Source of the DNA: Chloroflexota bacterium | GTDB taxonomy: Bacteria > Chloroflexota > Anaerolineae > Aggregatilineales > Phototrophicaceae | DNA: 64,000 nt | Assembly (NCBI GenBank): GCA_026707745.1 | Contig: JAPOWG010000019.1 | Location: 27,464-91,463, forward strand | Direction: 5' to 3' | Shown: one piece after another, positions 1 to 64,000 of the stretch | Layout of the letters: every line of letters starts with the position of its first letter | How positions within the stretch are numbered: the stretch's first letter is position 1 | Translations under genes and position numbers: made by a program | Notes under the pieces: model-generated | What the model saw: the letters and a program-made list of their open reading frames with translations, nothing else | The model's database searches: none | Told to the model about the DNA's origin: nothing

Positions 1-44
1 TGTTCGGGTTCGAGATAGGAAGCGATCAAGACTTTGAGCGACAT
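1..44 (-). CDS. possible D-2-hydroxyacid dehydrogenase, N-terminal fragment
   Basis: An ATG on the minus strand at 44 opens a frame that runs off the window edge and reads MSLKVLIASYLEPE. A short beta-strand of this kind ending in 'EPE' is typical of the first residues of D-isomer-specific 2-hydroxyacid dehydrogenases. Only 14 residues are visible and there is no clear ribosome-binding site, so this is a guess from the opening motif. If right, the gene lies downstream of the XRE-type regulator gene on the same strand. Confidence 0.3.
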   Translation of the reverse strand, partial: MSLKVLIASYLEPE

Positions 45-148
45 GGAGGATTCTCGACATGCGGGTGAACTCGGTCACAATGTAGTGCAATTCAATCTTC
101 GTGCCTAGCTTTGATCGTATGCCAGATTAGAGCGCAGGCGCCTCGGCC

Positions 149-1510
149 TTATCGGGATGACGCTAAGCCTCGGCGCGCTCGCTTGGCATCAATGAGGAAG
201 TCGGCGATCTCTTCATCAATCACCAGCGCGTTGGCGAGCCCGTTCCTGACAACCATTTCCGTTGCGGTCTTCTTGTGATCCCCGGTAGCGATGACCCAGA
301 CAAAGCCGTTGTTCCGTTCGATAACATCACGCAGCAGGTTGAGCGCGGGGGCATATACTTTGCGCTCCTGAATCGATTGAAACGAAGCATCACCGATGGC
401 TTGAGCATTGCTGCCAAGCATATATCCCAGCACCTCGCCCCTGAAGGATGCCGCCTTTCTGTCCAGTTTCAATTGTTCGTGCAGACTATGAAGAAATTTT
501 GGGCCGAAGGTGCGCCTTTTGGCGTGACCGTGCAAATCATGATTGTTGCTTGAGGATACCCCGCCAACTGTCATGAGGATTGCCCTGGCCACTCGCAATT
601 CTTCTATCGCCGCCGCTGCTTGAGTTTGGTGCGCGCTGAGATCATCCCCATACAAGTTTCTTTCTTCTGGAGGCAAGTAGGGTAAGTAAAACGCTCGCGT
701 GTTCGGATTGTGTTCAGCCAGCAATTTAACTGCCAGATTGGAAGAAACAGAAGCCGCCTCCTGCTGGTGGTTGTTCACTTCCATGGTGGACGACCAGTTA
801 ATGCTTTTGTACTGGTGTTGGCTGGGCGGAACCAACTCGGCGCAGCGATAGAGCGTATAGCCGGGTCCAATCCCGATCGCGCCCTCTTCAAGTGTTGGAA
901 AGACTTCTGTAGCAGCGGCAAATGCGAGGAACTCAATATTCAGCAAGTGCGAGGACACGCAACTCTTGTTGCTCCCGCGCCCCTTGGGAAGCTCAACGAC
1001 GATAACTTGTTTGAGGGAAGGTGAGTAAAGTTTTAGCAAGTCGTCTTCCAGCCGCCAATTTCGCCCAATCCTGTTCAGCTTCAGCGCGTTTGCGAATACT
1101 GCGGTGCGGAATGAACGTTCGAGACCAGCAATGGTTTGCCCCTTGAATCGTCCATATGGGCCCGTTAATTCGGACTCGCGCAAACCGTCCCGTACGACTG
1201 CCTCGAAGAATTGGATACCCTGGAGATATTCGTCGCTCAATTCTTCAGTCAGTTGCTCCGGGATATTCGTGGTCCAGCCAAACTCACCATGTTCATGGCG
1301 CTCGATACAGCCATGCTCATCCATGCCAAGCAAGTAATCGCTGCTCACGTCCAGGAAGCTACAGATTTCGACCAGCCTCGAAACCGACGGCATGGTTCCG
1401 TTCATCCAGTTTGCGACGCCGCTTTCAGACACCCTCAACCGACGCGCAAGCTCCCTTTGGGTAAAATTTTTCTTCTTAAGTATCTCTCTAAGTCTTCGTG
1501 AAAAGGTCAT
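149..1510 (-). CDS. XRE-family HTH protein with large uncharacterised C-terminal region
   Basis: The 453-residue product begins with a Cro/C1-type helix-turn-helix (about residues 5-62) containing FTQRELARRLRVSESGVANW and ending in the usual SSDYLLG. The remaining ~390 residues match no family I recognise; the end (GFVWVIATGDHKKTATEM) is mixed alpha/beta in character. It probably binds DNA through the N-terminus, with the C-terminal part sensing or acting on something unknown. It is divergent from the sugar importer at 1822, so it may regulate that operon or itself. An imperfect inverted repeat (CTCTTT/AAAGAG, 1516-1539) sits just upstream of the start beside an AGAGG ribosome-binding site. 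Far longer than a plain XRE regulator. Confidence 0.75.
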   Translation of the reverse strand: MTFSRRLREILKKKNFTQRELARRLRVSESGVANWMNGTMPSVSRLVEICSFLDVSSDYLLGMDEHGCIERHEHGEFGWTTNIPEQLTEELSDEYLQGIQFFEAVVRDGLRESELTGPYGRFKGQTIAGLERSFRTAVFANALKLNRIGRNWRLEDDLLKLYSPSLKQVIVVELPKGRGSNKSCVSSHLLNIEFLAFAAATEVFPTLEEGAIGIGPGYTLYRCAELVPPSQHQYKSINWSSTMEVNNHQQEAASVSSNLAVKLLAEHNPNTRAFYLPYLPPEERNLYGDDLSAHQTQAAAAIEELRVARAILMTVGGVSSSNNHDLHGHAKRRTFGPKFLHSLHEQLKLDRKAASFRGEVLGYMLGSNAQAIGDASFQSIQERKVYAPALNLLRDVIERNNGFVWVIATGDHKKTATEMVVRNGLANALVIDEEIADFLIDAKRARRGLASSR

Positions 1511-1821
1511 GAAACCTCTTTTTGGCGCGCACTAAAGAGATGCTCCCAACTACCTGGCGACAGTGAATGGGGTCACGTTTACGTACAGGCTTGTTGCAGA
1601 AGTTCTCTTTTGCGCCGCTTCCTGGAGGGTCGCTGCGTACAACTTCAATTGGCATGAATGCATGACAAAGAACTTCAGCAATATTGTACGTCGATATGCC
1701 AATTTCCTCAACAAAGCCACATGGAGTCATAACCGGTCTACAATATATGTCGGGAATTCGGCGTTGCCGGATCCCTTACCGCTCGAGAAATCTCTAGTAC
1801 CTATTTTGAAAGGACAAGCTC
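1511..1821. other. divergent intergenic region between XRE gene and sugar importer
   Basis: No convincing gene lies in these 311 bases. The left edge holds the inverted repeat CTCTTT (1516-1521) / AAAGAG (1534-1539), a possible autoregulatory site for the XRE gene. A TATATG box at 1744-1749 could be the -10 of the importer promoter, but no good -35 precedes it. AAGGA at 1810-1814 is the ribosome-binding site of the solute-binding-protein gene. Confidence 0.5.
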
Positions 1822-3171
1822 ATGAAAAGAATGTTAATCTTCGTTGTTTTGATTCTGTTCTTGTTTTCATCCCTGGCCCTGGCGCAGGATGACGACCGCG
1901 TGACTATCCGCTTCTGGCACGTTTGGGGCAACGTCACCTGGTTGCCCGACGTGGTGGAACCGGCCTTTGAAGCCGCCTTCCCGCAGTACGATCTGGAACT
2001 GCGTGTTTTGGATGGCTACCGCAACGCATATGATCTCTACACGCTGGCGCAGGAACAGGGCGATCCGCCCGAGCTTCTGCAAGGGACCTCAAGCAACACG
2101 CAGGCGCCCCGTGATACCGGTTTCTTCAAGCCTCTTCACGAAGCCATTGCCGGCCGTACCGAAATCAATGGCATACCCGTGCGGCTCGACGAGATTGTTG
2201 GCCCCGCTGCGATGTTCTTCCAGTTGGATGGCGAGTACTACGAACTGCCCTGGAATGCCTCGACGCCGATCGTCTTTGGCAACATGGATCTGCTCGTGGA
2301 AGCCGGCGTGGCCGAAGATGTCAACGATTTCGAAGCCATCCCATCGACCTGGGCGGAAGTCCACGAAGTCTGCGCCATCATCGTTGACAAGTTTCCTGAT
2401 GTAGACTGCATCAATTTCGGCGCAGGCGGCTGGTACTTTGAAAACGCGCTGGCGATGCAGGGCGCCTTTATGGCCAACAACGAGAACGGTCGCGGCGGCG
2501 GCTGTGTCACCGAGGTGCTATTTAACAGTCAGGAGGCAGTAGATTACCTGGCCTGGCACAAGAGCCTCGAGGACGCCGGCTATTGGGTCGATTATGGACG
2601 GGCCGAGTACGACATCAAATGGGCTGACAGCAAATTGGCATTGCATTTGAACTCCAGCGCCGCCGCCCGTAGTCGAGTGGAAATCGCTGAAGGCAACGGC
2701 TTCACCGTGGGCGCCGATCGCATGCCCTACAATCAGGATGTGGATTACGTCGGCAACATGATCGGCGGCGGGATGATCCTCTTGACCGCCGGCCTCGAGC
2801 CGGAAGTTGAAGAAGGCGCCTTGACCTTCCTCATGTATTTGCTGGAACCAGAGAACGTCGCCAACTGGCACAAGTCAACCGGCTACATTCCTGTTACGCA
2901 GTCCGGCTTTGACTTCCTGGAAGCGGAAGGCTGGTTCGAAGAAAACCCGACCTTTGCCGTTGCCACCAACCAATTGAACAATTCCGCCCGCGCCCCGCAG
3001 ACCGCCGGCGCGATCTTCGGCAGCTTCGCGCAGGTCTACCAGATGTATCGGGAAGTCTTCCAGAACATCCTCCGTAACGATGCCGATATCCAGGGGTCTC
3101 TGGATCGCCTGAAGGCGGAGGCCGACCTGCTAATCGAAGAATACAACTTGCTGGTGCCTTGCGAGGAATAG
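1822..3171 (+). CDS. ABC transporter sugar-binding protein (family 1)
   Basis: The 449-residue product starts with a clear signal peptide (residues 1-21, cleavage LALA|Q) and continues as a family 1 extracellular solute-binding protein. Typical features are TIRFWHVWG at the start of the mature chain and the aromatic-rich middle (WNASTPIVFGNMDLL). It should bind a sugar or sugar-like solute outside the membrane and deliver it to the two permeases that follow. There is no lipobox cysteine, so it is predicted to be released rather than lipid-anchored. AAGGA lies 7 nt before the ATG. A perfect palindrome follows 21 nt after the stop. The substrate cannot be read from the sequence. Confidence 0.88.
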   Translation: MKRMLIFVVLILFLFSSLALAQDDDRVTIRFWHVWGNVTWLPDVVEPAFEAAFPQYDLELRVLDGYRNAYDLYTLAQEQGDPPELLQGTSSNTQAPRDTGFFKPLHEAIAGRTEINGIPVRLDEIVGPAAMFFQLDGEYYELPWNASTPIVFGNMDLLVEAGVAEDVNDFEAIPSTWAEVHEVCAIIVDKFPDVDCINFGAGGWYFENALAMQGAFMANNENGRGGGCVTEVLFNSQEAVDYLAWHKSLEDAGYWVDYGRAEYDIKWADSKLALHLNSSAAARSRVEIAEGNGFTVGADRMPYNQDVDYVGNMIGGGMILLTAGLEPEVEEGALTFLMYLLEPENVANWHKSTGYIPVTQSGFDFLEAEGWFEENPTFAVATNQLNNSARAPQTAGAIFGSFAQVYQMYREVFQNILRNDADIQGSLDRLKAEADLLIEEYNLLVPCEE

Positions 3172-3192
3172 TAGACAAGACAACGCTTAAGA

Positions 3193-3214
3193 GGATGGGG
3201 CGATCGCCCCATCC
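3193..3214 (+). promoter_or_regulatory. hairpin after solute-binding-protein gene
   Basis: A 22-base perfect palindrome (arms GGATGGGGCGA and its complement, centred on GCGATCGC) begins 21 nt after the stop of the solute-binding-protein gene and 129 nt before the permease start. No T-run follows. It is better placed to protect the upstream message or attenuate readthrough than to end the operon. The function is inferred. Confidence 0.5.
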
Positions 3215-3342
3215 CCTACCTCATCATTGTTCAGCAGAGTTCGCGCATGGTCTTGGTCATGCGATAATCTGTGTGAACGCCACCTGCGGCGTTGCTCTAT
3301 TCGAGCGAATTGGCCGAGCGGCGCTAGGGAGGTGCCAAGACG

Positions 3343-4644
3343 GTGTCCGCATTCCTATTCACGATTCTCGCCTCCGCTCTGGGCGCGCTCGTTGTCGGCG
3401 CGATCCTAAAGCGGCGCGGGCGAGGATTGCGGGGCGGTATGGCGCTGGGCGCTATTGCCGGTTTACTCGGCAGCCTGGCGACCATGATCCCCTTGCAGTA
3501 CTGTGTCCTCGATCCCGAGCACCATATGTTCTTCAAGATCAGCGTTCTGGGGGGGACGATCACGGTCAACGCTGTGGCGCTCCTTGGGATCCTGCTGGTC
3601 ATCGTTGTGGCATGGGCCTTCGCACTGGCGATCGACAGACTGCGTCATCATTGGCGGGCGCGCAGCGGCACGGTATGGCAGGCGGACACGGCGCCGGGCA
3701 CCTTCGTCGGCTACGATTTCTCACCCTGGATTTTCCTGGCGCCGACCCTCGTCGGGCTGGTTGTTTTCACCTATTATCCGGCGGCGCAAAACTTCTTCCT
3801 GGGTACACAGATAGCGCGGCGCGGGGTGGCGAAAACGGCCTTTAATTGCCTGGATAATTTCGCCAGTCTGATTGCCAGCCGCTTGCAGGACGCCCACTAT
3901 TACATCTTGAGCGATGGCTTCGTCTGGCATGCCGAAAACGCTCGCTATCTGGCGGTTTTCGGCAACAGCTTATTTTTCTCTGTGTTTATTGTGATTGTCG
4001 CGAATGTGTTGGGACTGTCTATCGCCCTGCTGGCGTCACAGAAGATTCGCGGCGCGTCGGTTTATCGCACGCTGATGATCTGGCCTTATGCCATCTCCGG
4101 TGTCGTGGTCGGCATCGTTTTCGCGATCTTGCTGGGCGGTGGCGGATCGGGATTCATGAATCAAGTTTTGCGTCTCTTCGGCGCAGAGCCCGTTCCGTTT
4201 CTGTCCGATCCCTGGTGGGCGCGCGCCTCGGTAGTGGCGGCGGCTGCCTGGAACAAACTGGGATTCAACGTCCTGATTTATATCGCGGCGCTGCAGGCTG
4301 TGCCATTGGAACTGATGGAGGCCGCTGCGATCGATGGCGCCAATGCCTGGAAGCGCTTCCTTAATGTGACCATACCGATGATTTCTCCCTACATCTTTTT
4401 TGTCGTGTTTCTCAATCTGAATTACAGCTTTTTCGATCTCTATGCCGTTATTGACAACCTCACCGAGGGCGGACCGGTAAACGCGACGACAAACCTGGTC
4501 GTGGATATCATTCGCGTCGGCGTTGAAAGCCGCGATATAGGGAAAGCGGCGGCGCAATCCATCGTCTTGTTCATGGTGGTGGTCGGCCTCACCTACGTGC
4601 AGTTCCGCGTCATGGGCCGGCGCGTCACCTACGGGGCTGATTAA
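3343..4644 (+). CDS. sugar ABC transporter permease, MalF type, with N-terminal extension
   Basis: The start is GTG at 3343, chosen because AGGGAGG lies 8-10 nt upstream. The canonical MalF/UgpA-type core begins near residue 126 (FSPWIFLAPTLVGLVVF) and contains the EAA loop EAAAIDGANAWKRF near residues 325-339, which docks on the ATPase. Before it come about 125 extra residues with roughly three hydrophobic segments (near 4-20, 33-52 and 72-97), unusual for the family. It pairs with the next gene, which starts 1 nt after its stop. No ATPase gene is nearby, so a shared MsmK/UgpC-type ATPase must serve it. Confidence 0.88.
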   Translation: MSAFLFTILASALGALVVGAILKRRGRGLRGGMALGAIAGLLGSLATMIPLQYCVLDPEHHMFFKISVLGGTITVNAVALLGILLVIVVAWAFALAIDRLRHHWRARSGTVWQADTAPGTFVGYDFSPWIFLAPTLVGLVVFTYYPAAQNFFLGTQIARRGVAKTAFNCLDNFASLIASRLQDAHYYILSDGFVWHAENARYLAVFGNSLFFSVFIVIVANVLGLSIALLASQKIRGASVYRTLMIWPYAISGVVVGIVFAILLGGGGSGFMNQVLRLFGAEPVPFLSDPWWARASVVAAAAWNKLGFNVLIYIAALQAVPLELMEAAAIDGANAWKRFLNVTIPMISPYIFFVVFLNLNYSFFDLYAVIDNLTEGGPVNATTNLVVDIIRVGVESRDIGKAAAQSIVLFMVVVGLTYVQFRVMGRRVTYGAD

Positions 4645-4645
4645 C

Positions 4646-5524
4646 ATGACTGCCTTAACTCGCCGACGCGCGGTTGATCGACCGCCGCTGGTTCATCTTC
4701 TCCGCGAGCTAGTCACCGCCAATCGCTGGTATATCCATGTCCTCTTGTGGATCGCTGTGATATTCATGGGCTTTCCCCTGTTTTACGCGGCACTGGTCAG
4801 CACGCAAAACAATGCCCAGATGTTCCGATTGCAGATGATTCCAGGCGACTCTTTCAGCTTCAATTTGCAGACGGTGCTCGATCGCAACATCGCCCGTCTG
4901 ATGTTCAATACCTTTGCAGTGGCGACCATGATCACCCTTGGCAAAGTTGTCTTGTCGATCTTCAGTGGCATGGCGTTGGTCTATTTCCGCTTCCCCGCCA
5001 AGTCGCTCGTATTTGGATTTATCCTCGCTGCGCTGATGGTGCCGGGCGAGGTGACGATCATCGCTCTGTTCCGCTTGGTCGCTCTGGAATTAGGCTGGGG
5101 CAACACCTGGACTGCCCTGGTAGTGCCGGCTGTGGCAAGCCCTACCGGCGTATTTCTGTTTCGCCAGCATTTCGCCAGCATTACACCGGAACTGTCCGAA
5201 GCGGCGCAGCTGGATGGCGCGGGGCCGCTGCAATTCTTGCTGCGCGTCCTGGTGCCGCTCAGCCGAAACACGATAACTGCGCTGGTCGTCATCATGTTCA
5301 TCGGCGGCTGGAACAGCTATTTGTGGCCCCTGCTGATCGTCACCAATCCAGATCTGCAAGTGATCCAGGTGGGGCTGAGCACGCTGGACGATGGCGTGGA
5401 AATAGGACGTACCTGGGGGCCGATTATGCTGGGCGCCGTCATCGCGAGTATTCCGCCGATTGCGATCTTCGTGTTGATGCAAAAGCAATTCCTGCAGGGC
5501 TTCGCGCTCACGCGAAGCAAATAG
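4646..5524 (+). CDS. sugar ABC transporter permease, MalG type
   Basis: A 292-residue MalG/UgpE-type inner-membrane permease with six predicted membrane segments. The cytoplasmic EAA loop EAAQLDGAGPLQFLLR is near residue 184 and a typical C-terminus (FLQGFALTRSK) follows. The ATG is 1 nt after the stop of the partner permease, so the two are translated together. This is the last gene of the importer operon; the ATP-binding subunit is missing from the window. Family is certain, substrate unknown. Confidence 0.9.
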   Translation: MTALTRRRAVDRPPLVHLLRELVTANRWYIHVLLWIAVIFMGFPLFYAALVSTQNNAQMFRLQMIPGDSFSFNLQTVLDRNIARLMFNTFAVATMITLGKVVLSIFSGMALVYFRFPAKSLVFGFILAALMVPGEVTIIALFRLVALELGWGNTWTALVVPAVASPTGVFLFRQHFASITPELSEAAQLDGAGPLQFLLRVLVPLSRNTITALVVIMFIGGWNSYLWPLLIVTNPDLQVIQVGLSTLDDGVEIGRTWGPIMLGAVIASIPPIAIFVLMQKQFLQGFALTRSK

Positions 5525-5700
5525 CCGCTCGGCGGCAGCGAACAGGTCTGTCCCGCTCACGCAAAATTGTAAGTCTGCTTGACGCTCGTGCGCCGCAGTT
5601 AACATAAACAGAGCGATCGGCAGCGCCTGTACTCTTTGTTTTCCCGAAACTTGCGCGTCCAATTAAACCTGTGAATAAGCCGCTCAATTGGAGGAATTCG

Positions 5701-6474
5701 ATGCATTCGTTACGAATCGTCACGCAGAATATTTGGAACGTGAACGACCATTGGCAGGAGCGCGCCGATGCCATTGGGCAAAACATGCGCGAACTGGACG
5801 TCGATATCATCTGCATCCAGGAATCAGTGCCCGATCACTTCGAGTATCTCAAGTCCCACAGTTTTCGCGGTTTTCCTCATGCCTATTATGCAGCGAGTGA
5901 TGACGGCTCCCAAACGCCTCGGCCGCAGGGACTTGCGATATTCTCGCGACTGGCGGCGCTGGAGGACGGCAAGGTTGAAATCGGGCGCGAGCGCGAGATG
6001 AGCAATCCCTGGATGCGCAATCTGCAGTATATACGCGTGAAACTACCATCCGATCATTCCTTGGCCGTCTTCAATACACACCTGTTTATAAGCAGCACCC
6101 AGAAAAAGACGGGTATCGCGACCTGCGTAGAAGTGATGCAAAGAGAAGAATTTGCCGACTGCATACATGTATTGGCAGGCGATTTCAATATCAAACTCGA
6201 TACGCAACCAGACTATCTGGCGCCGCTTGCGGAGCAACAATATGCCGACATCTGGACCGCGAAAAATGGAGACAAGACGGGTTATACTGCTCCCCATGAC
6301 TTGGATCATCCACTTGACGAACGTATCGACGGACATTTTACGCAGCGGGACCAGCTTGATCGGGTGAAACGTGTCAAACTGGTCAATACCGAGCCGATCA
6401 ACGACGGCAGGCTATTGCTGTCGGATCACATCGGCGTGATGGCAGAATTGGACTTTGATGGCTCGACAAGCTAA
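5701..6474 (+). CDS. endonuclease/exonuclease/phosphatase-fold protein
   Basis: A 257-residue protein with the metal-dependent EEP fold shared by exonuclease III, DNase I and inositol-phosphatases. Visible motifs are TQNIWN at residue 8, CIQES with the Mg-binding Glu at 41, NTHLF, AGDFN near 158 and the terminal LSDHIG near 239. The ATG at 5701 is preferred over an upstream in-frame GTG because GGAGG lies 6 nt before it. No signal peptide is seen, so it acts in the cytoplasm. The fold is clear but the substrate (nucleic acid, phosphodiester or sugar phosphate) is not. Its end overlaps the possible start of the next gene by 20 nt. Confidence 0.8.
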   Translation: MHSLRIVTQNIWNVNDHWQERADAIGQNMRELDVDIICIQESVPDHFEYLKSHSFRGFPHAYYAASDDGSQTPRPQGLAIFSRLAALEDGKVEIGREREMSNPWMRNLQYIRVKLPSDHSLAVFNTHLFISSTQKKTGIATCVEVMQREEFADCIHVLAGDFNIKLDTQPDYLAPLAEQQYADIWTAKNGDKTGYTAPHDLDHPLDERIDGHFTQRDQLDRVKRVKLVNTEPINDGRLLLSDHIGVMAELDFDGSTS

Positions 6475-6925
6475 GTGCGGGAAACGGCCAAGGGAAGATC
6501 CTGTTCCCGGGGCCAGCGTGTCACTTGAAATGACCTATTGCAGCTTCTGTGGGCGCTTGAGCCAGCGCTGCGCCTGCCACGAGGCCGGCAGCGACCTTCA
6601 GCGCTTTCTGGAGCGCGGCGGCAAAAGCTATGCGCCTTACAAGCGAGACGCGCCCTACAAACGCGGCGTGCCGCCCCAAGTAAAGTCTGCCGAACGCAGG
6701 CATCTCCAGAAGCAATATAAAAACTGGCACACAATCTTGACAGAATCGAATGGCGAATGCTGCGCCAATTGCGGCGAGAGGAAGGACCTGGTATTGGACC
6801 ATGTCCTTCCGATCGCAAAAGGCGGCCTGTCGCGGCTGGACAACCTGCAACTGCTCTGTTCCACCTGCAATCGCATCAAAGGCAAATTGGCGATCGATTG
6901 CCGCCCGGCTAAGCATCGAGAATGA
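6455..6925 (+). CDS. HNH endonuclease with N-terminal zinc-finger-like motif
   Basis: The C-terminal half is an HNH nuclease module: a CxxC zinc knuckle (CANCGE), the catalytic LDHVLPIAKGG, then N and a second CxxC (LLCSTCN). The N-terminal part has a second cysteine cluster (YCSFCGRLSQRCAC) like a small treble-clef or C4 finger. The start is uncertain: ATG 6455 overlaps the preceding gene, and GTG 6518 or ATG 6530 would give shorter products that still include both zinc motifs. None has a good ribosome-binding site. The 3' end overlaps the convergent dioxygenase gene by 17 nt. Probably a stand-alone DNA nuclease; its role is not shown by the context. Confidence 0.75.
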   Translation: MMARQAKCGKRPREDPVPGASVSLEMTYCSFCGRLSQRCACHEAGSDLQRFLERGGKSYAPYKRDAPYKRGVPPQVKSAERRHLQKQYKNWHTILTESNGECCANCGERKDLVLDHVLPIAKGGLSRLDNLQLLCSTCNRIKGKLAIDCRPAKHRE

Positions 6926-7667
6926 AGCGATGGGCGGGGCCGAGGCGGGACAGGGTCCGCTCGCTGAGAAAGGCTTTCTGGTCCATTTGCTGGGCATTGT
7001 GGCGGCGCGTGAAATACGAGTGCAAGGCATAGCGCGGCGCATCGGTGTGGTTGGTCGTGCCGGCATGCCATAGATGCGAGTTGAAGATGACAACTGTGCC
7101 TGCGGCGCCGGTCAGCAGCATTTCCTGCGGGTGCTTCTCCCAAGGGTTGTCCATGACGTCGCCAGGCAGCTTACCCGACCGATGGGAACCGGGCACGACC
7201 CGCGTGGCGCCGTTGTCGGCGGTGAAATCCACCAGCAGCCAGATGGAATTACACACTTGAAAGTTCTTTGGATCGACGCCGCTGGACCAATCCGCATGGA
7301 AGGCTTGCACGCCATCGCCGGGCACAGACGCGCGACCGTTGAGCGATGACAGCTTGAAGTCCCCCTTGAGGACATGGTTCATCGCCGCCAGGACGCGAGG
7401 ATGGGTGAAGCAGATTTCAAAGAGCGGGTCCTTGTCGACGAGATTGGCCAGACGGACCGCTCCTTTTTCCTGCCCGAATTCGCTGCCGGCTGCCTTGCCT
7501 TCCTCGGCCATCAATTCCTGCACCCGTTCGCGGATGGCGCTCACTTCCTCCGGTGACAAGACAGCGGGCAAGGGCAAATATCCGCGCTCATCGAGTTGCT
7601 GAATCTCTTCGTCGCTCAGGGTGGCGTCTGTGACACCGAAAGTGGAAAGAGCGGTTTGCATGTCCAT
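6909..7667 (-). CDS. phytanoyl-CoA dioxygenase family protein
   Basis: A 252-residue Fe(II)/2-oxoglutarate-dependent oxygenase of the PhyH family. The facial triad is visible as HxD (FHADWS, His124 and Asp126) and the distal His201 (LWHAG). Arg212 (APRYAL) is the likely 2-oxoglutarate-binding residue. Full length for the family. AGGAA lies 8-10 nt before the ATG. It would hydroxylate a small organic molecule; bacterial members act on varied substrates, so phytanoyl-CoA itself should not be assumed. It is transcribed alone, convergent with the HNH gene and divergent from the second sugar importer. Confidence 0.85.
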   Translation of the reverse strand: MDMQTALSTFGVTDATLSDEEIQQLDERGYLPLPAVLSPEEVSAIRERVQELMAEEGKAAGSEFGQEKGAVRLANLVDKDPLFEICFTHPRVLAAMNHVLKGDFKLSSLNGRASVPGDGVQAFHADWSSGVDPKNFQVCNSIWLLVDFTADNGATRVVPGSHRSGKLPGDVMDNPWEKHPQEMLLTGAAGTVVIFNSHLWHAGTTNHTDAPRYALHSYFTRRHNAQQMDQKAFLSERTLSRLGPAHRFILDA

Positions 7668-7958
7668 GCTGGGGATTCCTGTCGCTGGGACTGTGGCGTC
7701 AATTAGAACACAACTGGTTCAATGGCGCTACTGATCGAAGCCCCTCCGTCATTTGGGGGCGCTGCCAGCAATAGGCTGTGCCTTCAGGCAATTCGGAATG
7801 AACAATATCATGCGACGCATTCACGAGACACGGCATTAGCAACTATTCGCTATCCGGTCGAAACGCGCTATACTAAATGGCGCTCCGGCGGAAGTGTTTT
7901 CCTTACCGTATGCCGGAAGCATATCTATCAATAATCATTCACTGGACAGGAGTATCTC

Positions 7959-9632
7959 ATGAAAGGTAAAGTTTCGATCCTGATCGCGCTTATGATTTTC
8001 GCGATCGGTGTCCTTGGGGTTTCCGCACAGGACACGTTTTTTGGCAAGACGGCGCAGGAATTGTTCCCGATCCCTGAAGTCGCCGAAACGGAACTGGAGC
8101 AGACCCTCGCCTTTGAAGCTCTGCTCGGAGCCAACATTCCCGACGGTCACGCACTAGGCGAAGGCAAGACGATCACCTTCGGCGTCTTGGGTCAAGGCTC
8201 GCGCGGCGGCATCTCTGGCACGATATACTTCTGGCGCAATGCCTTTGAAGCAGCCACCGGCGCCACCCTGGAAATCGTCGAAATCCCCTATAACCAGCTG
8301 GGTACCACCATCCCGGCCGACTTCCTGACCGGGCAATACACTTATGATGTCTTCATTGGCGCCGCCTGGCAGTATGGCGACTGGATTAGCAACGGCTGGA
8401 TCCAGCCGATCGACCAATGGATTGGCGACGAGCGCTTCGCTCATTGGACGCCGGAAGACACGGCTCCTGCTTTCCGCGCCCTGCTGCAATGGGGCGGCGA
8501 AACTTACGGCAGCCAGATGGACGGCGATGCGCAGCTGCTCTACTATCGCCATGACATCCTCAGCGATCCCGAATGGCAAGCCGCCTACGAAGCTGAAGTT
8601 GGCTCGCCCATGCCCTATCCCATCGTCACCTGGCAGGATCTGCTGGCGATCACCAGCTTCTTCAATGGCAAGGACTGGAACGGCGATGGCGATCCCGATG
8701 ATGGCATCAGCCTCCACCTGGCGCCGGGCGGGCAGGGACACTTCCACTTCGCCACGCTGGCCGCTTCCTTCGCGGTGACGCCAGGCGATGGCGATAACCC
8801 GCGCGCCGTCAGCAAATACGACAATGTCTTCTGGTTCGATCCGGACGATATGACCCCGCTGATCAATGAGCCAGGCCACGTCATGGCGCTGGAATTCCTG
8901 CAAGAGCTGGCGGCGACCGGCCAGGAAGCGCAGTTCGGCTGGCAGCTGGGCGAAGCTTGGGATAACTTCCTCGGCGGCAACGCCATCGCCACCTTCAGCT
9001 GGGGCGATGTCGGCTCACTGTCGCAGAACACCGAGCGCTCCGCCATCCGCGGCAGCCTGGGCGCGGACGTCACGCCCTGTTCCAGCGAATGGTACGACCG
9101 CGAAATCGGCGAGGTGGTTGTGGATACCGAGAATCCCAACTGTGTCGGCAACACCACCGGCGGCTCCTGGCACCCGACCATGTCGGCTTTCACCGAAAAT
9201 CCCGAGCTGACCTACTTCTACATGGCGCTGATCGCCAACCCGTCCATCAATTTCTACAACGCCACCACCGGCTGGCAAGGCGTCGATCCCTGCTGCACCT
9301 ATCAGCTCTATGCGCCGCGCGGGACGGCTGTCTCCGAAGATTACACCGCCGTTGGCTTCGATGCTGCTGACATGGAACGCTATATCAACGCCTACGGCTC
9401 CAACGTTTATGACAAGCCGACTTCGGTGACCTACCTGCGCATTCCGGGCACGCTGGAATACATCCAGGAGACGCTCGACATTCGCTTGTCAGAAGCGATG
9501 ACCGGGCAGTCGTCGGCGCAGGAAGCGCTGGACAACACGGCCGAAGACTGGGAAGAAGTCACCGACGATCTCGATATCGACAGCCAGTTGGAGATCTACC
9601 AGCAGGCTATCGGTTACATGGGCGGGATGTAA
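7959..9632 (+). CDS. ABC transporter solute-binding protein (family 1, large)
   Basis: A 557-residue extracellular solute-binding protein with a signal peptide (residues 1-23, cleavage VSA|Q) and no lipobox cysteine. The mature chain has family 1 hallmarks such as TYDVFIGAAWQYGDW and YPIVTWQDLLAITSFF. It is about 130 residues longer than usual sugar-binding proteins. AGGAG lies 6 nt before the ATG. A TATACT box at 7869-7874 may be the -10 of its promoter. Two permeases follow, each separated by a hairpin repeat. A sugar, polyol or oligosaccharide is the likely ligand; the sequence does not decide which. Confidence 0.88.
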   Translation: MKGKVSILIALMIFAIGVLGVSAQDTFFGKTAQELFPIPEVAETELEQTLAFEALLGANIPDGHALGEGKTITFGVLGQGSRGGISGTIYFWRNAFEAATGATLEIVEIPYNQLGTTIPADFLTGQYTYDVFIGAAWQYGDWISNGWIQPIDQWIGDERFAHWTPEDTAPAFRALLQWGGETYGSQMDGDAQLLYYRHDILSDPEWQAAYEAEVGSPMPYPIVTWQDLLAITSFFNGKDWNGDGDPDDGISLHLAPGGQGHFHFATLAASFAVTPGDGDNPRAVSKYDNVFWFDPDDMTPLINEPGHVMALEFLQELAATGQEAQFGWQLGEAWDNFLGGNAIATFSWGDVGSLSQNTERSAIRGSLGADVTPCSSEWYDREIGEVVVDTENPNCVGNTTGGSWHPTMSAFTENPELTYFYMALIANPSINFYNATTGWQGVDPCCTYQLYAPRGTAVSEDYTAVGFDAADMERYINAYGSNVYDKPTSVTYLRIPGTLEYIQETLDIRLSEAMTGQSSAQEALDNTAEDWEEVTDDLDIDSQLEIYQQAIGYMGGM

Positions 9633-9656
9633 AGACCGTTCCGCTTCTCAACGATT

Positions 9657-9729
9657 GTAGGGGCGACCTATCAGGTCGCCCGCTTTCCACAACCTAGCTG
9701 TTTCGGGCGACCCACTGGGTCGCCCCTAC
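9657..9729. repeat. bipartite palindromic repeat, GTAGGGGCGACC family
   Basis: The element starts with GTAGGGGCGACC and ends with its exact reverse complement, enclosing two small hairpins (GGGCGACC/GGTCGCCC at 9661-9681 and at 9705-9725). It begins 24 nt after the stop of the solute-binding-protein gene. Related copies lie at 10710, 11748 and 13384. It resembles a REP/BIME-like or small MITE-like element and would fold strongly in RNA between the binding-protein and permease genes. Confidence 0.7.
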
Positions 9730-9763
9730 AAGTTAGCCGCGTAGGCGGGCGAAGGCGCAAATC

Positions 9764-10642
9764 ATGTCCAACAGCCGCGCGAAATACCTATTCTTAATGC
9801 CGGGCGTCTGCTGGATACTCGCGTTCACGCTCTTTCCATTGGTCTATTCCTTTGGCTTGAGCCTGACCAATTATCGCCTGGGCAAGAACCCCAAATATAT
9901 TGGCTTCGAAAATTACGCCGAGATCCTGGGCATCGGCGATGAGAAAGTTGACAAGAAGGCGGTGAGCACGGCGAGTTTCAGCGCCTTTCTTTTCCTGGGC
10001 AGCACAGCGGCGACCTTGATCTTCGGCACCTTTGTCGCTTGGGTCTTCAATCATAATTTGCCTTTTTTGCGACAAATGCGGGCGATCATCACCATGCCTT
10101 TGTTCGCTGCGCCTATTGCCCTCGGCTGGCTGGGCGTGGTGCTCTTCAACGAGCAATCGGGACCGATCAACAATGTTCTGGAAGGCATCGGCTTGGGGCG
10201 CGTGAACTGGTTCATCGAGCCCATGCCGGCGCGCCTCGCTGTGATGTTCACCGATGTCTGGCAGTGGACGCCCTTTGTCTTCATCGTCGTGCTGGCGGCC
10301 ATGCAATCGGTGCCGGACGATCTCTACGAATCCGCCCAACTGGACACTAAGTCGAACTGGGTGCTCTTCCGCTGGATCACCTTCCCCATGATCGCCCCCG
10401 CTCTGGGCACGGTCATGCTTTTGCGCATGGTCGAATCGCTCAAGATTATCGACATCCCCTACAGTTTGACCCGCGGCGGCCCGGGTTCGGTCACACAGAC
10501 TTATGTCTACTACGCCTACGAAAAAGGCTTGGTCGGCAGTTTCCAGCTGGGCGAGGCAGCCGCCTTGGCTTACCTGCTGGTGATCGTATCCATCGTTGTA
10601 TCATCCATATATTTCTATCGTGTGCGCGAACGCTTCGAATAA
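9764..10642 (+). CDS. sugar ABC transporter permease, MalF type
   Basis: A 292-residue permease of the MalF/UgpA family with six predicted membrane helices. The coupling loop near residue 188 is the variant ESAQLDTKSNWVLFRW in place of the usual EAA...DGA, and the protein ends normally. It follows the solute-binding-protein gene across a palindromic repeat and precedes the MalG-type partner. Family and role as the first membrane subunit of the second sugar importer are clear; the ligand is not. Confidence 0.9.
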   Translation: MSNSRAKYLFLMPGVCWILAFTLFPLVYSFGLSLTNYRLGKNPKYIGFENYAEILGIGDEKVDKKAVSTASFSAFLFLGSTAATLIFGTFVAWVFNHNLPFLRQMRAIITMPLFAAPIALGWLGVVLFNEQSGPINNVLEGIGLGRVNWFIEPMPARLAVMFTDVWQWTPFVFIVVLAAMQSVPDDLYESAQLDTKSNWVLFRWITFPMIAPALGTVMLLRMVESLKIIDIPYSLTRGGPGSVTQTYVYYAYEKGLVGSFQLGEAAALAYLLVIVSIVVSSIYFYRVRERFE

Positions 10643-10709
10643 GGAAGGATCAATAGAGTTGCTACAGGGGTGGACCCGTTGAGTCTCCAGCCGCAATACC
10701 TAGAGAATC

Positions 10710-10734
10710 GTAGGGGCGACTCTGTGAGTCGCCC
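10710..10734. repeat. half copy of GTAGGGGCGACC hairpin repeat
   Basis: GTAGGGGCGACTC and GAGTCGCCC form a 9-bp stem with a 3-nt loop (GGGCGACTC 10714-10722, GAGTCGCCC 10726-10734). It lies between the two permease genes of the second sugar importer. The sequence is the left half of the element at 9657. Confidence 0.65.
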
Positions 10735-10752
10735 ACCATCAGGACAAACGCT

Positions 10753-11634
10753 ATGACCGCTCAAACCAACTCTGTATCCTTGGCCGAGCCGCGCGGTTTC
10801 GTTTCCGGCACGTCCCTAGGCGACCGGCTGATCATCGCCCTGGCGATCATTTGCACCTTTATCGCATTTTCGCCCTTCGGCTACGCCGTTTTGACGTCCC
10901 TTAAATCGGAATGGAAAGACGGCTCCATCATCCCCTTTTTGCAATTCGAGCCGAATCTCTTGAACTGGCAGCAAGAGTTCGGATCGGGCGGCGCCGAGAC
11001 CGTCAAGGCATTGCGTAACAGCAGCCTGATCTCCCTGGGCGCGACAGCGGTGGCGACCACCCTCGGCACCCTGGCTGGTTACGGCCTGGCGCGCTTCAAG
11101 TACGGCATCGGCAACCGCAATCTGGTCTCCTGGTTTCTTTCGCAGCGTTTCCTGCCGCCTGTCGCGACCTTGATACCCTTCGTATTGATGTTCCGCGACT
11201 TGAAACTGCTTGATACCTTGCCGGGCATGGTCATCGTCAATGCCACATTTACCCTGCCTTTCGCGGTCTTGATCATGCGCGACTACTTCGCCGACCTGCC
11301 CTCCGAATTGCGCGAGGCGGCGCTGGTGGATGGCGCGAGCGAGTTCACGACCTTTTGGCGCATCGCCCTACCGCTGGCGCGGCCGGCCCTGGTGGCGTCG
11401 ACTTTGATCTGCTTCGCCTTTGCCTGGAACGAATTCCTCTTCGCCAGCGTGCTCGCCAACCGGAACTGGAAGCCCTATCCGATGCTGGTGGCCGGCTCGG
11501 ACACGGTGCGCGGCATTGACTTCGGCTTTGTGACGACGCGGATGCTGATCGCGGTCACGGTGCCTGTGATCTTGTCGCTGATGGTGCAGCGCTTCATCGT
11601 GCGCGGGCTGACATTTGGCGCTGTGAAGGGCTAG
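10753..11634 (+). CDS. sugar ABC transporter permease, MalG type
   Basis: A 293-residue MalG/UgpE-type permease with the EAA loop EAALVDGASEFTTFWR near residue 186 and six predicted membrane segments. It completes the second sugar importer (binding protein, MalF, MalG). As in the first importer no ATPase gene is linked. A hairpin followed by TCTTTTC lies about 40 nt after the stop and probably ends the operon. Confidence 0.9.
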   Translation: MTAQTNSVSLAEPRGFVSGTSLGDRLIIALAIICTFIAFSPFGYAVLTSLKSEWKDGSIIPFLQFEPNLLNWQQEFGSGGAETVKALRNSSLISLGATAVATTLGTLAGYGLARFKYGIGNRNLVSWFLSQRFLPPVATLIPFVLMFRDLKLLDTLPGMVIVNATFTLPFAVLIMRDYFADLPSELREAALVDGASEFTTFWRIALPLARPALVASTLICFAFAWNEFLFASVLANRNWKPYPMLVAGSDTVRGIDFGFVTTRMLIAVTVPVILSLMVQRFIVRGLTFGAVKG

Positions 11635-11675
11635 AATTCTCCGCAGAGGCGCAGAGGCACAGAGACTTTTTGAGG

Positions 11676-11699
11676 GCGAGCCTAAGGCTCGCTCTTTTC
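11676..11699 (+). terminator. probable rho-independent terminator
   Basis: GCGAGCC (11676-11682), loop TAA, GGCTCGC (11686-11692), then TCTTTTC. The stem is short but GC-rich and is followed by a T-rich run. It sits 42 nt after the last permease gene of the second sugar importer. Confidence 0.55.
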
Positions 11700-11747
11700 G
11701 ATTGAACCACCGAGGTTGTTGAGAGCGCGCCTCGAGACGAGGTTTAC

Positions 11748-11772
11748 GGGCGACCCGTCGGGTCGCCCCTAC
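11748..11772. repeat. half copy of GTAGGGGCGACC hairpin repeat
   Basis: GGGCGACCC (11748-11756), loop GTC, GGGTCGCCC (11760-11768), then CTAC, i.e. the right half of the element seen in full at 9657-9729. A neighbouring small hairpin CCTCG/CGAGG lies just before it. The rest of 11635-11931 holds only the terminator above and a GCAGAGGCGCAGAGGCACAG tract at 11643-11662. Confidence 0.65.
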
Positions 11773-11931
11773 CCTCTACTCTTGCTATGGAGTTGTATAA
11801 TTTTGCTGGTCAAACTCCCATGTGGCTGCCTTAAAAAAGCTCTGTGATCTTCGTGTCTTGGTAGTGAAAACAGAAGCAGAGCGACCTGCTGGATCACCCC
11901 ATATCGCTTAAATTGCCGTTTGATGCGGCGT

Positions 11932-13188
11932 CTAAACCAGCGCGCCGGCGGCGAAGGCCAGGGATGCGGCTTGTTCGCTGACAGTGACGGTCTTGCGCCC
12001 GTTGAGCTCGGCGGCGATGTTGGCGCTGACCCAGAGATTTTCCAGCGCCAGCGTGTTCTTGATGCGCATGACGCGGGCGTCGCGGATCTGCGAGGGATCG
12101 CTGCGGAAGGCGTCAAAGAGCGCCGCTTTGATCGTCTCTTCGTCGCTTTCGAAGACAAGCGGCATGCGGCAGCGCAGCAGGAAACCGCTGGTGAACATAT
12201 TTTTGATGGTGACAGGAAAGTCGATTTTGTCAAAGAGCTTGCGCGACATGAAATCGGCCAGCCCATAGGTGGTGGCGTTGCCGTGGGATTCCGGCGTCAG
12301 GTCGAGGATGGCGATGCGCTTGATGCGCGGCGATTCGGGCTCGGGCTCGCCCTCGACCATCCAGCGGCCGATGATATTGGTATCCATGCCGGCGCCGCTG
12401 ATGTTCTTGCCCATCTCGTCGATGATGAGCACATCAATATCCTCCACTGGCAGGCTCGGCATCAACTCGCGCGAGCGCCGCAGCAGGCGCTGGTCGCCTT
12501 CTACGACTGTGTCAGCAGTGAAGCCTTCGAGCTGCGCGACCCTATGATACCCGTCCTCGACCACGCCGAAGCCGGCGACGAAGTTGCTATGGGCGATCAA
12601 GTGCTTGGCGACAATGGGCATGTAATCGCGCAAGCCTACCGTGCCCTGCTGATGAATGGTGCGGGCGCCGGTTTCCTTGCCCAGTCCGATAGCCAGCATT
12701 TTCAGTAAGCCGCTCTCGTGCGGACCGCGGAAATCGGTATGCACCTTGGTTCGGTTGGTGATGATTAGACCGTCGGCTTCTGCCGCATTCTTGTCCAGGA
12801 AAGCCGGCATGCCGACGCTTGTGATGCCCGTATTGACAACTTCCATCGTGGCGTGAATGGGGCAGCCCACGGTCGCTTCGTTGATGCCCAAGCCATCGAG
12901 CACTTCGATTTGTCCAGCCGGGGTGCCGCCGCCGTGGCTGCCCATCGCCGGCACGATGAAGGGTTGACCGCCCGAGTCTTTGACCAGCGCGACCAATTTG
13001 CGGGCGATGACGTCAATGCTGGCGATGCCGCGGCTGCCGAATCCGAGCGCGATGCGCTTGCCTCGGACCGCCTCGGCCAGCCCCAGCCGCCCCCATTCGG
13101 CGTCCAGCGTACAGTCGATATCCAGATGGTCGCCCTTGGGCAACTCTTGCTTGACGGGGTAGAGGGTCGGGATAGTCACGTTTTCCAT
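11932..13188 (-). CDS. lactate racemase (LarA)-like DUF2088 domain protein
   Basis: A 418-residue protein resembling the DUF2088/LarA N-terminal domain family over its full length, near the usual size. Supporting stretches are a glycine-rich early segment (IALGFGSRGIASIDV), VPAMGSHGGGTPAGQI near residue 80-95, and a His/Lys-containing stretch (KVHTDFRGPHESGLLKM) where LarA anchors its nickel-pincer cofactor. LarA proper isomerises lactate with a Ni-pincer nucleotide made by LarB, LarC and LarE; none of these is in the window. Related proteins may racemise or epimerise other 2-hydroxyacids. The gene stands alone on the minus strand, convergent with the sugar importer. Confidence 0.7.
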   Translation of the reverse strand: MENVTIPTLYPVKQELPKGDHLDIDCTLDAEWGRLGLAEAVRGKRIALGFGSRGIASIDVIARKLVALVKDSGGQPFIVPAMGSHGGGTPAGQIEVLDGLGINEATVGCPIHATMEVVNTGITSVGMPAFLDKNAAEADGLIITNRTKVHTDFRGPHESGLLKMLAIGLGKETGARTIHQQGTVGLRDYMPIVAKHLIAHSNFVAGFGVVEDGYHRVAQLEGFTADTVVEGDQRLLRRSRELMPSLPVEDIDVLIIDEMGKNISGAGMDTNIIGRWMVEGEPEPESPRIKRIAILDLTPESHGNATTYGLADFMSRKLFDKIDFPVTIKNMFTSGFLLRCRMPLVFESDEETIKAALFDAFRSDPSQIRDARVMRIKNTLALENLWVSANIAAELNGRKTVTVSEQAASLAFAAGALV

Positions 13189-13564
13189 TGTCTAGCTCAT
13201 TTCACTTGGATTGTCGTTCTTCCAGTATTGTAGCGATTTGGACGGTGTTAGGCAAAGGGCGGATGCTTTTGGGCGTGGCGCAAATTGAGGGCAGGTGCGC
13301 GAAGCGGTCATTGCACAGTTTTCTCACCACAGAGAACACAGAAGCAATTCCAAGAAAAAAATGCAACAAATTGCATGGTGAATGTAGGGGCGAGCCTTGG
13401 CTCGCCCACCGCTTCGGCTAGGTTTTGCGGGCGACCCGGCGGGTCGCGTAGACACTGACCGTCGGTCGCCCCTACCGCCGACTATAATTTTGGAATTGCA
13501 TGACTTACTTGGTACTACTGAGGGCACAGAGGATTTTTTTGGAAAACTGCGCCGAACCTATATG
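13189..13564. other. repeat-rich intergenic region without a gene
   Basis: These 376 bases hold no credible coding region. They contain the composite palindromic repeat at 13384-13475 and, on either side, degenerate CACAGAGAACACAGAAG-like and GGGCACAGAGGA tracts that recur at 11643 and 41288. The region separates the LarA-like gene and the DNA methyltransferase gene, both on the minus strand. Confidence 0.55.
13384..13475. repeat. composite palindromic repeat with inserted 13-bp-type unit
   Basis: The element starts GTAGGGGCGAGCC and ends GGTCGCCCCTAC like the copy at 9657. Its right arm is extended by GCGTAGACACTGACCG (13446-13461), which is the reverse complement of the unit found in tandem at 51810-51871. 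This copy therefore links the two repeat families seen in the window. Confidence 0.65.
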
Positions 13565-14398
13565 TCACCCCGACGATACGAAGCCGCCCTCAACCGCCAC
13601 GGAAAAGCCAGATGCTTCGATGCGCTGGCGGGCAATTGCGATGTATTCCGGCGATATGTCGATCCCGATGAATTCCCGGCCCTGCAAGAGCGCCATTTTG
13701 CCGGTCGTCCCGGAACCGCACATGGGGTCAAGCACCAGATCGCCCGGGTCACTCCAGGAAAGTATATGATCAAGCGCCAGTTTTTCGGGGAAGACCGCCG
13801 GATGCTGGAAGGCGATCTTGTCATTGGTGGTACCGCCCAATCCGACGGCGTAGGACCAAATATTGGTACGGGTCTTTTCCTTCTTTAGCTCGCCGAGCTT
13901 TTTCTTGTTAATACCATCAGGCAACTTGTTATGCGTGAGCATCTCGTAGCCGTGGCGCTGGGTCGGCGCTTTGAGCGGATTGAAGGTGTCGGGCTTGCCC
14001 TTGGAAAGCACGAACATCATTTCGTAGGCGTTGGTATAGGCGTTGCTGCGCGTGAAGGGTGTGTTTTTCTTCTGATAGATCATGACATCGTGCGCGGAGA
14101 ATCCGATTTCCTGGAAATATATGGCTTGGCGAAATGATGTCAGGCTTCGCCCGCCGTTAATACGATCACCGACCACCCAAACGACCACGCCGCCTTTAGC
14201 CGTAACCCGATAAAGCTCTTGAGCAATTTCTTCAAAGGGGAATTCATATCCCTTATAGTCTCGAAGACTATCATAAGGAGGAGAGGTTACTGTAAGTTGG
14301 ATTGAATCACCCTTCCAGCTTCTCATCACGTCCACACAATTGCCGACGATGAGCCTGGTGGCACGGTCGCTTTGGGCTCCATTTTGTCTCATGTTCAT
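13565..14398 (-). CDS. site-specific DNA methyltransferase, beta class (probably N4-cytosine)
   Basis: A 277-residue amino-methyltransferase with motif IV TSPPYD at residues 38-43 preceding motif I DPMCGSGTTGK near 224, the order of the beta class. TSPPY rather than DPPY favours N4-methylcytosine as product. The end (GIDISPEYIAIARQRI) is the usual SAM-binding continuation. No restriction endonuclease is adjacent, so it looks solitary and may be epigenetic or a relic of a restriction system. The start could be 14398 or 14392; neither has a strong ribosome-binding site. Confidence 0.85.
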   Translation of the reverse strand: MNMRQNGAQSDRATRLIVGNCVDVMRSWKGDSIQLTVTSPPYDSLRDYKGYEFPFEEIAQELYRVTAKGGVVVWVVGDRINGGRSLTSFRQAIYFQEIGFSAHDVMIYQKKNTPFTRSNAYTNAYEMMFVLSKGKPDTFNPLKAPTQRHGYEMLTHNKLPDGINKKKLGELKKEKTRTNIWSYAVGLGGTTNDKIAFQHPAVFPEKLALDHILSWSDPGDLVLDPMCGSGTTGKMALLQGREFIGIDISPEYIAIARQRIEASGFSVAVEGGFVSSG

Positions 14399-14474
14399 GC
14401 TTCGCGTCGCTTTCCGCTATGTCCTGCATCATCGTTTATAGCAAATACTTCCGGCTCTGTCATGCGCGACACGC

Positions 14475-14750
14475 TTATATCGGGCGCCCCCGCTTTTTCT
14501 TGCGTCGTCGCAGAAATCTAAACAGCGCATAAATCACGATCAGATTAACCCCTTGCGCCAAAGTAATGCCGCCGATCAGCCCGTACAAACCGGACTGACA
14601 AGCTCTGTCTTCGGCGCAGGATTGACCCAAGGCTTGGGCGACGAGCAGCGCCAGCGCAACTCCCATCAAGATGCCACAAATGCTGAGAGCAAGTATAGCG
14701 ATGGTTCGAATCATGATCGCTCTCATTTCATGGCGAGTTTGTTTATCCAT
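14475..14750 (-). CDS. small two-helix membrane protein
   Basis: A 91-residue protein with two hydrophobic segments (about residues 12-38 and 53-77) separated by a short loop with two cysteines (SCAEDRACQSG), ending in a very basic tail (RFLRRRKKKRGRP). AGGAG lies 6 nt before the ATG at 14750. The basic tail should be cytoplasmic and the Cys-containing loop outside, where it could form a disulphide. No family is recognised. It is 76 nt upstream of the methyltransferase gene on the same strand. Confidence 0.55.
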   Translation of the reverse strand: MDKQTRHEMRAIMIRTIAILALSICGILMGVALALLVAQALGQSCAEDRACQSGLYGLIGGITLAQGVNLIVIYALFRFLRRRKKKRGRPI

Positions 14751-14923
14751 CAAGGTCTCCTGGCGCAGAATCGATTGTACTCGGGACGAACTCCGAGACG
14801 ATCAAGTATAGAACAAAAGTTCGCAAGTGTCAAGTGCCACCCCTTCGGGGGGAGGGAGCCTCGTTGTCCACAACATGTCGCCGTGCTACAATCCCGCCCA
14901 ATTGCCGATGGCTGGGAGGAACA

Positions 14924-15814
14924 ATGGTCAAGAAAGTGATTCTGCTTGACGGTGGCATGGGCCAAGAGATTGTCAATCGCGGCGGCAAAGGCGGATACGG
15001 CGAGTGGGCCGCCGCCGCGCTGCACGAAGATCCCGACTTAGTGCGCCAAATCCACGCCGACTATATTGGGGCCGGCGCTGATGTCATCACCACCAATACT
15101 TATGGCACGACGCGGGCGCGGCTGCGACATGTCGGAATCGAAGATCGGCTGCGTGAATTGGTGAGCGCCGCCGGTCAGTTGGCGTCCGAAGCGCGCGACC
15201 ATGCTGCCAGGCGCGATGTGCGCATCGCGACAAGTTTGCCGCCGCTGGAAGCGAGTTACGCCAGCGAATTCACACTCAGTTTCGCGCAGACCGCCGGGGA
15301 GTTCGCCGAACTCATGGACCTGCTCGATCCCTATGTCGACATCTTCCTGGGCGAGACTTTGTCCACGACCTTTGAAGCGAAGGCATTTCTGGGAGCGGCT
15401 GCTGGCCGCGGCAAGCCTGTCTGGCTCGGGCTGACCCTGCAGGATCACGGCTCGACCCATCTGCGAGGCGGCGCGCAACTGTCCGACGCGATCGCCAGCA
15501 TCAGCGAACAATCGCCCGACGCGCTGCTGATCAACTGCTGCACGCCGGACAGCATCACCAGCGCTTTGCCGGACCTGCGGGCCAGCGGCATGCCCTTCGG
15601 CGCTTACGCCAACGGCTTCGTGGAGATTCCAGAAAGTTGGGACGAAGCAGGCGGAGTCGCGCAGTTATCGACTCGCCGGGACTTAACGCCGGAGGTCTAT
15701 TCAGCGGATGTCGCGCGCTGGATCGGGGGCGGCGCGTCGATCGTCGGCGGCTGCTGCGAGGTGGGTCCGGCGCATATCGCGCGTTTGCGTCAGCTGATTG
15801 ATGAAATTAACTAG
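14924..15814 (+). CDS. homocysteine S-methyltransferase family protein
   Basis: A 296-residue Pfam S-methyl_trans-type barrel protein. It opens with LLDGGMGQEIVNRG, includes ADVITTNTYGTTRARL, and has the zinc-binding cysteines INCCTPD (near 203) and GGCCEVGP (near 276). Such enzymes move a methyl group from a betaine or S-methylmethionine-like donor to homocysteine or another thiol. The ATG at 14924 was chosen over an upstream frame because GGGAGGA precedes it by 3-9 nt. The SDR gene follows after 12 nt and is probably co-transcribed. The methyl donor is unknown. Confidence 0.85.
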   Translation: MVKKVILLDGGMGQEIVNRGGKGGYGEWAAAALHEDPDLVRQIHADYIGAGADVITTNTYGTTRARLRHVGIEDRLRELVSAAGQLASEARDHAARRDVRIATSLPPLEASYASEFTLSFAQTAGEFAELMDLLDPYVDIFLGETLSTTFEAKAFLGAAAGRGKPVWLGLTLQDHGSTHLRGGAQLSDAIASISEQSPDALLINCCTPDSITSALPDLRASGMPFGAYANGFVEIPESWDEAGGVAQLSTRRDLTPEVYSADVARWIGGGASIVGGCCEVGPAHIARLRQLIDEIN

Positions 15815-15826
15815 GAGCGAGATGCC

Positions 15827-16528
15827 ATGACGCAAAAGACCGCCGTTATCACCGGGGCCGGGGGTGGCATGGGGCGGGCGATAGCGCTGAAATTCGCCCA
15901 AACCGGCATCCGTCCGATCCTTGTTGGCAGAACGGAAGCCAAGCTGCGCTCCGTCGCCGAAGACGTGGCGGCGCAGGGAATTACCGCCGGCGTTCATATC
16001 CTGGATGTCACCGACGACGAGGCCATAGCTGCTTTCGGCGCTGAACTAGCCGATGCCACAGTGGACGTGCTGGTCAACTGCGCCGGCGATTGGCTGATCG
16101 CATATCTGCAAGATACCAGCAATGAACAGCTCGACCAAATCTTGCGGACCAACTTGCGCGCGCCCTACATTCTGTCGCGCGTGCTCTTGTCCAATTTGCG
16201 GCGCAGCGACAATGCCAGCATCATCAATATCGGCTCGCTTGTGACGTCAATGTCGGTACCGACGGTGAGCGCCTACACCGCGGCCAAGGTCGGGCTGAAA
16301 GGCTTGACGGGTTCACTGGCTGCCGAGTTGCGGCCGGAGATGATCCGCGCCGTGATGATCTCGCCCGGACCGGCGGATACGCCCATGCGCGACGCCGCCT
16401 CGCCGGGCATCGACAAGTCGATGCTGGTCAGGACCGATACCATCGCCGAGATGGTTCACGCGGTGGTTTCATTGCCGCGGGGCATCACAACCAGTGACTT
16501 TGTCCTGTACTCGATGCTCTGGGAATAA
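15827..16528 (+). CDS. short-chain dehydrogenase/reductase
   Basis: A 233-residue classical SDR with the nucleotide-binding TGAGGGMG at residues 9-16, NCAG near 84, a catalytic Ser in NIGSLV and the YTAAK active-site pair near 150. AGGAG overlaps the stop codon of the preceding methyltransferase gene, so translation is coupled. It should oxidise or reduce an alcohol/carbonyl with NAD(P). The second half PGPADTPM is also typical. The specific substrate cannot be told. Confidence 0.88.
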   Translation: MTQKTAVITGAGGGMGRAIALKFAQTGIRPILVGRTEAKLRSVAEDVAAQGITAGVHILDVTDDEAIAAFGAELADATVDVLVNCAGDWLIAYLQDTSNEQLDQILRTNLRAPYILSRVLLSNLRRSDNASIINIGSLVTSMSVPTVSAYTAAKVGLKGLTGSLAAELRPEMIRAVMISPGPADTPMRDAASPGIDKSMLVRTDTIAEMVHAVVSLPRGITTSDFVLYSMLWE

Positions 16529-16531
16529 ACA

Positions 16532-17416
16532 TCAGAGCTTAAGCCGCGGGTCGAGGATGTCGCGCAAGCCATCGCCCAGCAGATTAATCGACAGCACCGT
16601 GATCATGATCGCCAGCCCGGGATAAGTGGTGACCCAAGCGGCCGCCCGAATATAGTCGCGGCCCTCATTGAGCATCAGACCCCATTCCGGATCGGGCGGT
16701 TGCTGCCCCAGGCCGAGGAAGCTCAAGGCGGCGCCGGAGATGATGGCGCCGGCCACGCCGTTGGTCGCCACGACGATGATCGGCGCAAGCACGTTAGGCA
16801 AGATATGCCGAGCCATGATACGCCCGGACGAAGCGCCCAGCGCCCCCGCCGCGATGATGAAATCGAATTGTTTGACCGACAGGGTGCTGCCGCGCACGAC
16901 GCGGGTATACACCGGAATCGACGACAAGCCGACCGCGATCATCACATTTTGCAGGTTGCGTCCCAGCACGGCGATGATGACCAGCGCCAGCAGGATGCCC
17001 GGGAAGGCCAACATCATATCGATGAAGCGCATAATCAGCACATCGGTCCAGCCGCCGATATAGCCGGCGATCAGTCCCAGCAGCGTGCCCAGGGTCGCCC
17101 CGATGGCGACCGAGACGATGCCCACTTGCAGCGAGACGCGCCCGCCATAGAGAATCCGCGTCAGGATGTCGCGGCCCAGGTTGTCGGTGCCGAGCAGGAA
17201 TTCGGCGTTGGGCGGTTGCAGGCGATGGCGGCGGAACTGCTGCGTAGGTTCATAGGGGCTGATCTGCGCTGCCAGCAGTACCAGCGTAATCACCGCGCCG
17301 AGTACGACGGCGCCCGCCATGACGTTGCGCGAGCGCAGAAAACGCTTGAGGAAACGCGACCAGCGGCGCGCCTCCCGGTAATCGAGGTTCGCGGGAGAAA
17401 CGCGCTCGTCAGACAT
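16532..17416 (-). CDS. peptide/nickel-type ABC transporter permease, DppC type
   Basis: The ATG at 17416 overlaps the end of the DppB-type gene by 8 nt, giving a 294-residue protein; a longer frame to 17470 is less likely. Typical features are the first membrane helix near residue 30, the periplasmic FLLGTDNLGRDILTRILYGG and the coupling loop AAGALGASSGRIMARHILPN. With the preceding permease it forms the membrane channel of an oligopeptide/dipeptide/nickel-class importer. No DppD or DppF ATPase gene is linked. The gene ends 3 nt from the convergent SDR gene. Confidence 0.9.
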   Translation of the reverse strand: MSDERVSPANLDYREARRWSRFLKRFLRSRNVMAGAVVLGAVITLVLLAAQISPYEPTQQFRRHRLQPPNAEFLLGTDNLGRDILTRILYGGRVSLQVGIVSVAIGATLGTLLGLIAGYIGGWTDVLIMRFIDMMLAFPGILLALVIIAVLGRNLQNVMIAVGLSSIPVYTRVVRGSTLSVKQFDFIIAAGALGASSGRIMARHILPNVLAPIIVVATNGVAGAIISGAALSFLGLGQQPPDPEWGLMLNEGRDYIRAAAWVTTYPGLAIMITVLSINLLGDGLRDILDPRLKL

Positions 17417-18332
17417 AACGAATCCTGGGATCAATGAAGGCATAGACGATGTCGACCACGATGTTGACAAAGACGTACATCAAAGCGATGAAGAGCGTCG
17501 TTCCCTGGACCATGGTGAAGTCTTTCTGCAACACGGCTTCGACGTACTTCTGGCCGATGCCGAGCCGGGCGAAGATTGTCTCGGTGATGACTGCGCCGCT
17601 AAGCATGTTGCCTAACATCAAACCCAAGATGGTCACGACCGGGATTAGCGCATTCCGCAGAACGTGACGGATGACCACCAGGCGCTCGCTGATGCCCTTG
17701 GAGCGCGCCGTCAGCACGAAATCCTGATTGAGCACCTCCAACATGCTGGAGCGGACCATGCGCGCCAGAGAACCGGCCGAGACCAATGCCAGCGCCAAAG
17801 CCGGCAGAATCAGCCGTTCGATACCGCCCTGACCGATGGCGGGCAGGATGCGCAACTGTACGGCGAAGAGCAGGATCAGCAAGAGCGACGACCAGTAGAC
17901 CGGCATGGAGATGCCAACCAAGGCCAGAGCCATCGCCAGCGTATCAATGATGGTGTTGTGATAGAGGGCGGCGATGATACCAACGCTGATGCCGATGAAG
18001 GCTGCGATCATCAGGGCGGCGGCGGCCAACTCGATGGTCCAGGGCAGTCGGTTGAGGATCTGGTCCATGACCGGCACATTGGTCTGCAGGGAGCGTCCCA
18101 GATCGCCCCGCAAGGCATTGCCCATATAGCTCAGGTACTGGACGTGCAGCGGGCGGTTCAAGCCCATGTCTTCGCGCACTTTTTCCAGCAATTCCGGCGA
18201 GCTGCGTTTGTCGCCGAGAAAGACTTCGGCGGGGTCGCCGGGGGTCAAGTGCAGCATCAAAAACACGGCGACCGTGACCAGGAAGACGGTGGGTACGGTT
18301 TGCAAAAGTCGACCGGTGAGGTATTTGCTCAT
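17409..18332 (-). CDS. peptide/nickel-type ABC transporter permease, DppB type
   Basis: A 307-residue DppB-family permease from ATG 18332 (a TTG at 18347 is an alternative). It has the N-terminal helix TVFLVTVAVFLMLHLTPGDP, the conserved LGLNRPLHVQ-like stretch and GDLGRSLQTNVPV. Its coupling loop (TARSKGISERLVVIRHVLRN) is standard. It overlaps the DppC-type gene. The cognate binding protein lies at 19462-21063, separated by the three-gene HNH cassette, so the importer operon appears interrupted. Confidence 0.9.
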   Translation of the reverse strand: MSKYLTGRLLQTVPTVFLVTVAVFLMLHLTPGDPAEVFLGDKRSSPELLEKVREDMGLNRPLHVQYLSYMGNALRGDLGRSLQTNVPVMDQILNRLPWTIELAAAALMIAAFIGISVGIIAALYHNTIIDTLAMALALVGISMPVYWSSLLLILLFAVQLRILPAIGQGGIERLILPALALALVSAGSLARMVRSSMLEVLNQDFVLTARSKGISERLVVIRHVLRNALIPVVTILGLMLGNMLSGAVITETIFARLGIGQKYVEAVLQKDFTMVQGTTLFIALMYVFVNIVVDIVYAFIDPRIRYV

Positions 18333-18433
18333 TGGACGGTCAGCCAAAGGACGCTAGGTGATTCAAGTCGACTTACAAGGATACTGGCCGCGCATCCAGG
18401 CTTCATAGCGCTCAATGACACGGCGCTCCAGGT

Positions 18434-18784
18434 TCATTCGCAAAACACAGCGATCGTGGCCCGCCCTTCCGGGCTGAGACCGGCGATGGTCACATCGGCC
18501 TTGAGTTCAAAATGATCGCCCCATTCTTGCGCGCGCGGGTTGTAGAAACGGGTGAGGTCTCCGGTGAGTGGATCGAAGGAGGCGAAATCGGATCCTTTGT
18601 ATTGGTTGCAACTCCTGCACGCCGAACAGAGATTGTCGAGAGTGTCTTCGCCACCATGTTTTTTGGAAATGATGTGATCAACATGAAGTTGAATTGTTCG
18701 ATGGTCAGGGGCAACAAGACAGTATTCGCAACAGCCGCCGGAACGCTGCAGAATCTCGCGCTGTTGAGCTATAGTGATGGTCAC
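18434..18784 (-). CDS. HNH endonuclease, candidate toxin of a coupled cassette
   Basis: A 116-residue HNH nuclease: CCEYC, then HVDHIISKKHGGEDTLDN and SACRSCNQYKGSD supply the zinc ligands and catalytic His residues. Its ATG overlaps the stop of the preceding 85-residue gene (18781-18784), and that gene in turn overlaps a 110-residue paralogue, so all three are translationally coupled. From memory, similar small HNH proteins beginning with a 'CEYC' knuckle sit beside the same kind of small acidic protein in cyanobacteria. A toxin-antitoxin-like role is inferred, not shown. Confidence 0.8.
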   Translation of the reverse strand: MTITIAQQREILQRSGGCCEYCLVAPDHRTIQLHVDHIISKKHGGEDTLDNLCSACRSCNQYKGSDFASFDPLTGDLTRFYNPRAQEWGDHFELKADVTIAGLSPEGRATIAVFCE

Positions 18785-19038
18785 AATGCGCTTAGCCGCT
18801 GACGCCGCTTGATCTTTGCCTTGAGCAGCGAGACAAAATCGTCCGCGCGAGCCAATTCGTCCAGCTCTTCCGCCTCTATTGCTGTAAGTTCATCTTCGCC
18901 GTTCAGATGCAATAGGAAGTGTACGCGATCCTGCAAGTTCAGCGGCATGAAGTAACTGAGAACTTCCTCATCCGACGGCTTGCAGGCCAAAAACTCTGCG
19001 ATAACATCACTTACAGCGCGTATCGGCGCGTCGATCAT
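18781..19038 (-). CDS. small acidic helical protein, antitoxin-like (copy 2)
   Basis: An 85-residue acidic protein with the pattern FLACKPSDEEVLSYFMP, an E-rich middle (LTAIEAEELDELARADDF) and a basic end (LLKAKIKRRQRL). It is clearly paralogous to the gene just upstream. It overlaps that gene by 4 nt at its start and the HNH gene by 4 nt at its end. Size, charge and coupling fit an antitoxin or immunity partner of the HNH nuclease. No DNA-binding motif is obvious. Function is inferred from arrangement. Confidence 0.7.
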   Translation of the reverse strand: MIDAPIRAVSDVIAEFLACKPSDEEVLSYFMPLNLQDRVHFLLHLNGEDELTAIEAEELDELARADDFVSLLKAKIKRRQRLSAL

Positions 19039-19367
19039 GATCTGTTTTCTTCCTGCTTGTCGTCGTCAGCAATTGACGCTTCGCCTTCCGCGCTGGCTTC
19101 GCCGCAGTTGTCACTCTTCTCCTGCTCTAGTCGGAGATTGATTTTGGCTCTGAGGCGCGTCAACACGTCATCGACAAAACGGAAGTCGCCCAACTCTTCG
19201 CGCTGCGCGGCGGTCAATCGGCTCGTGGCGTCGATTTCGATCAAGCTGTCGAGGCGCGCTTGCAGGTCGGGCGGGAATATATAGGCGAGCGTTTCTTCGT
19301 CCGTAGGGCGGGAAGCGAGGAAGTCTGTGACGACATCAAAAACAGTGCCTGACGCTGCCTTGGTCAT
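19035..19367 (-). CDS. small acidic helical protein, antitoxin-like (copy 1)
   Basis: A 110-residue protein from ATG 19367, chosen because GGAG lies 11 nt upstream; the frame is open further to 19472 but that would run through a hairpin. The core FLASRPTDEETLAYIFPPDL, AQREELGDF and LTRLRAKINLR aligns with the downstream 85-residue protein. An extra very acidic tail (EGEASIADDDKQEENRS) follows. It opens the three-gene HNH cassette. Two antitoxin-like copies for one nuclease is unusual. Confidence 0.7.
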   Translation of the reverse strand: MTKAASGTVFDVVTDFLASRPTDEETLAYIFPPDLQARLDSLIEIDATSRLTAAQREELGDFRFVDDVLTRLRAKINLRLEQEKSDNCGEASAEGEASIADDDKQEENRS

Positions 19368-19406
19368 GCTAACGTTCTCCAACTCAGCCGCACTCAAAGT
19401 ATAACC

Positions 19407-19442
19407 GATAGCGGGGAGGCTTGGCAGGTACTCCCCGCTATC
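19407..19442 (-). promoter_or_regulatory. hairpin after solute-binding-protein gene
   Basis: GATAGCGGGGAG (19407-19418) and its exact reverse complement (19431-19442) form a 12-bp stem with a 12-nt loop. It begins 19 nt after the stop of the peptide-binding-protein gene and lies upstream of the HNH cassette. No T-run follows on the minus strand. It may stabilise the binding-protein message or act as a weak terminator. Confidence 0.6.
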
Positions 19443-19461
19443 TTCGCTATCGCCAGCGCAA

Positions 19462-21063
19462 TTACATGCCAACAGTTGCGGAATAGAAGTTGGGGACGAA
19501 GCCGCCGCCGAGGATCGTCACATTGTGCACGTCAGGCGTGCTGGCGTAGAGCACGACCGGGTCATTGAAATAGATCATGACAACCTCGTCCGCCAGCTTC
19601 CCCTGGATATCGGCATAAGCGGCGGCGCGCGCTTCCGAATCGCCGATGCCAACGGCGGCGTCGATCATGGCATCCATTTCGTCGTTCCGGTAATTGTTGC
19701 GGTTGGTACCGCCGCCGGCATTAGACGAATGATAGAGCGTACGGAATACGCCGTCAGGATCAGTCTGCGTATCCCACCATTGCTGGGTATTGTGCTCGCC
19801 CGCGCGGACAACGGTCAGATAAGCGGCAATATCCGCCAGGTTGATCTGGAAGTCGATGCCGATGGCGTTGAGATCTTCTTGCAGGAATTGCGCTGTCGCC
19901 GCGCTCAGCGGACGATCAGGCGACCAGTGTTCGATGGTGAGCTGCAGGCCATCGCGTTCACGGATACCGGTCTCGTCATTCATGACCCAGCCGGCTTCGT
20001 CCAGAATCGCGCCCGCGGCTTCGGGATCGTAGGGATTGACCTGACAGAAGACATCGGTCCAGCCGAACATCGACTTGGTCAGCGCGCTGCAAGCTCTGGA
20101 ACCCAGCCCGTCATAGACGATATCTTGCATGATGTCGATGTCAATGGCTTGGGCGATGGCCTTGCGAACTGCCAATTCGTCCGTGGGCGACTTGATCTGG
20201 TTGAACATGAAAGAATAGCCATGTCCGGCCTGATCGTACTGCGTCACATTGAAGTCGGGGCTTTCTTCCAACCGCGCGACATCGAGACCGGGGATATTGT
20301 CGATCATATCGACTTCGCCACTTTCCAGCGCGGCGATGCGCGTGCCGGGATCGGTCAGAATCTTGAAGACCAGCCGGTCGATATCCGCTGGTCCAGAGCG
20401 CCCGAAAACGGCTTCGTTGCCCCAGTTGTAGTCCGGATTTTTGACCATGACAACTTCGGAATCCGCCGTGTAGGACTCGAAAACGAAAGGTCCCGTGCCG
20501 ACAATGCCGGAAAAGCCCCAATCGGCGCCCAGCGCTTCAACCGCCGTCGGTGAAATGGGACCCAACTGCGGATGCGAAACGCCATCCAGAAATGCCGCAT
20601 TCGGCGACGAAAAACGCACGGCAATCGAATGCTCGCCGAGGGCCTCGGATTCGGCATAGGGACCGATGAAGCTGAAAGCCATCTGCGACTTGGTATCGGG
20701 ATCGACGATGCGATCGAAGGTGTATTTGACCGCTTCAGCATTGAATGGGGTGCCGTCGTGGAAACTTACGTCATCCCGCAATTCAAAGACGTACTCCGTC
20801 GCATCTTCGTTGACGGTCCAGCTGGTAGCGAGACCGGGATGAAAGACGCCGAGAGGCTGCTGCTTGACCAAGGTATCGAAGACATGCCCGACGATCACTT
20901 CCACGCTGGAGAAGGTGGTCGCTGTCGGGTCCAGCGTGTCGACGCCGCGGCTGATGCCAAAGGTCAAGGTCAGATCCTGTGCCGAAATCGGCGCGATCAG
21001 CGAGAAGAAAAGCAAAATGGCGAGAGCCAGAGTAAAGAGACGGGAAACTAAGGACTTGCACAT
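19462..21063 (-). CDS. peptide/nickel-type ABC transporter solute-binding protein (family 5)
   Basis: A 533-residue DppA/OppA-class binding protein. The signal peptide covers residues 1-28 (cleavage ISA|Q) without a lipobox cysteine. Family features include SRGVDTLDPTATTFSSVEVI at the mature start and DVSFHDGTPFNAEAVKYTFD. AAGGAG precedes the ATG by about 7 nt. The 5' region is shared with the divergent deacylase gene and contains a perfect operator palindrome at 21166-21177. The ligand may be a peptide, an acylated amino acid or another short amphiphile; the divergent aspartoacylase-like enzyme suggests an N-acyl amino acid but does not prove it. Confidence 0.9.
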   Translation of the reverse strand: MCKSLVSRLFTLALAILLFFSLIAPISAQDLTLTFGISRGVDTLDPTATTFSSVEVIVGHVFDTLVKQQPLGVFHPGLATSWTVNEDATEYVFELRDDVSFHDGTPFNAEAVKYTFDRIVDPDTKSQMAFSFIGPYAESEALGEHSIAVRFSSPNAAFLDGVSHPQLGPISPTAVEALGADWGFSGIVGTGPFVFESYTADSEVVMVKNPDYNWGNEAVFGRSGPADIDRLVFKILTDPGTRIAALESGEVDMIDNIPGLDVARLEESPDFNVTQYDQAGHGYSFMFNQIKSPTDELAVRKAIAQAIDIDIMQDIVYDGLGSRACSALTKSMFGWTDVFCQVNPYDPEAAGAILDEAGWVMNDETGIRERDGLQLTIEHWSPDRPLSAATAQFLQEDLNAIGIDFQINLADIAAYLTVVRAGEHNTQQWWDTQTDPDGVFRTLYHSSNAGGGTNRNNYRNDEMDAMIDAAVGIGDSEARAAAYADIQGKLADEVVMIYFNDPVVLYASTPDVHNVTILGGGFVPNFYSATVGM

Positions 21064-21165
21064 GAGGAACTCCTTCTAAGAAACTCTTTTGACGGGGAAT
21101 TGATTTGGCGCGGATGGCGCAGTCGCGGGACTGCGCATCGCAGACAAGGTCCCATCAGTTGGGAA

Positions 21166-21182
21166 ATTGTCGACAATATACT
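21166..21182 (+). promoter_or_regulatory. palindromic operator with adjacent -10 box (GntR/FCD type)
   Basis: ATTGTCGACAAT (21166-21177) is a perfect 12-bp palindrome of the TTGT-n-ACAA kind bound by FCD-subfamily GntR regulators. Its last T begins TATACT (21177-21182), a good -10 box. A start site near 21189 would leave a ~54-nt leader before the deacylase ATG at 21243. The same 15-mer ATTGTCGACAATATA occurs upstream of the DUF4438 operon at 51640. The regulator at 52065 is the natural candidate. Confidence 0.6.
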
Positions 21183-21242
21183 ATGATAAAGAGTATAGAG
21201 TTCGAGCTTGGCCCTGTCAAGAAATCGCGGCGGAGGGCGAGG

Positions 21243-22181
21243 ATGGCGAAGGTCCTGGAGCGGATGCGCTGGCGCGAGATTCCCATCGGTGTGACATCGG
21301 CTTTTGGCGCATCGCGTCTGCTGATGGGCGAAATCGGCAAGGGCGCGCCCGGGGTCTTGATCACAGCAGGCATCCACGGCGATGAGGGACCCTGGGGCGC
21401 CTGGGCGATCCAAAAGCTGCTGAGTAGCATCGACGAAAATGATCTGCGCGGATTCTTGCGCGTCGTGCCGATGGCGAATCCCTTGGCGATGGAGGCGGAC
21501 AAACGCAACGCGCCCGTCGATCAACTCGATCTCAACCGCGCCTTCCCCGGCGATGAAAGTGGCTCGTATACCGAGCGGATCGCCCATATCCTGGCGACAG
21601 CGGGACTTGAGGATATCGACGCTGTGATCGACTTGCACGGGGGCGGCAGTTGGTGCGTCAACGCCTTCGTTTTTGAAATGGACGGCGGGCGGGATCTCTC
21701 GCTCTGCTTTCCAGCGCCATTTATCGTCAAGGCGCCAGCGCGCGATGTCAGCTTAACCGGATATGCCCAAACGCGAGGCATGACCGTCACAGCAGTGGAG
21801 GTGGGCGGACGCGGTCCAGGCGAGCGACAATGGGCGGAGAGAATCACAGAGGGTTTATTGCGCGCCTTGCGCCTGATTGGCGTAGTCGATGCAGACCTTG
21901 CGCTGCCGCCGGTTGATCCGCCAATCGCAGTAAGCGGAACGACCGTTCTGCGGCCGGCGCAGGGCGGCATATTCGTTCCGGCGCTGGATGCCGCGCATAT
22001 CGGCGCCATTGTAGAGCGGGGCGCCTTGTTGGGACGCCTGCACCATCCAGCGACTTTTGCCGTGCTGGAAGAATTCCACGCACCCTTTCAAGAGACGGCG
22101 CTGTTGCTGTTGCGTCCCTTCGTCGCGCAAGTCGAAGCCGGCGCCATGACCTATGTCCTCGCTCAACCAGTCCGCGATTAG
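21243..22181 (+). CDS. succinylglutamate desuccinylase/aspartoacylase family deacylase
   Basis: An M14-like zinc carboxypeptidase-fold deacylase, 312 residues from ATG 21243. That start is chosen because GGAGGG lies 5 nt upstream and because an earlier ATG at 21183 would abut the -10 box. Zinc and catalytic residues are visible: GIHGDEG (His45, Glu48), DLHGGG (His132 region) and VEVGG (Glu near 185), plus LDLNRAFPG. It would hydrolyse an N-acyl amino acid or similar amide. It is divergent from the peptide-type binding protein and followed at once by a Gfo/Idh oxidoreductase, suggesting one uptake-and-cleavage pathway. Confidence 0.85.
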   Translation: MAKVLERMRWREIPIGVTSAFGASRLLMGEIGKGAPGVLITAGIHGDEGPWGAWAIQKLLSSIDENDLRGFLRVVPMANPLAMEADKRNAPVDQLDLNRAFPGDESGSYTERIAHILATAGLEDIDAVIDLHGGGSWCVNAFVFEMDGGRDLSLCFPAPFIVKAPARDVSLTGYAQTRGMTVTAVEVGGRGPGERQWAERITEGLLRALRLIGVVDADLALPPVDPPIAVSGTTVLRPAQGGIFVPALDAAHIGAIVERGALLGRLHHPATFAVLEEFHAPFQETALLLLRPFVAQVEAGAMTYVLAQPVRD

Positions 22182-22198
22182 TGAAGGGAATCACCCCC

Positions 22199-23356
22199 AT
22201 GCCCGACAAATTGCGAGTTGGCGTGATCGGCGCGGGTCGCTGGTCCAAAAGCGCCCATCTACCCGGCTTTCAGCGGTCGCCGCATTGCGATGTGGTCGCG
22301 ATCTGCGACTTGAACGAGGACTTGGCGAAAGACGCCGCGGCGCGCTTCAACATCGAGAGCGTCTACACGGACTACGAAAGGATGCTGTCGCGCGCGGATA
22401 TCGATGTCATCGACGTCTGCACGCGCGGCGGCATCGGTGACAAGAACAATCATGAACCGTTGGCCTTCGCGGCGCTGGAGGCCGGCATGCATTGCCTGTG
22501 CGAAAAGCCAGTGGCGCACGATTTCCGCAGCACCTGGCGCGCGCACGAGATGGCCGCATCCAAGGGGCTGAAGACCAAAGTCGGCTTGACCTTTCGTTAT
22601 GCGCCTTCCATGCAATATATGCGCGATCAGATCGCCGATGGCTTCGTCGGCGATCCCTTCATTTTCAACGGCTACGAACAGAATTCCCAGTTCATCAGCC
22701 CGACCGAACCGGTGACAAAGGTCGATCTGATCCCGGAAACGGAAAAAGAGGAGATCAAGGTCTCGTCGATCGAAGGTTATGGCGCGCCTATAATTGACCT
22801 CAGTCTATGGTTCATGGATAGCCCGCTCAAGAGCCTGGTGGGCTTGCTCTACAACTTCGTCCCCTACCGCACCATGCCGGGCGGTCAGCGCATCCGCACC
22901 AATATCGACGACGGCGATGTCTACATCGGCGAGTACAGCAAAGGCGGCTTCTGCACCATTCAATCCAGTTATGTGACGGTCAACAGCTATCCCGGGCTGG
23001 AAGCGCGCATGTACGGCTCAAAGGGGGCCTTATTGTGTCGTTTGGGCGCCGAACTGGAGAACCAAGAGCTGCTGCTCAAGTCGACCAGTCCCGACGCGCA
23101 TGAAGTCGAATATTCCGAGGTGACCATCCCCGACAGCTATTTCCCGCCGGGTTACAGCCCGGGCGAGCCCTGGCCGTCCATGTTTTATGCCAATTTAGTG
23201 CAGAACTTCATGGAAGAAATCATCAATGACACCGACGAGAATCAGGGGAATTTCGCGCAGAGCGCGCGCGTTCAAGAGATCATCAACGCGGTGGAGATTT
23301 CGCATCGGGAGCGGCGCTGGGTGGGTTTGCCGCTTCCGGCCGCCCCCATCCCCTAA
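22199..23356 (+). CDS. Gfo/Idh/MocA family oxidoreductase
   Basis: A 385-residue NAD(P)-dependent oxidoreductase. The Rossmann start VGVIGAGRWSKSAHLPGF and the diagnostic CEKPVA near residue 100 define the family. Many members oxidise or reduce sugars, inositols or related polyols. The ATG at 22199 has GAAGGGA about 10 nt upstream; an in-frame GTG at 22181 overlaps nothing useful. It lies 17 nt after the deacylase gene and is probably co-transcribed. The substrate is not evident. Confidence 0.88.
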   Translation: MPDKLRVGVIGAGRWSKSAHLPGFQRSPHCDVVAICDLNEDLAKDAAARFNIESVYTDYERMLSRADIDVIDVCTRGGIGDKNNHEPLAFAALEAGMHCLCEKPVAHDFRSTWRAHEMAASKGLKTKVGLTFRYAPSMQYMRDQIADGFVGDPFIFNGYEQNSQFISPTEPVTKVDLIPETEKEEIKVSSIEGYGAPIIDLSLWFMDSPLKSLVGLLYNFVPYRTMPGGQRIRTNIDDGDVYIGEYSKGGFCTIQSSYVTVNSYPGLEARMYGSKGALLCRLGAELENQELLLKSTSPDAHEVEYSEVTIPDSYFPPGYSPGEPWPSMFYANLVQNFMEEIINDTDENQGNFAQSARVQEIINAVEISHRERRWVGLPLPAAPIP

Positions 23357-23357
23357 G

Positions 23358-23382
23358 CCCTTCCCCCAAAATGAGGGAAGGG
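23358..23382. terminator. hairpin between convergent genes
   Basis: CCCTTCCC (23358-23365) and GGGAAGGG (23375-23382) with a 9-nt AAAA-containing loop, located directly after the oxidoreductase stop and before the convergent spondin-domain gene. No U-run follows. Similar CCCTCCC/GGGAGGG hairpins with A/T-rich loops occur at 44272 and 49782, so this may be a dispersed repeat as well as a transcription barrier. Confidence 0.45.
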
Positions 23383-23424
23383 GAAACTACAAGTCTCGGG
23401 ACCACTTAGATTCCGGCCGATCGA

Positions 23425-24774
23425 TTATTCCATCGAATCGACGGAAATGGTGACGCGGACCAGCGCGGCTACGGACGAGTAGGTGTAACCGTCGCCGCTG
23501 TCGGTGACTAGCTGAACCGGACCCATTTCATCGGCGCCGGTATTGGGCCCGGCTTGACGCGGCGCTTGGTCGGCGCCGACGCCCGGCTCCTGATTAACCT
23601 CGGTGCCTGCATCCCAGAGATCGATGTGACGGGTGACGCGGCCTTCGATGGGATGACCCATGTCATCGAAGAGCGCGATGCCGTCTTCGTCCGGTCCGAA
23701 GAAGAGATCGTTGGACTGCACGAACATGGTCGCGAAGGACAGACGGTCGCCCGCTGAGGCCCCGAAGCTGAAGCTATAGCTGCCGCCGGGGAAGGCCGGT
23801 CCGGGACCGTCCGCGCCATCGGGCACGGCCTGTACGCCGTGACGGATATCCCTGAGCGCATCGGCCAAGGCGGCCGGATCCCCATCTTCCGCCAGGGCTT
23901 CCAAGCCCTGGCCGCGATCGGCTTCACCTGTCGTGAAGAAGACGCCGACGCCCATCATGTCTTCGTGGATAGACCAGACGACCGGCGCTAGCGGCGTAGC
24001 GAAATCGCCGCCGCCCATGACCTCCGCCAAGGTGGCTGGATTGCCGTCTTCCGCCAAGGCTTCCAGACCATAGCCGAAGTCGGGATGGCCCGATGTGAAG
24101 AGCGCGCCGCTCATCATCATATCGTCATCCATCATCATGTCGCGCGATTCCACTAGCCAGACGATAGGCGTGATAGGCGAGGGGAACATGGAATCGCCCG
24201 AGACGTTCTCGACGCGCACGGTGAATTGGCCCATTTCGCCCGCGTGCAGCGAAACGGAGATGATATCGGACGCGGCCGGGTAGGCGAGACCGTCATCCAG
24301 GTCGCTGACCAACTGCACGACGCCCATTTCATCAGCGCCGGTATTCGGACCAGCTTGACGCGGGGCTTGTTCGTCGCCCTCGCCGATGGGCTGATTGACC
24401 TCGGTGCCGGCATCCCATAGCTCGACATGTTCCGTCACATCGCCGCTGATGGGTTTGCCATCAGCGCCAAAGAGGGCGATACCGGCTTCGTCCGGCGCGA
24501 AGAACAGGTCGTTCGATTGCGCCAGCATGGTGGCGAAGGTCAAGGTATCGCCGACCTCGGCCTGGATGACAAATTCGTAAGCGCCGCCGGGCAGCGCCGG
24601 TCCTGCGCTATCACCGCCGACGGGAACCGCCGCCACTCCGGTGTTATCGAACAAGCCGATGCCGGAGACATTTTCGATGGTGACAGTGAAGGTCGCGCCG
24701 TCGTGATGATCCGCCAGGACGCCGCCGCTGATGACCAACAGCAGAGCCAGGATAAAACTTGCTTTCAGTCGCAT
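23425..24774 (-). CDS. secreted protein with two spondin-type domains
   Basis: A 449-residue exported protein with a signal peptide (about 1-21) and two copies of a spondin_N-like module. Each copy carries a QSNDLFF.PDE.GIALF segment and a downstream WDAGTEVNQ plus QAPRQAGPNTGADEMG block; the copies centre near residues 90-150 and 355-430. Between them lie short repeats with GLEALAEDG.PA and Met/Asp-rich runs (MMMDDDMMM). Spondin domains bind other surface or matrix molecules; bacterial ones are poorly known. It is transcribed alone. The internal duplication is visible directly in the sequence. Confidence 0.75.
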   Translation of the reverse strand: MRLKASFILALLLVISGGVLADHHDGATFTVTIENVSGIGLFDNTGVAAVPVGGDSAGPALPGGAYEFVIQAEVGDTLTFATMLAQSNDLFFAPDEAGIALFGADGKPISGDVTEHVELWDAGTEVNQPIGEGDEQAPRQAGPNTGADEMGVVQLVSDLDDGLAYPAASDIISVSLHAGEMGQFTVRVENVSGDSMFPSPITPIVWLVESRDMMMDDDMMMSGALFTSGHPDFGYGLEALAEDGNPATLAEVMGGGDFATPLAPVVWSIHEDMMGVGVFFTTGEADRGQGLEALAEDGDPAALADALRDIRHGVQAVPDGADGPGPAFPGGSYSFSFGASAGDRLSFATMFVQSNDLFFGPDEDGIALFDDMGHPIEGRVTRHIDLWDAGTEVNQEPGVGADQAPRQAGPNTGADEMGPVQLVTDSGDGYTYSSVAALVRVTISVDSME

Positions 24775-25119
24775 TTGTGCGCTCCTTTGTGAATAGATTG
24801 GACAGCGAATGCTGCAGTTTCACTGTAAAGGGCGTATGTTGCAGGGGGCTTAGGGGAATATTACAGGTGGATTACAGGGAGTCGTGGTTCAGTCTCCGTC
24901 GAGCCATGCTGGCTCGCCACAAACTCGTTTGCGATCCAAAGCGATGCGCTGTCGCCGAGAACTCTGTCCAGAGGCCACATAACAAACATCGTCTCGTACT
25001 AACGGTTTGTTTTATATGTATAATCAGACCTACATTAATACTGATGACAGGCGATTCCCGTGTTAGCATTGCCGCTCGTTCACTGGTGTATGTTGACTGG
25101 ACTTCAAGCATAGGCGCTG
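24775..25119. other. divergent intergenic region
   Basis: No gene is seen in these 345 bases between the divergent spondin and SH3b/Excalibur genes. A TATAAT box lies at 25019-25024, with an inverted repeat AACAAAC (24981-24987) / GTTTGTT (25005-25011) just upstream where a -35 would be. No good -35 is present, so an activator may be needed. A small hairpin GAGCC/GGCTC occurs near 24900-24914. Confidence 0.4.
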
Positions 25120-26436
25120 ATGCTACGATTACTGAGCGCTTGCGGATTGATAATTGCGTTTTCAATCGTTGTGGTATTGGGCGCGACCGCGTACATATTC
25201 TACTCCAGCGCTCCCGACAAGCGTTCAGAGACTATTGTGTCTATGATTACCGCTATTGAAACTCGGCTGGGTGAAATCAAAAACAGCCTTGAAGCTCAGC
25301 GCGAGGCAAAAACACGGATCAGCACTGAAACACCGATTCCACCCAGCGCAATGCCACCGTCTGCCCAGATTTTTGCAACGTCAACAGCCATAAGACCGAC
25401 AGATACGTCGATTCCGCCGACATTCACACCCGTTCCGTCAAGCGATACGCCGATTCCACCGACAGCGACCGCTATCCCATCTTCGTCGACTCCCGTACCA
25501 ACGACCGACACGCACATCCCGTCAACTGTGACGCCAGCACCTCGAACTGCAACATCAGTCCCGGCAACGAAGACGCCGGTACCGCCATCAGCCACGCCGA
25601 TTACCCCTACAGAAACCAGAATCCCACCTACAGCTACCTCGATTCCTACTGCCACGAAGCCCTATTCAATAACAATGTTTTCCTCTCCGTTGAAGAAATA
25701 CGTGCGCGGCATAGTGAATCTGCGGCGAGGACCCGGCACGTCATATGACAAGATTGGTTCGGTAAATGCGGGTACACATATAGACGTAATTGGGCAAAGC
25801 GGGGATTGGTACGTTCTAATGCATAACCATACGGAAGCCTTTATCGCGGGTTGGCTGACATATGAAATACCAACGTCGACGCCTACACAGATGCCGACTG
25901 CCACACGTGTCCCGCCGACCGCAACTTCAATTCCACCGACGGCGCCCGCTTACAGCGTCAACCTCTACTCGTCGCCTCGAACTCGCTACACGCATGGGGC
26001 TGTGAATCTACGAAAGGGCCCCGGCACTTCATATGAGTTGATAGGATCAGTAGCTGTTAATACAGCCTTGCAGGTCGTCGGCAAGAGCGGCGACTGGTAT
26101 CTGATTCGTCATAAGGGCAGAGAGGTCTTTATCGCCGGTTGGCTTACACACAGCTCGCAACTTGTGCAACCAAGTGGGCAACAGACCACTAGAAGTTCAT
26201 CGCAGCCCGCGGTCAGCCAGCCGTCAGCAGCCGCACAGGCCCCGGCACAGCAAGCACAGCAACCGGCGCAGCCACAGTCACCGGCTCAACCGGCATTCTC
26301 ATGCAATTGCAGCAAGACTTGCAGCGCAATGTCCTCTTGTCAGGAAGCATACTTTCAGCTCAACAATTGCGGCTGCCGGCGACGCGACAATGACGGCGAT
26401 GGCGTTCCCTGCGAAACTATCTGCCCGGGTGGATAG
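25120..26436 (+). CDS. membrane-anchored protein with two SH3b domains and a C-terminal Excalibur-type domain
   Basis: A 438-residue protein. Residues 8-30 are a membrane segment, followed by a short helical stretch and a Thr/Pro-rich stalk (about 67-182) built of degenerate IPPTATP-like repeats. SH3b domain 1 lies near 190-250 (VNLRRGPGTSYDKIGSV) and SH3b domain 2 near 285-345 (VNLRKGPGTSYELIGSV), separated by another Thr/Pro linker. A Gln/Pro/Ala-rich linker leads to a cysteine-rich end (CNCSKTCSAMSSCQEA, then RDNDGDGVPCE), an Excalibur-like calcium-binding motif. It looks like a cell-surface anchor or wall-binding protein. Both SH3b domains share the 'FIAGWLT' ending with the six-gene array at 53.8-63.7 kb. 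Confidence 0.75.
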   Translation: MLRLLSACGLIIAFSIVVVLGATAYIFYSSAPDKRSETIVSMITAIETRLGEIKNSLEAQREAKTRISTETPIPPSAMPPSAQIFATSTAIRPTDTSIPPTFTPVPSSDTPIPPTATAIPSSSTPVPTTDTHIPSTVTPAPRTATSVPATKTPVPPSATPITPTETRIPPTATSIPTATKPYSITMFSSPLKKYVRGIVNLRRGPGTSYDKIGSVNAGTHIDVIGQSGDWYVLMHNHTEAFIAGWLTYEIPTSTPTQMPTATRVPPTATSIPPTAPAYSVNLYSSPRTRYTHGAVNLRKGPGTSYELIGSVAVNTALQVVGKSGDWYLIRHKGREVFIAGWLTHSSQLVQPSGQQTTRSSSQPAVSQPSAAAQAPAQQAQQPAQPQSPAQPAFSCNCSKTCSAMSSCQEAYFQLNNCGCRRRDNDGDGVPCETICPGG

Positions 26437-26522
26437 CAGGAATCTCAATTGGAGAACTACTCAAATAGTGCGCCAACTAATAGCTCTGTGCGATGTGGCT
26501 GGCTTGGAGGCTTTACCCGGGG

Positions 26523-27428
26523 TTACTGCGCCACAGTGCGCCGAATTTCGACTGGCTCCACTCCCTCCGCCTCCAACCTGGACACCAACATCTCATAAGC
26601 CCCGTCCCACAGATCCGCCGCCAGCCAGCGCCGCCCCAGCCGCTCGGCCGCCACGACCGTGGTGCCGCTGCCGCAGAAGGGATCGAGTACGATATCGCCT
26701 TCGGCGCTCGAGGCCCGGATGATGCGCTCGTAGAGCGCCAGCGGCTTCTGCGTGGGGTAACCGGTCGCTTCCGCCTGGTTGCCGCGCAGAGCCGGGATAT
26801 CCCAGACATCGCGCATGGCAGTCATGCGATAGACGCCGTTCTCGTCTTCGTCGAGCGAGATATTGGAAAAGCCGTATTTGTGCGACAGGTAGGATTTCTC
26901 TTGCTGCGGATGAAATATGTATTTGTCCGACTTGCTGTAGAAGAGAATGCTGTCGTGCTTGCGGCCGAACCAGCGCTTGCTGAGGCCGCCAGTTTTATAG
27001 TACCAGACGATTTCGTTGCGGAAGTTTTCCGCGCCGAAGATGGCGTCCAGCGCCAGCTTGACATAGGCGCCGGCGCTATGGTCGATGTGCAGGTAGAGGC
27101 TGCCGTCGCCGCGCAAGACACGATGCATTTCCAGCAGGCGAATGCCCAGCCAGCACAGATAAGCGCTCATGCTCTCACCGGCGGTCTGTCGAGCCGTTTC
27201 GATCAGGGACCAGAGGGCGGGGCAAACAGCTTTGATGTCGTCGATCCATTCAGCGCGCGCGTCACCGTCCCAGGACCAGCGATCGCGGAAGGCAGCACCG
27301 AAGTCGCGGTCTTTGTTGAAGGGCGGGTCCGTCGCGATGAGGTGGATGGATTGCTCGGCGATGGCTCGCAGGAAGGGCAGGTTGTCACCTTGGAAAACAC
27401 TGCGATCGGTCAGGTTGAGTCGGGTCAT
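26523..27428 (-). CDS. site-specific DNA methyltransferase, adenine type
   Basis: A 301-residue amino-methyltransferase with motif IV DPPFN at residues 34-38 and motif I DPFCGSGTT near 247, the beta-class order. DPPF favours N6-adenine methylation. The segment YPTQKPLALYERII just before motif I is also characteristic. The ATG at 27428 overlaps the stop of the sialidase-like gene (ATGA), so translation is coupled. No partner endonuclease is adjacent, but a nuclease-methyltransferase-like gene lies upstream in the same run of genes (29022-31982). Confidence 0.87.
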   Translation of the reverse strand: MTRLNLTDRSVFQGDNLPFLRAIAEQSIHLIATDPPFNKDRDFGAAFRDRWSWDGDARAEWIDDIKAVCPALWSLIETARQTAGESMSAYLCWLGIRLLEMHRVLRGDGSLYLHIDHSAGAYVKLALDAIFGAENFRNEIVWYYKTGGLSKRWFGRKHDSILFYSKSDKYIFHPQQEKSYLSHKYGFSNISLDEDENGVYRMTAMRDVWDIPALRGNQAEATGYPTQKPLALYERIIRASSAEGDIVLDPFCGSGTTVVAAERLGRRWLAADLWDGAYEMLVSRLEAEGVEPVEIRRTVAQ

Positions 27429-28528
27429 GGCCGCCAAATCGTCGCTTCGATGAAGCGTTCGCCGTCGCCATCGGGGCGGTCATTGATATAGTAGGCGGCG
27501 ACCACTGTCCCGTCCGCCAGCACCACCGCTCGCACGTAGCCCATGTCGCTGTTGGCGCCGCCGCCCCGCAAGACAATCTCTTCACTCCAGGTCGCCCCTT
27601 CATCCGCGCTAAGGCGGGCGCAGATCTTGTAGGGACCGTCGCGGTCGCCGTACATCAGCAGCAAGCGGCCGTCGGCCAAGTGTTTCAAGCAGGGCGGATT
27701 GCCAGCATGGCCCGGCTGGCGAAAGGCGACGGGGCGATTCAGGAAGCGCCATGAGCGCCCGGCGTCGTCGGAGGCGTAGAGATCGATCCAGCTATATCCG
27801 CGGGCTCCCTTACGACAGCGGAGCGCGCACAAGAGACGACCGTCGGACAACTGGAGCGATACGGGCATCGTGGCGAAATCGCCCGCTTCCAGCGGTTCCT
27901 CGCCCACCTCGGACAGCAATTCGAAGCTCATGCCGCCGTCCTCCGTCCGGACGCAGATGGTCTTGCCTTCCTCGCCATCGCCTTTGTTGGCGCTCAGGAA
28001 AAACAGCGCCCGGTGCTCGCTTTGAATCAGATAATCGGTGCGAGCGGCGATGCCCGCCGTGCCAAACATCGGCAGGCGGTAGGGACCCTGCCAGCTGCGA
28101 CAGCGATCCGCCGACAGGTAAAAGAAAGAAAAGACGCCGGGCGCCAGACCGGTGCGCGCCACCATCAAGGCAAAATCGGGCTGCCCAAAACGCAGCGGCT
28201 GGGCGGGCAGGGCGGCGGTCCCCGCGTTCATGACCTCTGCCAGGCGCAAACCCTCATCCATGTGCTCATCGGCCGACAAGCCCCGCCCGTCCGGGCGCAT
28301 GCCATTAAAATCCTCCAGCGCCCAGCTTGCGCCGCCATCGCTGCTGCGCGCTTGCATATTGACGAAGGGCAAGCGCCTGTCGCGGGCATGGCCGCGCTCG
28401 ACGGTCTTGTGATAACCGAGGGTGAAGCCGACGACGATCTCGTCGCCCCATGCCCACATACCATAGTTGGCGGGCCAGCCGGCGAAGCGCCCCGGCTCGC
28501 GATAGACCGTGACTTGTTCAGGCATCAT
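27425..28528 (-). CDS. sialidase/BNR-repeat family protein
   Basis: A 367-residue six-bladed propeller protein with at least four Asp-box-like turns: SSDGGASW, SADRCRSW, SDDAGRSW and SADEGATW. There is no signal peptide, so if it is an enzyme it acts inside the cell. Sialidase-fold proteins cleave sialic acids or simply bind glycans; the catalytic Tyr/Glu pair cannot be assigned confidently here. Start and end overlap the neighbouring genes by 4 nt (ATGA at both ends), placing it firmly in one transcription unit with the DinB-like and methyltransferase genes. Confidence 0.75.
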   Translation of the reverse strand: MMPEQVTVYREPGRFAGWPANYGMWAWGDEIVVGFTLGYHKTVERGHARDRRLPFVNMQARSSDGGASWALEDFNGMRPDGRGLSADEHMDEGLRLAEVMNAGTAALPAQPLRFGQPDFALMVARTGLAPGVFSFFYLSADRCRSWQGPYRLPMFGTAGIAARTDYLIQSEHRALFFLSANKGDGEEGKTICVRTEDGGMSFELLSEVGEEPLEAGDFATMPVSLQLSDGRLLCALRCRKGARGYSWIDLYASDDAGRSWRFLNRPVAFRQPGHAGNPPCLKHLADGRLLLMYGDRDGPYKICARLSADEGATWSEEIVLRGGGANSDMGYVRAVVLADGTVVAAYYINDRPDGDGERFIEATIWRP

Positions 28529-28998
28529 GCCTCCAAATGGCAGGTCATCTGCCGGATTTCGCCCAGGTGATAGGCGCTGTGGGCGATGATGCCCAGCATT
28601 GAGGACAATTCGGTGATGCCGCCCCAGCTCTCGGCCTCGTCAAGATGACCCTTGATACGCTCATAGGTACTTCGCAGGTCCGCCAGCATGGCCTCCCACT
28701 CGGCTTCTGTGACCCCGCTGACGGTCCCCCAGATTTCTTCCCAGTCCACGTAGCTGAGGTCGCGGCCGAACATGCGATCTTCCAACACGCGCAAGTAATA
28801 CGTCACATGCGCGACATGGGCGGCGATGGTGGCGCAGTCGCCCATCGGCTGCGACGCTCCCGCCGCGCTGATGTCGGCCAGCGTCTCGAAGAGCGACGTG
28901 CCCTTGTCGAGGTAAGCGCCGCGCACGCTTTCGAAGGTTTCCACCAGCAGGAATTGGAATCCGCGCGCGACTTCCGTGATGGGGATTTGCTTGGGCAT
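28525..28998 (-). CDS. DinB-like four-helix metal-binding protein
   Basis: A 157-residue helical protein with the DinB/YfiT-type histidine pattern: a first His in AAHVAHVTYYL and a pair near the end in IAHSAYHLGEIRQ. These would bind a divalent metal. AGGAG lies a few bases before the ATG. Family members include thiol-dependent transferases and proteins of unknown role. It is coupled to the sialidase-like gene by an ATGA overlap and follows the large methyltransferase gene after 23 nt. Confidence 0.65.
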   Translation of the reverse strand: MPKQIPITEVARGFQFLLVETFESVRGAYLDKGTSLFETLADISAAGASQPMGDCATIAAHVAHVTYYLRVLEDRMFGRDLSYVDWEEIWGTVSGVTEAEWEAMLADLRSTYERIKGHLDEAESWGGITELSSMLGIIAHSAYHLGEIRQMTCHLEA

Positions 28999-29021
28999 GG
29001 GTGGCTCCTGACTCGTTGTGA

Positions 29022-31982
29022 TTACTTTTTGCTGCCGCGGATGGATGGCTCGCGGCAGAGTTTTTTGCGGAGAATGTCCAGCGGTCCACCGTCAGCGAGA
29101 ATGGACTCCGGCAAGCCCAGCACTTCGCTGTAGAATCGACGGTCGAGGGTTTTGCGGTTCTCGTCGATGTCGAGTTCGTGGATGGGCTTGAGTGGCATGT
29201 CTTTCATGTCGTCGAAGATCTGCGAGGCCCGCTGGAGTTGTTCGGGTGAGAGGGCGGCGACGTCGAGGATGGGAAGCGAAGCCAGCGTTGTTTTGGTGAT
29301 TACCCCGCGTCCGGGCTGCTGCCTAGACGAGTGCCACCAAAACATCAGCAAGGCAAGCAGTGTATTTCCCCACAACACCAGCGCCTTTTCATGGTCTTCA
29401 GACAGCAGTTTAATGGAAATCCAGGCACGCCCTCCGATTGTTTTTCGAGACGTGAACTGCATAGCGGTGGATTGACTGTTGAAGCGAAAATCCAGATTGG
29501 AGTGGCAGTGCGAGGCGGTCTGGAACACTTGGAACGCTTTTTCGTTAATTTCGTTTTGCATTTCAATTGAGTGAACGTGACGCGGAATTCCTTCCCTGTC
29601 CGCTTCAAACATCATAGTTCTTTCGCGGTCGGCCTCATGCGCCCACAAGACCGGGTAAGTCGGAACACCTTCACGGCGCAATTGCCGGAGTTCAAAAGGA
29701 CCTCTAATCGAACCATCGGGATTCGTGCCGGTAATGTCACGATGTATTGGTCCAATCTCACCAATCTGCCTGATCACTGTCATCGGAATGCTGACTGGAC
29801 TGGCCTGCGTCGGCAGCCAAACACGATTTTTTTCAGCCAAATGAAAAGCGCATTGTGCCAGCGAAAGGTCGACAATCCGCGCGACTTTCCAACTACCCGA
29901 AGTCGGCAAAGGCGAATTAATCACTTGACCGACCAACTCGTCGCCGACTGTTATGTGGGTGCCGCCAACTGGATTACCTTCTAAGCGCCTTATCGAATTG
30001 TCATTGATTAGCTGTAAAACCTGCCGCGCTACAACGGCGCTATAGGCAGGATGTTCTGGAGATTTCTCAAGCACAATAAAAGTAGCTCGCGATTGTCTTT
30101 TGCCGTTTCGTTTGCCGACAACCAGGCATTCTGCCATGCCCGTATCCGCTGAAAACGACAACGATTTACTGCCGCTGCCAGCAATTGATACCAGAATTAA
30201 GTTCTCATAGGATTCCGCCAAGCGAATGCGGCATTTTTCCCATGATGAGCCAGTTAGTAGCGTCAAAGGCATCACCATAGCCAGCATACCGCTCTCTGCC
30301 AGTTTTCTGTCGGCGAGAGCGAGAAAAATCGAAGCCTCGCCCGCATTGCCATGGGCTATCGTACCGGCGGTAAGCTTCTTGGCAGCATTTGCCATTGCTT
30401 TCTGTTCTTCGGCGCTTGAGCCAAAAGCGGCGAACATCGGATTAGGCACGTTTTCGTGCTCGCCTTCATGATTGGTGGCGCGAGTAAAAGGTGGGTTCAT
30501 GATCACCAAATCAAAAGATACGTGCGGCGCGTAATGCCAGGTATTTAGTACCGCTTCACCGGCGCCTTCAATTGATTTTGCCGTAATCTCCAAGCCTTGC
30601 AAAAGCGCCATGTCGCGCAGCAGGTCAATCGAGCCCAGCGCAATTGTTCCGTCCTCTTGCAAACCATAGGGCAGCGTGAAGACGCGGCTACCCTCGTACT
30701 TTACAGTTGGATGGGCGCTCGAAAGCATCGACGCAGTCAAGTGAGCCGCGGCCGGAAGGATGTCACAGCCCAATAATACGCTGGCCATCATATCGGGATG
30801 CCGGGACGCGGAATCGCCCCCATGCAACTCATGCAGTTGGCTGATGCGCTGGTAAGCAGTAGACAATAACGTCCCGGTCCCGCAGGAAAAGTCCGCGATG
30901 CGCAATGACTTGACTCGCTCTGGATCCGACCACCCGCCATCACCGAGCAGACTATAGCTGTTGACCGCCAACCCGACCAAAAGCGCTGCCGACGCGGGCC
31001 TCGTATAATAGGCGGCGAGAAACTTTCTATCTGAAATCAACCTTTGAAAGACGGTGCCGGTCAAATCGTGCGAGCGCATCAGATTGCTTTCCAGCATTGC
31101 TTCCGCCGTGAGTGACAGTCGGCCAATCAGTTCCTTGCTTGATTGAACCGGTATTATGGACAGCAGCCGCGTGGCAATATCGAAAATTGACCAGTAATTG
31201 ACTCTTAATATCTTTCTCCATTCGGCGGTAATCTCGGTTTTCCGTAATCCATACAGTCCACTCCTTAATTCCTCCAGCGAGCGGACATGCTTCAATTCAC
31301 CGGGACCGCCCGCTAGCGCTTCGTGAAACATGAAGGCGTTGGCCATGACGGCCGCTGCCATCCTTCGGGTTTGTGGGCTATCTTGCTGATGCAGCGCTTC
31401 CGCAACTCGTTGTATGGCGCCGGGGCGGGTTTTGGCTATATCGTTTAGTAAGCCAGCCGATTCGCTGATCCCGATTTCCAGGATACTCGCAGCTTGGTCA
31501 ATGAGCAGTGGCGGCAACGTTGCGGATTGCACGAGTAGAGAAAGCTCCTGAATGCCTCCTGAAAGCCAGCCACTCTCTGGATGACGCGAAAAATTCTCGG
31601 AGCTTTTGCCAGTATAGTACGCGAAGTCAAGGTCATTTGCAGATTCTATTGTCTTCTTTAGAGTGTGCCCTTGCGGGTCGCGAAATCGCGTTGGCAGGCG
31701 AATGGCAATGGCAGAGAGTATTGGACGACCACTTCCACTAAGTTTTTCGTCTAGCCGCGCAATTGCTTCTTCTTCTACGTTCGCCGCTGGAAGCACTTCC
31801 GTTTCAATAACGACAGGCGCGGTATGAGGTTCGGTAACCAGTATGTCAGGGCGGAGTCCGCGGGACTCGGCAAGCAGTTGCGTGGTCTCAGATCGCACAA
31901 CGCTGTCGCCCCGCCAAGCATAGCGGGTCTTACGAAGAAGCTCGGCAATCGCGTCATTGATAGTGTGTTCCGTCGTCGCCAT
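29022..31982 (-). CDS. N6-adenine DNA methyltransferase with nuclease-like N-terminus (type IIG-like)
   Basis: A 986-residue protein. Near the N-terminus RPDILVTEP (Asp46) followed by VVIETEV (Glu60, Glu62) resembles a PD-(D/E)xK nuclease core with Glu in place of Lys. A gamma-class N6-adenine methyltransferase follows, with motif I DFSCGTGTLL near residue 360 and motif IV NPPF near 495. The remaining ~450 residues could be a target-recognition region. Size and order fit a single-chain restriction-modification protein, although a methyltransferase of another defence system is possible. It leads a run of four minus-strand genes ending with a second adenine methyltransferase. Confidence 0.75.
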   Translation of the reverse strand: MATTEHTINDAIAELLRKTRYAWRGDSVVRSETTQLLAESRGLRPDILVTEPHTAPVVIETEVLPAANVEEEAIARLDEKLSGSGRPILSAIAIRLPTRFRDPQGHTLKKTIESANDLDFAYYTGKSSENFSRHPESGWLSGGIQELSLLVQSATLPPLLIDQAASILEIGISESAGLLNDIAKTRPGAIQRVAEALHQQDSPQTRRMAAAVMANAFMFHEALAGGPGELKHVRSLEELRSGLYGLRKTEITAEWRKILRVNYWSIFDIATRLLSIIPVQSSKELIGRLSLTAEAMLESNLMRSHDLTGTVFQRLISDRKFLAAYYTRPASAALLVGLAVNSYSLLGDGGWSDPERVKSLRIADFSCGTGTLLSTAYQRISQLHELHGGDSASRHPDMMASVLLGCDILPAAAHLTASMLSSAHPTVKYEGSRVFTLPYGLQEDGTIALGSIDLLRDMALLQGLEITAKSIEGAGEAVLNTWHYAPHVSFDLVIMNPPFTRATNHEGEHENVPNPMFAAFGSSAEEQKAMANAAKKLTAGTIAHGNAGEASIFLALADRKLAESGMLAMVMPLTLLTGSSWEKCRIRLAESYENLILVSIAGSGSKSLSFSADTGMAECLVVGKRNGKRQSRATFIVLEKSPEHPAYSAVVARQVLQLINDNSIRRLEGNPVGGTHITVGDELVGQVINSPLPTSGSWKVARIVDLSLAQCAFHLAEKNRVWLPTQASPVSIPMTVIRQIGEIGPIHRDITGTNPDGSIRGPFELRQLRREGVPTYPVLWAHEADRERTMMFEADREGIPRHVHSIEMQNEINEKAFQVFQTASHCHSNLDFRFNSQSTAMQFTSRKTIGGRAWISIKLLSEDHEKALVLWGNTLLALLMFWWHSSRQQPGRGVITKTTLASLPILDVAALSPEQLQRASQIFDDMKDMPLKPIHELDIDENRKTLDRRFYSEVLGLPESILADGGPLDILRKKLCREPSIRGSKK

Positions 31983-32170
31983 GCGGATGTACTCGGCTGT
32001 ATTTCTGAATGAGGCGCTTGTATTCTACCTGCTCGAAGCCCATTCACCAATCTCAAGCAAAGCGGGCAAACTGAAAACGCTTCTATTATAATCTTGATAG
32101 TCGCGCAAGACTCCGTTCACATTTGCCGGATACCGTGAGGGCATGTGAGGAAGCGAAAGGAACGGGGCGA

Positions 32171-32569
32171 ATGATCGAGAAAATCATGAAGTCGGAAGAG
32201 GAATGGCGCCAGGAACTGAGCCCGCAGCAGTACGCGGTTCTGCGGCAACAAGCGACCGAGCGTCCCTTCACTGGCAAGTACGTCAATTCCAAAGCGGAGG
32301 GCGTCTATGCCTGCGCGGCTTGCGGGCAAGAACTGTTCTCCTCGGATACCAAGTACAATTCCTTCAGCGGCTGGCCCAGCTTTTGGGATGTGGTCGACGA
32401 GGGCAATGTCGGCCTGCGCGAGGACCTCAGCCACGGGATGCGCCGCGTGGAAGCGACCTGTAACCGCTGCGATTCGCACCTGGGCCACGTCTTCGATGAC
32501 GGTCCGCGCGACAAGACCGGCTTGCGCTATTGTATCAATTCCCTGGCGCTTGATCTCAAAGAAGACTGA
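32171..32569 (+). CDS. msrB: peptide-methionine (R)-S-oxide reductase
   Basis: A 132-residue MsrB. It reduces methionine-R-sulfoxide in proteins. Zinc-binding CxxC pairs are present (CAAC and CNRC), with the conserved SGWPSFWD and GHVFDDGP and the catalytic Cys in RYCINSLAL. ATG 32171 has AAAGGAA about 8 nt upstream; an in-frame TTG at 32123 is less likely. Full length for the family. A thioesterase gene follows after 21 nt. Confidence 0.95.
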   Translation: MIEKIMKSEEEWRQELSPQQYAVLRQQATERPFTGKYVNSKAEGVYACAACGQELFSSDTKYNSFSGWPSFWDVVDEGNVGLREDLSHGMRRVEATCNRCDSHLGHVFDDGPRDKTGLRYCINSLALDLKED

Positions 32570-32590
32570 CGCGCGCTTGCGCCTGCGGGG

Positions 32591-33046
32591 ATGGCCATGC
32601 CCGAGCGAAACACCAAGGACGAACGCCGCGAGCGCTACAAGCACCAGCGGCGGATCCCCACCCGCTGGCGCGACAACGATGTCTATCATCATATCAACAA
32701 CGTCATCTACTACGAGTTTTTTGATACCGTCATCAACGGCTATCTGATGGACGCCGGCGGCCTGGATTTCAGCGGCGGCGACTCCGTCGGCTTTGCCGTC
32801 GAGACGCATTGCCAATTCCTCAAGCCAATTCAATTTCCCGAGGTGGTGGACGCTTGCCTGCGCGTCGCCAAACTCGGCAATGCCAGCGTGCGCTACGAAA
32901 TCGGCATCTTCAAACCGGGCGATGAGGAGCCGGCGGCGGTCGGTTACTTCGTGCATGTCTTCGTGGATCGACTGACGCGGCAGCCTGTTCGGATCGAGGG
33001 GAAGTTGCGCCGGGCGATGGAAGCGCTGCTAGTCAGGGTCGCGTAG
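32591..33046 (+). CDS. acyl-CoA thioesterase, 4HBT hot-dog family
   Basis: A 151-residue hot-dog-fold thioesterase. The family signature [20 protein letters not shown] carries the catalytic Asp/His region. It would hydrolyse an acyl-CoA thioester. The last codons (LLVRVA, stop) lie inside a dispersed repeat (33038-33066) and overlap the convergent LivF gene by 18 nt. The start may be 32591 or the Met two codons later. Confidence 0.87.
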
Positions 33047-33775
33047 ACTCTGACCCGCCGACACGGCCCCTTCATGCACGCCCAGGTAGCCTTTGATCGT
33101 CTCCTCGTCATTGAGGCAGTCTTCCGCACTACCCTCAAAGGCCAGGCTCCCCTCGCGCAAGACAAAGGCATAATCGCAATACTGCAAGACGCGCCGCGCG
33201 TTCTGCTCCACCACCACCAGCGTGATGCCTTGCCGACGCAGGTCCTGCAAGACGCGGAAGACATCGCCCGCGATGGCCGGCGCCAAACCGGCGCTGGGCT
33301 CGTCCAGGAGCATGATCGACGGTCTGCCGAGCCAGGCAATGGCGATCGCCAGCATCTGATGCTCGCCGCCGCTGAGCAGCCCCGACTTCTGCGACTTGCG
33401 GCGTCCCAAAATAGGAAAAAGCTTCAACAGCTCCTCCAAGGCCTCCTGCCGCTGCTCGCGCGGCAAGATGCGCAGGCCTAGCTGCAAGTTTTCCAGCACC
33501 GTCATTTCGTTGAAGATGTTCTCGCGCTGCGGCACATAAGCGATGCCCAACTTGGAGATGTCTTCGGTGCGCAGCCCGACCAGTTCGCGTCCGTCCAGTT
33601 GAATCGAGCCGCCGAAGATATTGTTGATGCCCATGATCGCTTTCATCAGCGTGCTCTTGCCGGAGCCGTTCGGTCCCAACAGGGCGCTGAATTGTCCCTC
33701 GGCGAAGGCCAGACTGAGGTCTTGCAAGATCTCCAGTTTGCCGTAACCGGCGGTGAGGGAATCGACTTTTATCAT
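33029..33775 (-). CDS. livF: branched-chain amino acid-type ABC transporter ATPase, LivF
   Basis: A 248-residue ATP-binding subunit from ATG 33775 (an open frame continues to 33823 without a better start). Walker [10 protein letters not shown] is at residues 34-42, signature LSGGEHQM near 140 and Walker [11 protein letters not shown] follows. The protein resembles LivF throughout. Its last residues ([11 protein letters not shown]) are encoded by a copy of the dispersed repeat found at 44130, 48048 and 51810 and so are probably not ancestral. It is the last gene of the Liv operon. Confidence 0.9.
33038..33066. repeat. dispersed repeat copy at the 3' ends of two convergent genes
   Basis: The sequence from GTCGCGTAGAC through CCGCCGACACGG matches, in reverse complement, the tandem unit CGGTCAGTGTC followed by TACGCGAC seen at 51810-51871. 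On the minus strand it encodes the last 11 residues and stop region of LivF; on the plus strand its first bases encode the final codons and TAG stop of the thioesterase. Confidence 0.6.
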
Positions 33776-33853
33776 GGTGTTTGCCGCCCAGAAAGCCGAT
33801 GATCGGGCGGGTCGCCCGTCCATCGTTCCATTTGATGGCGCCGGCCATTTATA

Positions 33854-34612
33854 TCAATCACCGAAATAGACCTCTCGCACAGTCTCATGCGCGGCGATAT
33901 CGTCGGCGCCGCCTTCCGCCAGCAGGTTGCCCAGGTGCATGACGTAGACATAATCGACGAAGTCAAAAAGGATCTCCAGCCGGTGCTCGACGATCAGAAA
34001 GGTGATGCCATGATCGTCGCGCAGGCGGCCGATCTGCTGGAAGATCTCATAAGCCAGGTTGGGCGCGACACCCGCCGTCGGCTCATCCAGCAGCAGCAGC
34101 TTGGGCCGTCCCATCAATGCGCGCGCGATCTCCAGCAACTTCATCTGCCCGCCCGACAGGTCCGATGCCAGAGTGTCGTAATGCTGCAAGAGACGCACTT
34201 GTTCCAGGACTTCGATCGCCGAAACTGCATGCGCCTCTTCTTGCGCCTGCCAGTATCGCCGCCAAGGGGCGTACCAGGGATGTTCGCCGAGCTGTCCTTT
34301 TACTGGCAGCAGCACGTTGTCGAGGGCGGTCATTTTGAAATACAGCGACGGCTCTTGATAGCCGCGCGCGATGCCCCGCCGAAAGATCTGATCCGATGAA
34401 AAGTCGCTGATGTCCTCGCAGTCAAAGACGATACGCCCGGCGCTGAGATCGGTCGACCCGGCGATCAGATTGATCAAGGTGCTCTTGCCGGAGCCGTTGG
34501 GGCCGATCAAGCCGATGATGGCGCCTTCGGGAACATGCAGCGAGACATCGTCCACCGCGCGCAAGCCGCCATAATCTTTGCGAATGTTTTTGAGCTCGAG
34601 CAGGGGCATCAA
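33854..34612 (-). CDS. livG: branched-chain amino acid-type ABC transporter ATPase, LivG
   Basis: A 252-residue ATP-binding subunit. Walker [10 protein letters not shown] is at 37-45, the signature LSGGQMKLLEIARAL near 153, Walker B LLLLDEPTAG just after. The C-terminal region (HLGNLLAEGGADDI) is LivG-like. It pairs with LivF, 78 nt downstream, to power the LivHM channel. Start at 34612 or one codon later. This is the only importer in the window that carries its own ATPases. Confidence 0.92.
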   Translation of the reverse strand: MMPLLELKNIRKDYGGLRAVDDVSLHVPEGAIIGLIGPNGSGKSTLINLIAGSTDLSAGRIVFDCEDISDFSSDQIFRRGIARGYQEPSLYFKMTALDNVLLPVKGQLGEHPWYAPWRRYWQAQEEAHAVSAIEVLEQVRLLQHYDTLASDLSGGQMKLLEIARALMGRPKLLLLDEPTAGVAPNLAYEIFQQIGRLRDDHGITFLIVEHRLEILFDFVDYVYVMHLGNLLAEGGADDIAAHETVREVYFGD

Positions 34613-34656
34613 CCAGCCTTTCTATGATGCAGGCCCCAAGCGCAAACTTGCCGAGA

Positions 34657-35193
34657 TCACCAGGGAAGACCGCATAAATCCAGCACCGCGCATTGCGGCA
34701 ACGGTTTCATGACGGGCATCACCATAACCTCGTCCCGCGGGAATAGGGTCTTTTCCCTGTCTTGTCGCACCAGCAAGTCCCCGACGAAAGAAGTAAAGCC
34801 AAAACGCCGATAGTAGCGCCGCATTTGCGGGCCGCAAAAAAGGAGCGACATATCGACCGCCATTTCACCTTGCAGGAATTCGATCGCCCGGCGTAGCCCT
34901 GCCCCGGCATAGCCTTTACCGCGCTGCGACGGGTGCGTTTTCACACCGCCGATCCCGCCGATCAGGGTCTCTTTATCGTCGCATAAGCAAAGTCGCGTCA
35001 CGACGCCGACATGAGAAACAAGTTGACCATCGACACCCCGTATCATGATGCTCCATTGTGGAAGCGCCCACTCGCGCCGCATATTCGTTTTTTCGGCGCG
35101 CGGCGTCGGCGTATACACAGCCGCGTGCAGTGCCCGCAACGCCCCCGCTTCTTCATCGTTCAGTTGCGCCGTCGCTATGATATCCAGGTGCAT
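34657..35193 (-). CDS. GNAT-family N-acetyltransferase
   Basis: A 178-residue acetyltransferase. The acetyl-CoA-binding motif is IGGVKTHPSQRGKGYAGAGL near residue 82-102, and the region before it (PQWSIMIRGVDGQLVSHVGV) resembles aminoglycoside 2'-acetyltransferase-like GNATs. It probably acetylates an amine of a small molecule. It is embedded in the Liv operon between livM and livG on the same strand with short gaps of 30 and 44 nt, so it is likely co-expressed and may act on the imported compound. Substrate unknown. Confidence 0.8.
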   Translation of the reverse strand: MHLDIIATAQLNDEEAGALRALHAAVYTPTPRAEKTNMRREWALPQWSIMIRGVDGQLVSHVGVVTRLCLCDDKETLIGGIGGVKTHPSQRGKGYAGAGLRRAIEFLQGEMAVDMSLLFCGPQMRRYYRRFGFTSFVGDLLVRQDREKTLFPRDEVMVMPVMKPLPQCAVLDLCGLPW

Positions 35194-35223
35194 GGCTCTA
35201 ACTCCGCTTTGGCAAAGGCTGCA

Positions 35224-36279
35224 TTATCGTCCCCGTACCCGCCGAAGTATCTCATGGGCATCCGTCGTCAGCGGGGATTCTGGCAGCAGTCCACCTGGAC
35301 GATAACGCAGCATCAGCAGCAAAATGACGCCAAAAAGGATGAAGCGCGCATAATTGAATTCGATCGGCGAACCGCTCATATTCAACACGATCGCGGCTAT
35401 CTGCGTAATGCGATCCATAATAGCGATCAGCAGCGCGCCGAGCAAGGCGCCGCGGTTGTTGCCCACGCCGCCCAGCACAACCATCACCCAAATGTCCAGG
35501 GTCAAGGTCACTACATAGTCATTGGTGTTGACGAAGCCGGTATTCAAGGCGAATAGCACGCCGCCCACCGCCGCGATCATCGAGCCGATCAACATGATCC
35601 GCGCGCGCGCCAGGGAAATGCCTTTACCCAAGCCCCGAGTCACCTCTTCGTTTTCGCGCAAGCCTTTAAGCATGCGTCCAAAGGGCGAATGAACCAGGCG
35701 CTGACTGTAAAAATAAGCGACCGCGGCCAGGACCAGCGCCAGCAACATGAACAAGACGGCGCTAGCGCGCGGGTCATCCAGAAAATAGAAGGGCTGCGCG
35801 ACGCCGGAAATCCCATTGTGCGAGCAGATCAGGTCGTCCGCGCCGCGCACGACGATGCGCACGATCTCGCCCCCGACCAGCAGAACCAACGCCAGGAACC
35901 ATTCTTCTTTCAGGCGCAGCGTCACATACGAGACGGCAAAGCCAACCAGACCGGCCAATACCGCAGCGATTAGGAAAGTGAAGCCGAGGTTGATAAAACC
36001 AGCCACTGGTTGCGTCGCCATGATCTCCGAACGCAACTGCAGCGCCTGGCCCATGGTCTGACGGCAAGGGTGTATGACCTGCTCGCCCGCCAGCAGCGGC
36101 AGCAAGCGCGTATATGTGATGCCCGCGACATAAGCGCCGATTGATACGAAGAGCGCCTGCCCGAAATTGGGTACGCCCGCCACGCCATATTCCAGATTGA
36201 GGCTGATGGCCATCAAGGCGTAGATGCCAAAAAGCGTCAAAATGGCGACGGTGGTTGCGCCGATGTCGATGTTTATCAT
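35224..36279 (-). CDS. livM: branched-chain amino acid-type ABC transporter permease, LivM
   Basis: A 351-residue LivM permease. Typical stretches are LNLEYGVAGVPNFGQALFVSIGAY, SPFGRMLKGLRENEEVTRGL and VMVVLGGVGNNRGALLGALL. An outside loop of about 40 residues after the second helix (around 62-100) is longer than usual. Its ATG overlaps the stop of livH (36276-36279). It forms the membrane channel with LivH. Confidence 0.92.
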   Translation of the reverse strand: MINIDIGATTVAILTLFGIYALMAISLNLEYGVAGVPNFGQALFVSIGAYVAGITYTRLLPLLAGEQVIHPCRQTMGQALQLRSEIMATQPVAGFINLGFTFLIAAVLAGLVGFAVSYVTLRLKEEWFLALVLLVGGEIVRIVVRGADDLICSHNGISGVAQPFYFLDDPRASAVLFMLLALVLAAVAYFYSQRLVHSPFGRMLKGLRENEEVTRGLGKGISLARARIMLIGSMIAAVGGVLFALNTGFVNTNDYVVTLTLDIWVMVVLGGVGNNRGALLGALLIAIMDRITQIAAIVLNMSGSPIEFNYARFILFGVILLLMLRYRPGGLLPESPLTTDAHEILRRVRGR

Positions 36280-37196
36280 CGCTGCAAATCTCGGCCCCGA
36301 TTAAAAAGTTCGGTAAAGCCCTGGGGACGGATGAGCAGAACGACAATGATGATGAAGAAGGGGATAGCCGGCTTGTAAGCGAGGTCGACGCCGAAGTTGA
36401 AATTGAGAAAAAGCATCACCGTGTTTTCCGAGAAGGCCACGACATAGGCGCCGAGGATGGTGCCGGAAAAACTTGACAGCCCCCCGAGGATGGCCGCTGC
36501 GAAAACGGACAGGATCGCGACCCAACCCATGAGTGGACTGACCGCCGTTTGCAAACCCCAGAGCGCCCCCGCGACACCCGCCAAGCCGCCGACCAGTACC
36601 CAAGTGTAATTCTTCACTCGCTCCACAGGTATGCCGATGACGCGCGCCAGACCGATATTGTTGGCGAGGGCGCGCATCTCGCGACCCAGCGGCGTTCCAT
36701 TCAGCAGGGTGGTCAGAAGAATCACCAGCACGATACTCGTCGGCGCCACCCAGGCGAAGACATTGGTCAGGATGAGCGCGCCTTCACGATAGATGATTTG
36801 CAGTGGAATGCGAATGCGGGTATCAAAGAGATCAAAGTAATCGGCGATCATGAACAGGATATAGCGCAGGATAAGCCCGACGGCGAAGGACGACAGAATT
36901 AAAGTATAGAGGGATACATTGCGTCCCTCCAGCGGCTTGAACACGGCAAGATGGCTGACCAGGGCGGCCAAGGCGCCAACGACGAAAGCGGCCGTCATGA
37001 TGACCAGAGGATTGACCTCGCCCGAAAGCGAGACGATCAGCGCCGCGAAAGCGCCAACCGTCACATATTCAGCATGGGCGAAGTTCGGCAAACGGATGAC
37101 GCTGAAGGTCAAGGTAATGCCCAGCGCCATCAAGGCGTAGAGGCTGCCGATCTGAATGGTATTGACGACGGAGGTCACCAACAGAGCAGTGGGCAT
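36276..37196 (-). CDS. livH: branched-chain amino acid-type ABC transporter permease, LivH
   Basis: A 306-residue LivH permease with the opening IGSLYALMALGITLTFSVIR and the conserved LPNFAHAEYVTVGAF, MRALANNIGLARVIGI and AAILGGLSSFSGTILGAY. It follows the binding-protein gene across a strong 28-base palindrome and overlaps livM by 4 nt. Substrates of Liv-type importers range from branched amino acids to amides, urea and aromatic acids; this one is not identified. Confidence 0.92.
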   Translation of the reverse strand: MPTALLVTSVVNTIQIGSLYALMALGITLTFSVIRLPNFAHAEYVTVGAFAALIVSLSGEVNPLVIMTAAFVVGALAALVSHLAVFKPLEGRNVSLYTLILSSFAVGLILRYILFMIADYFDLFDTRIRIPLQIIYREGALILTNVFAWVAPTSIVLVILLTTLLNGTPLGREMRALANNIGLARVIGIPVERVKNYTWVLVGGLAGVAGALWGLQTAVSPLMGWVAILSVFAAAILGGLSSFSGTILGAYVVAFSENTVMLFLNFNFGVDLAYKPAIPFFIIIVVLLIRPQGFTELFNRGRDLQR

Positions 37197-37243
37197 CCCT
37201 AACCTCGTCCTACGATGCAGGCAGACTTGTAACGCTTAACGGA

Positions 37244-37271
37244 ATCCCTCCCGGATGCATCCGGGAGGGAT
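37244..37271 (-). promoter_or_regulatory. hairpin after solute-binding-protein gene
   Basis: A perfect 28-base palindrome with arms ATCCCTCCCGGATG and its complement, 38 nt after the livJ-type stop and 47 nt before livH. No T-run follows. Same position relative to a binding-protein gene as the hairpins at 3193, 9657, 19407 and 44272. Confidence 0.65.
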
Positions 37272-37309
37272 CAAGCGCTGTCCGAATTCGGGACAGACCG
37301 ATCAACCGA

Positions 37310-38512
37310 TCACTTGTAGGTGATGGTGTCGGTGTTTCCGTTATAAGCGCCGACTTCGTCAAAGGCCGAAAGATCGTCGCTCACCATGTAGAGACCGTAG
37401 CTGGCGATCGCCTGGTCGCCGTTTTCGTCAAGGAAGGCTTGTACAGCCGTGCCGATATAGTGGTTGGCGATGAAAGGCAGCATGGATTTTACGGCGGCGC
37501 CATCGTTGCCAGCGGCCAGCATAGTCAGCATGGCGATGTTTGCCGCGTCAAAGGCGTAGTTGGTGAAGATACCCGGCGCTTTGTCGAACATGGCTGTGAA
37601 ATCGTCAACGAAGATTTGCGTCAGCGGCGTCGACTCGCTGGAGAAGGATACCGTGATGAAGTCAGCATTGGCCAGTGTTTGGGCATGGCCGCTATCCGCG
37701 AGGATTTCAGCCGCAGTCATCGCTTCGTTGCCCATCCACTGTACTGACGTCAAGATCGGGTCAATCTGCGCGACTTGCAGGAAAGCTTGCGCGCCGGAAA
37801 GAAAGCAGACGCAGAAGAAGCCGGCATTGTCACCGAAGCCGGCCAGCGCGGCGCTGACTGCGGCGGCTTCACTCGAGAGCTCGGTGGCGCCCGGCGTATA
37901 AGCGAAGGACGCGACCTCGCCACCGCCGCCTGCCTGGAAGTTGGCGGTGAAACCTTCGTTCATGCCATTGCCGAAAGGATCGTCGAGATGCAGCACAACC
38001 ATGTTTTCGTGGCCGCGTTCGAGGGCGATATTGGCGTAGGCTTTGGAAGCGAAGACATCGGGCGGATAGATCACGCGATAGATATTATCGCCCGGGATCG
38101 CGCCAGCCGCGCCGCTGGAAGCCGGCGCAACAATGACGATGCCGTTTTCATCGGCGAATTGCTTGGCGCCGAGCACCTCGCTGGTCGTCAAGGGACCAAC
38201 AGAGACTTGCGCGCCGGTGGTCTGAACAACGGTCTGCAGGGCGCGGGCGGCGCCTTCCGGCGTATTCTCGGTGTCAGCGCTGGCGATCTCGAAGCGGATA
38301 GAGGAACCGGCCGCTTCCAGCTCGGCATTGACCTGCGATACCGCCAACTCTACGCCGCGCGCGAAATCTTGGCCGAAGGTGCCGAGATTGCCGGAAAATG
38401 GCAAGACGACGCCAAGTACATAGGTTTCAATATCATCTTGGGCGCTGGCGCCGGCACCCAAGCTTATCATCAGCATGACGATAAAGCTCATCAACAGAGT
38501 TTTCTTGATCAT
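37310..38512 (-). CDS. branched-chain amino acid-type ABC transporter binding protein, LivJ/LivK type
   Basis: A 400-residue type I periplasmic-binding-fold protein. The signal peptide covers residues 1-24 (cleavage ASA|Q) with no lipobox. Typical stretches are VLPFSGNLGTFGQDFARGVELA and VSVGPLTTSEVLGAKQFADE. ATG 38512 was chosen over 38540-proximal in-frame Met because AGAAGGGA lies about 8 nt upstream. It heads the complete Liv operon. Ligand is probably an amino acid, amide or small acid. Confidence 0.9.
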   Translation of the reverse strand: MIKKTLLMSFIVMLMISLGAGASAQDDIETYVLGVVLPFSGNLGTFGQDFARGVELAVSQVNAELEAAGSSIRFEIASADTENTPEGAARALQTVVQTTGAQVSVGPLTTSEVLGAKQFADENGIVIVAPASSGAAGAIPGDNIYRVIYPPDVFASKAYANIALERGHENMVVLHLDDPFGNGMNEGFTANFQAGGGGEVASFAYTPGATELSSEAAAVSAALAGFGDNAGFFCVCFLSGAQAFLQVAQIDPILTSVQWMGNEAMTAAEILADSGHAQTLANADFITVSFSSESTPLTQIFVDDFTAMFDKAPGIFTNYAFDAANIAMLTMLAAGNDGAAVKSMLPFIANHYIGTAVQAFLDENGDQAIASYGLYMVSDDLSAFDEVGAYNGNTDTITYK

Positions 38513-38691
38513 TGCGGTTTTCCCTTCTGTCAAATTCATTGCTCCTTACGCGAGCAAAGATAGTATACCGAGATTGGGGCGACAGGACAAAAGCGAATCC
38601 ACATGCCGCAGTAAATTGCCAGGGCTTCGCAGGCCTGCCCAGCTATCAAAATAGGAGATTTGCCTTGCTTGCGCTGCCCTTGGTGTTGCGC

Positions 38692-39711
38692 TCAACTTTG
38701 TAAAAAATGCGCCAAACCGGGGATGACCGCCTTGCCGATGAGATGGATGCCGGTTGCGGCTGCGCGCGCCCCGTGCGGCGTACCCAGTTCGACCCGCCCC
38801 GCGCCCGCCTCATAGAGTTTTTCGCATTGCTTGATGACATCCTCCGGGTTGCCGGCAAAGACGAAGCGATCCAGAATGTCATCCGGTATAAGCCGAGCGG
38901 CGGCATCGTCGTCGCCCGCGTTGACATGCGCTTGCACAGTCGTCATGAGTTCGGGGTCGATCTCCAGAGTGGGATCCAGGCGCGAGACGATCGGCATGTA
39001 AAGCGATACCGATTTGCGGGCGATCCAGCGCGCCAGCGCGCGGTCTTCATCTATCACCGAAACCGCGCCAATGACTACCTTAACCGTGCCTTTCGCGCGT
39101 CCGGCGCGGGCTTCGCCGACAGCGATATAGTCGGCGATCACGGGGATCACGTCGGGGTTGGCGGAACCGCCGATTTTGACCTCGTCAGCGAATTCGCCCG
39201 CCAGGGCGGCCAGCTTTTCGCCCCAGGTGCCAATTTGCAAGGGGATCTTCGTTTGGGGGGTGGGATAGGGCGCGCGCACATGGTCAGCGATCCGGTAGAC
39301 TTGACCGGCATAGCCGGCGGATTCACCCGCAAGCGTCTTACGGATGATCTCAATCGCTTCGCGCATCGCTTGTATGGGCGGCTGAAGCTCTTTAATGCCA
39401 TGATCTTCCAGCCAGCCGCCGCGCACCAGCCCCAGATAGACGCCGCCCGCGGCGATATCCGCCAGTAACGCCGTCTGCGCGGCGATATCGAGCGGGTGCA
39501 TGCGCGACGGGGGAATCCCGGCCGGACCGATTCGGGCGCGTTTGATATGCGGCGCCATCAACATCAGCGGCGCGTAGCTGGGGTGGAAGGGCGCATCGCA
39601 ATAGACGGTCACGGCGTCAAAGCTGTATTCGTCCACGAGCTTGGCTAGGTCGATGTATGCGCTCGCTCGTTTGTCTGTCTGGAAAGCGATGCTCAGTTCG
39701 CGTTTAGTCAT
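38692..39711 (-). CDS. luciferase-like (LLM class) flavin-dependent oxidoreductase
   Basis: A 339-residue barrel oxidoreductase of the bacterial-luciferase/F420 superfamily. Supporting segments are LAKLVDEYSFDAVTVYCDAP, the strand-loop GGVYLGLVRGGW, and VIADYIAVGEARAGR with the C-terminal AGNPEDVIKQCEKL typical of F420-dependent members such as Mer. The cofactor could be FMN or F420; the overall look favours F420. It is a single gene, divergent from the coiled-coil gene and downstream of the Liv operon's promoter region. Confidence 0.82.
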   Translation of the reverse strand: MTKRELSIAFQTDKRASAYIDLAKLVDEYSFDAVTVYCDAPFHPSYAPLMLMAPHIKRARIGPAGIPPSRMHPLDIAAQTALLADIAAGGVYLGLVRGGWLEDHGIKELQPPIQAMREAIEIIRKTLAGESAGYAGQVYRIADHVRAPYPTPQTKIPLQIGTWGEKLAALAGEFADEVKIGGSANPDVIPVIADYIAVGEARAGRAKGTVKVVIGAVSVIDEDRALARWIARKSVSLYMPIVSRLDPTLEIDPELMTTVQAHVNAGDDDAAARLIPDDILDRFVFAGNPEDVIKQCEKLYEAGAGRVELGTPHGARAAATGIHLIGKAVIPGLAHFLQS

Positions 39712-39833
39712 GGGCCGCCTCTATTATCAATTCGCGCAGCGCTATGTCCGCAGACGCCGGGCTTGAGCGCGTCGGGCGCTATCAATCATATGGCTGCGCC
39801 CTCCGACTTGCCAGTGCCGGATTGGACGCCCAA

Positions 39834-39862
39834 TTGTTAAGAAATTTGTGACTCAGAATAAT
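39834..39862 (+). promoter_or_regulatory. candidate sigma-70 promoter
   Basis: TTGTTA (39834-39839), 17-nt spacer, AATAAT (39857-39862). The predicted start near 39869 is about 53 nt before the ATG of the coiled-coil gene at 39922. Match to consensus is moderate. Confidence 0.35.
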
Positions 39863-39921
39863 CTGTGTTATTTTCAAACTCCCCTAAACGTAATTGCCGT
39901 TAAGTGATTGATAACCAAATT

Positions 39922-40341
39922 ATGAGTGAGAACGCAGGACAAGCAAGTTCTTCAATTGAGGCGCTCAAAGCGGAAAGGAAGCGCCTGGCGACTGCCAAGG
40001 GCTTGGTCACCCGCGAGCGCAACAAGCTCGCCAGGGAACGTGAGCAACTTCAAGCCTTCGCGCTGGAACTGGACGAATGGCAGGCCGACCTGGGTGCTCG
40101 CGCAGCCGAGTGTGAGCGTTTGCGGGCCAGATTGGCCGCGACAGAGGCGGAACTGAACCGCGCGAAAAATGAACTTTCGGTCGCGCAGGAGCGGCTGGCA
40201 AGCGCGTCGGGCAAAAGGCGCAAGAAGGGCGGAAAGAAGAAACTGCAGAAAAAGCTCGCCAAAGCCGAGGCGCGTATCAAGAAACTCAAGAAAGCTGCCC
40301 GAATCGCTCAAAAGCCCCGCGCTTCAATCGCAAGTCCCTAA
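39922..40341 (+). CDS. small coiled-coil protein with lysine-rich tail
   Basis: A 139-residue protein (ATG 39922; a GTG at 39904 would add six residues). Residues ~12-95 are a heptad-rich coiled coil of Glu, Arg, Ala and Leu; the tail is strongly basic (GKRRKKGGKKKLQKKLAK and KKLKKAARIAQ). No enzyme motif is present. The basic tail could bind nucleic acid or polyphosphate and the coil could dimerise it. It is a single gene with its own candidate promoter. No family recognised. Confidence 0.55.
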   Translation: MSENAGQASSSIEALKAERKRLATAKGLVTRERNKLAREREQLQAFALELDEWQADLGARAAECERLRARLAATEAELNRAKNELSVAQERLASASGKRRKKGGKKKLQKKLAKAEARIKKLKKAARIAQKPRASIASP

Positions 40342-40353
40342 GTCAATATCGTA

Positions 40354-41277
40354 TCAGCCAAAGATGCTCAGCGGCATATGCATCGAGACGATCCAGTTGG
40401 GCGCGTCCACGATCTCGCTGATCTTCAGGTCCCCGGCTACGCTGCAAATGCAGTAGGCTTGACTCTCGCTAAGATCATAGTTGGCCACCAGCCATTCGAT
40501 CATGTAACGGGCGGCATTCTTTGAGTTTTCCATAAGGTCGGGACCGTGGGCGGTGGTGATGTGATAGCCCGCGCTGTCGACGGCTGTCATGGGGCTGGGA
40601 CGGCGGATCTGCAGTTCTTTGATCGCCAGGTCCTCCCGCACGTTGAAACGCATGGTTACAGTCATGGGGGATTCGATACCCGTGCCGCTGACCTCGCCCT
40701 GTCCCTGCGCGCTGTGACAATCGCCCGTGGAAAAGAGCGCGCCATCGGCCAAAACCGGCAGCCAGAATGTCGAACCAACCACCAGATCGCGGATATCAAC
40801 ATTGCCGCCATTGAAGCGCGGCGGGACGGTATCCAGGCGTCCGCTTTCAGCCGGCGCCACACCGACGCAGCCGGGGAAGGGCTCGAAGGGCAGAACAATA
40901 TCGCCGAGTCCGAAGATACAATTCTCGCCATCCAACTTCCAATGATGAATATAGGCATAGTCAAAATCTTCTTGCAGCAGACCGAAGCCGGGGATATGGC
41001 CGGTCCAGCCCCAGCCTTTATGCCGCATGTCGAGAATCTCGACTTCCAGCGCGTCGCCCGCCTTTGCGCCATTGATGTAGATCGAGCCGGTGAGAGCGTG
41101 CACCTTGCCGAAATCGAGATTCGCCAGGTCGTCAGCGGTTGAATCCGGCGTCATTTGACCGACGGGCTCGGCGCATTCTATGACCACCGTATCGCCCGGG
41201 TCGATCACTAGACGCGGTGTCACGGAGTTGTCCCAGAAGGGTTGGGTGACGCTGTCATCGAGATAATGTTCAGCCAT
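40354..41277 (-). CDS. acetamidase/formamidase family protein
   Basis: A 307-residue FmdA/AmdA-type amidase. Typical features are VIDPGDTVVIECAEPVGQ, the DALEVEILDM strand, PFPGCVGVAP and the GDCHSAQGQGEVSGTGIE block that carries metal/active-site His and Glu. It hydrolyses formamide, acetamide or a related short amide to the acid and ammonia. AAGGAG lies about 8 nt before ATG 41277. It closes a run of minus-strand genes with an SDR and a peptide-type importer, suggesting degradation of an imported amide. Confidence 0.87.
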   Translation of the reverse strand: MAEHYLDDSVTQPFWDNSVTPRLVIDPGDTVVIECAEPVGQMTPDSTADDLANLDFGKVHALTGSIYINGAKAGDALEVEILDMRHKGWGWTGHIPGFGLLQEDFDYAYIHHWKLDGENCIFGLGDIVLPFEPFPGCVGVAPAESGRLDTVPPRFNGGNVDIRDLVVGSTFWLPVLADGALFSTGDCHSAQGQGEVSGTGIESPMTVTMRFNVREDLAIKELQIRRPSPMTAVDSAGYHITTAHGPDLMENSKNAARYMIEWLVANYDLSESQAYCICSVAGDLKISEIVDAPNWIVSMHMPLSIFG

Positions 41278-41318
41278 TGTCTTCTCCTTGATTCTGTGCC
41301 TCTGTGGCAAAACATGAA

Positions 41319-42059
41319 TTAGAGCAAATCGACCGCATCCCAACTGCCCGTGCTGCGCGCGGCGACGCGGTGACCGGTCAAACCGGAGCCGTTTTGTTTT
41401 GCCAAATAGACAAAAGCCGGGGTCAGCAGGGCGGGATCAACCCAATGTTGCTTCTGTTCCTCGGTGTAGTTCGAGTCGGACATGGGCGTATTGATGGGCG
41501 CGCCGGGCGTGGCGCAGTTGACGGCGATGTTGAAGGGCGCCCCTTCCAGCGCCAGACATTTCATCAGGCCCTCAATGCCATGCTTGCCCGGGTTGTAAGC
41601 GACTTCTTCAATGAAGCCCTTGTAGCCGGAGCCGGAGGACAAATAGACGATACTGCCGCCAGCGGCATCGATCATCGGCTGCCAGACCGCCTTGCTCAAG
41701 ATGAATGCGGCTTGCAGGATGATATTGATCTCTTTCTGCCAATCGGTCAGCGTGATTTCTTGCATGGAACGCGTGATCAGCAGCGCGGCGTTATGGATCA
41801 AAACGCGCGGCGTACCGTAATGCGCCAGGGCGGCGTCGACGGCGCTTTGCGTTCCCGCGGCATCGGAAAGATCGACAGTGACGGGCAGAACATCGCCCCC
41901 CATCCCCGCAAATTCGCCGGCTGCTTGCTCAAGCAGATCGCCGCGGATATCCATCAAGGCGACGCGCATGCCTTCTTTGACATAGGCCTTGGCTATGGCA
42001 TATCCCAAGCCCTGCGCCGCGCCGGTAATAATGGCGCTTTGACCTCGCAAGTCTTCCAT
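41319..42059 (-). CDS. short-chain dehydrogenase/reductase
   Basis: A 246-residue SDR with TGAAQGLG near residues 12-19, HNAAL near 91, YLSSGSGY with the catalytic Ser and the YNPGKHG active-site Tyr/Lys. GGAG lies about 8 nt upstream of the ATG. It sits between the peptide-type permease genes and the amidase gene on the same strand and probably acts on the imported compound or its product. Cofactor NAD(P); substrate unknown. Confidence 0.88.
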   Translation of the reverse strand: MEDLRGQSAIITGAAQGLGYAIAKAYVKEGMRVALMDIRGDLLEQAAGEFAGMGGDVLPVTVDLSDAAGTQSAVDAALAHYGTPRVLIHNAALLITRSMQEITLTDWQKEINIILQAAFILSKAVWQPMIDAAGGSIVYLSSGSGYKGFIEEVAYNPGKHGIEGLMKCLALEGAPFNIAVNCATPGAPINTPMSDSNYTEEQKQHWVDPALLTPAFVYLAKQNGSGLTGHRVAARSTGSWDAVDLL

Positions 42060-42137
42060 TGACGCTTCTCCAATTCTTGAACTACCTGGCTCGCTAGAGC
42101 AGGGTGTTTAATGTCCTGCCTGAGCGCGGCCGCGCGG

Positions 42138-43103
42138 CTACAATCCCTGTCCCGAGCCGCGCAAGCGCGGATCGAGGAAGTCGCGCAGCCAGTCGCCCAG
42201 GATGTTAAGCGATACCACTGTGAACATGATCGCCAAGCCCGGGAAAACCGCCAGCCACCAAGACCCGCTCAACAATTGATTGCGGCTGTTGGCCAGCATG
42301 GCGCCCCAGGTGGGCACGCTTTCGGGCACGCCGAGACCGAGGAACGAGAGTGACGCTTCCGAAAGGATGACGCCGGCGACGTTGAAGGAAGCGATCACGA
42401 TCAGCGGCGTCAGGATGTTGGGCAGGATGGTGCGGAACATGATGCGCCATTCCGTGGCGCCCAGGGCGCGAACCGCTTCGACAAATTCGCGCTCGCGCTG
42501 AACCAGCGTCTCGGCGCGGGCGATGCGCGCGTATGTCACCCACTGACCGACGCCCAGAACAAGCACCAGGTTAAGAACGCCTTCTCCCAGAATCGTCAAG
42601 ATCATGATGGCGAAGAGGATGAAAGGGTAAGCCAGTTGAATGTCGGCCAAGCGCATGATCAAGTCATCGACGCGGCCGCCGAGGTAACCGGCCGTCAGCC
42701 CGAGAATCGTGCCGACGCCGCCGCCAAGCCCGACGGCGGCAAGACCGACAAAGAATGAAATCCGCGCGCCATAGACCACCCGCGACAGCACATCGCGCCC
42801 GGTGGAATCAGTCCCTAGAATATACTCTAACTCGCCGTCACGATCGTAGGAGAGCGGCGGTTTCAGGGTGTCAAAGATCTCGATGCGGTTGGGGTCTTTT
42901 GGCGCCAGCTGCGGGGCGAGTATTGCGCAAAGCGCGATCAGCGTCAGAAAGATGATAGCCACCACCGGATAGCGCGCCCGTACCATGCTGGAAGTCGCGC
43001 GCTGCCAGAAGGTCTGCGGCGCGTACATCTCGTCGATCTGGCGATCAATCGCGGAAATGCGGCTCTCGGACATTGCCGGATTAGGCTCTTGTGTGGCGCT
43101 CAT
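42138..43103 (-). CDS. peptide/nickel-type ABC transporter permease, DppC type
   Basis: A 321-residue DppC-family permease from ATG 43103, 10 nt after the DppB-type stop. It has an N-terminal cytoplasmic stretch (~45 residues) before the first helix, then YILGTDSTGRDVLSRVVYGA and the coupling loop VEAVRALGATEWRIMFRTIL. Second membrane subunit of the second peptide-type importer. No DppD/DppF ATPase gene is linked. Confidence 0.9.
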   Translation of the reverse strand: MSATQEPNPAMSESRISAIDRQIDEMYAPQTFWQRATSSMVRARYPVVAIIFLTLIALCAILAPQLAPKDPNRIEIFDTLKPPLSYDRDGELEYILGTDSTGRDVLSRVVYGARISFFVGLAAVGLGGGVGTILGLTAGYLGGRVDDLIMRLADIQLAYPFILFAIMILTILGEGVLNLVLVLGVGQWVTYARIARAETLVQREREFVEAVRALGATEWRIMFRTILPNILTPLIVIASFNVAGVILSEASLSFLGLGVPESVPTWGAMLANSRNQLLSGSWWLAVFPGLAIMFTVVSLNILGDWLRDFLDPRLRGSGQGL

Positions 43104-43113
43104 CGATTTTCGC

Positions 43114-44091
43114 TCATTCCAGCCGGATACGCGGATCGAGGAAGCCGTACATGAGGTCGGCAATGAGATTGGCGCTGACGAATAAAAACGAAAGCAAGAC
43201 GACTGCCGTCAATACCAACGGCACATCGCGCTGACTGACCGCGTCAAAAACCAGCCGCCCGACGCCAGGCCAGGAAAAGACCGTCTCAACCACGATCACA
43301 CCATTCAAGAGGAAGGCGAACTGCAGCGCCAGCACCGTCACGATCGGTATGAGCGCGTTGCGGATGGCGTGGCGCATCATGACCGTACGCTCGGTTAGGC
43401 CTTTGGCCCGCGCCGTCACCACATAATCCTGCCGCAAGACTTCCAGTACCGCCGAACGTATCAAACGGGAGTTGCGAGAAATCGAATAAACTGATACCGC
43501 CACCATCGGCATGAGCAAGTAACGGATGGCGCCAGGCAGGTTGGTCAAGGCCTCGTCGATCCTTCCCTCGAAGAGCGGCTTGAGAAAGGCCACATGCCCC
43601 GACACCGGCATCCAGCGCAGGGTGACGCCGAAAAACAAGATGAGCATCAAGCCCAGCCAAAAGCCCGGCATTGATTGACCCAGCATCGCGCCCAGCATCA
43701 AGGTGCCATCGGCCATCGTGCCGCGGCGAGTCGCCGCCAGCACCCCAATCGGAAAGGCCACAATGGTCGACAAGAGAAAGCCGCCGATGGTCAATTCCAG
43801 CGTGGCTGGCATGCGCTCCATGACGACATCAAAGGCCGGCACCCGATGCGTAAGCGAATTGCCGGTATCGCCTCGCGCCAGATTGAAGAGAAAGTCAAAG
43901 TATTGGACGTGCAAAGGACGGTCGAAACCCAGACGCCGCCGCGCTTCCGCCCGCTCTTCTGCGCTGGCGCGCTCGCTCACGTAGAAGAACGTGGGGTCGC
44001 CGGCCAGGTGGATGGACAAGAAGGTCAAAAGCGTGACGCCGAGCACCACGACGACAGTTAATAGAAGACGGCGAATGATGTACGTGTGCAT
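43114..44091 (-). CDS. peptide/nickel-type ABC transporter permease, DppB type
   Basis: A 325-residue DppB-family permease. It starts IIRRLLLTVVVVLGVTLLTF, has RRRLGFDRPLHVQYFDFL and GDTGNSLTHRVPAFDVV, and the coupling loop TARAKGLTERTVMMRHAIRN. It follows the binding-protein gene across a ~230-nt repeat-rich gap and precedes the DppC-type partner by 10 nt. Confidence 0.9.
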   Translation of the reverse strand: MHTYIIRRLLLTVVVVLGVTLLTFLSIHLAGDPTFFYVSERASAEERAEARRRLGFDRPLHVQYFDFLFNLARGDTGNSLTHRVPAFDVVMERMPATLELTIGGFLLSTIVAFPIGVLAATRRGTMADGTLMLGAMLGQSMPGFWLGLMLILFFGVTLRWMPVSGHVAFLKPLFEGRIDEALTNLPGAIRYLLMPMVAVSVYSISRNSRLIRSAVLEVLRQDYVVTARAKGLTERTVMMRHAIRNALIPIVTVLALQFAFLLNGVIVVETVFSWPGVGRLVFDAVSQRDVPLVLTAVVLLSFLFVSANLIADLMYGFLDPRIRLE

Positions 44092-44113
44092 ACGGGGATT
44101 AACCCCCTCTAAA

Positions 44114-44183
44114 TCTCCCCCGTAGCGCAGTGTCGGCGGTCAGTGTCTACGCGACCTACGCGCGCCATTGCAATGGGGGGAGA
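44114..44183. repeat. nested repeat: 13-bp-type units inside a CTCCCCC/GGGGGAG hairpin
   Basis: TCTCCCCC (44114-44121) and GGGGGAGA (44176-44183) are complementary. Between them lies GTGTCGGCGGTCAGTGTC followed by TACGCGACC and TACGCG (44130-44162), the tandem family also seen at 48048 and 51810. The arrangement looks like one short repeat inserted into another. It is between the binding-protein and DppB-type genes. Confidence 0.5.
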
Positions 44184-44271
44184 CTTTGCCAACTCGTGGT
44201 GAGAAGGTGATTTGTAGCGAGCCCTTCGTCGCGCGAAATCCATGTTTGCCTGCCTGTCTCGCTAGACAAGC

Positions 44272-44299
44272 CCCCCTCCCTGATGCTTCGGGGAGGGGG
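44272..44299 (-). promoter_or_regulatory. hairpin after solute-binding-protein gene
   Basis: CCCCCTCCC (44272-44280) and GGGAGGGGG (44291-44299) form a 9-bp GC stem with a 10-nt loop, 21 nt after the stop of the binding-protein gene. No clear T-run follows on the minus strand. Probably message-stabilising or attenuating. Confidence 0.6.
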
Positions 44300-44320
44300 T
44301 TGGGGGAGGGGTAAAAGCCC

Positions 44321-45967
44321 CTACATATCGTCCTTCAGCGTCGCGGAGTAGCCGGTGATGAAGTAGTCCGCGCGCGACTGATAGTTGATGCGGTTGCTGA
44401 CCGCTTCAGTACGCGGTCCCGCGAAAAGCATGATCCAGGGCGGATCGTTGTAGAACTCCTCGAGCATGGCGATTTCCAGTTCGCGCTCGGCTTCCGGGTC
44501 GCCCGTCAGCGAAGGTAGGGTGTCCCAGCCCGTGCACCAGAAATCGTTGTTCCAGTTGGTGTAATTGGTCTCGGCTTCACCGCAGCCGGCTTCGTGGCCC
44601 GGGATATCGGCCATGTCGTACTGGGCGCTCCATTCGCTGCCGCCGGTGCGGCCGAAGTAGAGGGGACCCAAGTCATGGGTGATCAGCGCTGCCACCCAGT
44701 CGCCCGATTCCTGGAAGATGGCTTCGGTCTGCACGCCGATATCGGTGAGCATCTGCGCGGTCGCCAGGACCACTTCAGGCGCCATCGCGCCAGTGAGGCG
44801 CCGCGCTGGCATCTCGAGCGAGAAGCGCACGCCGTCATCGCCGCGCGGGTAGCCGGCCGCATCCAGCAATTCCTCGGCTTTGGCCGGGTCATAAGGATAG
44901 GGCTCCAGCGTCGGGTGATCGGCATTGCTGGGGTTGACCAGGCTGGTAGCGCGCTCGCAGGTGGTAAGCAGCAGATTCTCGCAGATGGCGTCCGTGTCAA
45001 TGGCGTATTGCAGCGCCACGCGCACATCGGTCCTCATGATCGCTTGGGCGCCAACATCGTCGGGGTTTTCGACGCGGAAGGGCGCGTCCGGGTTCAGGTT
45101 GAAGCCGATGTAGGTGCGGGTGGTGCCGGGGAAGAATCGCGCTTCCGCCATGCCAGAATTGCGGATGGCTTCGGCTTGGCTGGCTGGAAATTCTTTGTAG
45201 ATATCGACATTGCCCGTGATGACTTCCGCCACCGCCGTTGAGGGCTCGGGGATGAAGCGCCAGACCAGATTTTCAAAGCCCTGCGGACGCAGACCAAAGC
45301 CTTCGACCGCTTTCAAGCTCATGTATTCGCCGGGCACCCATTCAGCCAAGGAATAGGGCCCGCTGCCGACTACATTGCGCGCCGCTTCTTCAAACGACAT
45401 CGCTTCGTAGGAGTCCTTGCAGTGGACCAAAACCTCCGAGTACAAGCCCAGGCGCATAGCGCGGTTCTGCGGCTTCCTGGCGACAATAGTCACGTCCAGC
45501 TCGCTGTCAGCGCGCGCTTCGACAAAACCGGTGGAAGCGACAACGAAGCCAGCCGAGTTGCCGGTGAAGCCGTTGGCCGGGTCCGCCATACGGTTGAAGC
45601 TGTAAGCGGCGTCTTCCGCCGTCAGCGGCTCGCCGTCGTCGCAGGTCAAACCTTCGTGCATGTGGAAGGTCCACTCGGTGCCATCGTCGGAAACAGTAAA
45701 GCTGTGCGCCAGGTAGGGATCAATGGCGCCACTAGCCTGGCCCAACTCGTAGAGCGTGGCGAAGGTGTGCATCATGATGCGGAAATTGCTGCCGCCGGTC
45801 GAGCCGCCGACTTGCGCCGGGTCCATCGAACCCGGTTCGCCGTTGATCGCGATGACAAGAGTATCATCGTCCGGGACCGGCACGGTCTGCGCGCTGCTCA
45901 TCATGGGCGCCAGCCCGAGCATGAGAATTAGCATCAGCGAAAGCGCTAAGGTGAGTTTCAGTTTCAT
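44321..45967 (-). CDS. peptide/nickel-type ABC transporter solute-binding protein (family 5)
   Basis: A 548-residue DppA/OppA-class binding protein. The signal peptide covers residues 1-26 (cleavage SSA|Q) and lacks a lipobox. Family signs are INGEPGSMDPAQVGGSTGGS, EWTFHMHEGLTCDDGEPLTA with the EDAAYSFNRM helix, and VGSGPYSLAEWVPGEYM. GGAG lies about 9 nt before the ATG. A palindrome TAGCC-AAT-GGCTA at 46049-46061 upstream may be an operator. It delivers solute to the permeases at 42138-44091. Confidence 0.9.
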   Translation of the reverse strand: MKLKLTLALSLMLILMLGLAPMMSSAQTVPVPDDDTLVIAINGEPGSMDPAQVGGSTGGSNFRIMMHTFATLYELGQASGAIDPYLAHSFTVSDDGTEWTFHMHEGLTCDDGEPLTAEDAAYSFNRMADPANGFTGNSAGFVVASTGFVEARADSELDVTIVARKPQNRAMRLGLYSEVLVHCKDSYEAMSFEEAARNVVGSGPYSLAEWVPGEYMSLKAVEGFGLRPQGFENLVWRFIPEPSTAVAEVITGNVDIYKEFPASQAEAIRNSGMAEARFFPGTTRTYIGFNLNPDAPFRVENPDDVGAQAIMRTDVRVALQYAIDTDAICENLLLTTCERATSLVNPSNADHPTLEPYPYDPAKAEELLDAAGYPRGDDGVRFSLEMPARRLTGAMAPEVVLATAQMLTDIGVQTEAIFQESGDWVAALITHDLGPLYFGRTGGSEWSAQYDMADIPGHEAGCGEAETNYTNWNNDFWCTGWDTLPSLTGDPEAERELEIAMLEEFYNDPPWIMLFAGPRTEAVSNRINYQSRADYFITGYSATLKDDM

Positions 45968-46107
45968 TTCGTACTCCTCATTTTGTGAAAGACTTCTCTG
46001 ACGATAAACTAGGGAATTTCTCGATACCGCTCTCCTTTCCGACTGATGTAGCCAATGGCTAGATATTACCGCATTTGAACGAAAAAATCACAAACCGACG
46101 CGCTCAA

Positions 46108-47292
46108 TCATGCGCGATAGCGCGCCAGCACGGGCAACATGCGCTCCACCGCTTCCTTGAGCGTTTCAATCGGTTCCAGCAACGTGATGCGGACGTACTC
46201 GCGCCAATTTTCGCCGAAGGCAGTCCCGGGAAAGATCAAAACCCGCCCCTCTTTCAAGAGCAGATAAGACAGCTCGGCGGCGTGGATGCCCGTGGACGAG
46301 CTGTCCGCCCAAACAAAAAGCCCGCCGCGCGGCTCGCCATAGGCAAAGCCCATGCGATCCAGTCCATCCAGCAAGACGGCGCGCCGCTTCGTGTAAATCT
46401 TCAAGTAATCGCTGACGCAGTCCTGCGGACCGGCGAGGGCAGCCAAACCCGCCCATTGCGATACCGTGGCCACCGGACCCGTCGTAACCTGTTTGACGCG
46501 CGCCATGGCATCAATCACGTTTTCCGGCGCGGCCACATAGCCGCAGCGCCAGCCAGTCATCGCGTAGGCTTTGGAGAAGGCGTCCAGCGTGATCGTTCGT
46601 TCGGCCATGCCCGGCAGCGAACCGATGCTGAAATGCCGCCAGGGCTCATAGACAATTCTTCCGTAAATCTCGTCGACGATCACGATCAGGTTGTGGCGGA
46701 TGCAGACATCGGCGATGGCGCGCAGCCGGTCTTCGGTGACAATGCCGGCGGTGGGGTTGCTCGGCGTCACGATCAACAGCGCCTTGCTCGCCGGAGTGAT
46801 GGCCGCCTCAACCGCTTCCGCTTCCAGGTTAAAGGCGTCTTCGCGATCCGTCGACACCATGACCATTTTGCCGCCCGCTCGACGAATGGCATCGTCATAG
46901 GAGGTATAGCGCGGGTCCGGCACCAGGATTTCGTCCCCCGGGTCAATTAAGGCCTGTATAGCCAGGAAGAGCCCTTCCTGGCCGCCGGTCGTGACCATCA
47001 CATTTTCCGCTCCGACGGGCAAGCCATTGTATTCGCGCATATGATCGGCGATGGCGCCGCGCAATTGCGGCAGGCCCTTGACCGGAGTCAGACCGGTACG
47101 CCCCTCGCGCATGGCTTGGTTGGCGGCTTCGACGATGTGGGGCGGGGTCGGCAGGTCAGGATCGCCGCGTCCCAGCGTGATGATATCGTCCATCTGTCCC
47201 GCCATCTCCATCAAGGCGTAGCGCAATTGCGTGCCATCAGCGGCGACGGCGCGGACTTCGTCCGGGATGTTGGGATTTTCATTCATCGTCAT
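46108..47292 (-). CDS. PLP-dependent aminotransferase, class I/II
   Basis: A 394-residue fold-type I aminotransferase. Substrate/cofactor motifs are visible: VTTGGQEGLFLAIQALI, NPTAG, the Asp in IVIVDEIYG, and the Schiff-base Lys in TLDAFSKAYAMTGWR. ATG 47292 overlaps the stop of the shorter aminotransferase-like gene (ATGA) and has GAGGA about 8 nt upstream. It would move an amino group between an amino acid and a 2-oxoacid. A truncated lysine-less paralogue lies directly upstream and is translationally coupled. Confidence 0.92.
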   Translation of the reverse strand: MTMNENPNIPDEVRAVAADGTQLRYALMEMAGQMDDIITLGRGDPDLPTPPHIVEAANQAMREGRTGLTPVKGLPQLRGAIADHMREYNGLPVGAENVMVTTGGQEGLFLAIQALIDPGDEILVPDPRYTSYDDAIRRAGGKMVMVSTDREDAFNLEAEAVEAAITPASKALLIVTPSNPTAGIVTEDRLRAIADVCIRHNLIVIVDEIYGRIVYEPWRHFSIGSLPGMAERTITLDAFSKAYAMTGWRCGYVAAPENVIDAMARVKQVTTGPVATVSQWAGLAALAGPQDCVSDYLKIYTKRRAVLLDGLDRMGFAYGEPRGGLFVWADSSSTGIHAAELSYLLLKEGRVLIFPGTAFGENWREYVRITLLEPIETLKEAVERMLPVLARYRA

Positions 47293-48008
47293 GTGGCAGT
47301 CCTCACCCATTCAAGCCCGGCCCATTGCGAGACAGCGGTTGTGCAAATAGTGATGGCTTGCTTGCCAGCGCGCAAGCGCAGCGCCGCCGCCGAGCCCGCC
47401 ATCCAGCCCAGCCGCCAGCCGGGCAATGCAGCGGACAAGGAATCGATGGTCACCACGCGGGAGGCCAGCCTTTCGTTCTGCGCCGGGTGAAACGGCGGCG
47501 CGGTCTTGGCGAAGCTGAGGTCGTAGACGATCCACCAGTCGGTTTCTTCCGCGTGCTGTAAAAGCTCGATGCTGGTTTCGCGATAGACATCGGGACTGAT
47601 GTAAAGCAAGCTGATGTCCTCTCGTATCGAATCAATTATCTCGGCGCCCAGAATGTGCAAGGCCCCGCGGATACGCGACGAGTCCCCGGGGCAGAGCACA
47701 GCGCCGCCTGCTTCCGCCAGCAGCGTCATCGTCACGAAACGGGCTTCCGTGCTGCCGCAGGTAATGGTGACTTCCGCTGGGTCGACGACCACAGCGTAGC
47801 GCTCGCGCAGATGATCGGCCACCCAAGCGCGAAACTCGGGGATGCCGGGACGGTCGGTGTAGTGTGTCTCGCCGCGCGCCAAGGCAGCCACGGCCGCCTC
47901 GATCACATTTGCCGGGACATCGGGATCGCCTGTGCGAGGCGAGCAAAGATCATCCAGGGCGGCGACGCGCTCCGCCAGCGGACTGCTGAGTGTTTGTGGA
48001 CTTTGCAT
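47289..48008 (-). CDS. truncated aminotransferase-like protein lacking the catalytic lysine
   Basis: A 239-residue paralogue of the next aminotransferase. The N-terminal and large-domain parts align (HYTDRPGIPEFRAWVADHLR, TITCGSTEARFVTM). At the PLP site TIDSLSAALPGWRLGW replaces the Lys-containing FSKAYAMTGWR, with a two-residue deletion, so no Schiff-base Lys is present. The NPT motif is also gone and the protein stops after SQWAGL, so the C-terminal domain is missing. The frame is intact and coupled by ATGA to the full-length enzyme. It may be a regulatory pseudo-enzyme or a decaying gene. Confidence 0.75.
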   Translation of the reverse strand: MQSPQTLSSPLAERVAALDDLCSPRTGDPDVPANVIEAAVAALARGETHYTDRPGIPEFRAWVADHLRERYAVVVDPAEVTITCGSTEARFVTMTLLAEAGGAVLCPGDSSRIRGALHILGAEIIDSIREDISLLYISPDVYRETSIELLQHAEETDWWIVYDLSFAKTAPPFHPAQNERLASRVVTIDSLSAALPGWRLGWMAGSAAALRLRAGKQAITICTTAVSQWAGLEWVRTAT

Positions 48009-48029
48009 GCAGTTGTCTTTCTCCTCGGC

Positions 48030-48094
48030 GGGCGACTCACGGGGTCGCGTAGGTCGCGTAGACATTGACCGCCGACACTGACCGTCAGTCGCCC
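48030..48094. repeat. composite dispersed repeat
   Basis: GGGCGACTC at 48030 and GTCGCCC at 48088-48094 flank GTCGCGTAGGTCGCGTAG and ACATTGACCGCCGACACTG, the reverse complement of the units at 51810-51871. It lies between the truncated aminotransferase gene and the Ldh_2-type dehydrogenase gene (48009-48213). Confidence 0.6.
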
Positions 48095-48213
48095 TTGTTA
48101 ATGTAGACCGCGTCGCTCATGCGACGGGAAGGCTTATTATTCTGTGTGAGCGCGACATTCCCGTGATCTTTTCGCTGCCGCCGAACGGCTACAATTGATC
48201 AATGGATCGACAG

Positions 48214-49269
48214 CTAGATGTCAAAAGCGATTCCCAGCCTGTCCGCCAGGCCGCGCAGGCCTTCGTAGACTTGCGCGTCGAGTTGTGCGCCATCGCGGCG
48301 ATAAGCCCGCTCGCGGCGGTGGTCGATCTCGCCCGGGACCAGGATCTCGTCAAAGCCCGGGCGCAATTCGCTGCTTTTGATCTCGGCGATGAAGGCATCC
48401 ATGCGCGCTTTGAAATCCCCGACCGGCATGAACCAGGCGATATCTATGGCGATGAAGGTATGCGCGACATCCAGTTTGGCGATCGAGCGATCTTGGTAGG
48501 GCGCCAGCCCGAAACCGCCGCCGCTGACGACGCCGGTCAAAATATCGGTGAAGAGCGACAAGCCGTATCCCTTGTACTGCCCGATACCGAGCAAGGCGCC
48601 CGCCATAGCCGCGCTGGGATCATCCGTTTCCAGGCCCTCCGGCGTCAGCGCCCAGTCCAGCGGCATGGATTTGCCCTCGCGTTCATGCCAGCGCATCATG
48701 CCCTTGCCGGCCGTGGTCAAGGCGATATCGAGCACAACCGGGAAATCCCCGCCGCTTGGCGCCGCCATTCCCCAGGGATTGGTGCCGACGCGCGGCGAAG
48801 TCCCGCCCCAGGGGGCCATCTCCGCGCCAGCGTTGGTGATGGCGATGCCTATACAATCAGACTCCAACGCGCGCCGCGCGTGATAGCCGGACGAGCCGAA
48901 GTGCGTGCTATTGAAGACGGCGCAGGTGCCGATGCCGCAGGCTTTGGCTTTGTCGATGGCGATGCCCATGGCTTCTTGCCCGACCACCGATCCCATGACC
49001 ATCTTGGCGTCGACCAGCGCCAAAGCGGGCGATTCCCTGATTACTTCTATTTCCCTGCCGGGCTGATAGAGCCCCTTGGAAATGCGGTCGTAATAGCCGG
49101 TCAATCGGCCAACGCCTTGTCCCTGCCCGGGCAGGCAGCGCAACTCGCTGCTCATCAAACCCGCCGTGCAGTAATCGGCTTCCTTGTCCGACAAGCCCAT
49201 CGCAATGAAAGCGCGATGAACAAAGTCTTCCAAGTCATCGACGGGAACGCGGACCAGCCTGATGCCCAT
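48214..49269 (-). CDS. malate/L-lactate/ureidoglycolate dehydrogenase family protein (Ldh_2)
   Basis: A 351-residue NAD(P)-dependent 2-hydroxyacid/ketimine reductase of the Ldh_2 family. Conserved parts are the active-site HFGSSGYHARRAL, GTNPWGMAAP and SGGDFPVVLDIALT. Family members include malate, lactate, ureidoglycolate and piperideine-2-carboxylate reductases. The gene begins 3 nt after the VOC-protein gene and is in the DUF4438 operon. The neighbouring aminotransferase suggests a 2-oxoacid or imine as substrate; the exact one is open. Confidence 0.87.
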   Translation of the reverse strand: MGIRLVRVPVDDLEDFVHRAFIAMGLSDKEADYCTAGLMSSELRCLPGQGQGVGRLTGYYDRISKGLYQPGREIEVIRESPALALVDAKMVMGSVVGQEAMGIAIDKAKACGIGTCAVFNSTHFGSSGYHARRALESDCIGIAITNAGAEMAPWGGTSPRVGTNPWGMAAPSGGDFPVVLDIALTTAGKGMMRWHEREGKSMPLDWALTPEGLETDDPSAAMAGALLGIGQYKGYGLSLFTDILTGVVSGGGFGLAPYQDRSIAKLDVAHTFIAIDIAWFMPVGDFKARMDAFIAEIKSSELRPGFDEILVPGEIDHRRERAYRRDGAQLDAQVYEGLRGLADRLGIAFDI

Positions 49270-49272
49270 CGC

Positions 49273-49731
49273 TCAGATACCCCGGATCGACTTGTATTGC
49301 TCGAGTTCATCCGGCGTGTAAACTTGCATCAGCTCGAGTTCAACGCCGCCGGTTTCCTGCTCCAGGAAGGCGACATAGCCTTCGGGATGCGGGTGGCTGC
49401 CCGATACCTTGCAGGAACTGCATTCCTTGAGCGTCCCGCCCTCGGCCTGCGCTTCTTCCAGCGCGCTGTCAATATTTTCCACGGCATAGCAGATATGATG
49501 CAAGCCTTCAGTGCCGCGCTCGGCGATCCATTTGCTGAAGCGGCCATCGGCATCCAGCGATTCGTTCAACTGATATTCGATATCGCCGACATCAAAAATC
49601 GCCACCTTGATGCGCGCCTTTTCCGCCACGACTACGCGCGCGTCCAAGCCGACGCCAAGCAGTGTCTGATAGCGATTCAGGGTTTCGTCCACGCTCTTCA
49701 CGGCGAAGGCCATGTGTTTTATGTAAGTCAT
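49273..49731 (-). CDS. VOC-family protein, methylmalonyl-CoA epimerase-like
   Basis: A 152-residue glyoxalase-fold (VOC) metalloprotein. Metal ligands expected for the epimerase type are present: His in YIKHMAFAV, His in LHHICYAVENI and Glu near the end in GVELELMQV. IDSALEEAQAEG and EGYVAFLEQ fit methylmalonyl-CoA epimerase. ATG 49731 has GGGAG about 8 nt upstream. It may epimerise or isomerise a 2-substituted acyl compound. Cluster context is more catabolic than propionate-related, so another VOC activity is possible. Confidence 0.75.
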   Translation of the reverse strand: MTYIKHMAFAVKSVDETLNRYQTLLGVGLDARVVVAEKARIKVAIFDVGDIEYQLNESLDADGRFSKWIAERGTEGLHHICYAVENIDSALEEAQAEGGTLKECSSCKVSGSHPHPEGYVAFLEQETGGVELELMQVYTPDELEQYKSIRGI

Positions 49732-49781
49732 CAGTTGTCTCCCTTGCCCATCTCCCAAAATGCGAGAAGTGGAGCAAAAAG

Positions 49782-49806
49782 TCCCTCCCTCTTCATGGGG
49801 GAGGGA
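49782..49806. promoter_or_regulatory. hairpin between DUF4438 and VOC genes
   Basis: TCCCTCCC (49782-49789) and GGGAGGGA (49799-49806), loop 9 nt. It lies 22 nt after the DUF4438 stop within the operon. Similar to the hairpins at 23358 and 44272, so probably a recurring short repeat that also acts as a message-processing or attenuating site. Confidence 0.45.
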
Positions 49807-49827
49807 TTTAGGGTGGGGGGCTTCGAT

Positions 49828-50700
49828 TTAGAGCAGCAAATCTTTCAAATTCACGCCGGGCGTCACCATGGGCTCGATATTGCCGCCGGCCGAGGTCATG
49901 ATCAGGGTGATGCCGGGCCCATAACCCGCGCGCGGACTGTCGCCCTGCGCGATCACGCCGATGCCGACCGCATCCCGCAGATAGCCGTGATTCCAACTGC
50001 TGTCGTAATCCGTCAAGGACACGACATCGCCCAGCCGCAGTTGATCCAGGCCCGCCTCCTTGACCGCGTCGCTGTCGGCGGTCTGAATGTGGATCGAGCC
50101 GCCATCGCTGACCAAGCCGGCGCCGGCGCCCAGCAAATGCGGCGGCACCTGCGCCACAACCGGCACCGAGAGCTTGCCCTCCGCGTTGGTCGTTACTTCA
50201 AGGGCATCGACCAATTCCGGCGAGCAGCCCTTGAGCATGATATCGGCATGGTCATCGAACTTGAGTCCCACGCCCTTGGCTTTGATGACGATCTTGTCGC
50301 CGATGGCCAGCTGCTCGCGCACCTCCGGATCGAAGTGAATGATGACATGCTCGGAGAAACGTCCCGTCTTGCCGGTGACCATGCCGCGCGCCCGCTGCGC
50401 GTTGCCAGTCATGACAATGGCGGTATTGCCCACGCAGGACAGGACGTTAAGCCCGCGATTGCCGGTGGCGTCATTGAGCATCACGCTGACGCCGGGATGA
50501 ACGCAATCCGCCAGCCAGCCATAAGCCGAATCGCCGATGGAAACGTTGTAGACGATGCTGCCATACGCCGGCAAAAGAAAGGGCGTGCCATCGGCCGCCA
50601 GGGAGTAGGGCATGGCCGGCAAGGGCGGCATGCGCGGCGGCGTGATCACGCCTTGTACGGATACACTGACAACTTGCTGGGCATTGTTTTTCGCGCTCAT
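49828..50700 (-). CDS. DUF4438 domain protein (copy A)
   Basis: A 290-residue DUF4438 protein. Characteristic stretches are the glycine-rich GSIVYNVSIGDSAYGW, CVGNTAIVMTGNAQRARGMVTGK, the strand pair GDKIVIKAKGVGLK and GIGVIAQGDSPRAGYGPGIT near the end. The family has structures but no established activity as far as I recall. It is cytoplasmic (no signal). It overlaps the second DUF4438 gene by 4 nt and shares its operator at 51640. The two copies are about equally long and are likely to act together. Confidence 0.8.
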   Translation of the reverse strand: MSAKNNAQQVVSVSVQGVITPPRMPPLPAMPYSLAADGTPFLLPAYGSIVYNVSIGDSAYGWLADCVHPGVSVMLNDATGNRGLNVLSCVGNTAIVMTGNAQRARGMVTGKTGRFSEHVIIHFDPEVREQLAIGDKIVIKAKGVGLKFDDHADIMLKGCSPELVDALEVTTNAEGKLSVPVVAQVPPHLLGAGAGLVSDGGSIHIQTADSDAVKEAGLDQLRLGDVVSLTDYDSSWNHGYLRDAVGIGVIAQGDSPRAGYGPGITLIMTSAGGNIEPMVTPGVNLKDLLL

Positions 50701-51557
50701 GATACCTTCCGAATGTTCAAGTAGTTGGCAATATTTGCGTCCGGGTCAATCACCCACTCGATGCAGGGTTCGTCGCATGTCATCAGGGTCAGGATGCCGG
50801 GTCCGTGCCCGGTCATGATCGAATCGCCGTGAATGCACAAGCCGATGGTGACGGCGCCGGGTTTATAACCGCGCCCAAAGCGATGATCGGCATGGTTCAC
50901 CACCACCAGGTCGCCCAGCCGCATCTGATCAATGCCGAGCTCGGCCATCAGCGCGCGATCGCCGGACATCAAGTCCTGGTCGACGAAGTCCGGATTCAAC
51001 TCGGCGCCGGAACCCATGATCCGAATCGGCAATTCCATCGTCACCGGCACACGGATCCTGCGCTCGTCAAGCGCTTCAATGGGCAGACTATCGAACAGCC
51101 GCGGGCTGCATTTCTTGAGCGTGATATGCGGGTAATCGACCAGTTGCAAACCCTGTCCCTTGGCGCGGATCTGCACCGCGTCGCCGACGCCGATCAGTTC
51201 GGCGGCTTCCGGCGGGAAGTCCACCAGCAAACGCGCATGCTCCCCGGTGACGATGCCCTCTGTTCCTTGCGCCAGGCCGCTCATGACAAACGCCTGGTTG
51301 CCCATGCAGGTCAGGTAGTGCATGGCATAGTCGGCATCAAGATCGGGATGGGCGATTGAAGCCCCAGGCTCCAGATGATCCGCCGCCCATCCAAAGGCCT
51401 CATCACCGACCCGCGCGTTGTAAATCATGCCAGACATGCCAGGCAAGATCGTGGCTTCGCCGCTGGCATGGGGTATATAACCCCGGACTGTCGGCTGGCT
51501 CACATAGCCGACCACGGCCATTTCCACCAATTGGTCGGCGTTCGTCGCTAATCCCAT
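50697..51557 (-). CDS. DUF4438 domain protein (copy B)
   Basis: A 286-residue paralogue of the following gene. The same landmarks are present: SGMIYNARVGDEAFGWAADH, CMGNQAFVMSGLAQGTEGIV, GDAVQIRAKGQGLQ and ITLKKCSPRL. The ATG at 51557 was chosen because GAAGGG lies 8 nt upstream; the frame is open to 51698 but without a better start. It is the first gene of the operon that continues with copy A, the VOC protein and the Ldh_2 dehydrogenase. An FCD-type operator and -10 lie at 51635-51651. Confidence 0.8.
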   Translation of the reverse strand: MGLATNADQLVEMAVVGYVSQPTVRGYIPHASGEATILPGMSGMIYNARVGDEAFGWAADHLEPGASIAHPDLDADYAMHYLTCMGNQAFVMSGLAQGTEGIVTGEHARLLVDFPPEAAELIGVGDAVQIRAKGQGLQLVDYPHITLKKCSPRLFDSLPIEALDERRIRVPVTMELPIRIMGSGAELNPDFVDQDLMSGDRALMAELGIDQMRLGDLVVVNHADHRFGRGYKPGAVTIGLCIHGDSIMTGHGPGILTLMTCDEPCIEWVIDPDANIANYLNIRKVS

Positions 51558-51634
51558 GAATAATCCCTTCTCGGCCGATCCCTGCGCGCAGGCACTTGCT
51601 GCCGCACGGGGCGCCCAATGCGCATGGCCGCGCC

Positions 51635-51651
51635 CATATATTGTCGACAAT
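51635..51651 (-). promoter_or_regulatory. palindromic operator with adjacent -10 box (GntR/FCD type)
   Basis: ATTGTCGACAAT at 51640-51651 is identical to the palindrome at 21166. On the minus strand it continues ATATG, making TATATG (51640-51635) the likely -10 of the DUF4438 operon, again overlapping the last base of the palindrome. A start near 51628 would give a ~70-nt leader. The GntR/FCD gene is divergent, 414 nt away. Confidence 0.6.
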
Positions 51652-51809
51652 CTGAAATCATCGAGAATGTAACATATCGAGCAGCAAAATACAAACAAAG
51701 CAGCGCAGCCCGGTTCTGTATCGAATTCGGTTGAAATTGAAACAATTCATTTCACTACAAACGCGCAAAAAACACGGAGAGCAATAATACTGTAAGATTA
51801 TTCTCGGTG

Positions 51810-51871
51810 CTGCCGGTCAATGTCGGCGGTCAGTGTCGGCGGTCAGTGTCTACGCGACCTACGCGACTCTC
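51810..51871. repeat. 13-bp tandem repeat block
   Basis: Successive 13-base units CGGTCAATGTCGG, CGGTCAGTGTCGG and CGGTCAGTGTCTA are followed by the related CGCGACCTACGCG. The same units in other numbers occur at 44130 (same orientation) and at 48048, 33038 and 13441 (reverse complement). Probably a mobile or slippage-prone dispersed repeat. Confidence 0.65.
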
Positions 51872-51937
51872 GGTATCCTCGGTGATTAGGATTTCCTGTT
51901 TCAACCCAAAAGGATTCACTGCCGAATTGCGGGCTGC

Positions 51938-51966
51938 TTGACAGCCTTGGCCCCTATTCCTATAAT
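51938..51966 (+). promoter_or_regulatory. consensus sigma-70 promoter for the GntR gene
   Basis: TTGACA (51938-51943), 17-nt spacer, TATAAT (51961-51966). Both boxes match consensus exactly at optimal spacing. Start near 51973, about 92 nt before the GntR ATG. No copy of the ATTGTCGACAAT operator is seen here, so the regulator gene may be expressed constitutively. Confidence 0.7.
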
Positions 51967-52064
51967 CGTTGCAGCCCGGCAATCGTGTCGATCAATTCCG
52001 AGCGCTTGCGGCTGGCTCGCAAATCTAGGCGCGAGCCCTTGGGCGAGAGGTTGTAGGAAGCGAA

Positions 52065-52754
52065 ATGGAACCGATTCAGACCTTGCCGCTGCGAGAGCGT
52101 GTCATCAATACGCTTCGTGATGCGATCGTGAATGGCGAGTTAGTGCCGGGGCAGGCTTTGGTCGGCACAGAACTGGCCAACCAGATCGGCGTAAGCCAGG
52201 CGACCTTGCGCGACGCCATCTATGCGCTCAGCCTCGAAGGCTTGGTCGAGACGGTGGCATATCACGTATCAACGGTCAAAACGCTCTCGAAAAAAGACAT
52301 CGAGGATCTGTTCAGCGTCCGCAGCATGCTGGAAAGCTATGCGATACGGCAGATCGTGGCGACCGACCAGGCAGCCGCCGCCGTGAGCGAACTCTATGCG
52401 ATCTGCGATGAGATGGAGGACGCGGCCGAACAAGACAGCCTGACGGATCTCAACCGGATCGACCGCATGTTTCACGATACCTTGATCGACTTCAGCGGCA
52501 ATCAACTGCTGCGCGTCTTGTGGAATAGCGTGGCGCAGCGCGTTCAGCAAGTGCTGTCGCTAAGCAACCAGCAGCAAGGGAACCTGCGGCAAATCGTCCT
52601 CAATCATCGCGAGATCGCGCAGGTAATCGAGAACGGAGATGCCGAAGCCGCTGTCGGCCTAATGAATACGCATATCAGCTTCGTCGCGGACGAGATCTGC
52701 GGCAACTGGCATCAAATTGCGCTGGGAACAAACGGCGGACAACAGAGACAATAG
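52065..52754 (+). CDS. GntR-family transcriptional regulator, FCD (FadR) subfamily
   Basis: A 229-residue regulator. The winged-helix domain is at about residues 5-70 (RDAIVNGELVPGQALVGTEL, then GVSQATLRDAIYALSLEGLV). The FCD effector domain follows, with metal/acid-binding residues in RMFHDTLIDFSGN and HREIAQVIENGDAEAA. Such proteins repress catabolic operons and respond to a carboxylate. A D-2-hydroxyacid dehydrogenase gene follows 15 nt later. It is the only GntR gene in the window and so the best candidate for the shared operator at 21166 and 51640. Confidence 0.9.
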   Translation: MEPIQTLPLRERVINTLRDAIVNGELVPGQALVGTELANQIGVSQATLRDAIYALSLEGLVETVAYHVSTVKTLSKKDIEDLFSVRSMLESYAIRQIVATDQAAAAVSELYAICDEMEDAAEQDSLTDLNRIDRMFHDTLIDFSGNQLLRVLWNSVAQRVQQVLSLSNQQQGNLRQIVLNHREIAQVIENGDAEAAVGLMNTHISFVADEICGNWHQIALGTNGGQQRQ

Positions 52755-52769
52755 AAGGGAAGCCTCAAC

Positions 52770-53762
52770 ATGGCAAATGCAGTCGAAACGCACAGGGTAT
52801 TGGTTGCCGATGCAGGATATAAGGCGGCAATTACGGACCTTTCAGGCGAGTTTCCAAACTTGGACATACTTGGCGCCAGCGACGCCGCCGACGCAGCCGC
52901 GCTGGCGAGTGACAAAATAGTCGGCCTGATCGCCGATACAGCGCCGATAGACGAAAATCTGCTGGGCAAGATGAGCAATCTGCGCGCGGTATTGAAGCTG
53001 GGCCGCAGTTACTTCAATATCGATGTCGATGCCCTGCGCCGGCGCGGAACCCATTTTGGCTGCGTCCCGCGCAAGGGTCCGAACTGTGTGGCGGAACTGG
53101 CGCTGACGCTGATCATGGCATTGAGCAAGGACTTGATCGTCGGCAACGAGGCCGTGGCAGTGGGCGCTTATCGCTACCGCGGCATCAAACCCGAGTTAAC
53201 CTCGCAGCGCAAGATCGCTTTCCATTGGATGAAAAACGAACGCGTTCACGAGGTCACGGGCAAGACGCTCGGCATCATCGGCATGGGCGAGATCGGCTGT
53301 GAACTGGCGCGCCGCGCCAGCGTCATGGGCATGCGAAATATCTACTACAAGCGCAAGCCGCTTTCGGCCGAACTGGAAGGGATTTTTGACGCGGGCTATC
53401 GTGATCTCGATGACCTGCTGCGCGAGAGCGATTACGTCTGTGTGGCGACGCCGCATACGGCCGAGACCGAGGGAATGATCGGCGCGGGGCAGATTGCGTT
53501 GATGAAAGAAAGCGCCTATCTGGTCAATATCGCGCGCGGCGGCATCATTGACGAAGACGCGATGATCGCGGCCCTGTCCGAGAATCGCATCGCCGGCGCC
53601 GGTCTTGATGTCTTTGCCTACGAGCCCTTGCCGCCAGAAAGTCCGCTCTGCGCGCTGGACAACGTGATCCTCTGCCCGCATATCGGCGGCGGCACGGGCA
53701 CGAATCGGGTTATCGAGTTGGGCGCCGCCTTGCAAGAGATGAACCGGATTCTGACAGGCTAG
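52770..53762 (+). CDS. D-isomer-specific 2-hydroxyacid dehydrogenase
   Basis: A 330-residue NAD-dependent dehydrogenase. The nucleotide-binding GIIGMGEIGCELARRA is near residue 168, the substrate Arg in NIARGGIIDED near 254, the Glu in AYEPLPPES and the catalytic His in CPHIGGGTG near 305. It reduces or oxidises a D-2-hydroxyacid. It is in an operon with the FCD regulator, whose effector may be this enzyme's substrate. GAAGGGA lies upstream of the ATG. It is convergent with the SH3b array. Confidence 0.92.
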   Translation: MANAVETHRVLVADAGYKAAITDLSGEFPNLDILGASDAADAAALASDKIVGLIADTAPIDENLLGKMSNLRAVLKLGRSYFNIDVDALRRRGTHFGCVPRKGPNCVAELALTLIMALSKDLIVGNEAVAVGAYRYRGIKPELTSQRKIAFHWMKNERVHEVTGKTLGIIGMGEIGCELARRASVMGMRNIYYKRKPLSAELEGIFDAGYRDLDDLLRESDYVCVATPHTAETEGMIGAGQIALMKESAYLVNIARGGIIDEDAMIAALSENRIAGAGLDVFAYEPLPPESPLCALDNVILCPHIGGGTGTNRVIELGAALQEMNRILTG

Positions 53763-53768
53763 GCAAGG

Positions 53769-54830
53769 CTAAGGCTTCGGCCGATCCAAGCTGGTCAAAA
53801 ATCCGGCGATGAAAGCCGTCTCTCCGTTCTCCAGACGGATTTCGTACCAGCCGCCTGAATCATCTATGACCGTGATCGCCTGCCCGCGATCGGCAGTACC
53901 GACGATGTCGCAGTTGGTGGAACCGCAGGAGCGGATATTGACGTAGCTGGAAGCAGTGATGTAGTAGGTTTTGCTTGTGACTTCCCCGCTTTCTAGTAAC
54001 TCCCCCGATGCCATCTCATCGCCCGCGGCTGTGGCTGCGAATTGGTTTATCCATGCGGTCAGGTGCTCGGCGTCGCTGTTTACACTCTCATAAAACGGGT
54101 TTGCCGCCTTATCTACGCCGGCAGTTCTCAGCGCATACATTGCTGGTGTATCAGCGGTCATTTGAATAATGCGCAAGGCGAATTCCTGGGCTTCCACACA
54201 ACTTGGCAAGAGTGGCAAAGTCGCCAGACGCCACTCTAGCAGTTGCTCGATATACGCAAGCAGGTCCGCGCCGATTTCCAGATCCGCGTGGCTGGCGTGC
54301 AAGTCTCGAAAGGCTGCGGCGATGTCCTGCAGCGAAGTCAATTGCGCGCTTGAGCACTTCGGCGCGCGGCGATCGATCGGTAGCTGAAGCAGTCTCTCGT
54401 CCGCGTCCTCATTGACGATGCGGAAGTTTTCTGCCTGCAATTCATTGAGGCGAGCCACTTGGTCATTGATATATTCGGGGTATGGATTAAGCGACGCGCT
54501 TAGTCCAAGCGATCTCAGCGCCGTTAGCCCAACAGAGTCGCCAAGGATTTGACTCATCAACAAGCTGCTTTGGACATTCTCCTCGCAGGATAAGAGGCTT
54601 GGCAGAATATCGCTGCGCAAAGTCGGCAATCCGTCCAGATTCTCAAGCAGCGCATTGATTGTTTGCGAGGAATCAATAGCAAGGTACACATCTTGAAAAT
54701 GGGGAATTGTTGATTCCAGCGTATGACGCAATTGAGCGGAAGAACAAGGCGGGAAGCCCTCGTCCCGCGCTTGCGACAGGGGCAAACAAGATAGCATGGC
54801 AAGGAGGGTGAGTAGAAGGATTCCGCGCAT
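53769..54830 (-). CDS. secreted repeat protein with C-terminal SH3b domain, paralogue A (two modules)
   Basis: A 353-residue exported protein: signal peptide (MRGILLLTLLAMLSC..., about residues 1-22), two helical modules and a C-terminal SH3b domain (about 290-348). Each module starts with a Pro/Phe-x-Cys (FPPCSSAQL, PKCSSAQL), has a second Cys about 50-70 residues on (LLSCEENV, LPSCVEAQ) and ends near an NPY/NPF. The SH3b domain contains NIRSCGSTNC and ends GETAFIAGFLTS. ATG 54830 is preferred because AAAGGGG lies upstream. It is the last (3'-most) of six tandem paralogues. No known family recognised for the modules. Confidence 0.72.
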   Translation of the reverse strand: MRGILLLTLLAMLSCLPLSQARDEGFPPCSSAQLRHTLESTIPHFQDVYLAIDSSQTINALLENLDGLPTLRSDILPSLLSCEENVQSSLLMSQILGDSVGLTALRSLGLSASLNPYPEYINDQVARLNELQAENFRIVNEDADERLLQLPIDRRAPKCSSAQLTSLQDIAAAFRDLHASHADLEIGADLLAYIEQLLEWRLATLPLLPSCVEAQEFALRIIQMTADTPAMYALRTAGVDKAANPFYESVNSDAEHLTAWINQFAATAAGDEMASGELLESGEVTSKTYYITASSYVNIRSCGSTNCDIVGTADRGQAITVIDDSGGWYEIRLENGETAFIAGFLTSLDRPKP

Positions 54831-54913
54831 GACGACCCCTTTCAATCTATATCCACGTGTCTATAACGGCCGCAACTGCCCGGAATGCGAGAGAAGCGTC
54901 TAAAGCGCCAAAC

Positions 54914-55972
54914 TCACGGGTTCGGCGGGTTCTCGCTCATCAAGAAGCCGGCGATAAAAGCTGTCTCGCCGTTCTCCAACCGAATCTCGTACCAGTCCTT
55001 GGAGTCATCGATTACCGTCAGCGCCTCGCCGTCTTCGGCGGTGGCGACAATAGCGCAGTTCGTCGAAGCGCAAGAGCGGATATTGGCGTAGGGATTAGCG
55101 GTGACATAGTAGGTCTTTGCCGCGTTTCCCGTATCTTCAGCAAAATCCTTCATAATGGTCCGATCCAAAAACGTCAGCCAAGTTCCCAAGGCCCTGAGCA
55201 TATACGGGTTATCATTCGTGTCTATACCGGACAAACTCAACGCAAATGCAATGGCGAAGTCACTGGCAATCGCGCCCATTAGCACGCCAAGTTGAACGGA
55301 TTCACGACAAGGCGGCAAGCTGGCCCATATCCCTTCTCGCCAATTGACATGCGCTTCGCCATACTCGATTAAATCGCCGCTTGTTTGAATCTTCAAGGCA
55401 GGTCCGACCAATAAATCCTCGAAATCCCAAGCGATATCATCCAGAGATACCAGTTCGGAGACGGTACACGCCTCCAAGTTGCCGTCATCCGTTCCTAGAG
55501 GCTCGCTCCATCCTTCTCTGTGGACATAGGCGTAAATCTCGTCAAAACGCGTCGATCCACGCTCAGCCTGTCCCTGATAGAGATTCGCATCAGGCGATAT
55601 GCCGACGACTTGCAAAGCCTGCCCCACCGCAAAGTCGCCAGAAACCTGGCTCACGAACCAACTGACCTCGACGGCTTCCGCGCAATGCGGTACCATTGAC
55701 CAGATACGCTGATTGATCTCCTCGTCGGCAAAAGCGAGCAAATCATCTATCGATTCCAGTTCCGAGGCGCGGCTTATAACGGAGTCATGTGCTAATACAA
55801 GGCGGATAGTGAGCAGCGACGCCTGAAAAACAGAACAGGCGGGCAAATCGCTGCCATAGACCCGCATGACTGCGATGCCTTCGCTAGTTTCCGCCGACTT
55901 GTCGTCTTGTCCCTGCGATACTGGCGCCATGTTTATCAGGACAAGTAGACATAACAATAGGGGACTTCGCAT
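54914..55972 (-). CDS. secreted repeat protein with C-terminal SH3b domain, paralogue B (two modules)
   Basis: A 352-residue member of the tandem family from ATG 55972 (GGGAG upstream). Signal peptide about 1-21. Two modules follow, with Cys pairs in LPACSVFQ/VPHCAEAVEV and EACTVSEL/LPPCRESVQL; each ends with a D-x3-A-x2-A pattern and a DANLY or DNPY motif. The C-terminal SH3b domain (NIRSCASTNCAIV ... ENGETAFIAGFLMS) is nearly identical in protein sequence to that of paralogue C. Extracellular; function unknown. Confidence 0.72.
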   Translation of the reverse strand: MRSPLLLCLLVLINMAPVSQGQDDKSAETSEGIAVMRVYGSDLPACSVFQASLLTIRLVLAHDSVISRASELESIDDLLAFADEEINQRIWSMVPHCAEAVEVSWFVSQVSGDFAVGQALQVVGISPDANLYQGQAERGSTRFDEIYAYVHREGWSEPLGTDDGNLEACTVSELVSLDDIAWDFEDLLVGPALKIQTSGDLIEYGEAHVNWREGIWASLPPCRESVQLGVLMGAIASDFAIAFALSLSGIDTNDNPYMLRALGTWLTFLDRTIMKDFAEDTGNAAKTYYVTANPYANIRSCASTNCAIVATAEDGEALTVIDDSKDWYEIRLENGETAFIAGFLMSENPPNP

Positions 55973-56150
55973 TCTATTGATCTCCCGCCAACTCCATGTC
56001 CTTGTCTTTTGCTCCGCACACAGATACGTGGCGCTCCGCCTTGGCAACGGATGCGTCAAGCCCTGAACCGCGGGATGACATCAATCGCTACCAGCATACG
56101 AGCACTCACAGTGTGTGATCAAGATTCCTTGATAGCCCCCGACCACTATG

Positions 56151-57932
56151 TTACGGCTTGGTCTTGCTCATCAAGAAACCGGCGATGAACGCCGTCTCGC
56201 CATTCTCCAACCGAATCTCATACCAGTCCTTGCTGTCATCAATGACAGTCAGCGCCTCGCCGTTTTGGGCGCTGCCGACAATAGCGCAGTTCGTCGAGGC
56301 GCAGGAGCGGATATTGGCGTAGGGATTGGCGGTGACGTAGTAAGTTTTGGCCTTTTCCACTGAATCGGATAACTCGAGCAATTCGTCGCGGCGCGCGAAA
56401 AACCAGTCCATATCTTCACGAATCTGTTCGAGGTAAGGGATGTCCTCGGCGGCCGCACCGGCATTATCCATCGCGTACATTGTGACAAAGTCGCTGACGA
56501 CGTCGCGGATCACCAAGCCCACTTCCAAAGCTTCGGCACAGCGCGGAATCTCCGCTTTGAGCGCGTCACGGAACATGATCAGTCGGTTTACCAGATCAAG
56601 AAAGTCGATTCTCGTTTGAACCGACATCGCCACATCTGTGAATTCGCGGAAATCGGGTTCGACGATCGCATAAAGATGCAGGATGTCTGCATCGGTGCAG
56701 GTCGGCGGGTCTGTTTCGGATTCGGCGTCCGATTCTTTCCATTCTCCAGATTTGATCCATTGCGTGATTTGCTCATCCGCAGCGGCATGCTCGGTCAAGG
56801 CGTTGATATTGAGTTCCGTAAACGGGATCGCTTTGCGCGGCATATCGTCGAATCGCATCGCGAACCAGGTGACAAGGTCACTCAGTTCTTGCGAAAGCAA
56901 CCAGACATAGTCAAAATTCTCCGCGCAGAGCTTGACAAGGGGCAGCACGGTTTCACGGATGTCGAGCGAGAGCCGGCTGTAAGTGAGCAGATCATCCATG
57001 TTCTCAACGGTCTGCATTGTGTCGAGCAATTCATGGTAAGACTCGGCTACACGGGCCCAAGCCTGGACTTGATCGTCAATTGTACAGGCGGGCAACTCAC
57101 CGGATCGTCCTACTGCAAGCACGCGCGACAAGGACTCCGATGAGACCAATTCTTGCTCCGCAGCAGGCAGTTCGTCCGCCAGGTCAATGAGGCTTTGGGT
57201 ATGCTGCGCCATAGGCCTGCCAAAGGGATTGGCGCCTTCCGGGACGCCCGCGAATGTAAGGGCTTGCAGCGCGGACAAATCGCTTGTCAATTTCGCAACC
57301 AGCAGGCTGATCTCGATGGCGTCGGCGCAGTCTTGCAAGCGGGCCAGAGCATCGTCCAGCCATTGCAATTGCCTGTCGATGGATGCGAGAATCTTGTTCC
57401 GGTCTTCAATGCCAAGTGAAACAGCCTCAAGCGCCTGCAACTCGAAGACAATGTCTGACAGTTCGTCCGCTGACTGCCGCGGGCAGGGCGGGGGCTCGCG
57501 CTCCGGCGCCGTCGTGAGGTTTGGATCAATACTCATCGCAGTCACTACCAGTTCCTGCAAGCGTTCTTGATAGCTAGGCACGATGCGCAAGAAAGGATTC
57601 TCGCTTTCCGGCATGCCGTCCAGTTCCAGCGCAGTCCGCCCGACCAATTCGCCGATCAGTCGAATCACCGACAAGTGAACCCTGTGCGCCTCCCAACAAG
57701 AGGGCAATCGCGCTAGTTCATTGTCGCGCCAATACAACTGCTCCACGGCGAATCCGATCAGTTCGTCCATGGTCGTGATGGAAGCGCCGCTGGCCAGCTG
57801 AAATTTGATGACGAGATCAAGTATCGGCTTCAAGTCCTCATTATCGCAGGCGGGGAGGCCCGATGGTTGGCTCTGTATGACGCCGGTGAAGAAGAGCAGG
57901 GACAGTAACGAGATGAATAGCCTTTGGGTCAT
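56151..57932 (-). CDS. secreted repeat protein with C-terminal SH3b domain, paralogue C (four modules)
   Basis: A 593-residue member from ATG 57932, with GGAGG about 10 nt upstream. Signal peptide about 1-21 (cleavage near IQSQ). Four modules are visible by their paired cysteines: PACDNEDL/LPSCWEAH, PPCPRQSA/LQDCADAIEI, PACTIDDQ/VKLCAENF and PTCTDADI/IPRCAEALEV. A C-terminal SH3b domain closes the protein. The region 56300-56343 is identical over 44 nt to 60118-60161 in paralogue E, implying recent duplication or gene conversion. Extracellular; function unknown. Confidence 0.72.
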   Translation of the reverse strand: MTQRLFISLLSLLFFTGVIQSQPSGLPACDNEDLKPILDLVIKFQLASGASITTMDELIGFAVEQLYWRDNELARLPSCWEAHRVHLSVIRLIGELVGRTALELDGMPESENPFLRIVPSYQERLQELVVTAMSIDPNLTTAPEREPPPCPRQSADELSDIVFELQALEAVSLGIEDRNKILASIDRQLQWLDDALARLQDCADAIEISLLVAKLTSDLSALQALTFAGVPEGANPFGRPMAQHTQSLIDLADELPAAEQELVSSESLSRVLAVGRSGELPACTIDDQVQAWARVAESYHELLDTMQTVENMDDLLTYSRLSLDIRETVLPLVKLCAENFDYVWLLSQELSDLVTWFAMRFDDMPRKAIPFTELNINALTEHAAADEQITQWIKSGEWKESDAESETDPPTCTDADILHLYAIVEPDFREFTDVAMSVQTRIDFLDLVNRLIMFRDALKAEIPRCAEALEVGLVIRDVVSDFVTMYAMDNAGAAAEDIPYLEQIREDMDWFFARRDELLELSDSVEKAKTYYVTANPYANIRSCASTNCAIVGSAQNGEALTVIDDSKDWYEIRLENGETAFIAGFLMSKTKP

Positions 57933-58076
57933 GTGATGACCTCCATTTATCGTCGCTCTCCGCGCAGTCTGTCTCATAATCGTCTCCCTTGGAAACCGAC
58001 AGCGCAAAACTGCGAGCAGCTTTACGATAGGCTCCAAGGCTGTTGCCTATCAAATTATTTCGAATACAGTCATTCG

Positions 58077-59846
58077 CTAATTGCCCGGACGATCCTTGCT
58101 GGCGAGGAACCCGGCGATGAACGCGGTTTCACCATTCTCCAGGCGGATCTCATACCAGTCTGCGGAGTCATCAATGACCGTGATCGCCTCTCCGCGTTTG
58201 GCGCTGCCGACAATCCTGCAATTGGTGGAAGCGCAAGAGCGGATATTAGCCGCCGGATTCGCCGTGACATAATAGGTCTTAGTCTCGGTCGGCTCGCTTT
58301 CCAGCAGATCAGCCAGGATCGTCCGGTCCAAAAGGCGGGTCCAAGCCCCGAGCGCCTGCAACATGTAGGGATTGTTGTCGGTGTCGACACCCGCGACCTT
58401 CAATGCGAATGCCGTCGCAAAGTCCGTAGCGATGACGTTCATCAACAGGCCCTCGACCAGTGCGTCCTCACAACCGGGTAACTCTCGCCAGATGCCGTCG
58501 CGCCACTCGATATGGATCTCGCTGTAGCGAATCAAATCCGCCAGCGATTCAATCTTGAGGGCGGCGCCGACCAGCTCGGTCTGGAAGTCCGCATTGATGT
58601 TTTCCAACTGCGCCGCCTGCCTGGCGTCGCACACCGACACTTCGCCAGCTTCCGACGCGAGGCCGTCCGCCCAGTCTGGTTGATCCAGCAGAGATTCCAA
58701 GGCCTCGTTCTCATCCAGACCCAGCAAGGCCCGCTCCCGATAAACATTGTCAGCCGCTTCCAATCCGGCGAGCTGAAAGGCAGCGGCGGCGGAGAGATCC
58801 CCAGCCAATTGGCTCATGAACCAGCCGATTTCTAGGGCCTCAGCGCATTGCGCCAGCCGCTTCCAAAGGTCGGCCCGCCAGCTTATCTGCGCGCTGCCAA
58901 ACGTCTGGAGCGCCTCCAACGTGTCCGACGACTGTGCTTTCTCGAGAATGGTCCGGAAGTCTCCATCGCCAATTGGAAAATAGGCCTGAACCAGCGAACA
59001 TCCCGGGAAGTTGCTGCCGTAGGGTCGCAAGCCGGGAGCAACTCCCTGCACAGGGAGATTTGTCGCCAGCCACTGCTCGACCAGACCGCCGCCATTAGCG
59101 ACCGGCTGGACGAAAGGATTGGCATCATTCGAGATACCGGCCGCCTGCAAGGCGAAAAATCCGCCGGTATCGACGTTGAGCAGCAGCATGTGCACGACCC
59201 ATTTGAGCGCTTCTGCACATTCCGGCATATTCGCCAGCGCCTTCACGCGCCAATCCAACTGTTTCTCAATATAAGGCGGCAAGTCACCGGCGATTTCAAT
59301 CGTCTGTCGCTCCTCGTGCACAGCCTGGAATTCCCTTGCCAGGTCCAACAGCGCGGCGACTTCGTCTTGCTTGCAAATCGGCAGATCGTCCGGCTGCGAC
59401 GGCGACAGGTCATTGCGTTCGCCGCTTTCAATCAAGTCCGACACCTCATCTATGAACACGCTGAATGCTTCAATGTCTGCTACCGAGTGCGTGGCGTAAT
59501 GGTTGCGATCCCGAGGAAATCTGGCGAAATACAAGCCTAAAGCCGACACGGTGTCCGCCCCCATTTGGCTCATCAATAGGCCAAGTCTGATGTTCTCAAC
59601 ACAAGTCAGCAGCGACGGCAGTATGTCTCTTCGCCACTGCAAATACGTCTCGCCAACCTGCGCCAACTCCGCAGTTTCCATTTCGAGGCTGACTGTCTCG
59701 AGCAAATCCAGGAAGTCCGGGACGACCGTGTAACGAGAATAGGTCAATTCTGCCCAGGAACAAGCTGGGAACCCAGCCTCTTGCGCGCGGGAATACGGTA
59801 CGATGATGAAGATCAAAAACAGGATGGTCAACAGCTTCGCGCGCAT
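58077..59846 (-). CDS. secreted repeat protein with C-terminal SH3b domain, paralogue D (four modules)
   Basis: A 589-residue member from ATG 59846 (GGGAGG 8 nt upstream). Signal peptide about 1-21. Four modules: PACSWAEL/LLTCVENI, PICKQDEV/MPECAEALKW, PGCSLVQA/LAQCAEALEI and SVCDARQA/LPGCEDALV. The second half of each shows a conserved 'SQ..GD..AA.A' helix and an NPY-like end. The SH3b domain has NIRSCASTNCRIV and ends FIAGFLAS. Module 4 is most like module 2 of paralogue B. Extracellular; function unknown. Confidence 0.72.
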   Translation of the reverse strand: MRAKLLTILFLIFIIVPYSRAQEAGFPACSWAELTYSRYTVVPDFLDLLETVSLEMETAELAQVGETYLQWRRDILPSLLTCVENIRLGLLMSQMGADTVSALGLYFARFPRDRNHYATHSVADIEAFSVFIDEVSDLIESGERNDLSPSQPDDLPICKQDEVAALLDLAREFQAVHEERQTIEIAGDLPPYIEKQLDWRVKALANMPECAEALKWVVHMLLLNVDTGGFFALQAAGISNDANPFVQPVANGGGLVEQWLATNLPVQGVAPGLRPYGSNFPGCSLVQAYFPIGDGDFRTILEKAQSSDTLEALQTFGSAQISWRADLWKRLAQCAEALEIGWFMSQLAGDLSAAAAFQLAGLEAADNVYRERALLGLDENEALESLLDQPDWADGLASEAGEVSVCDARQAAQLENINADFQTELVGAALKIESLADLIRYSEIHIEWRDGIWRELPGCEDALVEGLLMNVIATDFATAFALKVAGVDTDNNPYMLQALGAWTRLLDRTILADLLESEPTETKTYYVTANPAANIRSCASTNCRIVGSAKRGEAITVIDDSADWYEIRLENGETAFIAGFLASKDRPGN

Positions 59847-59962
59847 GACGAGTCCTCCCAACTATGGCAACATCCAGCAGTTCCTATTTTCCTTGGGCAA
59901 CTGAGCGCTTTGACCAACTGTGTTCAAATGTCCGTTCCTTGGCGGTTCGCGACGGTAAATGA

Positions 59963-61756
59963 CTATCCACCTGGCCGAACGCTGCTGGTCAGGAAGCCCG
60001 CGATGAACGCCGGCTCTCCGTCTGCCGTCCAGATCTGATACCATGATCCGGTATCATCGCTGATGATGAGTTCGGACCCATATTTGGCGCTGCCCACGAT
60101 GCTGCATTCTGTGGAACCGCAGGAGCGGATATTGGCGTAGGGATTGGCGGTGACGTAGTAAATCGGGTAGGTGCGAAGACTGCCTTGCTTCAACGCGGTG
60201 ATGTAGGGCAGCTTCATGATAGACGCCCAATTTCGGATCGCTTGCGTCCGGTAGGGATTGTCATCGCCCAATTCGCCGGATGCGTCCAATCCTATCGCGA
60301 CGGCGAAATCGCTAGCGACCGCGTTCATCGTCACTACGAGCTGCATCCCCTCGATACAGTTGGGCAATGCCGACCAGACGCGCTCGCGCCACTCCAGATG
60401 GGCTTCGCTATAGCGGCGCAGATCGCTTTCCGTTTCGATGTGAAAGGCGATTTCCATCAAGTTGTTTTGAAAGTCAATCACGACTTCGTCCACCGTTTGC
60501 AGTTCATCGTCGCTGCAATCCAGCACTTCCGTGGATTCGTCGGCCAAAATCTCCAGCGGGATTGATTCGAATAACATATCGCCTACGTTGCCCAGGTTCA
60601 TCGCACCCTGGAGCTTCGCATCCGAATAGAGATTGTCCTTGAGGATACGTCCGTGCTTATAAGCGCGGGAGGCCGCGAAGTCCGCAGATAGCTGGTTCAG
60701 CCACCAGCCAATCTCCATCGTCTCGGCGCACAATGCCATACGCGACCAGGTCGAGTCTCGAAACTCGTTCTGCGGTTTGCGAAACTCGAGCAAGTCCTCA
60801 ACCGTGTCCAATTCCGTCGCTTGCAGAAGAAACTCAATGTGCGGCAAAATGTGGTCTGCAAACGATTGGAACTGAGCGACCGAGCAAGTCGGGAAGTTGC
60901 TGCCGTAGATCGGCAGGGACAAGGCGGCGCTCTCTAAATCTTCGGCAATCAGCTTATCGAGCAGGCTCGTCAGGCGCTCGGCGCCTTGCGCGACTTGCCC
61001 GATCGCGATGTTCGATGTCTCTTCCACTTTCGCAAGACGAAAAGCATGCAAGGCGAAGGTATCGGCTATCAAACTGTGGATCGACACTTCAATGTCAATC
61101 GCCTCGGCGCAAACAGGTTGCTGCAACAAGTTTTGACGCCGCCACAACACGACTTCTTCAATGTAATCGAGTACCTCGCTTCGTCCCTCAAGTTCTTCGT
61201 GGCTAGCGTGCAGCGCCTGGAAGCCCGAAATCAAATCCATGAGAGACTCTCGCGCTGCCCCGGTACAAGCGGGCAATCCGTGACTCGAGGAATACGGGAA
61301 ACTCGCCCGATCACCTCCATCGATCATGTCATACAGCCCGTCCTGAAGCTCGTTAAAGCGCGGCACATCTACATGGAACGCTTTTTCCAGGGGATCAAAC
61401 AGCCTGCCGACGCCGGATCTTTGCAGCGCCTTCGACGAAAGCAAATCGCCTGTCAGTTCGCTCATGCGCAGGACATATTCATAGTTTTCGGCGCAGGTCA
61501 GCATTTTGGGCAGCGCCCCGCCGCGCCAATTCACCAGTTTCTGATAATTCTCCAGCAGATCATCAACGGACCGCGCGCTGTCGATCGCGTCATAAAGTGA
61601 AAAGAAGCGATCCGCGGTTCCGTACATGGTGTTGCGGAGGTTCCCGTCCGAACAAGCCGGCAAGCCGCTTTCCTGGGCGAGGGACAGCCCAGCAAGCAAG
61701 AGCGCCGCCACAAGCAAGAGCAACTGTTTTGCGGACAAGACAAGACTTCCAAACAC
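59963..61756 (-). CDS. secreted repeat protein with C-terminal SH3b domain, paralogue E (four modules)
   Basis: A 597-residue member. The start is GTG 61756 because GGAGGG lies 8 nt upstream and the resulting N-terminus is a good signal peptide (KQLLLLVAALLLAGLSLAQ); the open frame to 61846 is not needed. Four modules: PACSDGNL/LTCAENYEY, PACTGAAR/QPVCAEAIDI, PTCSVAQF/ALCAETMEI and LDCSDDEL/LPNCIEGM. The SH3b domain is the most divergent (ELIISDDTGSWYQIW) but keeps NIRSCGSTEC and FIAGFLTS. Extracellular; function unknown. Confidence 0.72.
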   Translation of the reverse strand: MFGSLVLSAKQLLLLVAALLLAGLSLAQESGLPACSDGNLRNTMYGTADRFFSLYDAIDSARSVDDLLENYQKLVNWRGGALPKMLTCAENYEYVLRMSELTGDLLSSKALQRSGVGRLFDPLEKAFHVDVPRFNELQDGLYDMIDGGDRASFPYSSSHGLPACTGAARESLMDLISGFQALHASHEELEGRSEVLDYIEEVVLWRRQNLLQQPVCAEAIDIEVSIHSLIADTFALHAFRLAKVEETSNIAIGQVAQGAERLTSLLDKLIAEDLESAALSLPIYGSNFPTCSVAQFQSFADHILPHIEFLLQATELDTVEDLLEFRKPQNEFRDSTWSRMALCAETMEIGWWLNQLSADFAASRAYKHGRILKDNLYSDAKLQGAMNLGNVGDMLFESIPLEILADESTEVLDCSDDELQTVDEVVIDFQNNLMEIAFHIETESDLRRYSEAHLEWRERVWSALPNCIEGMQLVVTMNAVASDFAVAIGLDASGELGDDNPYRTQAIRNWASIMKLPYITALKQGSLRTYPIYYVTANPYANIRSCGSTECSIVGSAKYGSELIISDDTGSWYQIWTADGEPAFIAGFLTSSVRPGG

Positions 61757-61885
61757 CGGTACTACCCTCCCCACCTGAGTCCAGGTCTCAGTTTTGCAGA
61801 TTTGTCGGCGCCATGATACAGCCTGCAGGGCAACAGTCTCCCACAAAAGGCATCACATGCCTCACCAGAATAGCAGCCTTGCGCG

Positions 61886-63667
61886 CTAATTGCCGGGTGG
61901 ATCCTTGCTCATCAAGAAGCCGGCGATAAAAGCGGATTCACCGTCCTCCAGTCGAACCTCGTACCAGTCTTTGGTATCGTCAATGACCGTCAGCGCCTCG
62001 CCATTTTGCGCCGTCGCCACGATGTCGCAGCTTGTGGAAGCGCAAGAGCGGATATTGGCGTATGTGTTGGCCGTTACGTAGTATGTTTTGCCGCCCGGCA
62101 CGGCATTGCCGGCCTCCTCCGCTCGCGCCAGCAGCGATTGTCTCATTTCAGTTATCAATCGCATATCGCGCCGCAATTCCAACACATAGGGATTACGCTC
62201 CAGCGGTGGTTCCGATGCCTCCACAGACATCAGCGCCACCCAGTCAGCCGCGATCTGCCGCATGAGCATGCCGATCTCCAGCACCTGCTGGCAGCGCGGC
62301 AGTTCTCGCCAGATCCGGTCGCGAAAAGCAAAAGACTGATCAAACAGCTTGAACAGGTCGGCGAAGGTTTCCAGGCTATATGCCGCGTCAAGGAAGGATC
62401 GATAATCGGGCAAGAGATAGCCAACGACAAAAATCACTTCGTCGTCCGAACAAACAGCGAGTTCTCTTGCATCCGCCCCAGGTCCCGACGTGCGTTCAAT
62501 ACCCGCCAGGTATTCTTCTGTTGTTTTCAGCCAACTTTCGATGCTCTCGAATGTCTCAGCGGCCTGCGAGGAAATCGGGTTCCGCGCGCCCCCATAACCA
62601 TACATATCCAGCGCGAAGCGCGATATGATGTCGCCGAGAATCTGCCGCGACAGCCAGGCGATCTCAAAGATCTCTTGACACAGCGGCAGCCGCGCCAGCG
62701 CGCCGTCGCGCAAGCTGATATGCGCATCGCTGTACGCGATCAAATCCGCCTGCGTGTCAACAACCTGCGCGCTCATTGCGACATCCATCACCTGACCAAT
62801 GACCACGCCATGCGCCGCCGCGATCTCCGCCGAACTGCAGGCCGGCAGCTCGCTGCCCCGGCCCAGGGTGAGTATCTTGGCGCCCTCGTACTCCGGCCGC
62901 GTGAGCCGGAGCCCATCGCGCCAGCTCCCCAAGCTGCGCAGCGCCTCTGCGACGGACGCGGCATACGGGTTGTCTTCCTCCGCAATACCGGCGTAATTGA
63001 AGGCGTACAAAGTTGCCGAATCAGTCGCGAGCGAGTTCAAGAGGAAACCAAGCTCGATGGCTTGCGCGCATTGGGGCAGCTGCAGCATTTTGTCTTCGCG
63101 CCATGCCAGCATAGTATCCAGCGAATCGATCCATCCTTCCCGGTCTTGCCCCACGGCCGTGTTGCGCCGAGTCGACTGGAAATCCCTTACCAGTTGATCC
63201 AGTATCTGATTCTCTTCTCGCGAGCAAAGCGCGACCCCGACAGCGTCCGGGGATCCTTCCTCTTCGCTATCCCCGCCCATCAGACCCACTGAGAGCTCTG
63301 CCAGCCGTCTCTCATCGATCCGGCGATGTATGACATAGGGGTTTGCATCGTCGCTAAGGCCCGCAAACCGGAGCGCATTGTATCCAACGAGATCGCCCTC
63401 GAGCATGAATTTCTGCCTCTGCGTGCCAATCGCTGCGGCGCAAAGTGGCAAGAGCGCGAATTTCGACTCCCGCCTGTCCAGTTGCGATCGCCCTTTTTCA
63501 ATCAAATCGTCAAGCGTCTCGCCCCGAGCGCTATCCATATCCAACAAAGAAGTCATCATCATGAGGATTTCAGTCTGGCTGCACTTGGGGAATTCGCTAG
63601 ATTGTCCAGTTACCGCTGGCGCAAGAATTAACGAGAGCAAAAAACTGAGCAAGAAGGATTTTCGCAT
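61886..63667 (-). CDS. secreted repeat protein with C-terminal SH3b domain, paralogue F (four modules)
   Basis: A 593-residue member and the first of the array in the direction of transcription. ATG 63667 has GAAAGG about 8 nt upstream. Signal peptide about 1-22 (cleavage near VTGQ). Four modules: PKCSQTEI/LPLCAAAI, ALCSREEN/LPQCAQAIEL, PACSSAEI/LPLCQEIFEI and AVCSDDEV/LPRCQQVLEI. The SH3b domain (NIRSCASTSCDIV, FIAGFLMS) closes the protein. A candidate promoter lies 33-70 nt upstream. Extracellular; function unknown. Confidence 0.72.
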   Translation of the reverse strand: MRKSFLLSFLLSLILAPAVTGQSSEFPKCSQTEILMMMTSLLDMDSARGETLDDLIEKGRSQLDRRESKFALLPLCAAAIGTQRQKFMLEGDLVGYNALRFAGLSDDANPYVIHRRIDERRLAELSVGLMGGDSEEEGSPDAVGVALCSREENQILDQLVRDFQSTRRNTAVGQDREGWIDSLDTMLAWREDKMLQLPQCAQAIELGFLLNSLATDSATLYAFNYAGIAEEDNPYAASVAEALRSLGSWRDGLRLTRPEYEGAKILTLGRGSELPACSSAEIAAAHGVVIGQVMDVAMSAQVVDTQADLIAYSDAHISLRDGALARLPLCQEIFEIAWLSRQILGDIISRFALDMYGYGGARNPISSQAAETFESIESWLKTTEEYLAGIERTSGPGADARELAVCSDDEVIFVVGYLLPDYRSFLDAAYSLETFADLFKLFDQSFAFRDRIWRELPRCQQVLEIGMLMRQIAADWVALMSVEASEPPLERNPYVLELRRDMRLITEMRQSLLARAEEAGNAVPGGKTYYVTANTYANIRSCASTSCDIVATAQNGEALTVIDDTKDWYEVRLEDGESAFIAGFLMSKDPPGN

Positions 63668-64000
63668 TGTGACACCTTTCCATAAAGGCAGATTACCCAC
63701 AGTACATCATAACATAGGCAATTAACGGGTTACAAACATCTATGATAATGGACAGGGCAATTGCATCAAAATGAGACGACTGACATGCTAGGAAATTGGA
63801 CTGAGCATTAAGCACCGAGGGCCGCGAGGACACCTATTCTGAATGCGCAGGTTGCCCGTCTGCGGGGATCACGAGGCCGGCGGGTTTCGTGAAGGCGCGA
63901 GGCGCTTCCAAGATTCCCCCGCGCAGTCCCAGAAGTCAAGCTCGAGAAGTCAAAGGTTGCCGCCGCGGCAATTGCCGGGGAAAAAGTTTTTTCGGCAGTT
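63668..64000. other. intergenic region upstream of the SH3b array
   Basis: No gene is recognised in these 333 bases. The left edge holds the candidate promoter of paralogue F. The right end has a GC-rich stretch ending with an A-run and a T-run (near 63979-63990), which may be part of a terminator for a gene beyond the window. Confidence 0.4.
63706..63735 (-). promoter_or_regulatory. candidate sigma-70 promoter for paralogue F
   Basis: On the minus strand TTGTAA (63735-63730), 18-nt spacer, TATGAT (63711-63706). The predicted start near 63700 leaves a ~33-nt leader to ATG 63667. It is the only reasonable promoter seen ahead of the array, but internal promoters in the 80-180-nt gaps cannot be excluded. 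Confidence 0.4.

Follow-up and report, generated by a model that had tools for sequence, protein, structure and literature searches.

A probable obligate heterodimeric class I aminotransferase in Chloroflexota, with a lysine-less subunit eroded toward a bare large domain

Class I aminotransferases are textbook homodimers. The interface between the two subunits houses both active sites, the large domain being the part through which these enzymes dimerize, and in aspartate aminotransferase Tyr70 serves the active site of the neighboring subunit. Two related fold-type-I chains with one PLP site are found in the two-subunit bacterial glycine decarboxylase, GcvPA/GcvPB. In serine palmitoyltransferase (LCB1/LCB2) the PLP lysine is present in LCB2 only and a single active site has been proposed (PMC3794620), and in the trypanosomatid DHS and AdoMetDC prozymes a dead paralogue is needed by an impaired partner, with activation described as allosteric (PMC3663545). 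Tyr70 contacts the PLP phosphate and sits at the dimer interface (PMC6715241).

The window analyzed here, the whole 64,000-nucleotide stretch of Chloroflexota DNA, contains two adjoining aminotransferase-like genes, P1 and P2; a second such pair in the same genome is designated P1'/P2'. Residue counts are from alignment columns over 154 sequences, including 35 P1 from across Chloroflexota, 35 P2, 34 P1', 34 P2' and 16 stand-alone aminotransferases. The features of the first pair are:

46108..47292, minus strand: P2, a full-length class I/II aminotransferase of 394 aa, the proposed catalytic subunit
46570..46572, minus strand: codon for P2 Lys241, the Schiff-base lysine (Lys in 35/35 P2)
47089..47091, minus strand: codon for P2 Leu68, in the same alignment column as P1 Tyr50 (Tyr in 0/35 P2 orthologues)
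47289..47292, minus strand: ATGA overlap of the P1 stop and P2 start (translational coupling)
47289..48008, minus strand: P1, a truncated, Lys-less aminotransferase paralogue of 239 aa, the proposed non-catalytic subunit
47343..47363, minus strand: KQAITIC, P1 residues 216-222, the most constrained P1 segment
47415..47435, minus strand: SAALPGW, P1 residues 192-198, site of the lost Lys (A, E, D, H, G, Q, V, N or T among orthologues)
47859..47861, minus strand: codon for P1 Tyr50, the Tyr70 position (Tyr in 69/69 P1 and P1' sequences)
48021..48026, minus strand: GAGGAG, ribosome-binding-site-like, upstream of the P1 ATG

The 239-residue P1 product aligns with the adjoining 394-residue aminotransferase across residues 7-232 (E=4e-21, 28% identity, with large gaps), bearing out the relationship proposed in an earlier sequence-only reading of this DNA. 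That reading listed the loss of the Schiff-base lysine, the NPT motif and the C-terminal domain, all of which we find, but the list was incomplete, in that about 20-30 internal residues between strands are gone too. At the Schiff-base region P2 reads FSKAYAMTGWR and P1 reads LSAALPGWR, with the lysine missing and two residues deleted; TPSNPTAGIV in P2 is matched by SPDVYRETSI in P1; and P1 terminates in SQWAGLEWVRTAT, at the start of the small domain, with the column of the small-domain substrate arginine (Arg386) empty in 31 of 35 P1 sequences. PF00155 (Aminotran_1_2) matches P1 at residues 31-107 only, with 46 bits against a cut-off of 19.7, and P1 shares the homology and large-domain fold of that family and lacks both its small C-terminal domain and its Schiff-base lysine, the latter absent from 34 of the 35 orthologues with the window copy among them. 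Though the lysine and the asparagine are gone, P1 retains the pyridine-Asp position (Asp163, 47520-47522, minus strand; the Asp222 position, kept in 34/35 P1 sequences) and the phosphate-Arg position (Arg199, 47412-47414, minus strand; the Arg266 position, kept in 33/35); an empty P1 pocket would not account for this retention, which may reflect a structural role or residual ligand binding.

P2 scores 246.7 bits against PF00155, and its closest PDB structures are those of the aromatic aminotransferase of Pyrococcus horikoshii and of further class I aspartate aminotransferases. The equivalents of Lys258, Asn194, Asp222, Tyr225, Ser255, Arg266 and Arg386 are each present in all 35 P2 sequences, and a copy of the trans-acting Tyr70 is present in none (0/35). 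GAGGA stands upstream of P2, and the ATGA overlap, from which coupling of P1 to the full-length enzyme had been proposed, can be read directly in the sequence.

An AlphaFold2 model of P1 computed with 33 aligned homologues has a pLDDT of 84, a pTM of 0.81 and seven strands in the large domain; with 18 close relatives as input the pLDDT had been 58. The best PDB matches to the model are class I aminotransferases, with TM scores by query length mostly of 0.7-0.8, and together these results indicate that P1 consists of little more than the large domain.

P1 is present in 27 of the 34 genomes of the genus (its own included), at 65-100% identity in 26 of them and 43-44% in G033, and at 39% identity in a single genome from a second genus of the family. 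All 28 orthologues, the window copy included, have lost the lysine and contain no internal stops, and with this many stop-free genes sharing it the lesion is neither chance nor a sequencing fault. In every one of the 28 genomes a P2 orthologue directly follows P1 on the same strand, with a 4-bp overlap in 25 and a gap of 104-145 bp in three; in distant lineages the spacing ranges from a 14 bp overlap to a 2 bp gap. A separate search with P2 recovered orthologues (at least 60% identity) in exactly the 28 P1-bearing genomes and none in the 33 other genomes searched, where the next best matches are at most 46% identical. Judged by co-occurrence only, a dead paralogue is thus obligately paired with an active one, an organization of the LCB1/LCB2 type.

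Both genes are under constraint, with a median dN/dS (NG86, pairs with dS below 1) of 0.21 for P1 (167 pairs) and 0.10 for P2. By pN/pS the tightest segments of P1 are LRLRAGKQAITICTTAVSQWAGLE, which contains the KQ..ICT motif (0.04), and LARGETHYTDRPGIPEFRAWVADHL, which contains the Tyr motif (0.09), and the loosest are the N-terminus (0.51) and the region of the lost lysine (0.33).

The Tyr-bearing motif aligns without gaps between the two proteins (GETHYTDRPGIP in P1, GRTGLTPVKGLP in P2). At the Tyr column itself tyrosine is present in 35/35 P1, 34/34 P1' and 16/16 stand-alone sequences (counting one, L007, whose ETRYAAPSKG is one column out of register), in 21/34 P2' and in 0/35 P2, where the residue is Pro (11), Leu (10), Ala (8), Val (3), and then Glu, Met or Ile; the 13 of 34 P2' sequences that have lost it carry Val, His, Ser, Pro, Phe or Ala. 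The Schiff-base lysine is distributed the other way, in 1/35 P1, 0/34 P1', 35/35 P2, 34/34 P2' and 16/16 stand-alone enzymes. When the whole alignment is scanned at strict thresholds, Tyr is the sole column that stand-alone enzymes and pseudo-subunits have retained but catalytic subunits have lost, and 12-21 columns have the opposite pattern; with looser thresholds a few weaker columns join Tyr and the opposite pattern extends to 30-64 columns. Many of the compared sequences are close relatives, so the Tyr and Lys counts do not represent independent events. The reciprocal Tyr pattern is as an obligate heterodimer would predict. Within KQAITIC, the Q, I and C are conserved in P1 and P1', and the I and C are missing from nearly all P2 and P2'; KQ..ICT may be a second trans-acting element, which we leave as a suggestion because, though conserved in P1 and P1', it is only partly common to the stand-alone aminotransferases.

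The second dead/active pair, P1'/P2', is located at L109 (G000:C53:34000-46594, positions 6171-8456, minus strand). P1' (P0003) is a full-length protein of 366 aa that is Lys-less and has SRLSG in place of NPT, and P2' (P0004), of 386 aa, contains the lysine and is encoded directly downstream. P1' is full length in 30 of the 34 genomes of the genus, with a broken piece in a 31st, and beyond the genus it occurs in three more genera of the family and in two further families of the class; P2' adjoins P1' at every neighborhood read. An Ldh_2-like gene is close to both pairs, and other dehydrogenase and peptidase-like genes are near P1'/P2'.

The second pair repeats the asymmetry of the first in part, with Tyr in all 34 P1' and still in 21 of the 34 P2' sequences. 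On a tree built without the Tyr motif, the Tyr state has changed at least 6 times across P2, P2' and six stand-alone relatives. The Tyr position, as sampled here, is unstable in P2' and invariant in the dead subunits, whether the P2' Tyr is ancestral or regained. P2 and P2' form sister clades (support of 95 for P2, 100 for P2' and 92 for their grouping), and a branch with an SH-aLRT of 98 has all P1 and P1' to one side of it; the tree derives from a 'quick' search and its P1 branches are long, such that it does not fix whether the lysine was lost once or more than once.

Two sets of candidate relatives were set aside. The 19 loci L055-L072 and L074, considered as further pseudo-subunits, are ordinary Lys-bearing aminotransferases matched through their PGWRLGWM motif, and a 748-aa frame in G018 that might have been a natural P1-P2 fusion is an ordinary 385-aa aminotransferase inside a long frame.

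Upstream of P2 orthologues elsewhere in the phylum, P1 is found in differing states. In G189 (L159) it is full length with Lys, NPT and Tyr, and its P2 already has Met at the Tyr position; in G483 (L169) and G744 (L168) it is full length with the lysine replaced by His and Ala, respectively; in G346 (L157) the C-domain is gone and the inner segment kept; and in G310 (L158) and the window's family the C-domain is gone and the inner segment reduced. The likely order of events is that Tyr was lost from P2, then Lys from P1, then the C-domain and finally the inner loops. A full-length, Lys-bearing copy at the orthologous locus, which the sequence-only reading named as grounds for doubting its proposal, does exist, but only in the distant family of G189 (L149/L159), where it looks like an early stage at the base of the erosion series and not the norm. 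We consider it probable that obligate heterodimeric class I aminotransferases occur across the Chloroflexota as at least two paralogous pairs, in which the active site has been divided between two chains, one half carried by a catalytic subunit and the other by a structural subunit that has eroded step by step until only the large domain is left, and that living intermediates of these steps exist.

P1 and P2 lie in an operon-like run with two DUF4438 genes, VOC, an Ldh_2 dehydrogenase, an oligopeptide-type ABC importer, SDR and acetamidase/formamidase, and the order DUF4438-DUF4438-VOC-Ldh_2-P1-P2 is retained in G033 and G034 (L110, L111; judged by protein starts). The DUF4438 proteins, a family of unknown function for which a literature search found no paper, probably act in the same pathway as P1/P2. 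The two adjoin one another in the window (49828-51554, minus strand), and the same order stands beside the pair in other genera; a DUF4438-like gene is also near the pair in G189, G744 and G483. At 52065-53762 (plus strand) a GntR/FCD regulator and a 2-hydroxyacid dehydrogenase are encoded divergently, and a similar dehydrogenase directly follows P2 in G744 and G483 (L168, L169). In G033 and G034 (L110, L111) peptidase- and amidohydrolase-like genes, judged by sequence starts only, follow the pair, and these neighbors suggest that the compound catabolized may be peptide-like or a cyclic amide. For P1/P2 our guess is that they help to break down an amino or amide compound that the cell imports.

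We propose that P1 and P2 most likely make up an obligately heterodimeric aminotransferase of fold type I, in which the two chains share a single composite active site. The lesion, its conservation, co-occurrence, selection, the reciprocal residue pattern and the predicted fold support this proposal, and from them we infer that the two proteins physically associate, that the complex is active and that Tyr50 acts in trans. P2 would bind PLP through Lys241 and carry all of the own-subunit catalytic residues; P1 would have lost its own pocket and small domain, keeping the large domain as dimer interface and wall of its partner's site, and would contribute Tyr50, the counterpart of Tyr70 in aspartate aminotransferase, as a contact for the PLP phosphate of P2, with the ATGA coupling holding the subunits near 1:1. 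With nothing opposite it but the dead pocket of P1, the Tyr position of P2 would be free to drift, and because the residue that P2 has lost is kept only by P1, P1 looks like the structural half of an active site and not an accessory regulator. P2, its site otherwise complete, might also act as a homodimer with weaker phosphate binding.

The main rival, which strikes us as unlikely, is a prozyme-type regulatory or decoy partner, with P1 activating P2 allosterically, stabilizing it or inhibiting it from outside the active site and P2 functioning also as a homodimer. Pseudo-paralogues that activate through oligomerization are known from the trypanosomatid DHS and AdoMetDC prozymes (PMC3663545), and P1 is a large-domain-only protein, but such a partner would leave unaccounted for both the strict co-occurrence and the loss from P2 of a Tyr that is kept in P1 and in every stand-alone relative. 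It is more doubtful still, and in our estimation very improbable, that P1 pairs with itself as a homodimer and has taken on a new function that does not involve PLP, still within the same pathway, for example ligand binding through the Asp and Arg; the Asp222 and Arg266 positions are indeed retained in P1, but P1' keeps the Asp222 position and Tyr and has lost Arg266, and the most conserved segments of P1 are the Tyr and KQ..ICT motifs and not a new pocket.

Scarcely credible is the idea that P1 is a degenerating duplicate retained only for translational coupling into P2. Its losses of Lys, NPT and the C-domain, the ATGA overlap and its faster evolution relative to P2 would be compatible with this, but its dN/dS of 0.21 includes segments at 0.04-0.09, 28 orthologues are intact, the same pairing is present in other families, and three orthologues do not overlap P2. 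The sequence-only reading had offered early decay of a duplicate as one possibility, and this is rejected by the conserved lesion (the same in all 28 orthologues), the dN/dS of about 0.21, which is purifying with no relaxed selection seen, the strict co-occurrence and the conserved coupling; the intact orthologues and the dN/dS likewise rule out P1 as a decay product or an assembly artefact. The other possibility that it raised, a pseudo-enzyme that binds or regulates its twin, is strongly supported by the conserved lesion, purifying selection, co-occurrence and coupling.

If P1 and P2 form an obligate heterodimer, sequence alone reveals here that the dead chain has kept a cross-interface residue which the catalytic chain no longer has, and the relatives would provide a stepwise natural series from homodimer to obligate heterodimer in which a pseudoenzyme shrinks to the needs of its partner. 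Restoring Tyr in P2 is predicted to give back an independent homodimer. For annotation pipelines, short 'aminotransferase fragments' can be essential subunits.

A literature search, with most subscription journals outside its scope, recovered no heterodimeric or lysine-less aminotransferase pair; such a dead/active division of labor seems to be undescribed for class I aminotransferases, and we know of no case of a dead aminotransferase subunit reduced to its large domain. Homology of P2 to the Thermus thermophilus aspartate aminotransferase (1b5o) and the P. horikoshii aromatic aminotransferase (1gd9) extends over almost the entire protein, and P1 matches their large domain, but both of these enzymes are homodimeric, and Lys and Tyr are present in each of their two equal sites. 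P1/P2 resembles the eukaryotic fold-type-I PLP enzyme LCB1/LCB2 in having paralogous dead and active chains, the P1/P2 heterodimer being deduced from sequence; however, LCB1/LCB2 belongs to the alpha-oxoamine synthase family and not to the class I aminotransferases, no large-domain-only form of it is known, and in P2, unlike LCB1/LCB2, a trans residue retained by the dead partner has visibly been lost. GcvPA/GcvPB differs in family and reaction and in that both chains are full length, and the trypanosomatid prozymes, which P1/P2 recalls functionally, are eukaryotic proteins of unrelated folds. P1/P2 belongs to none of these systems, and is derived from class I aminotransferases.
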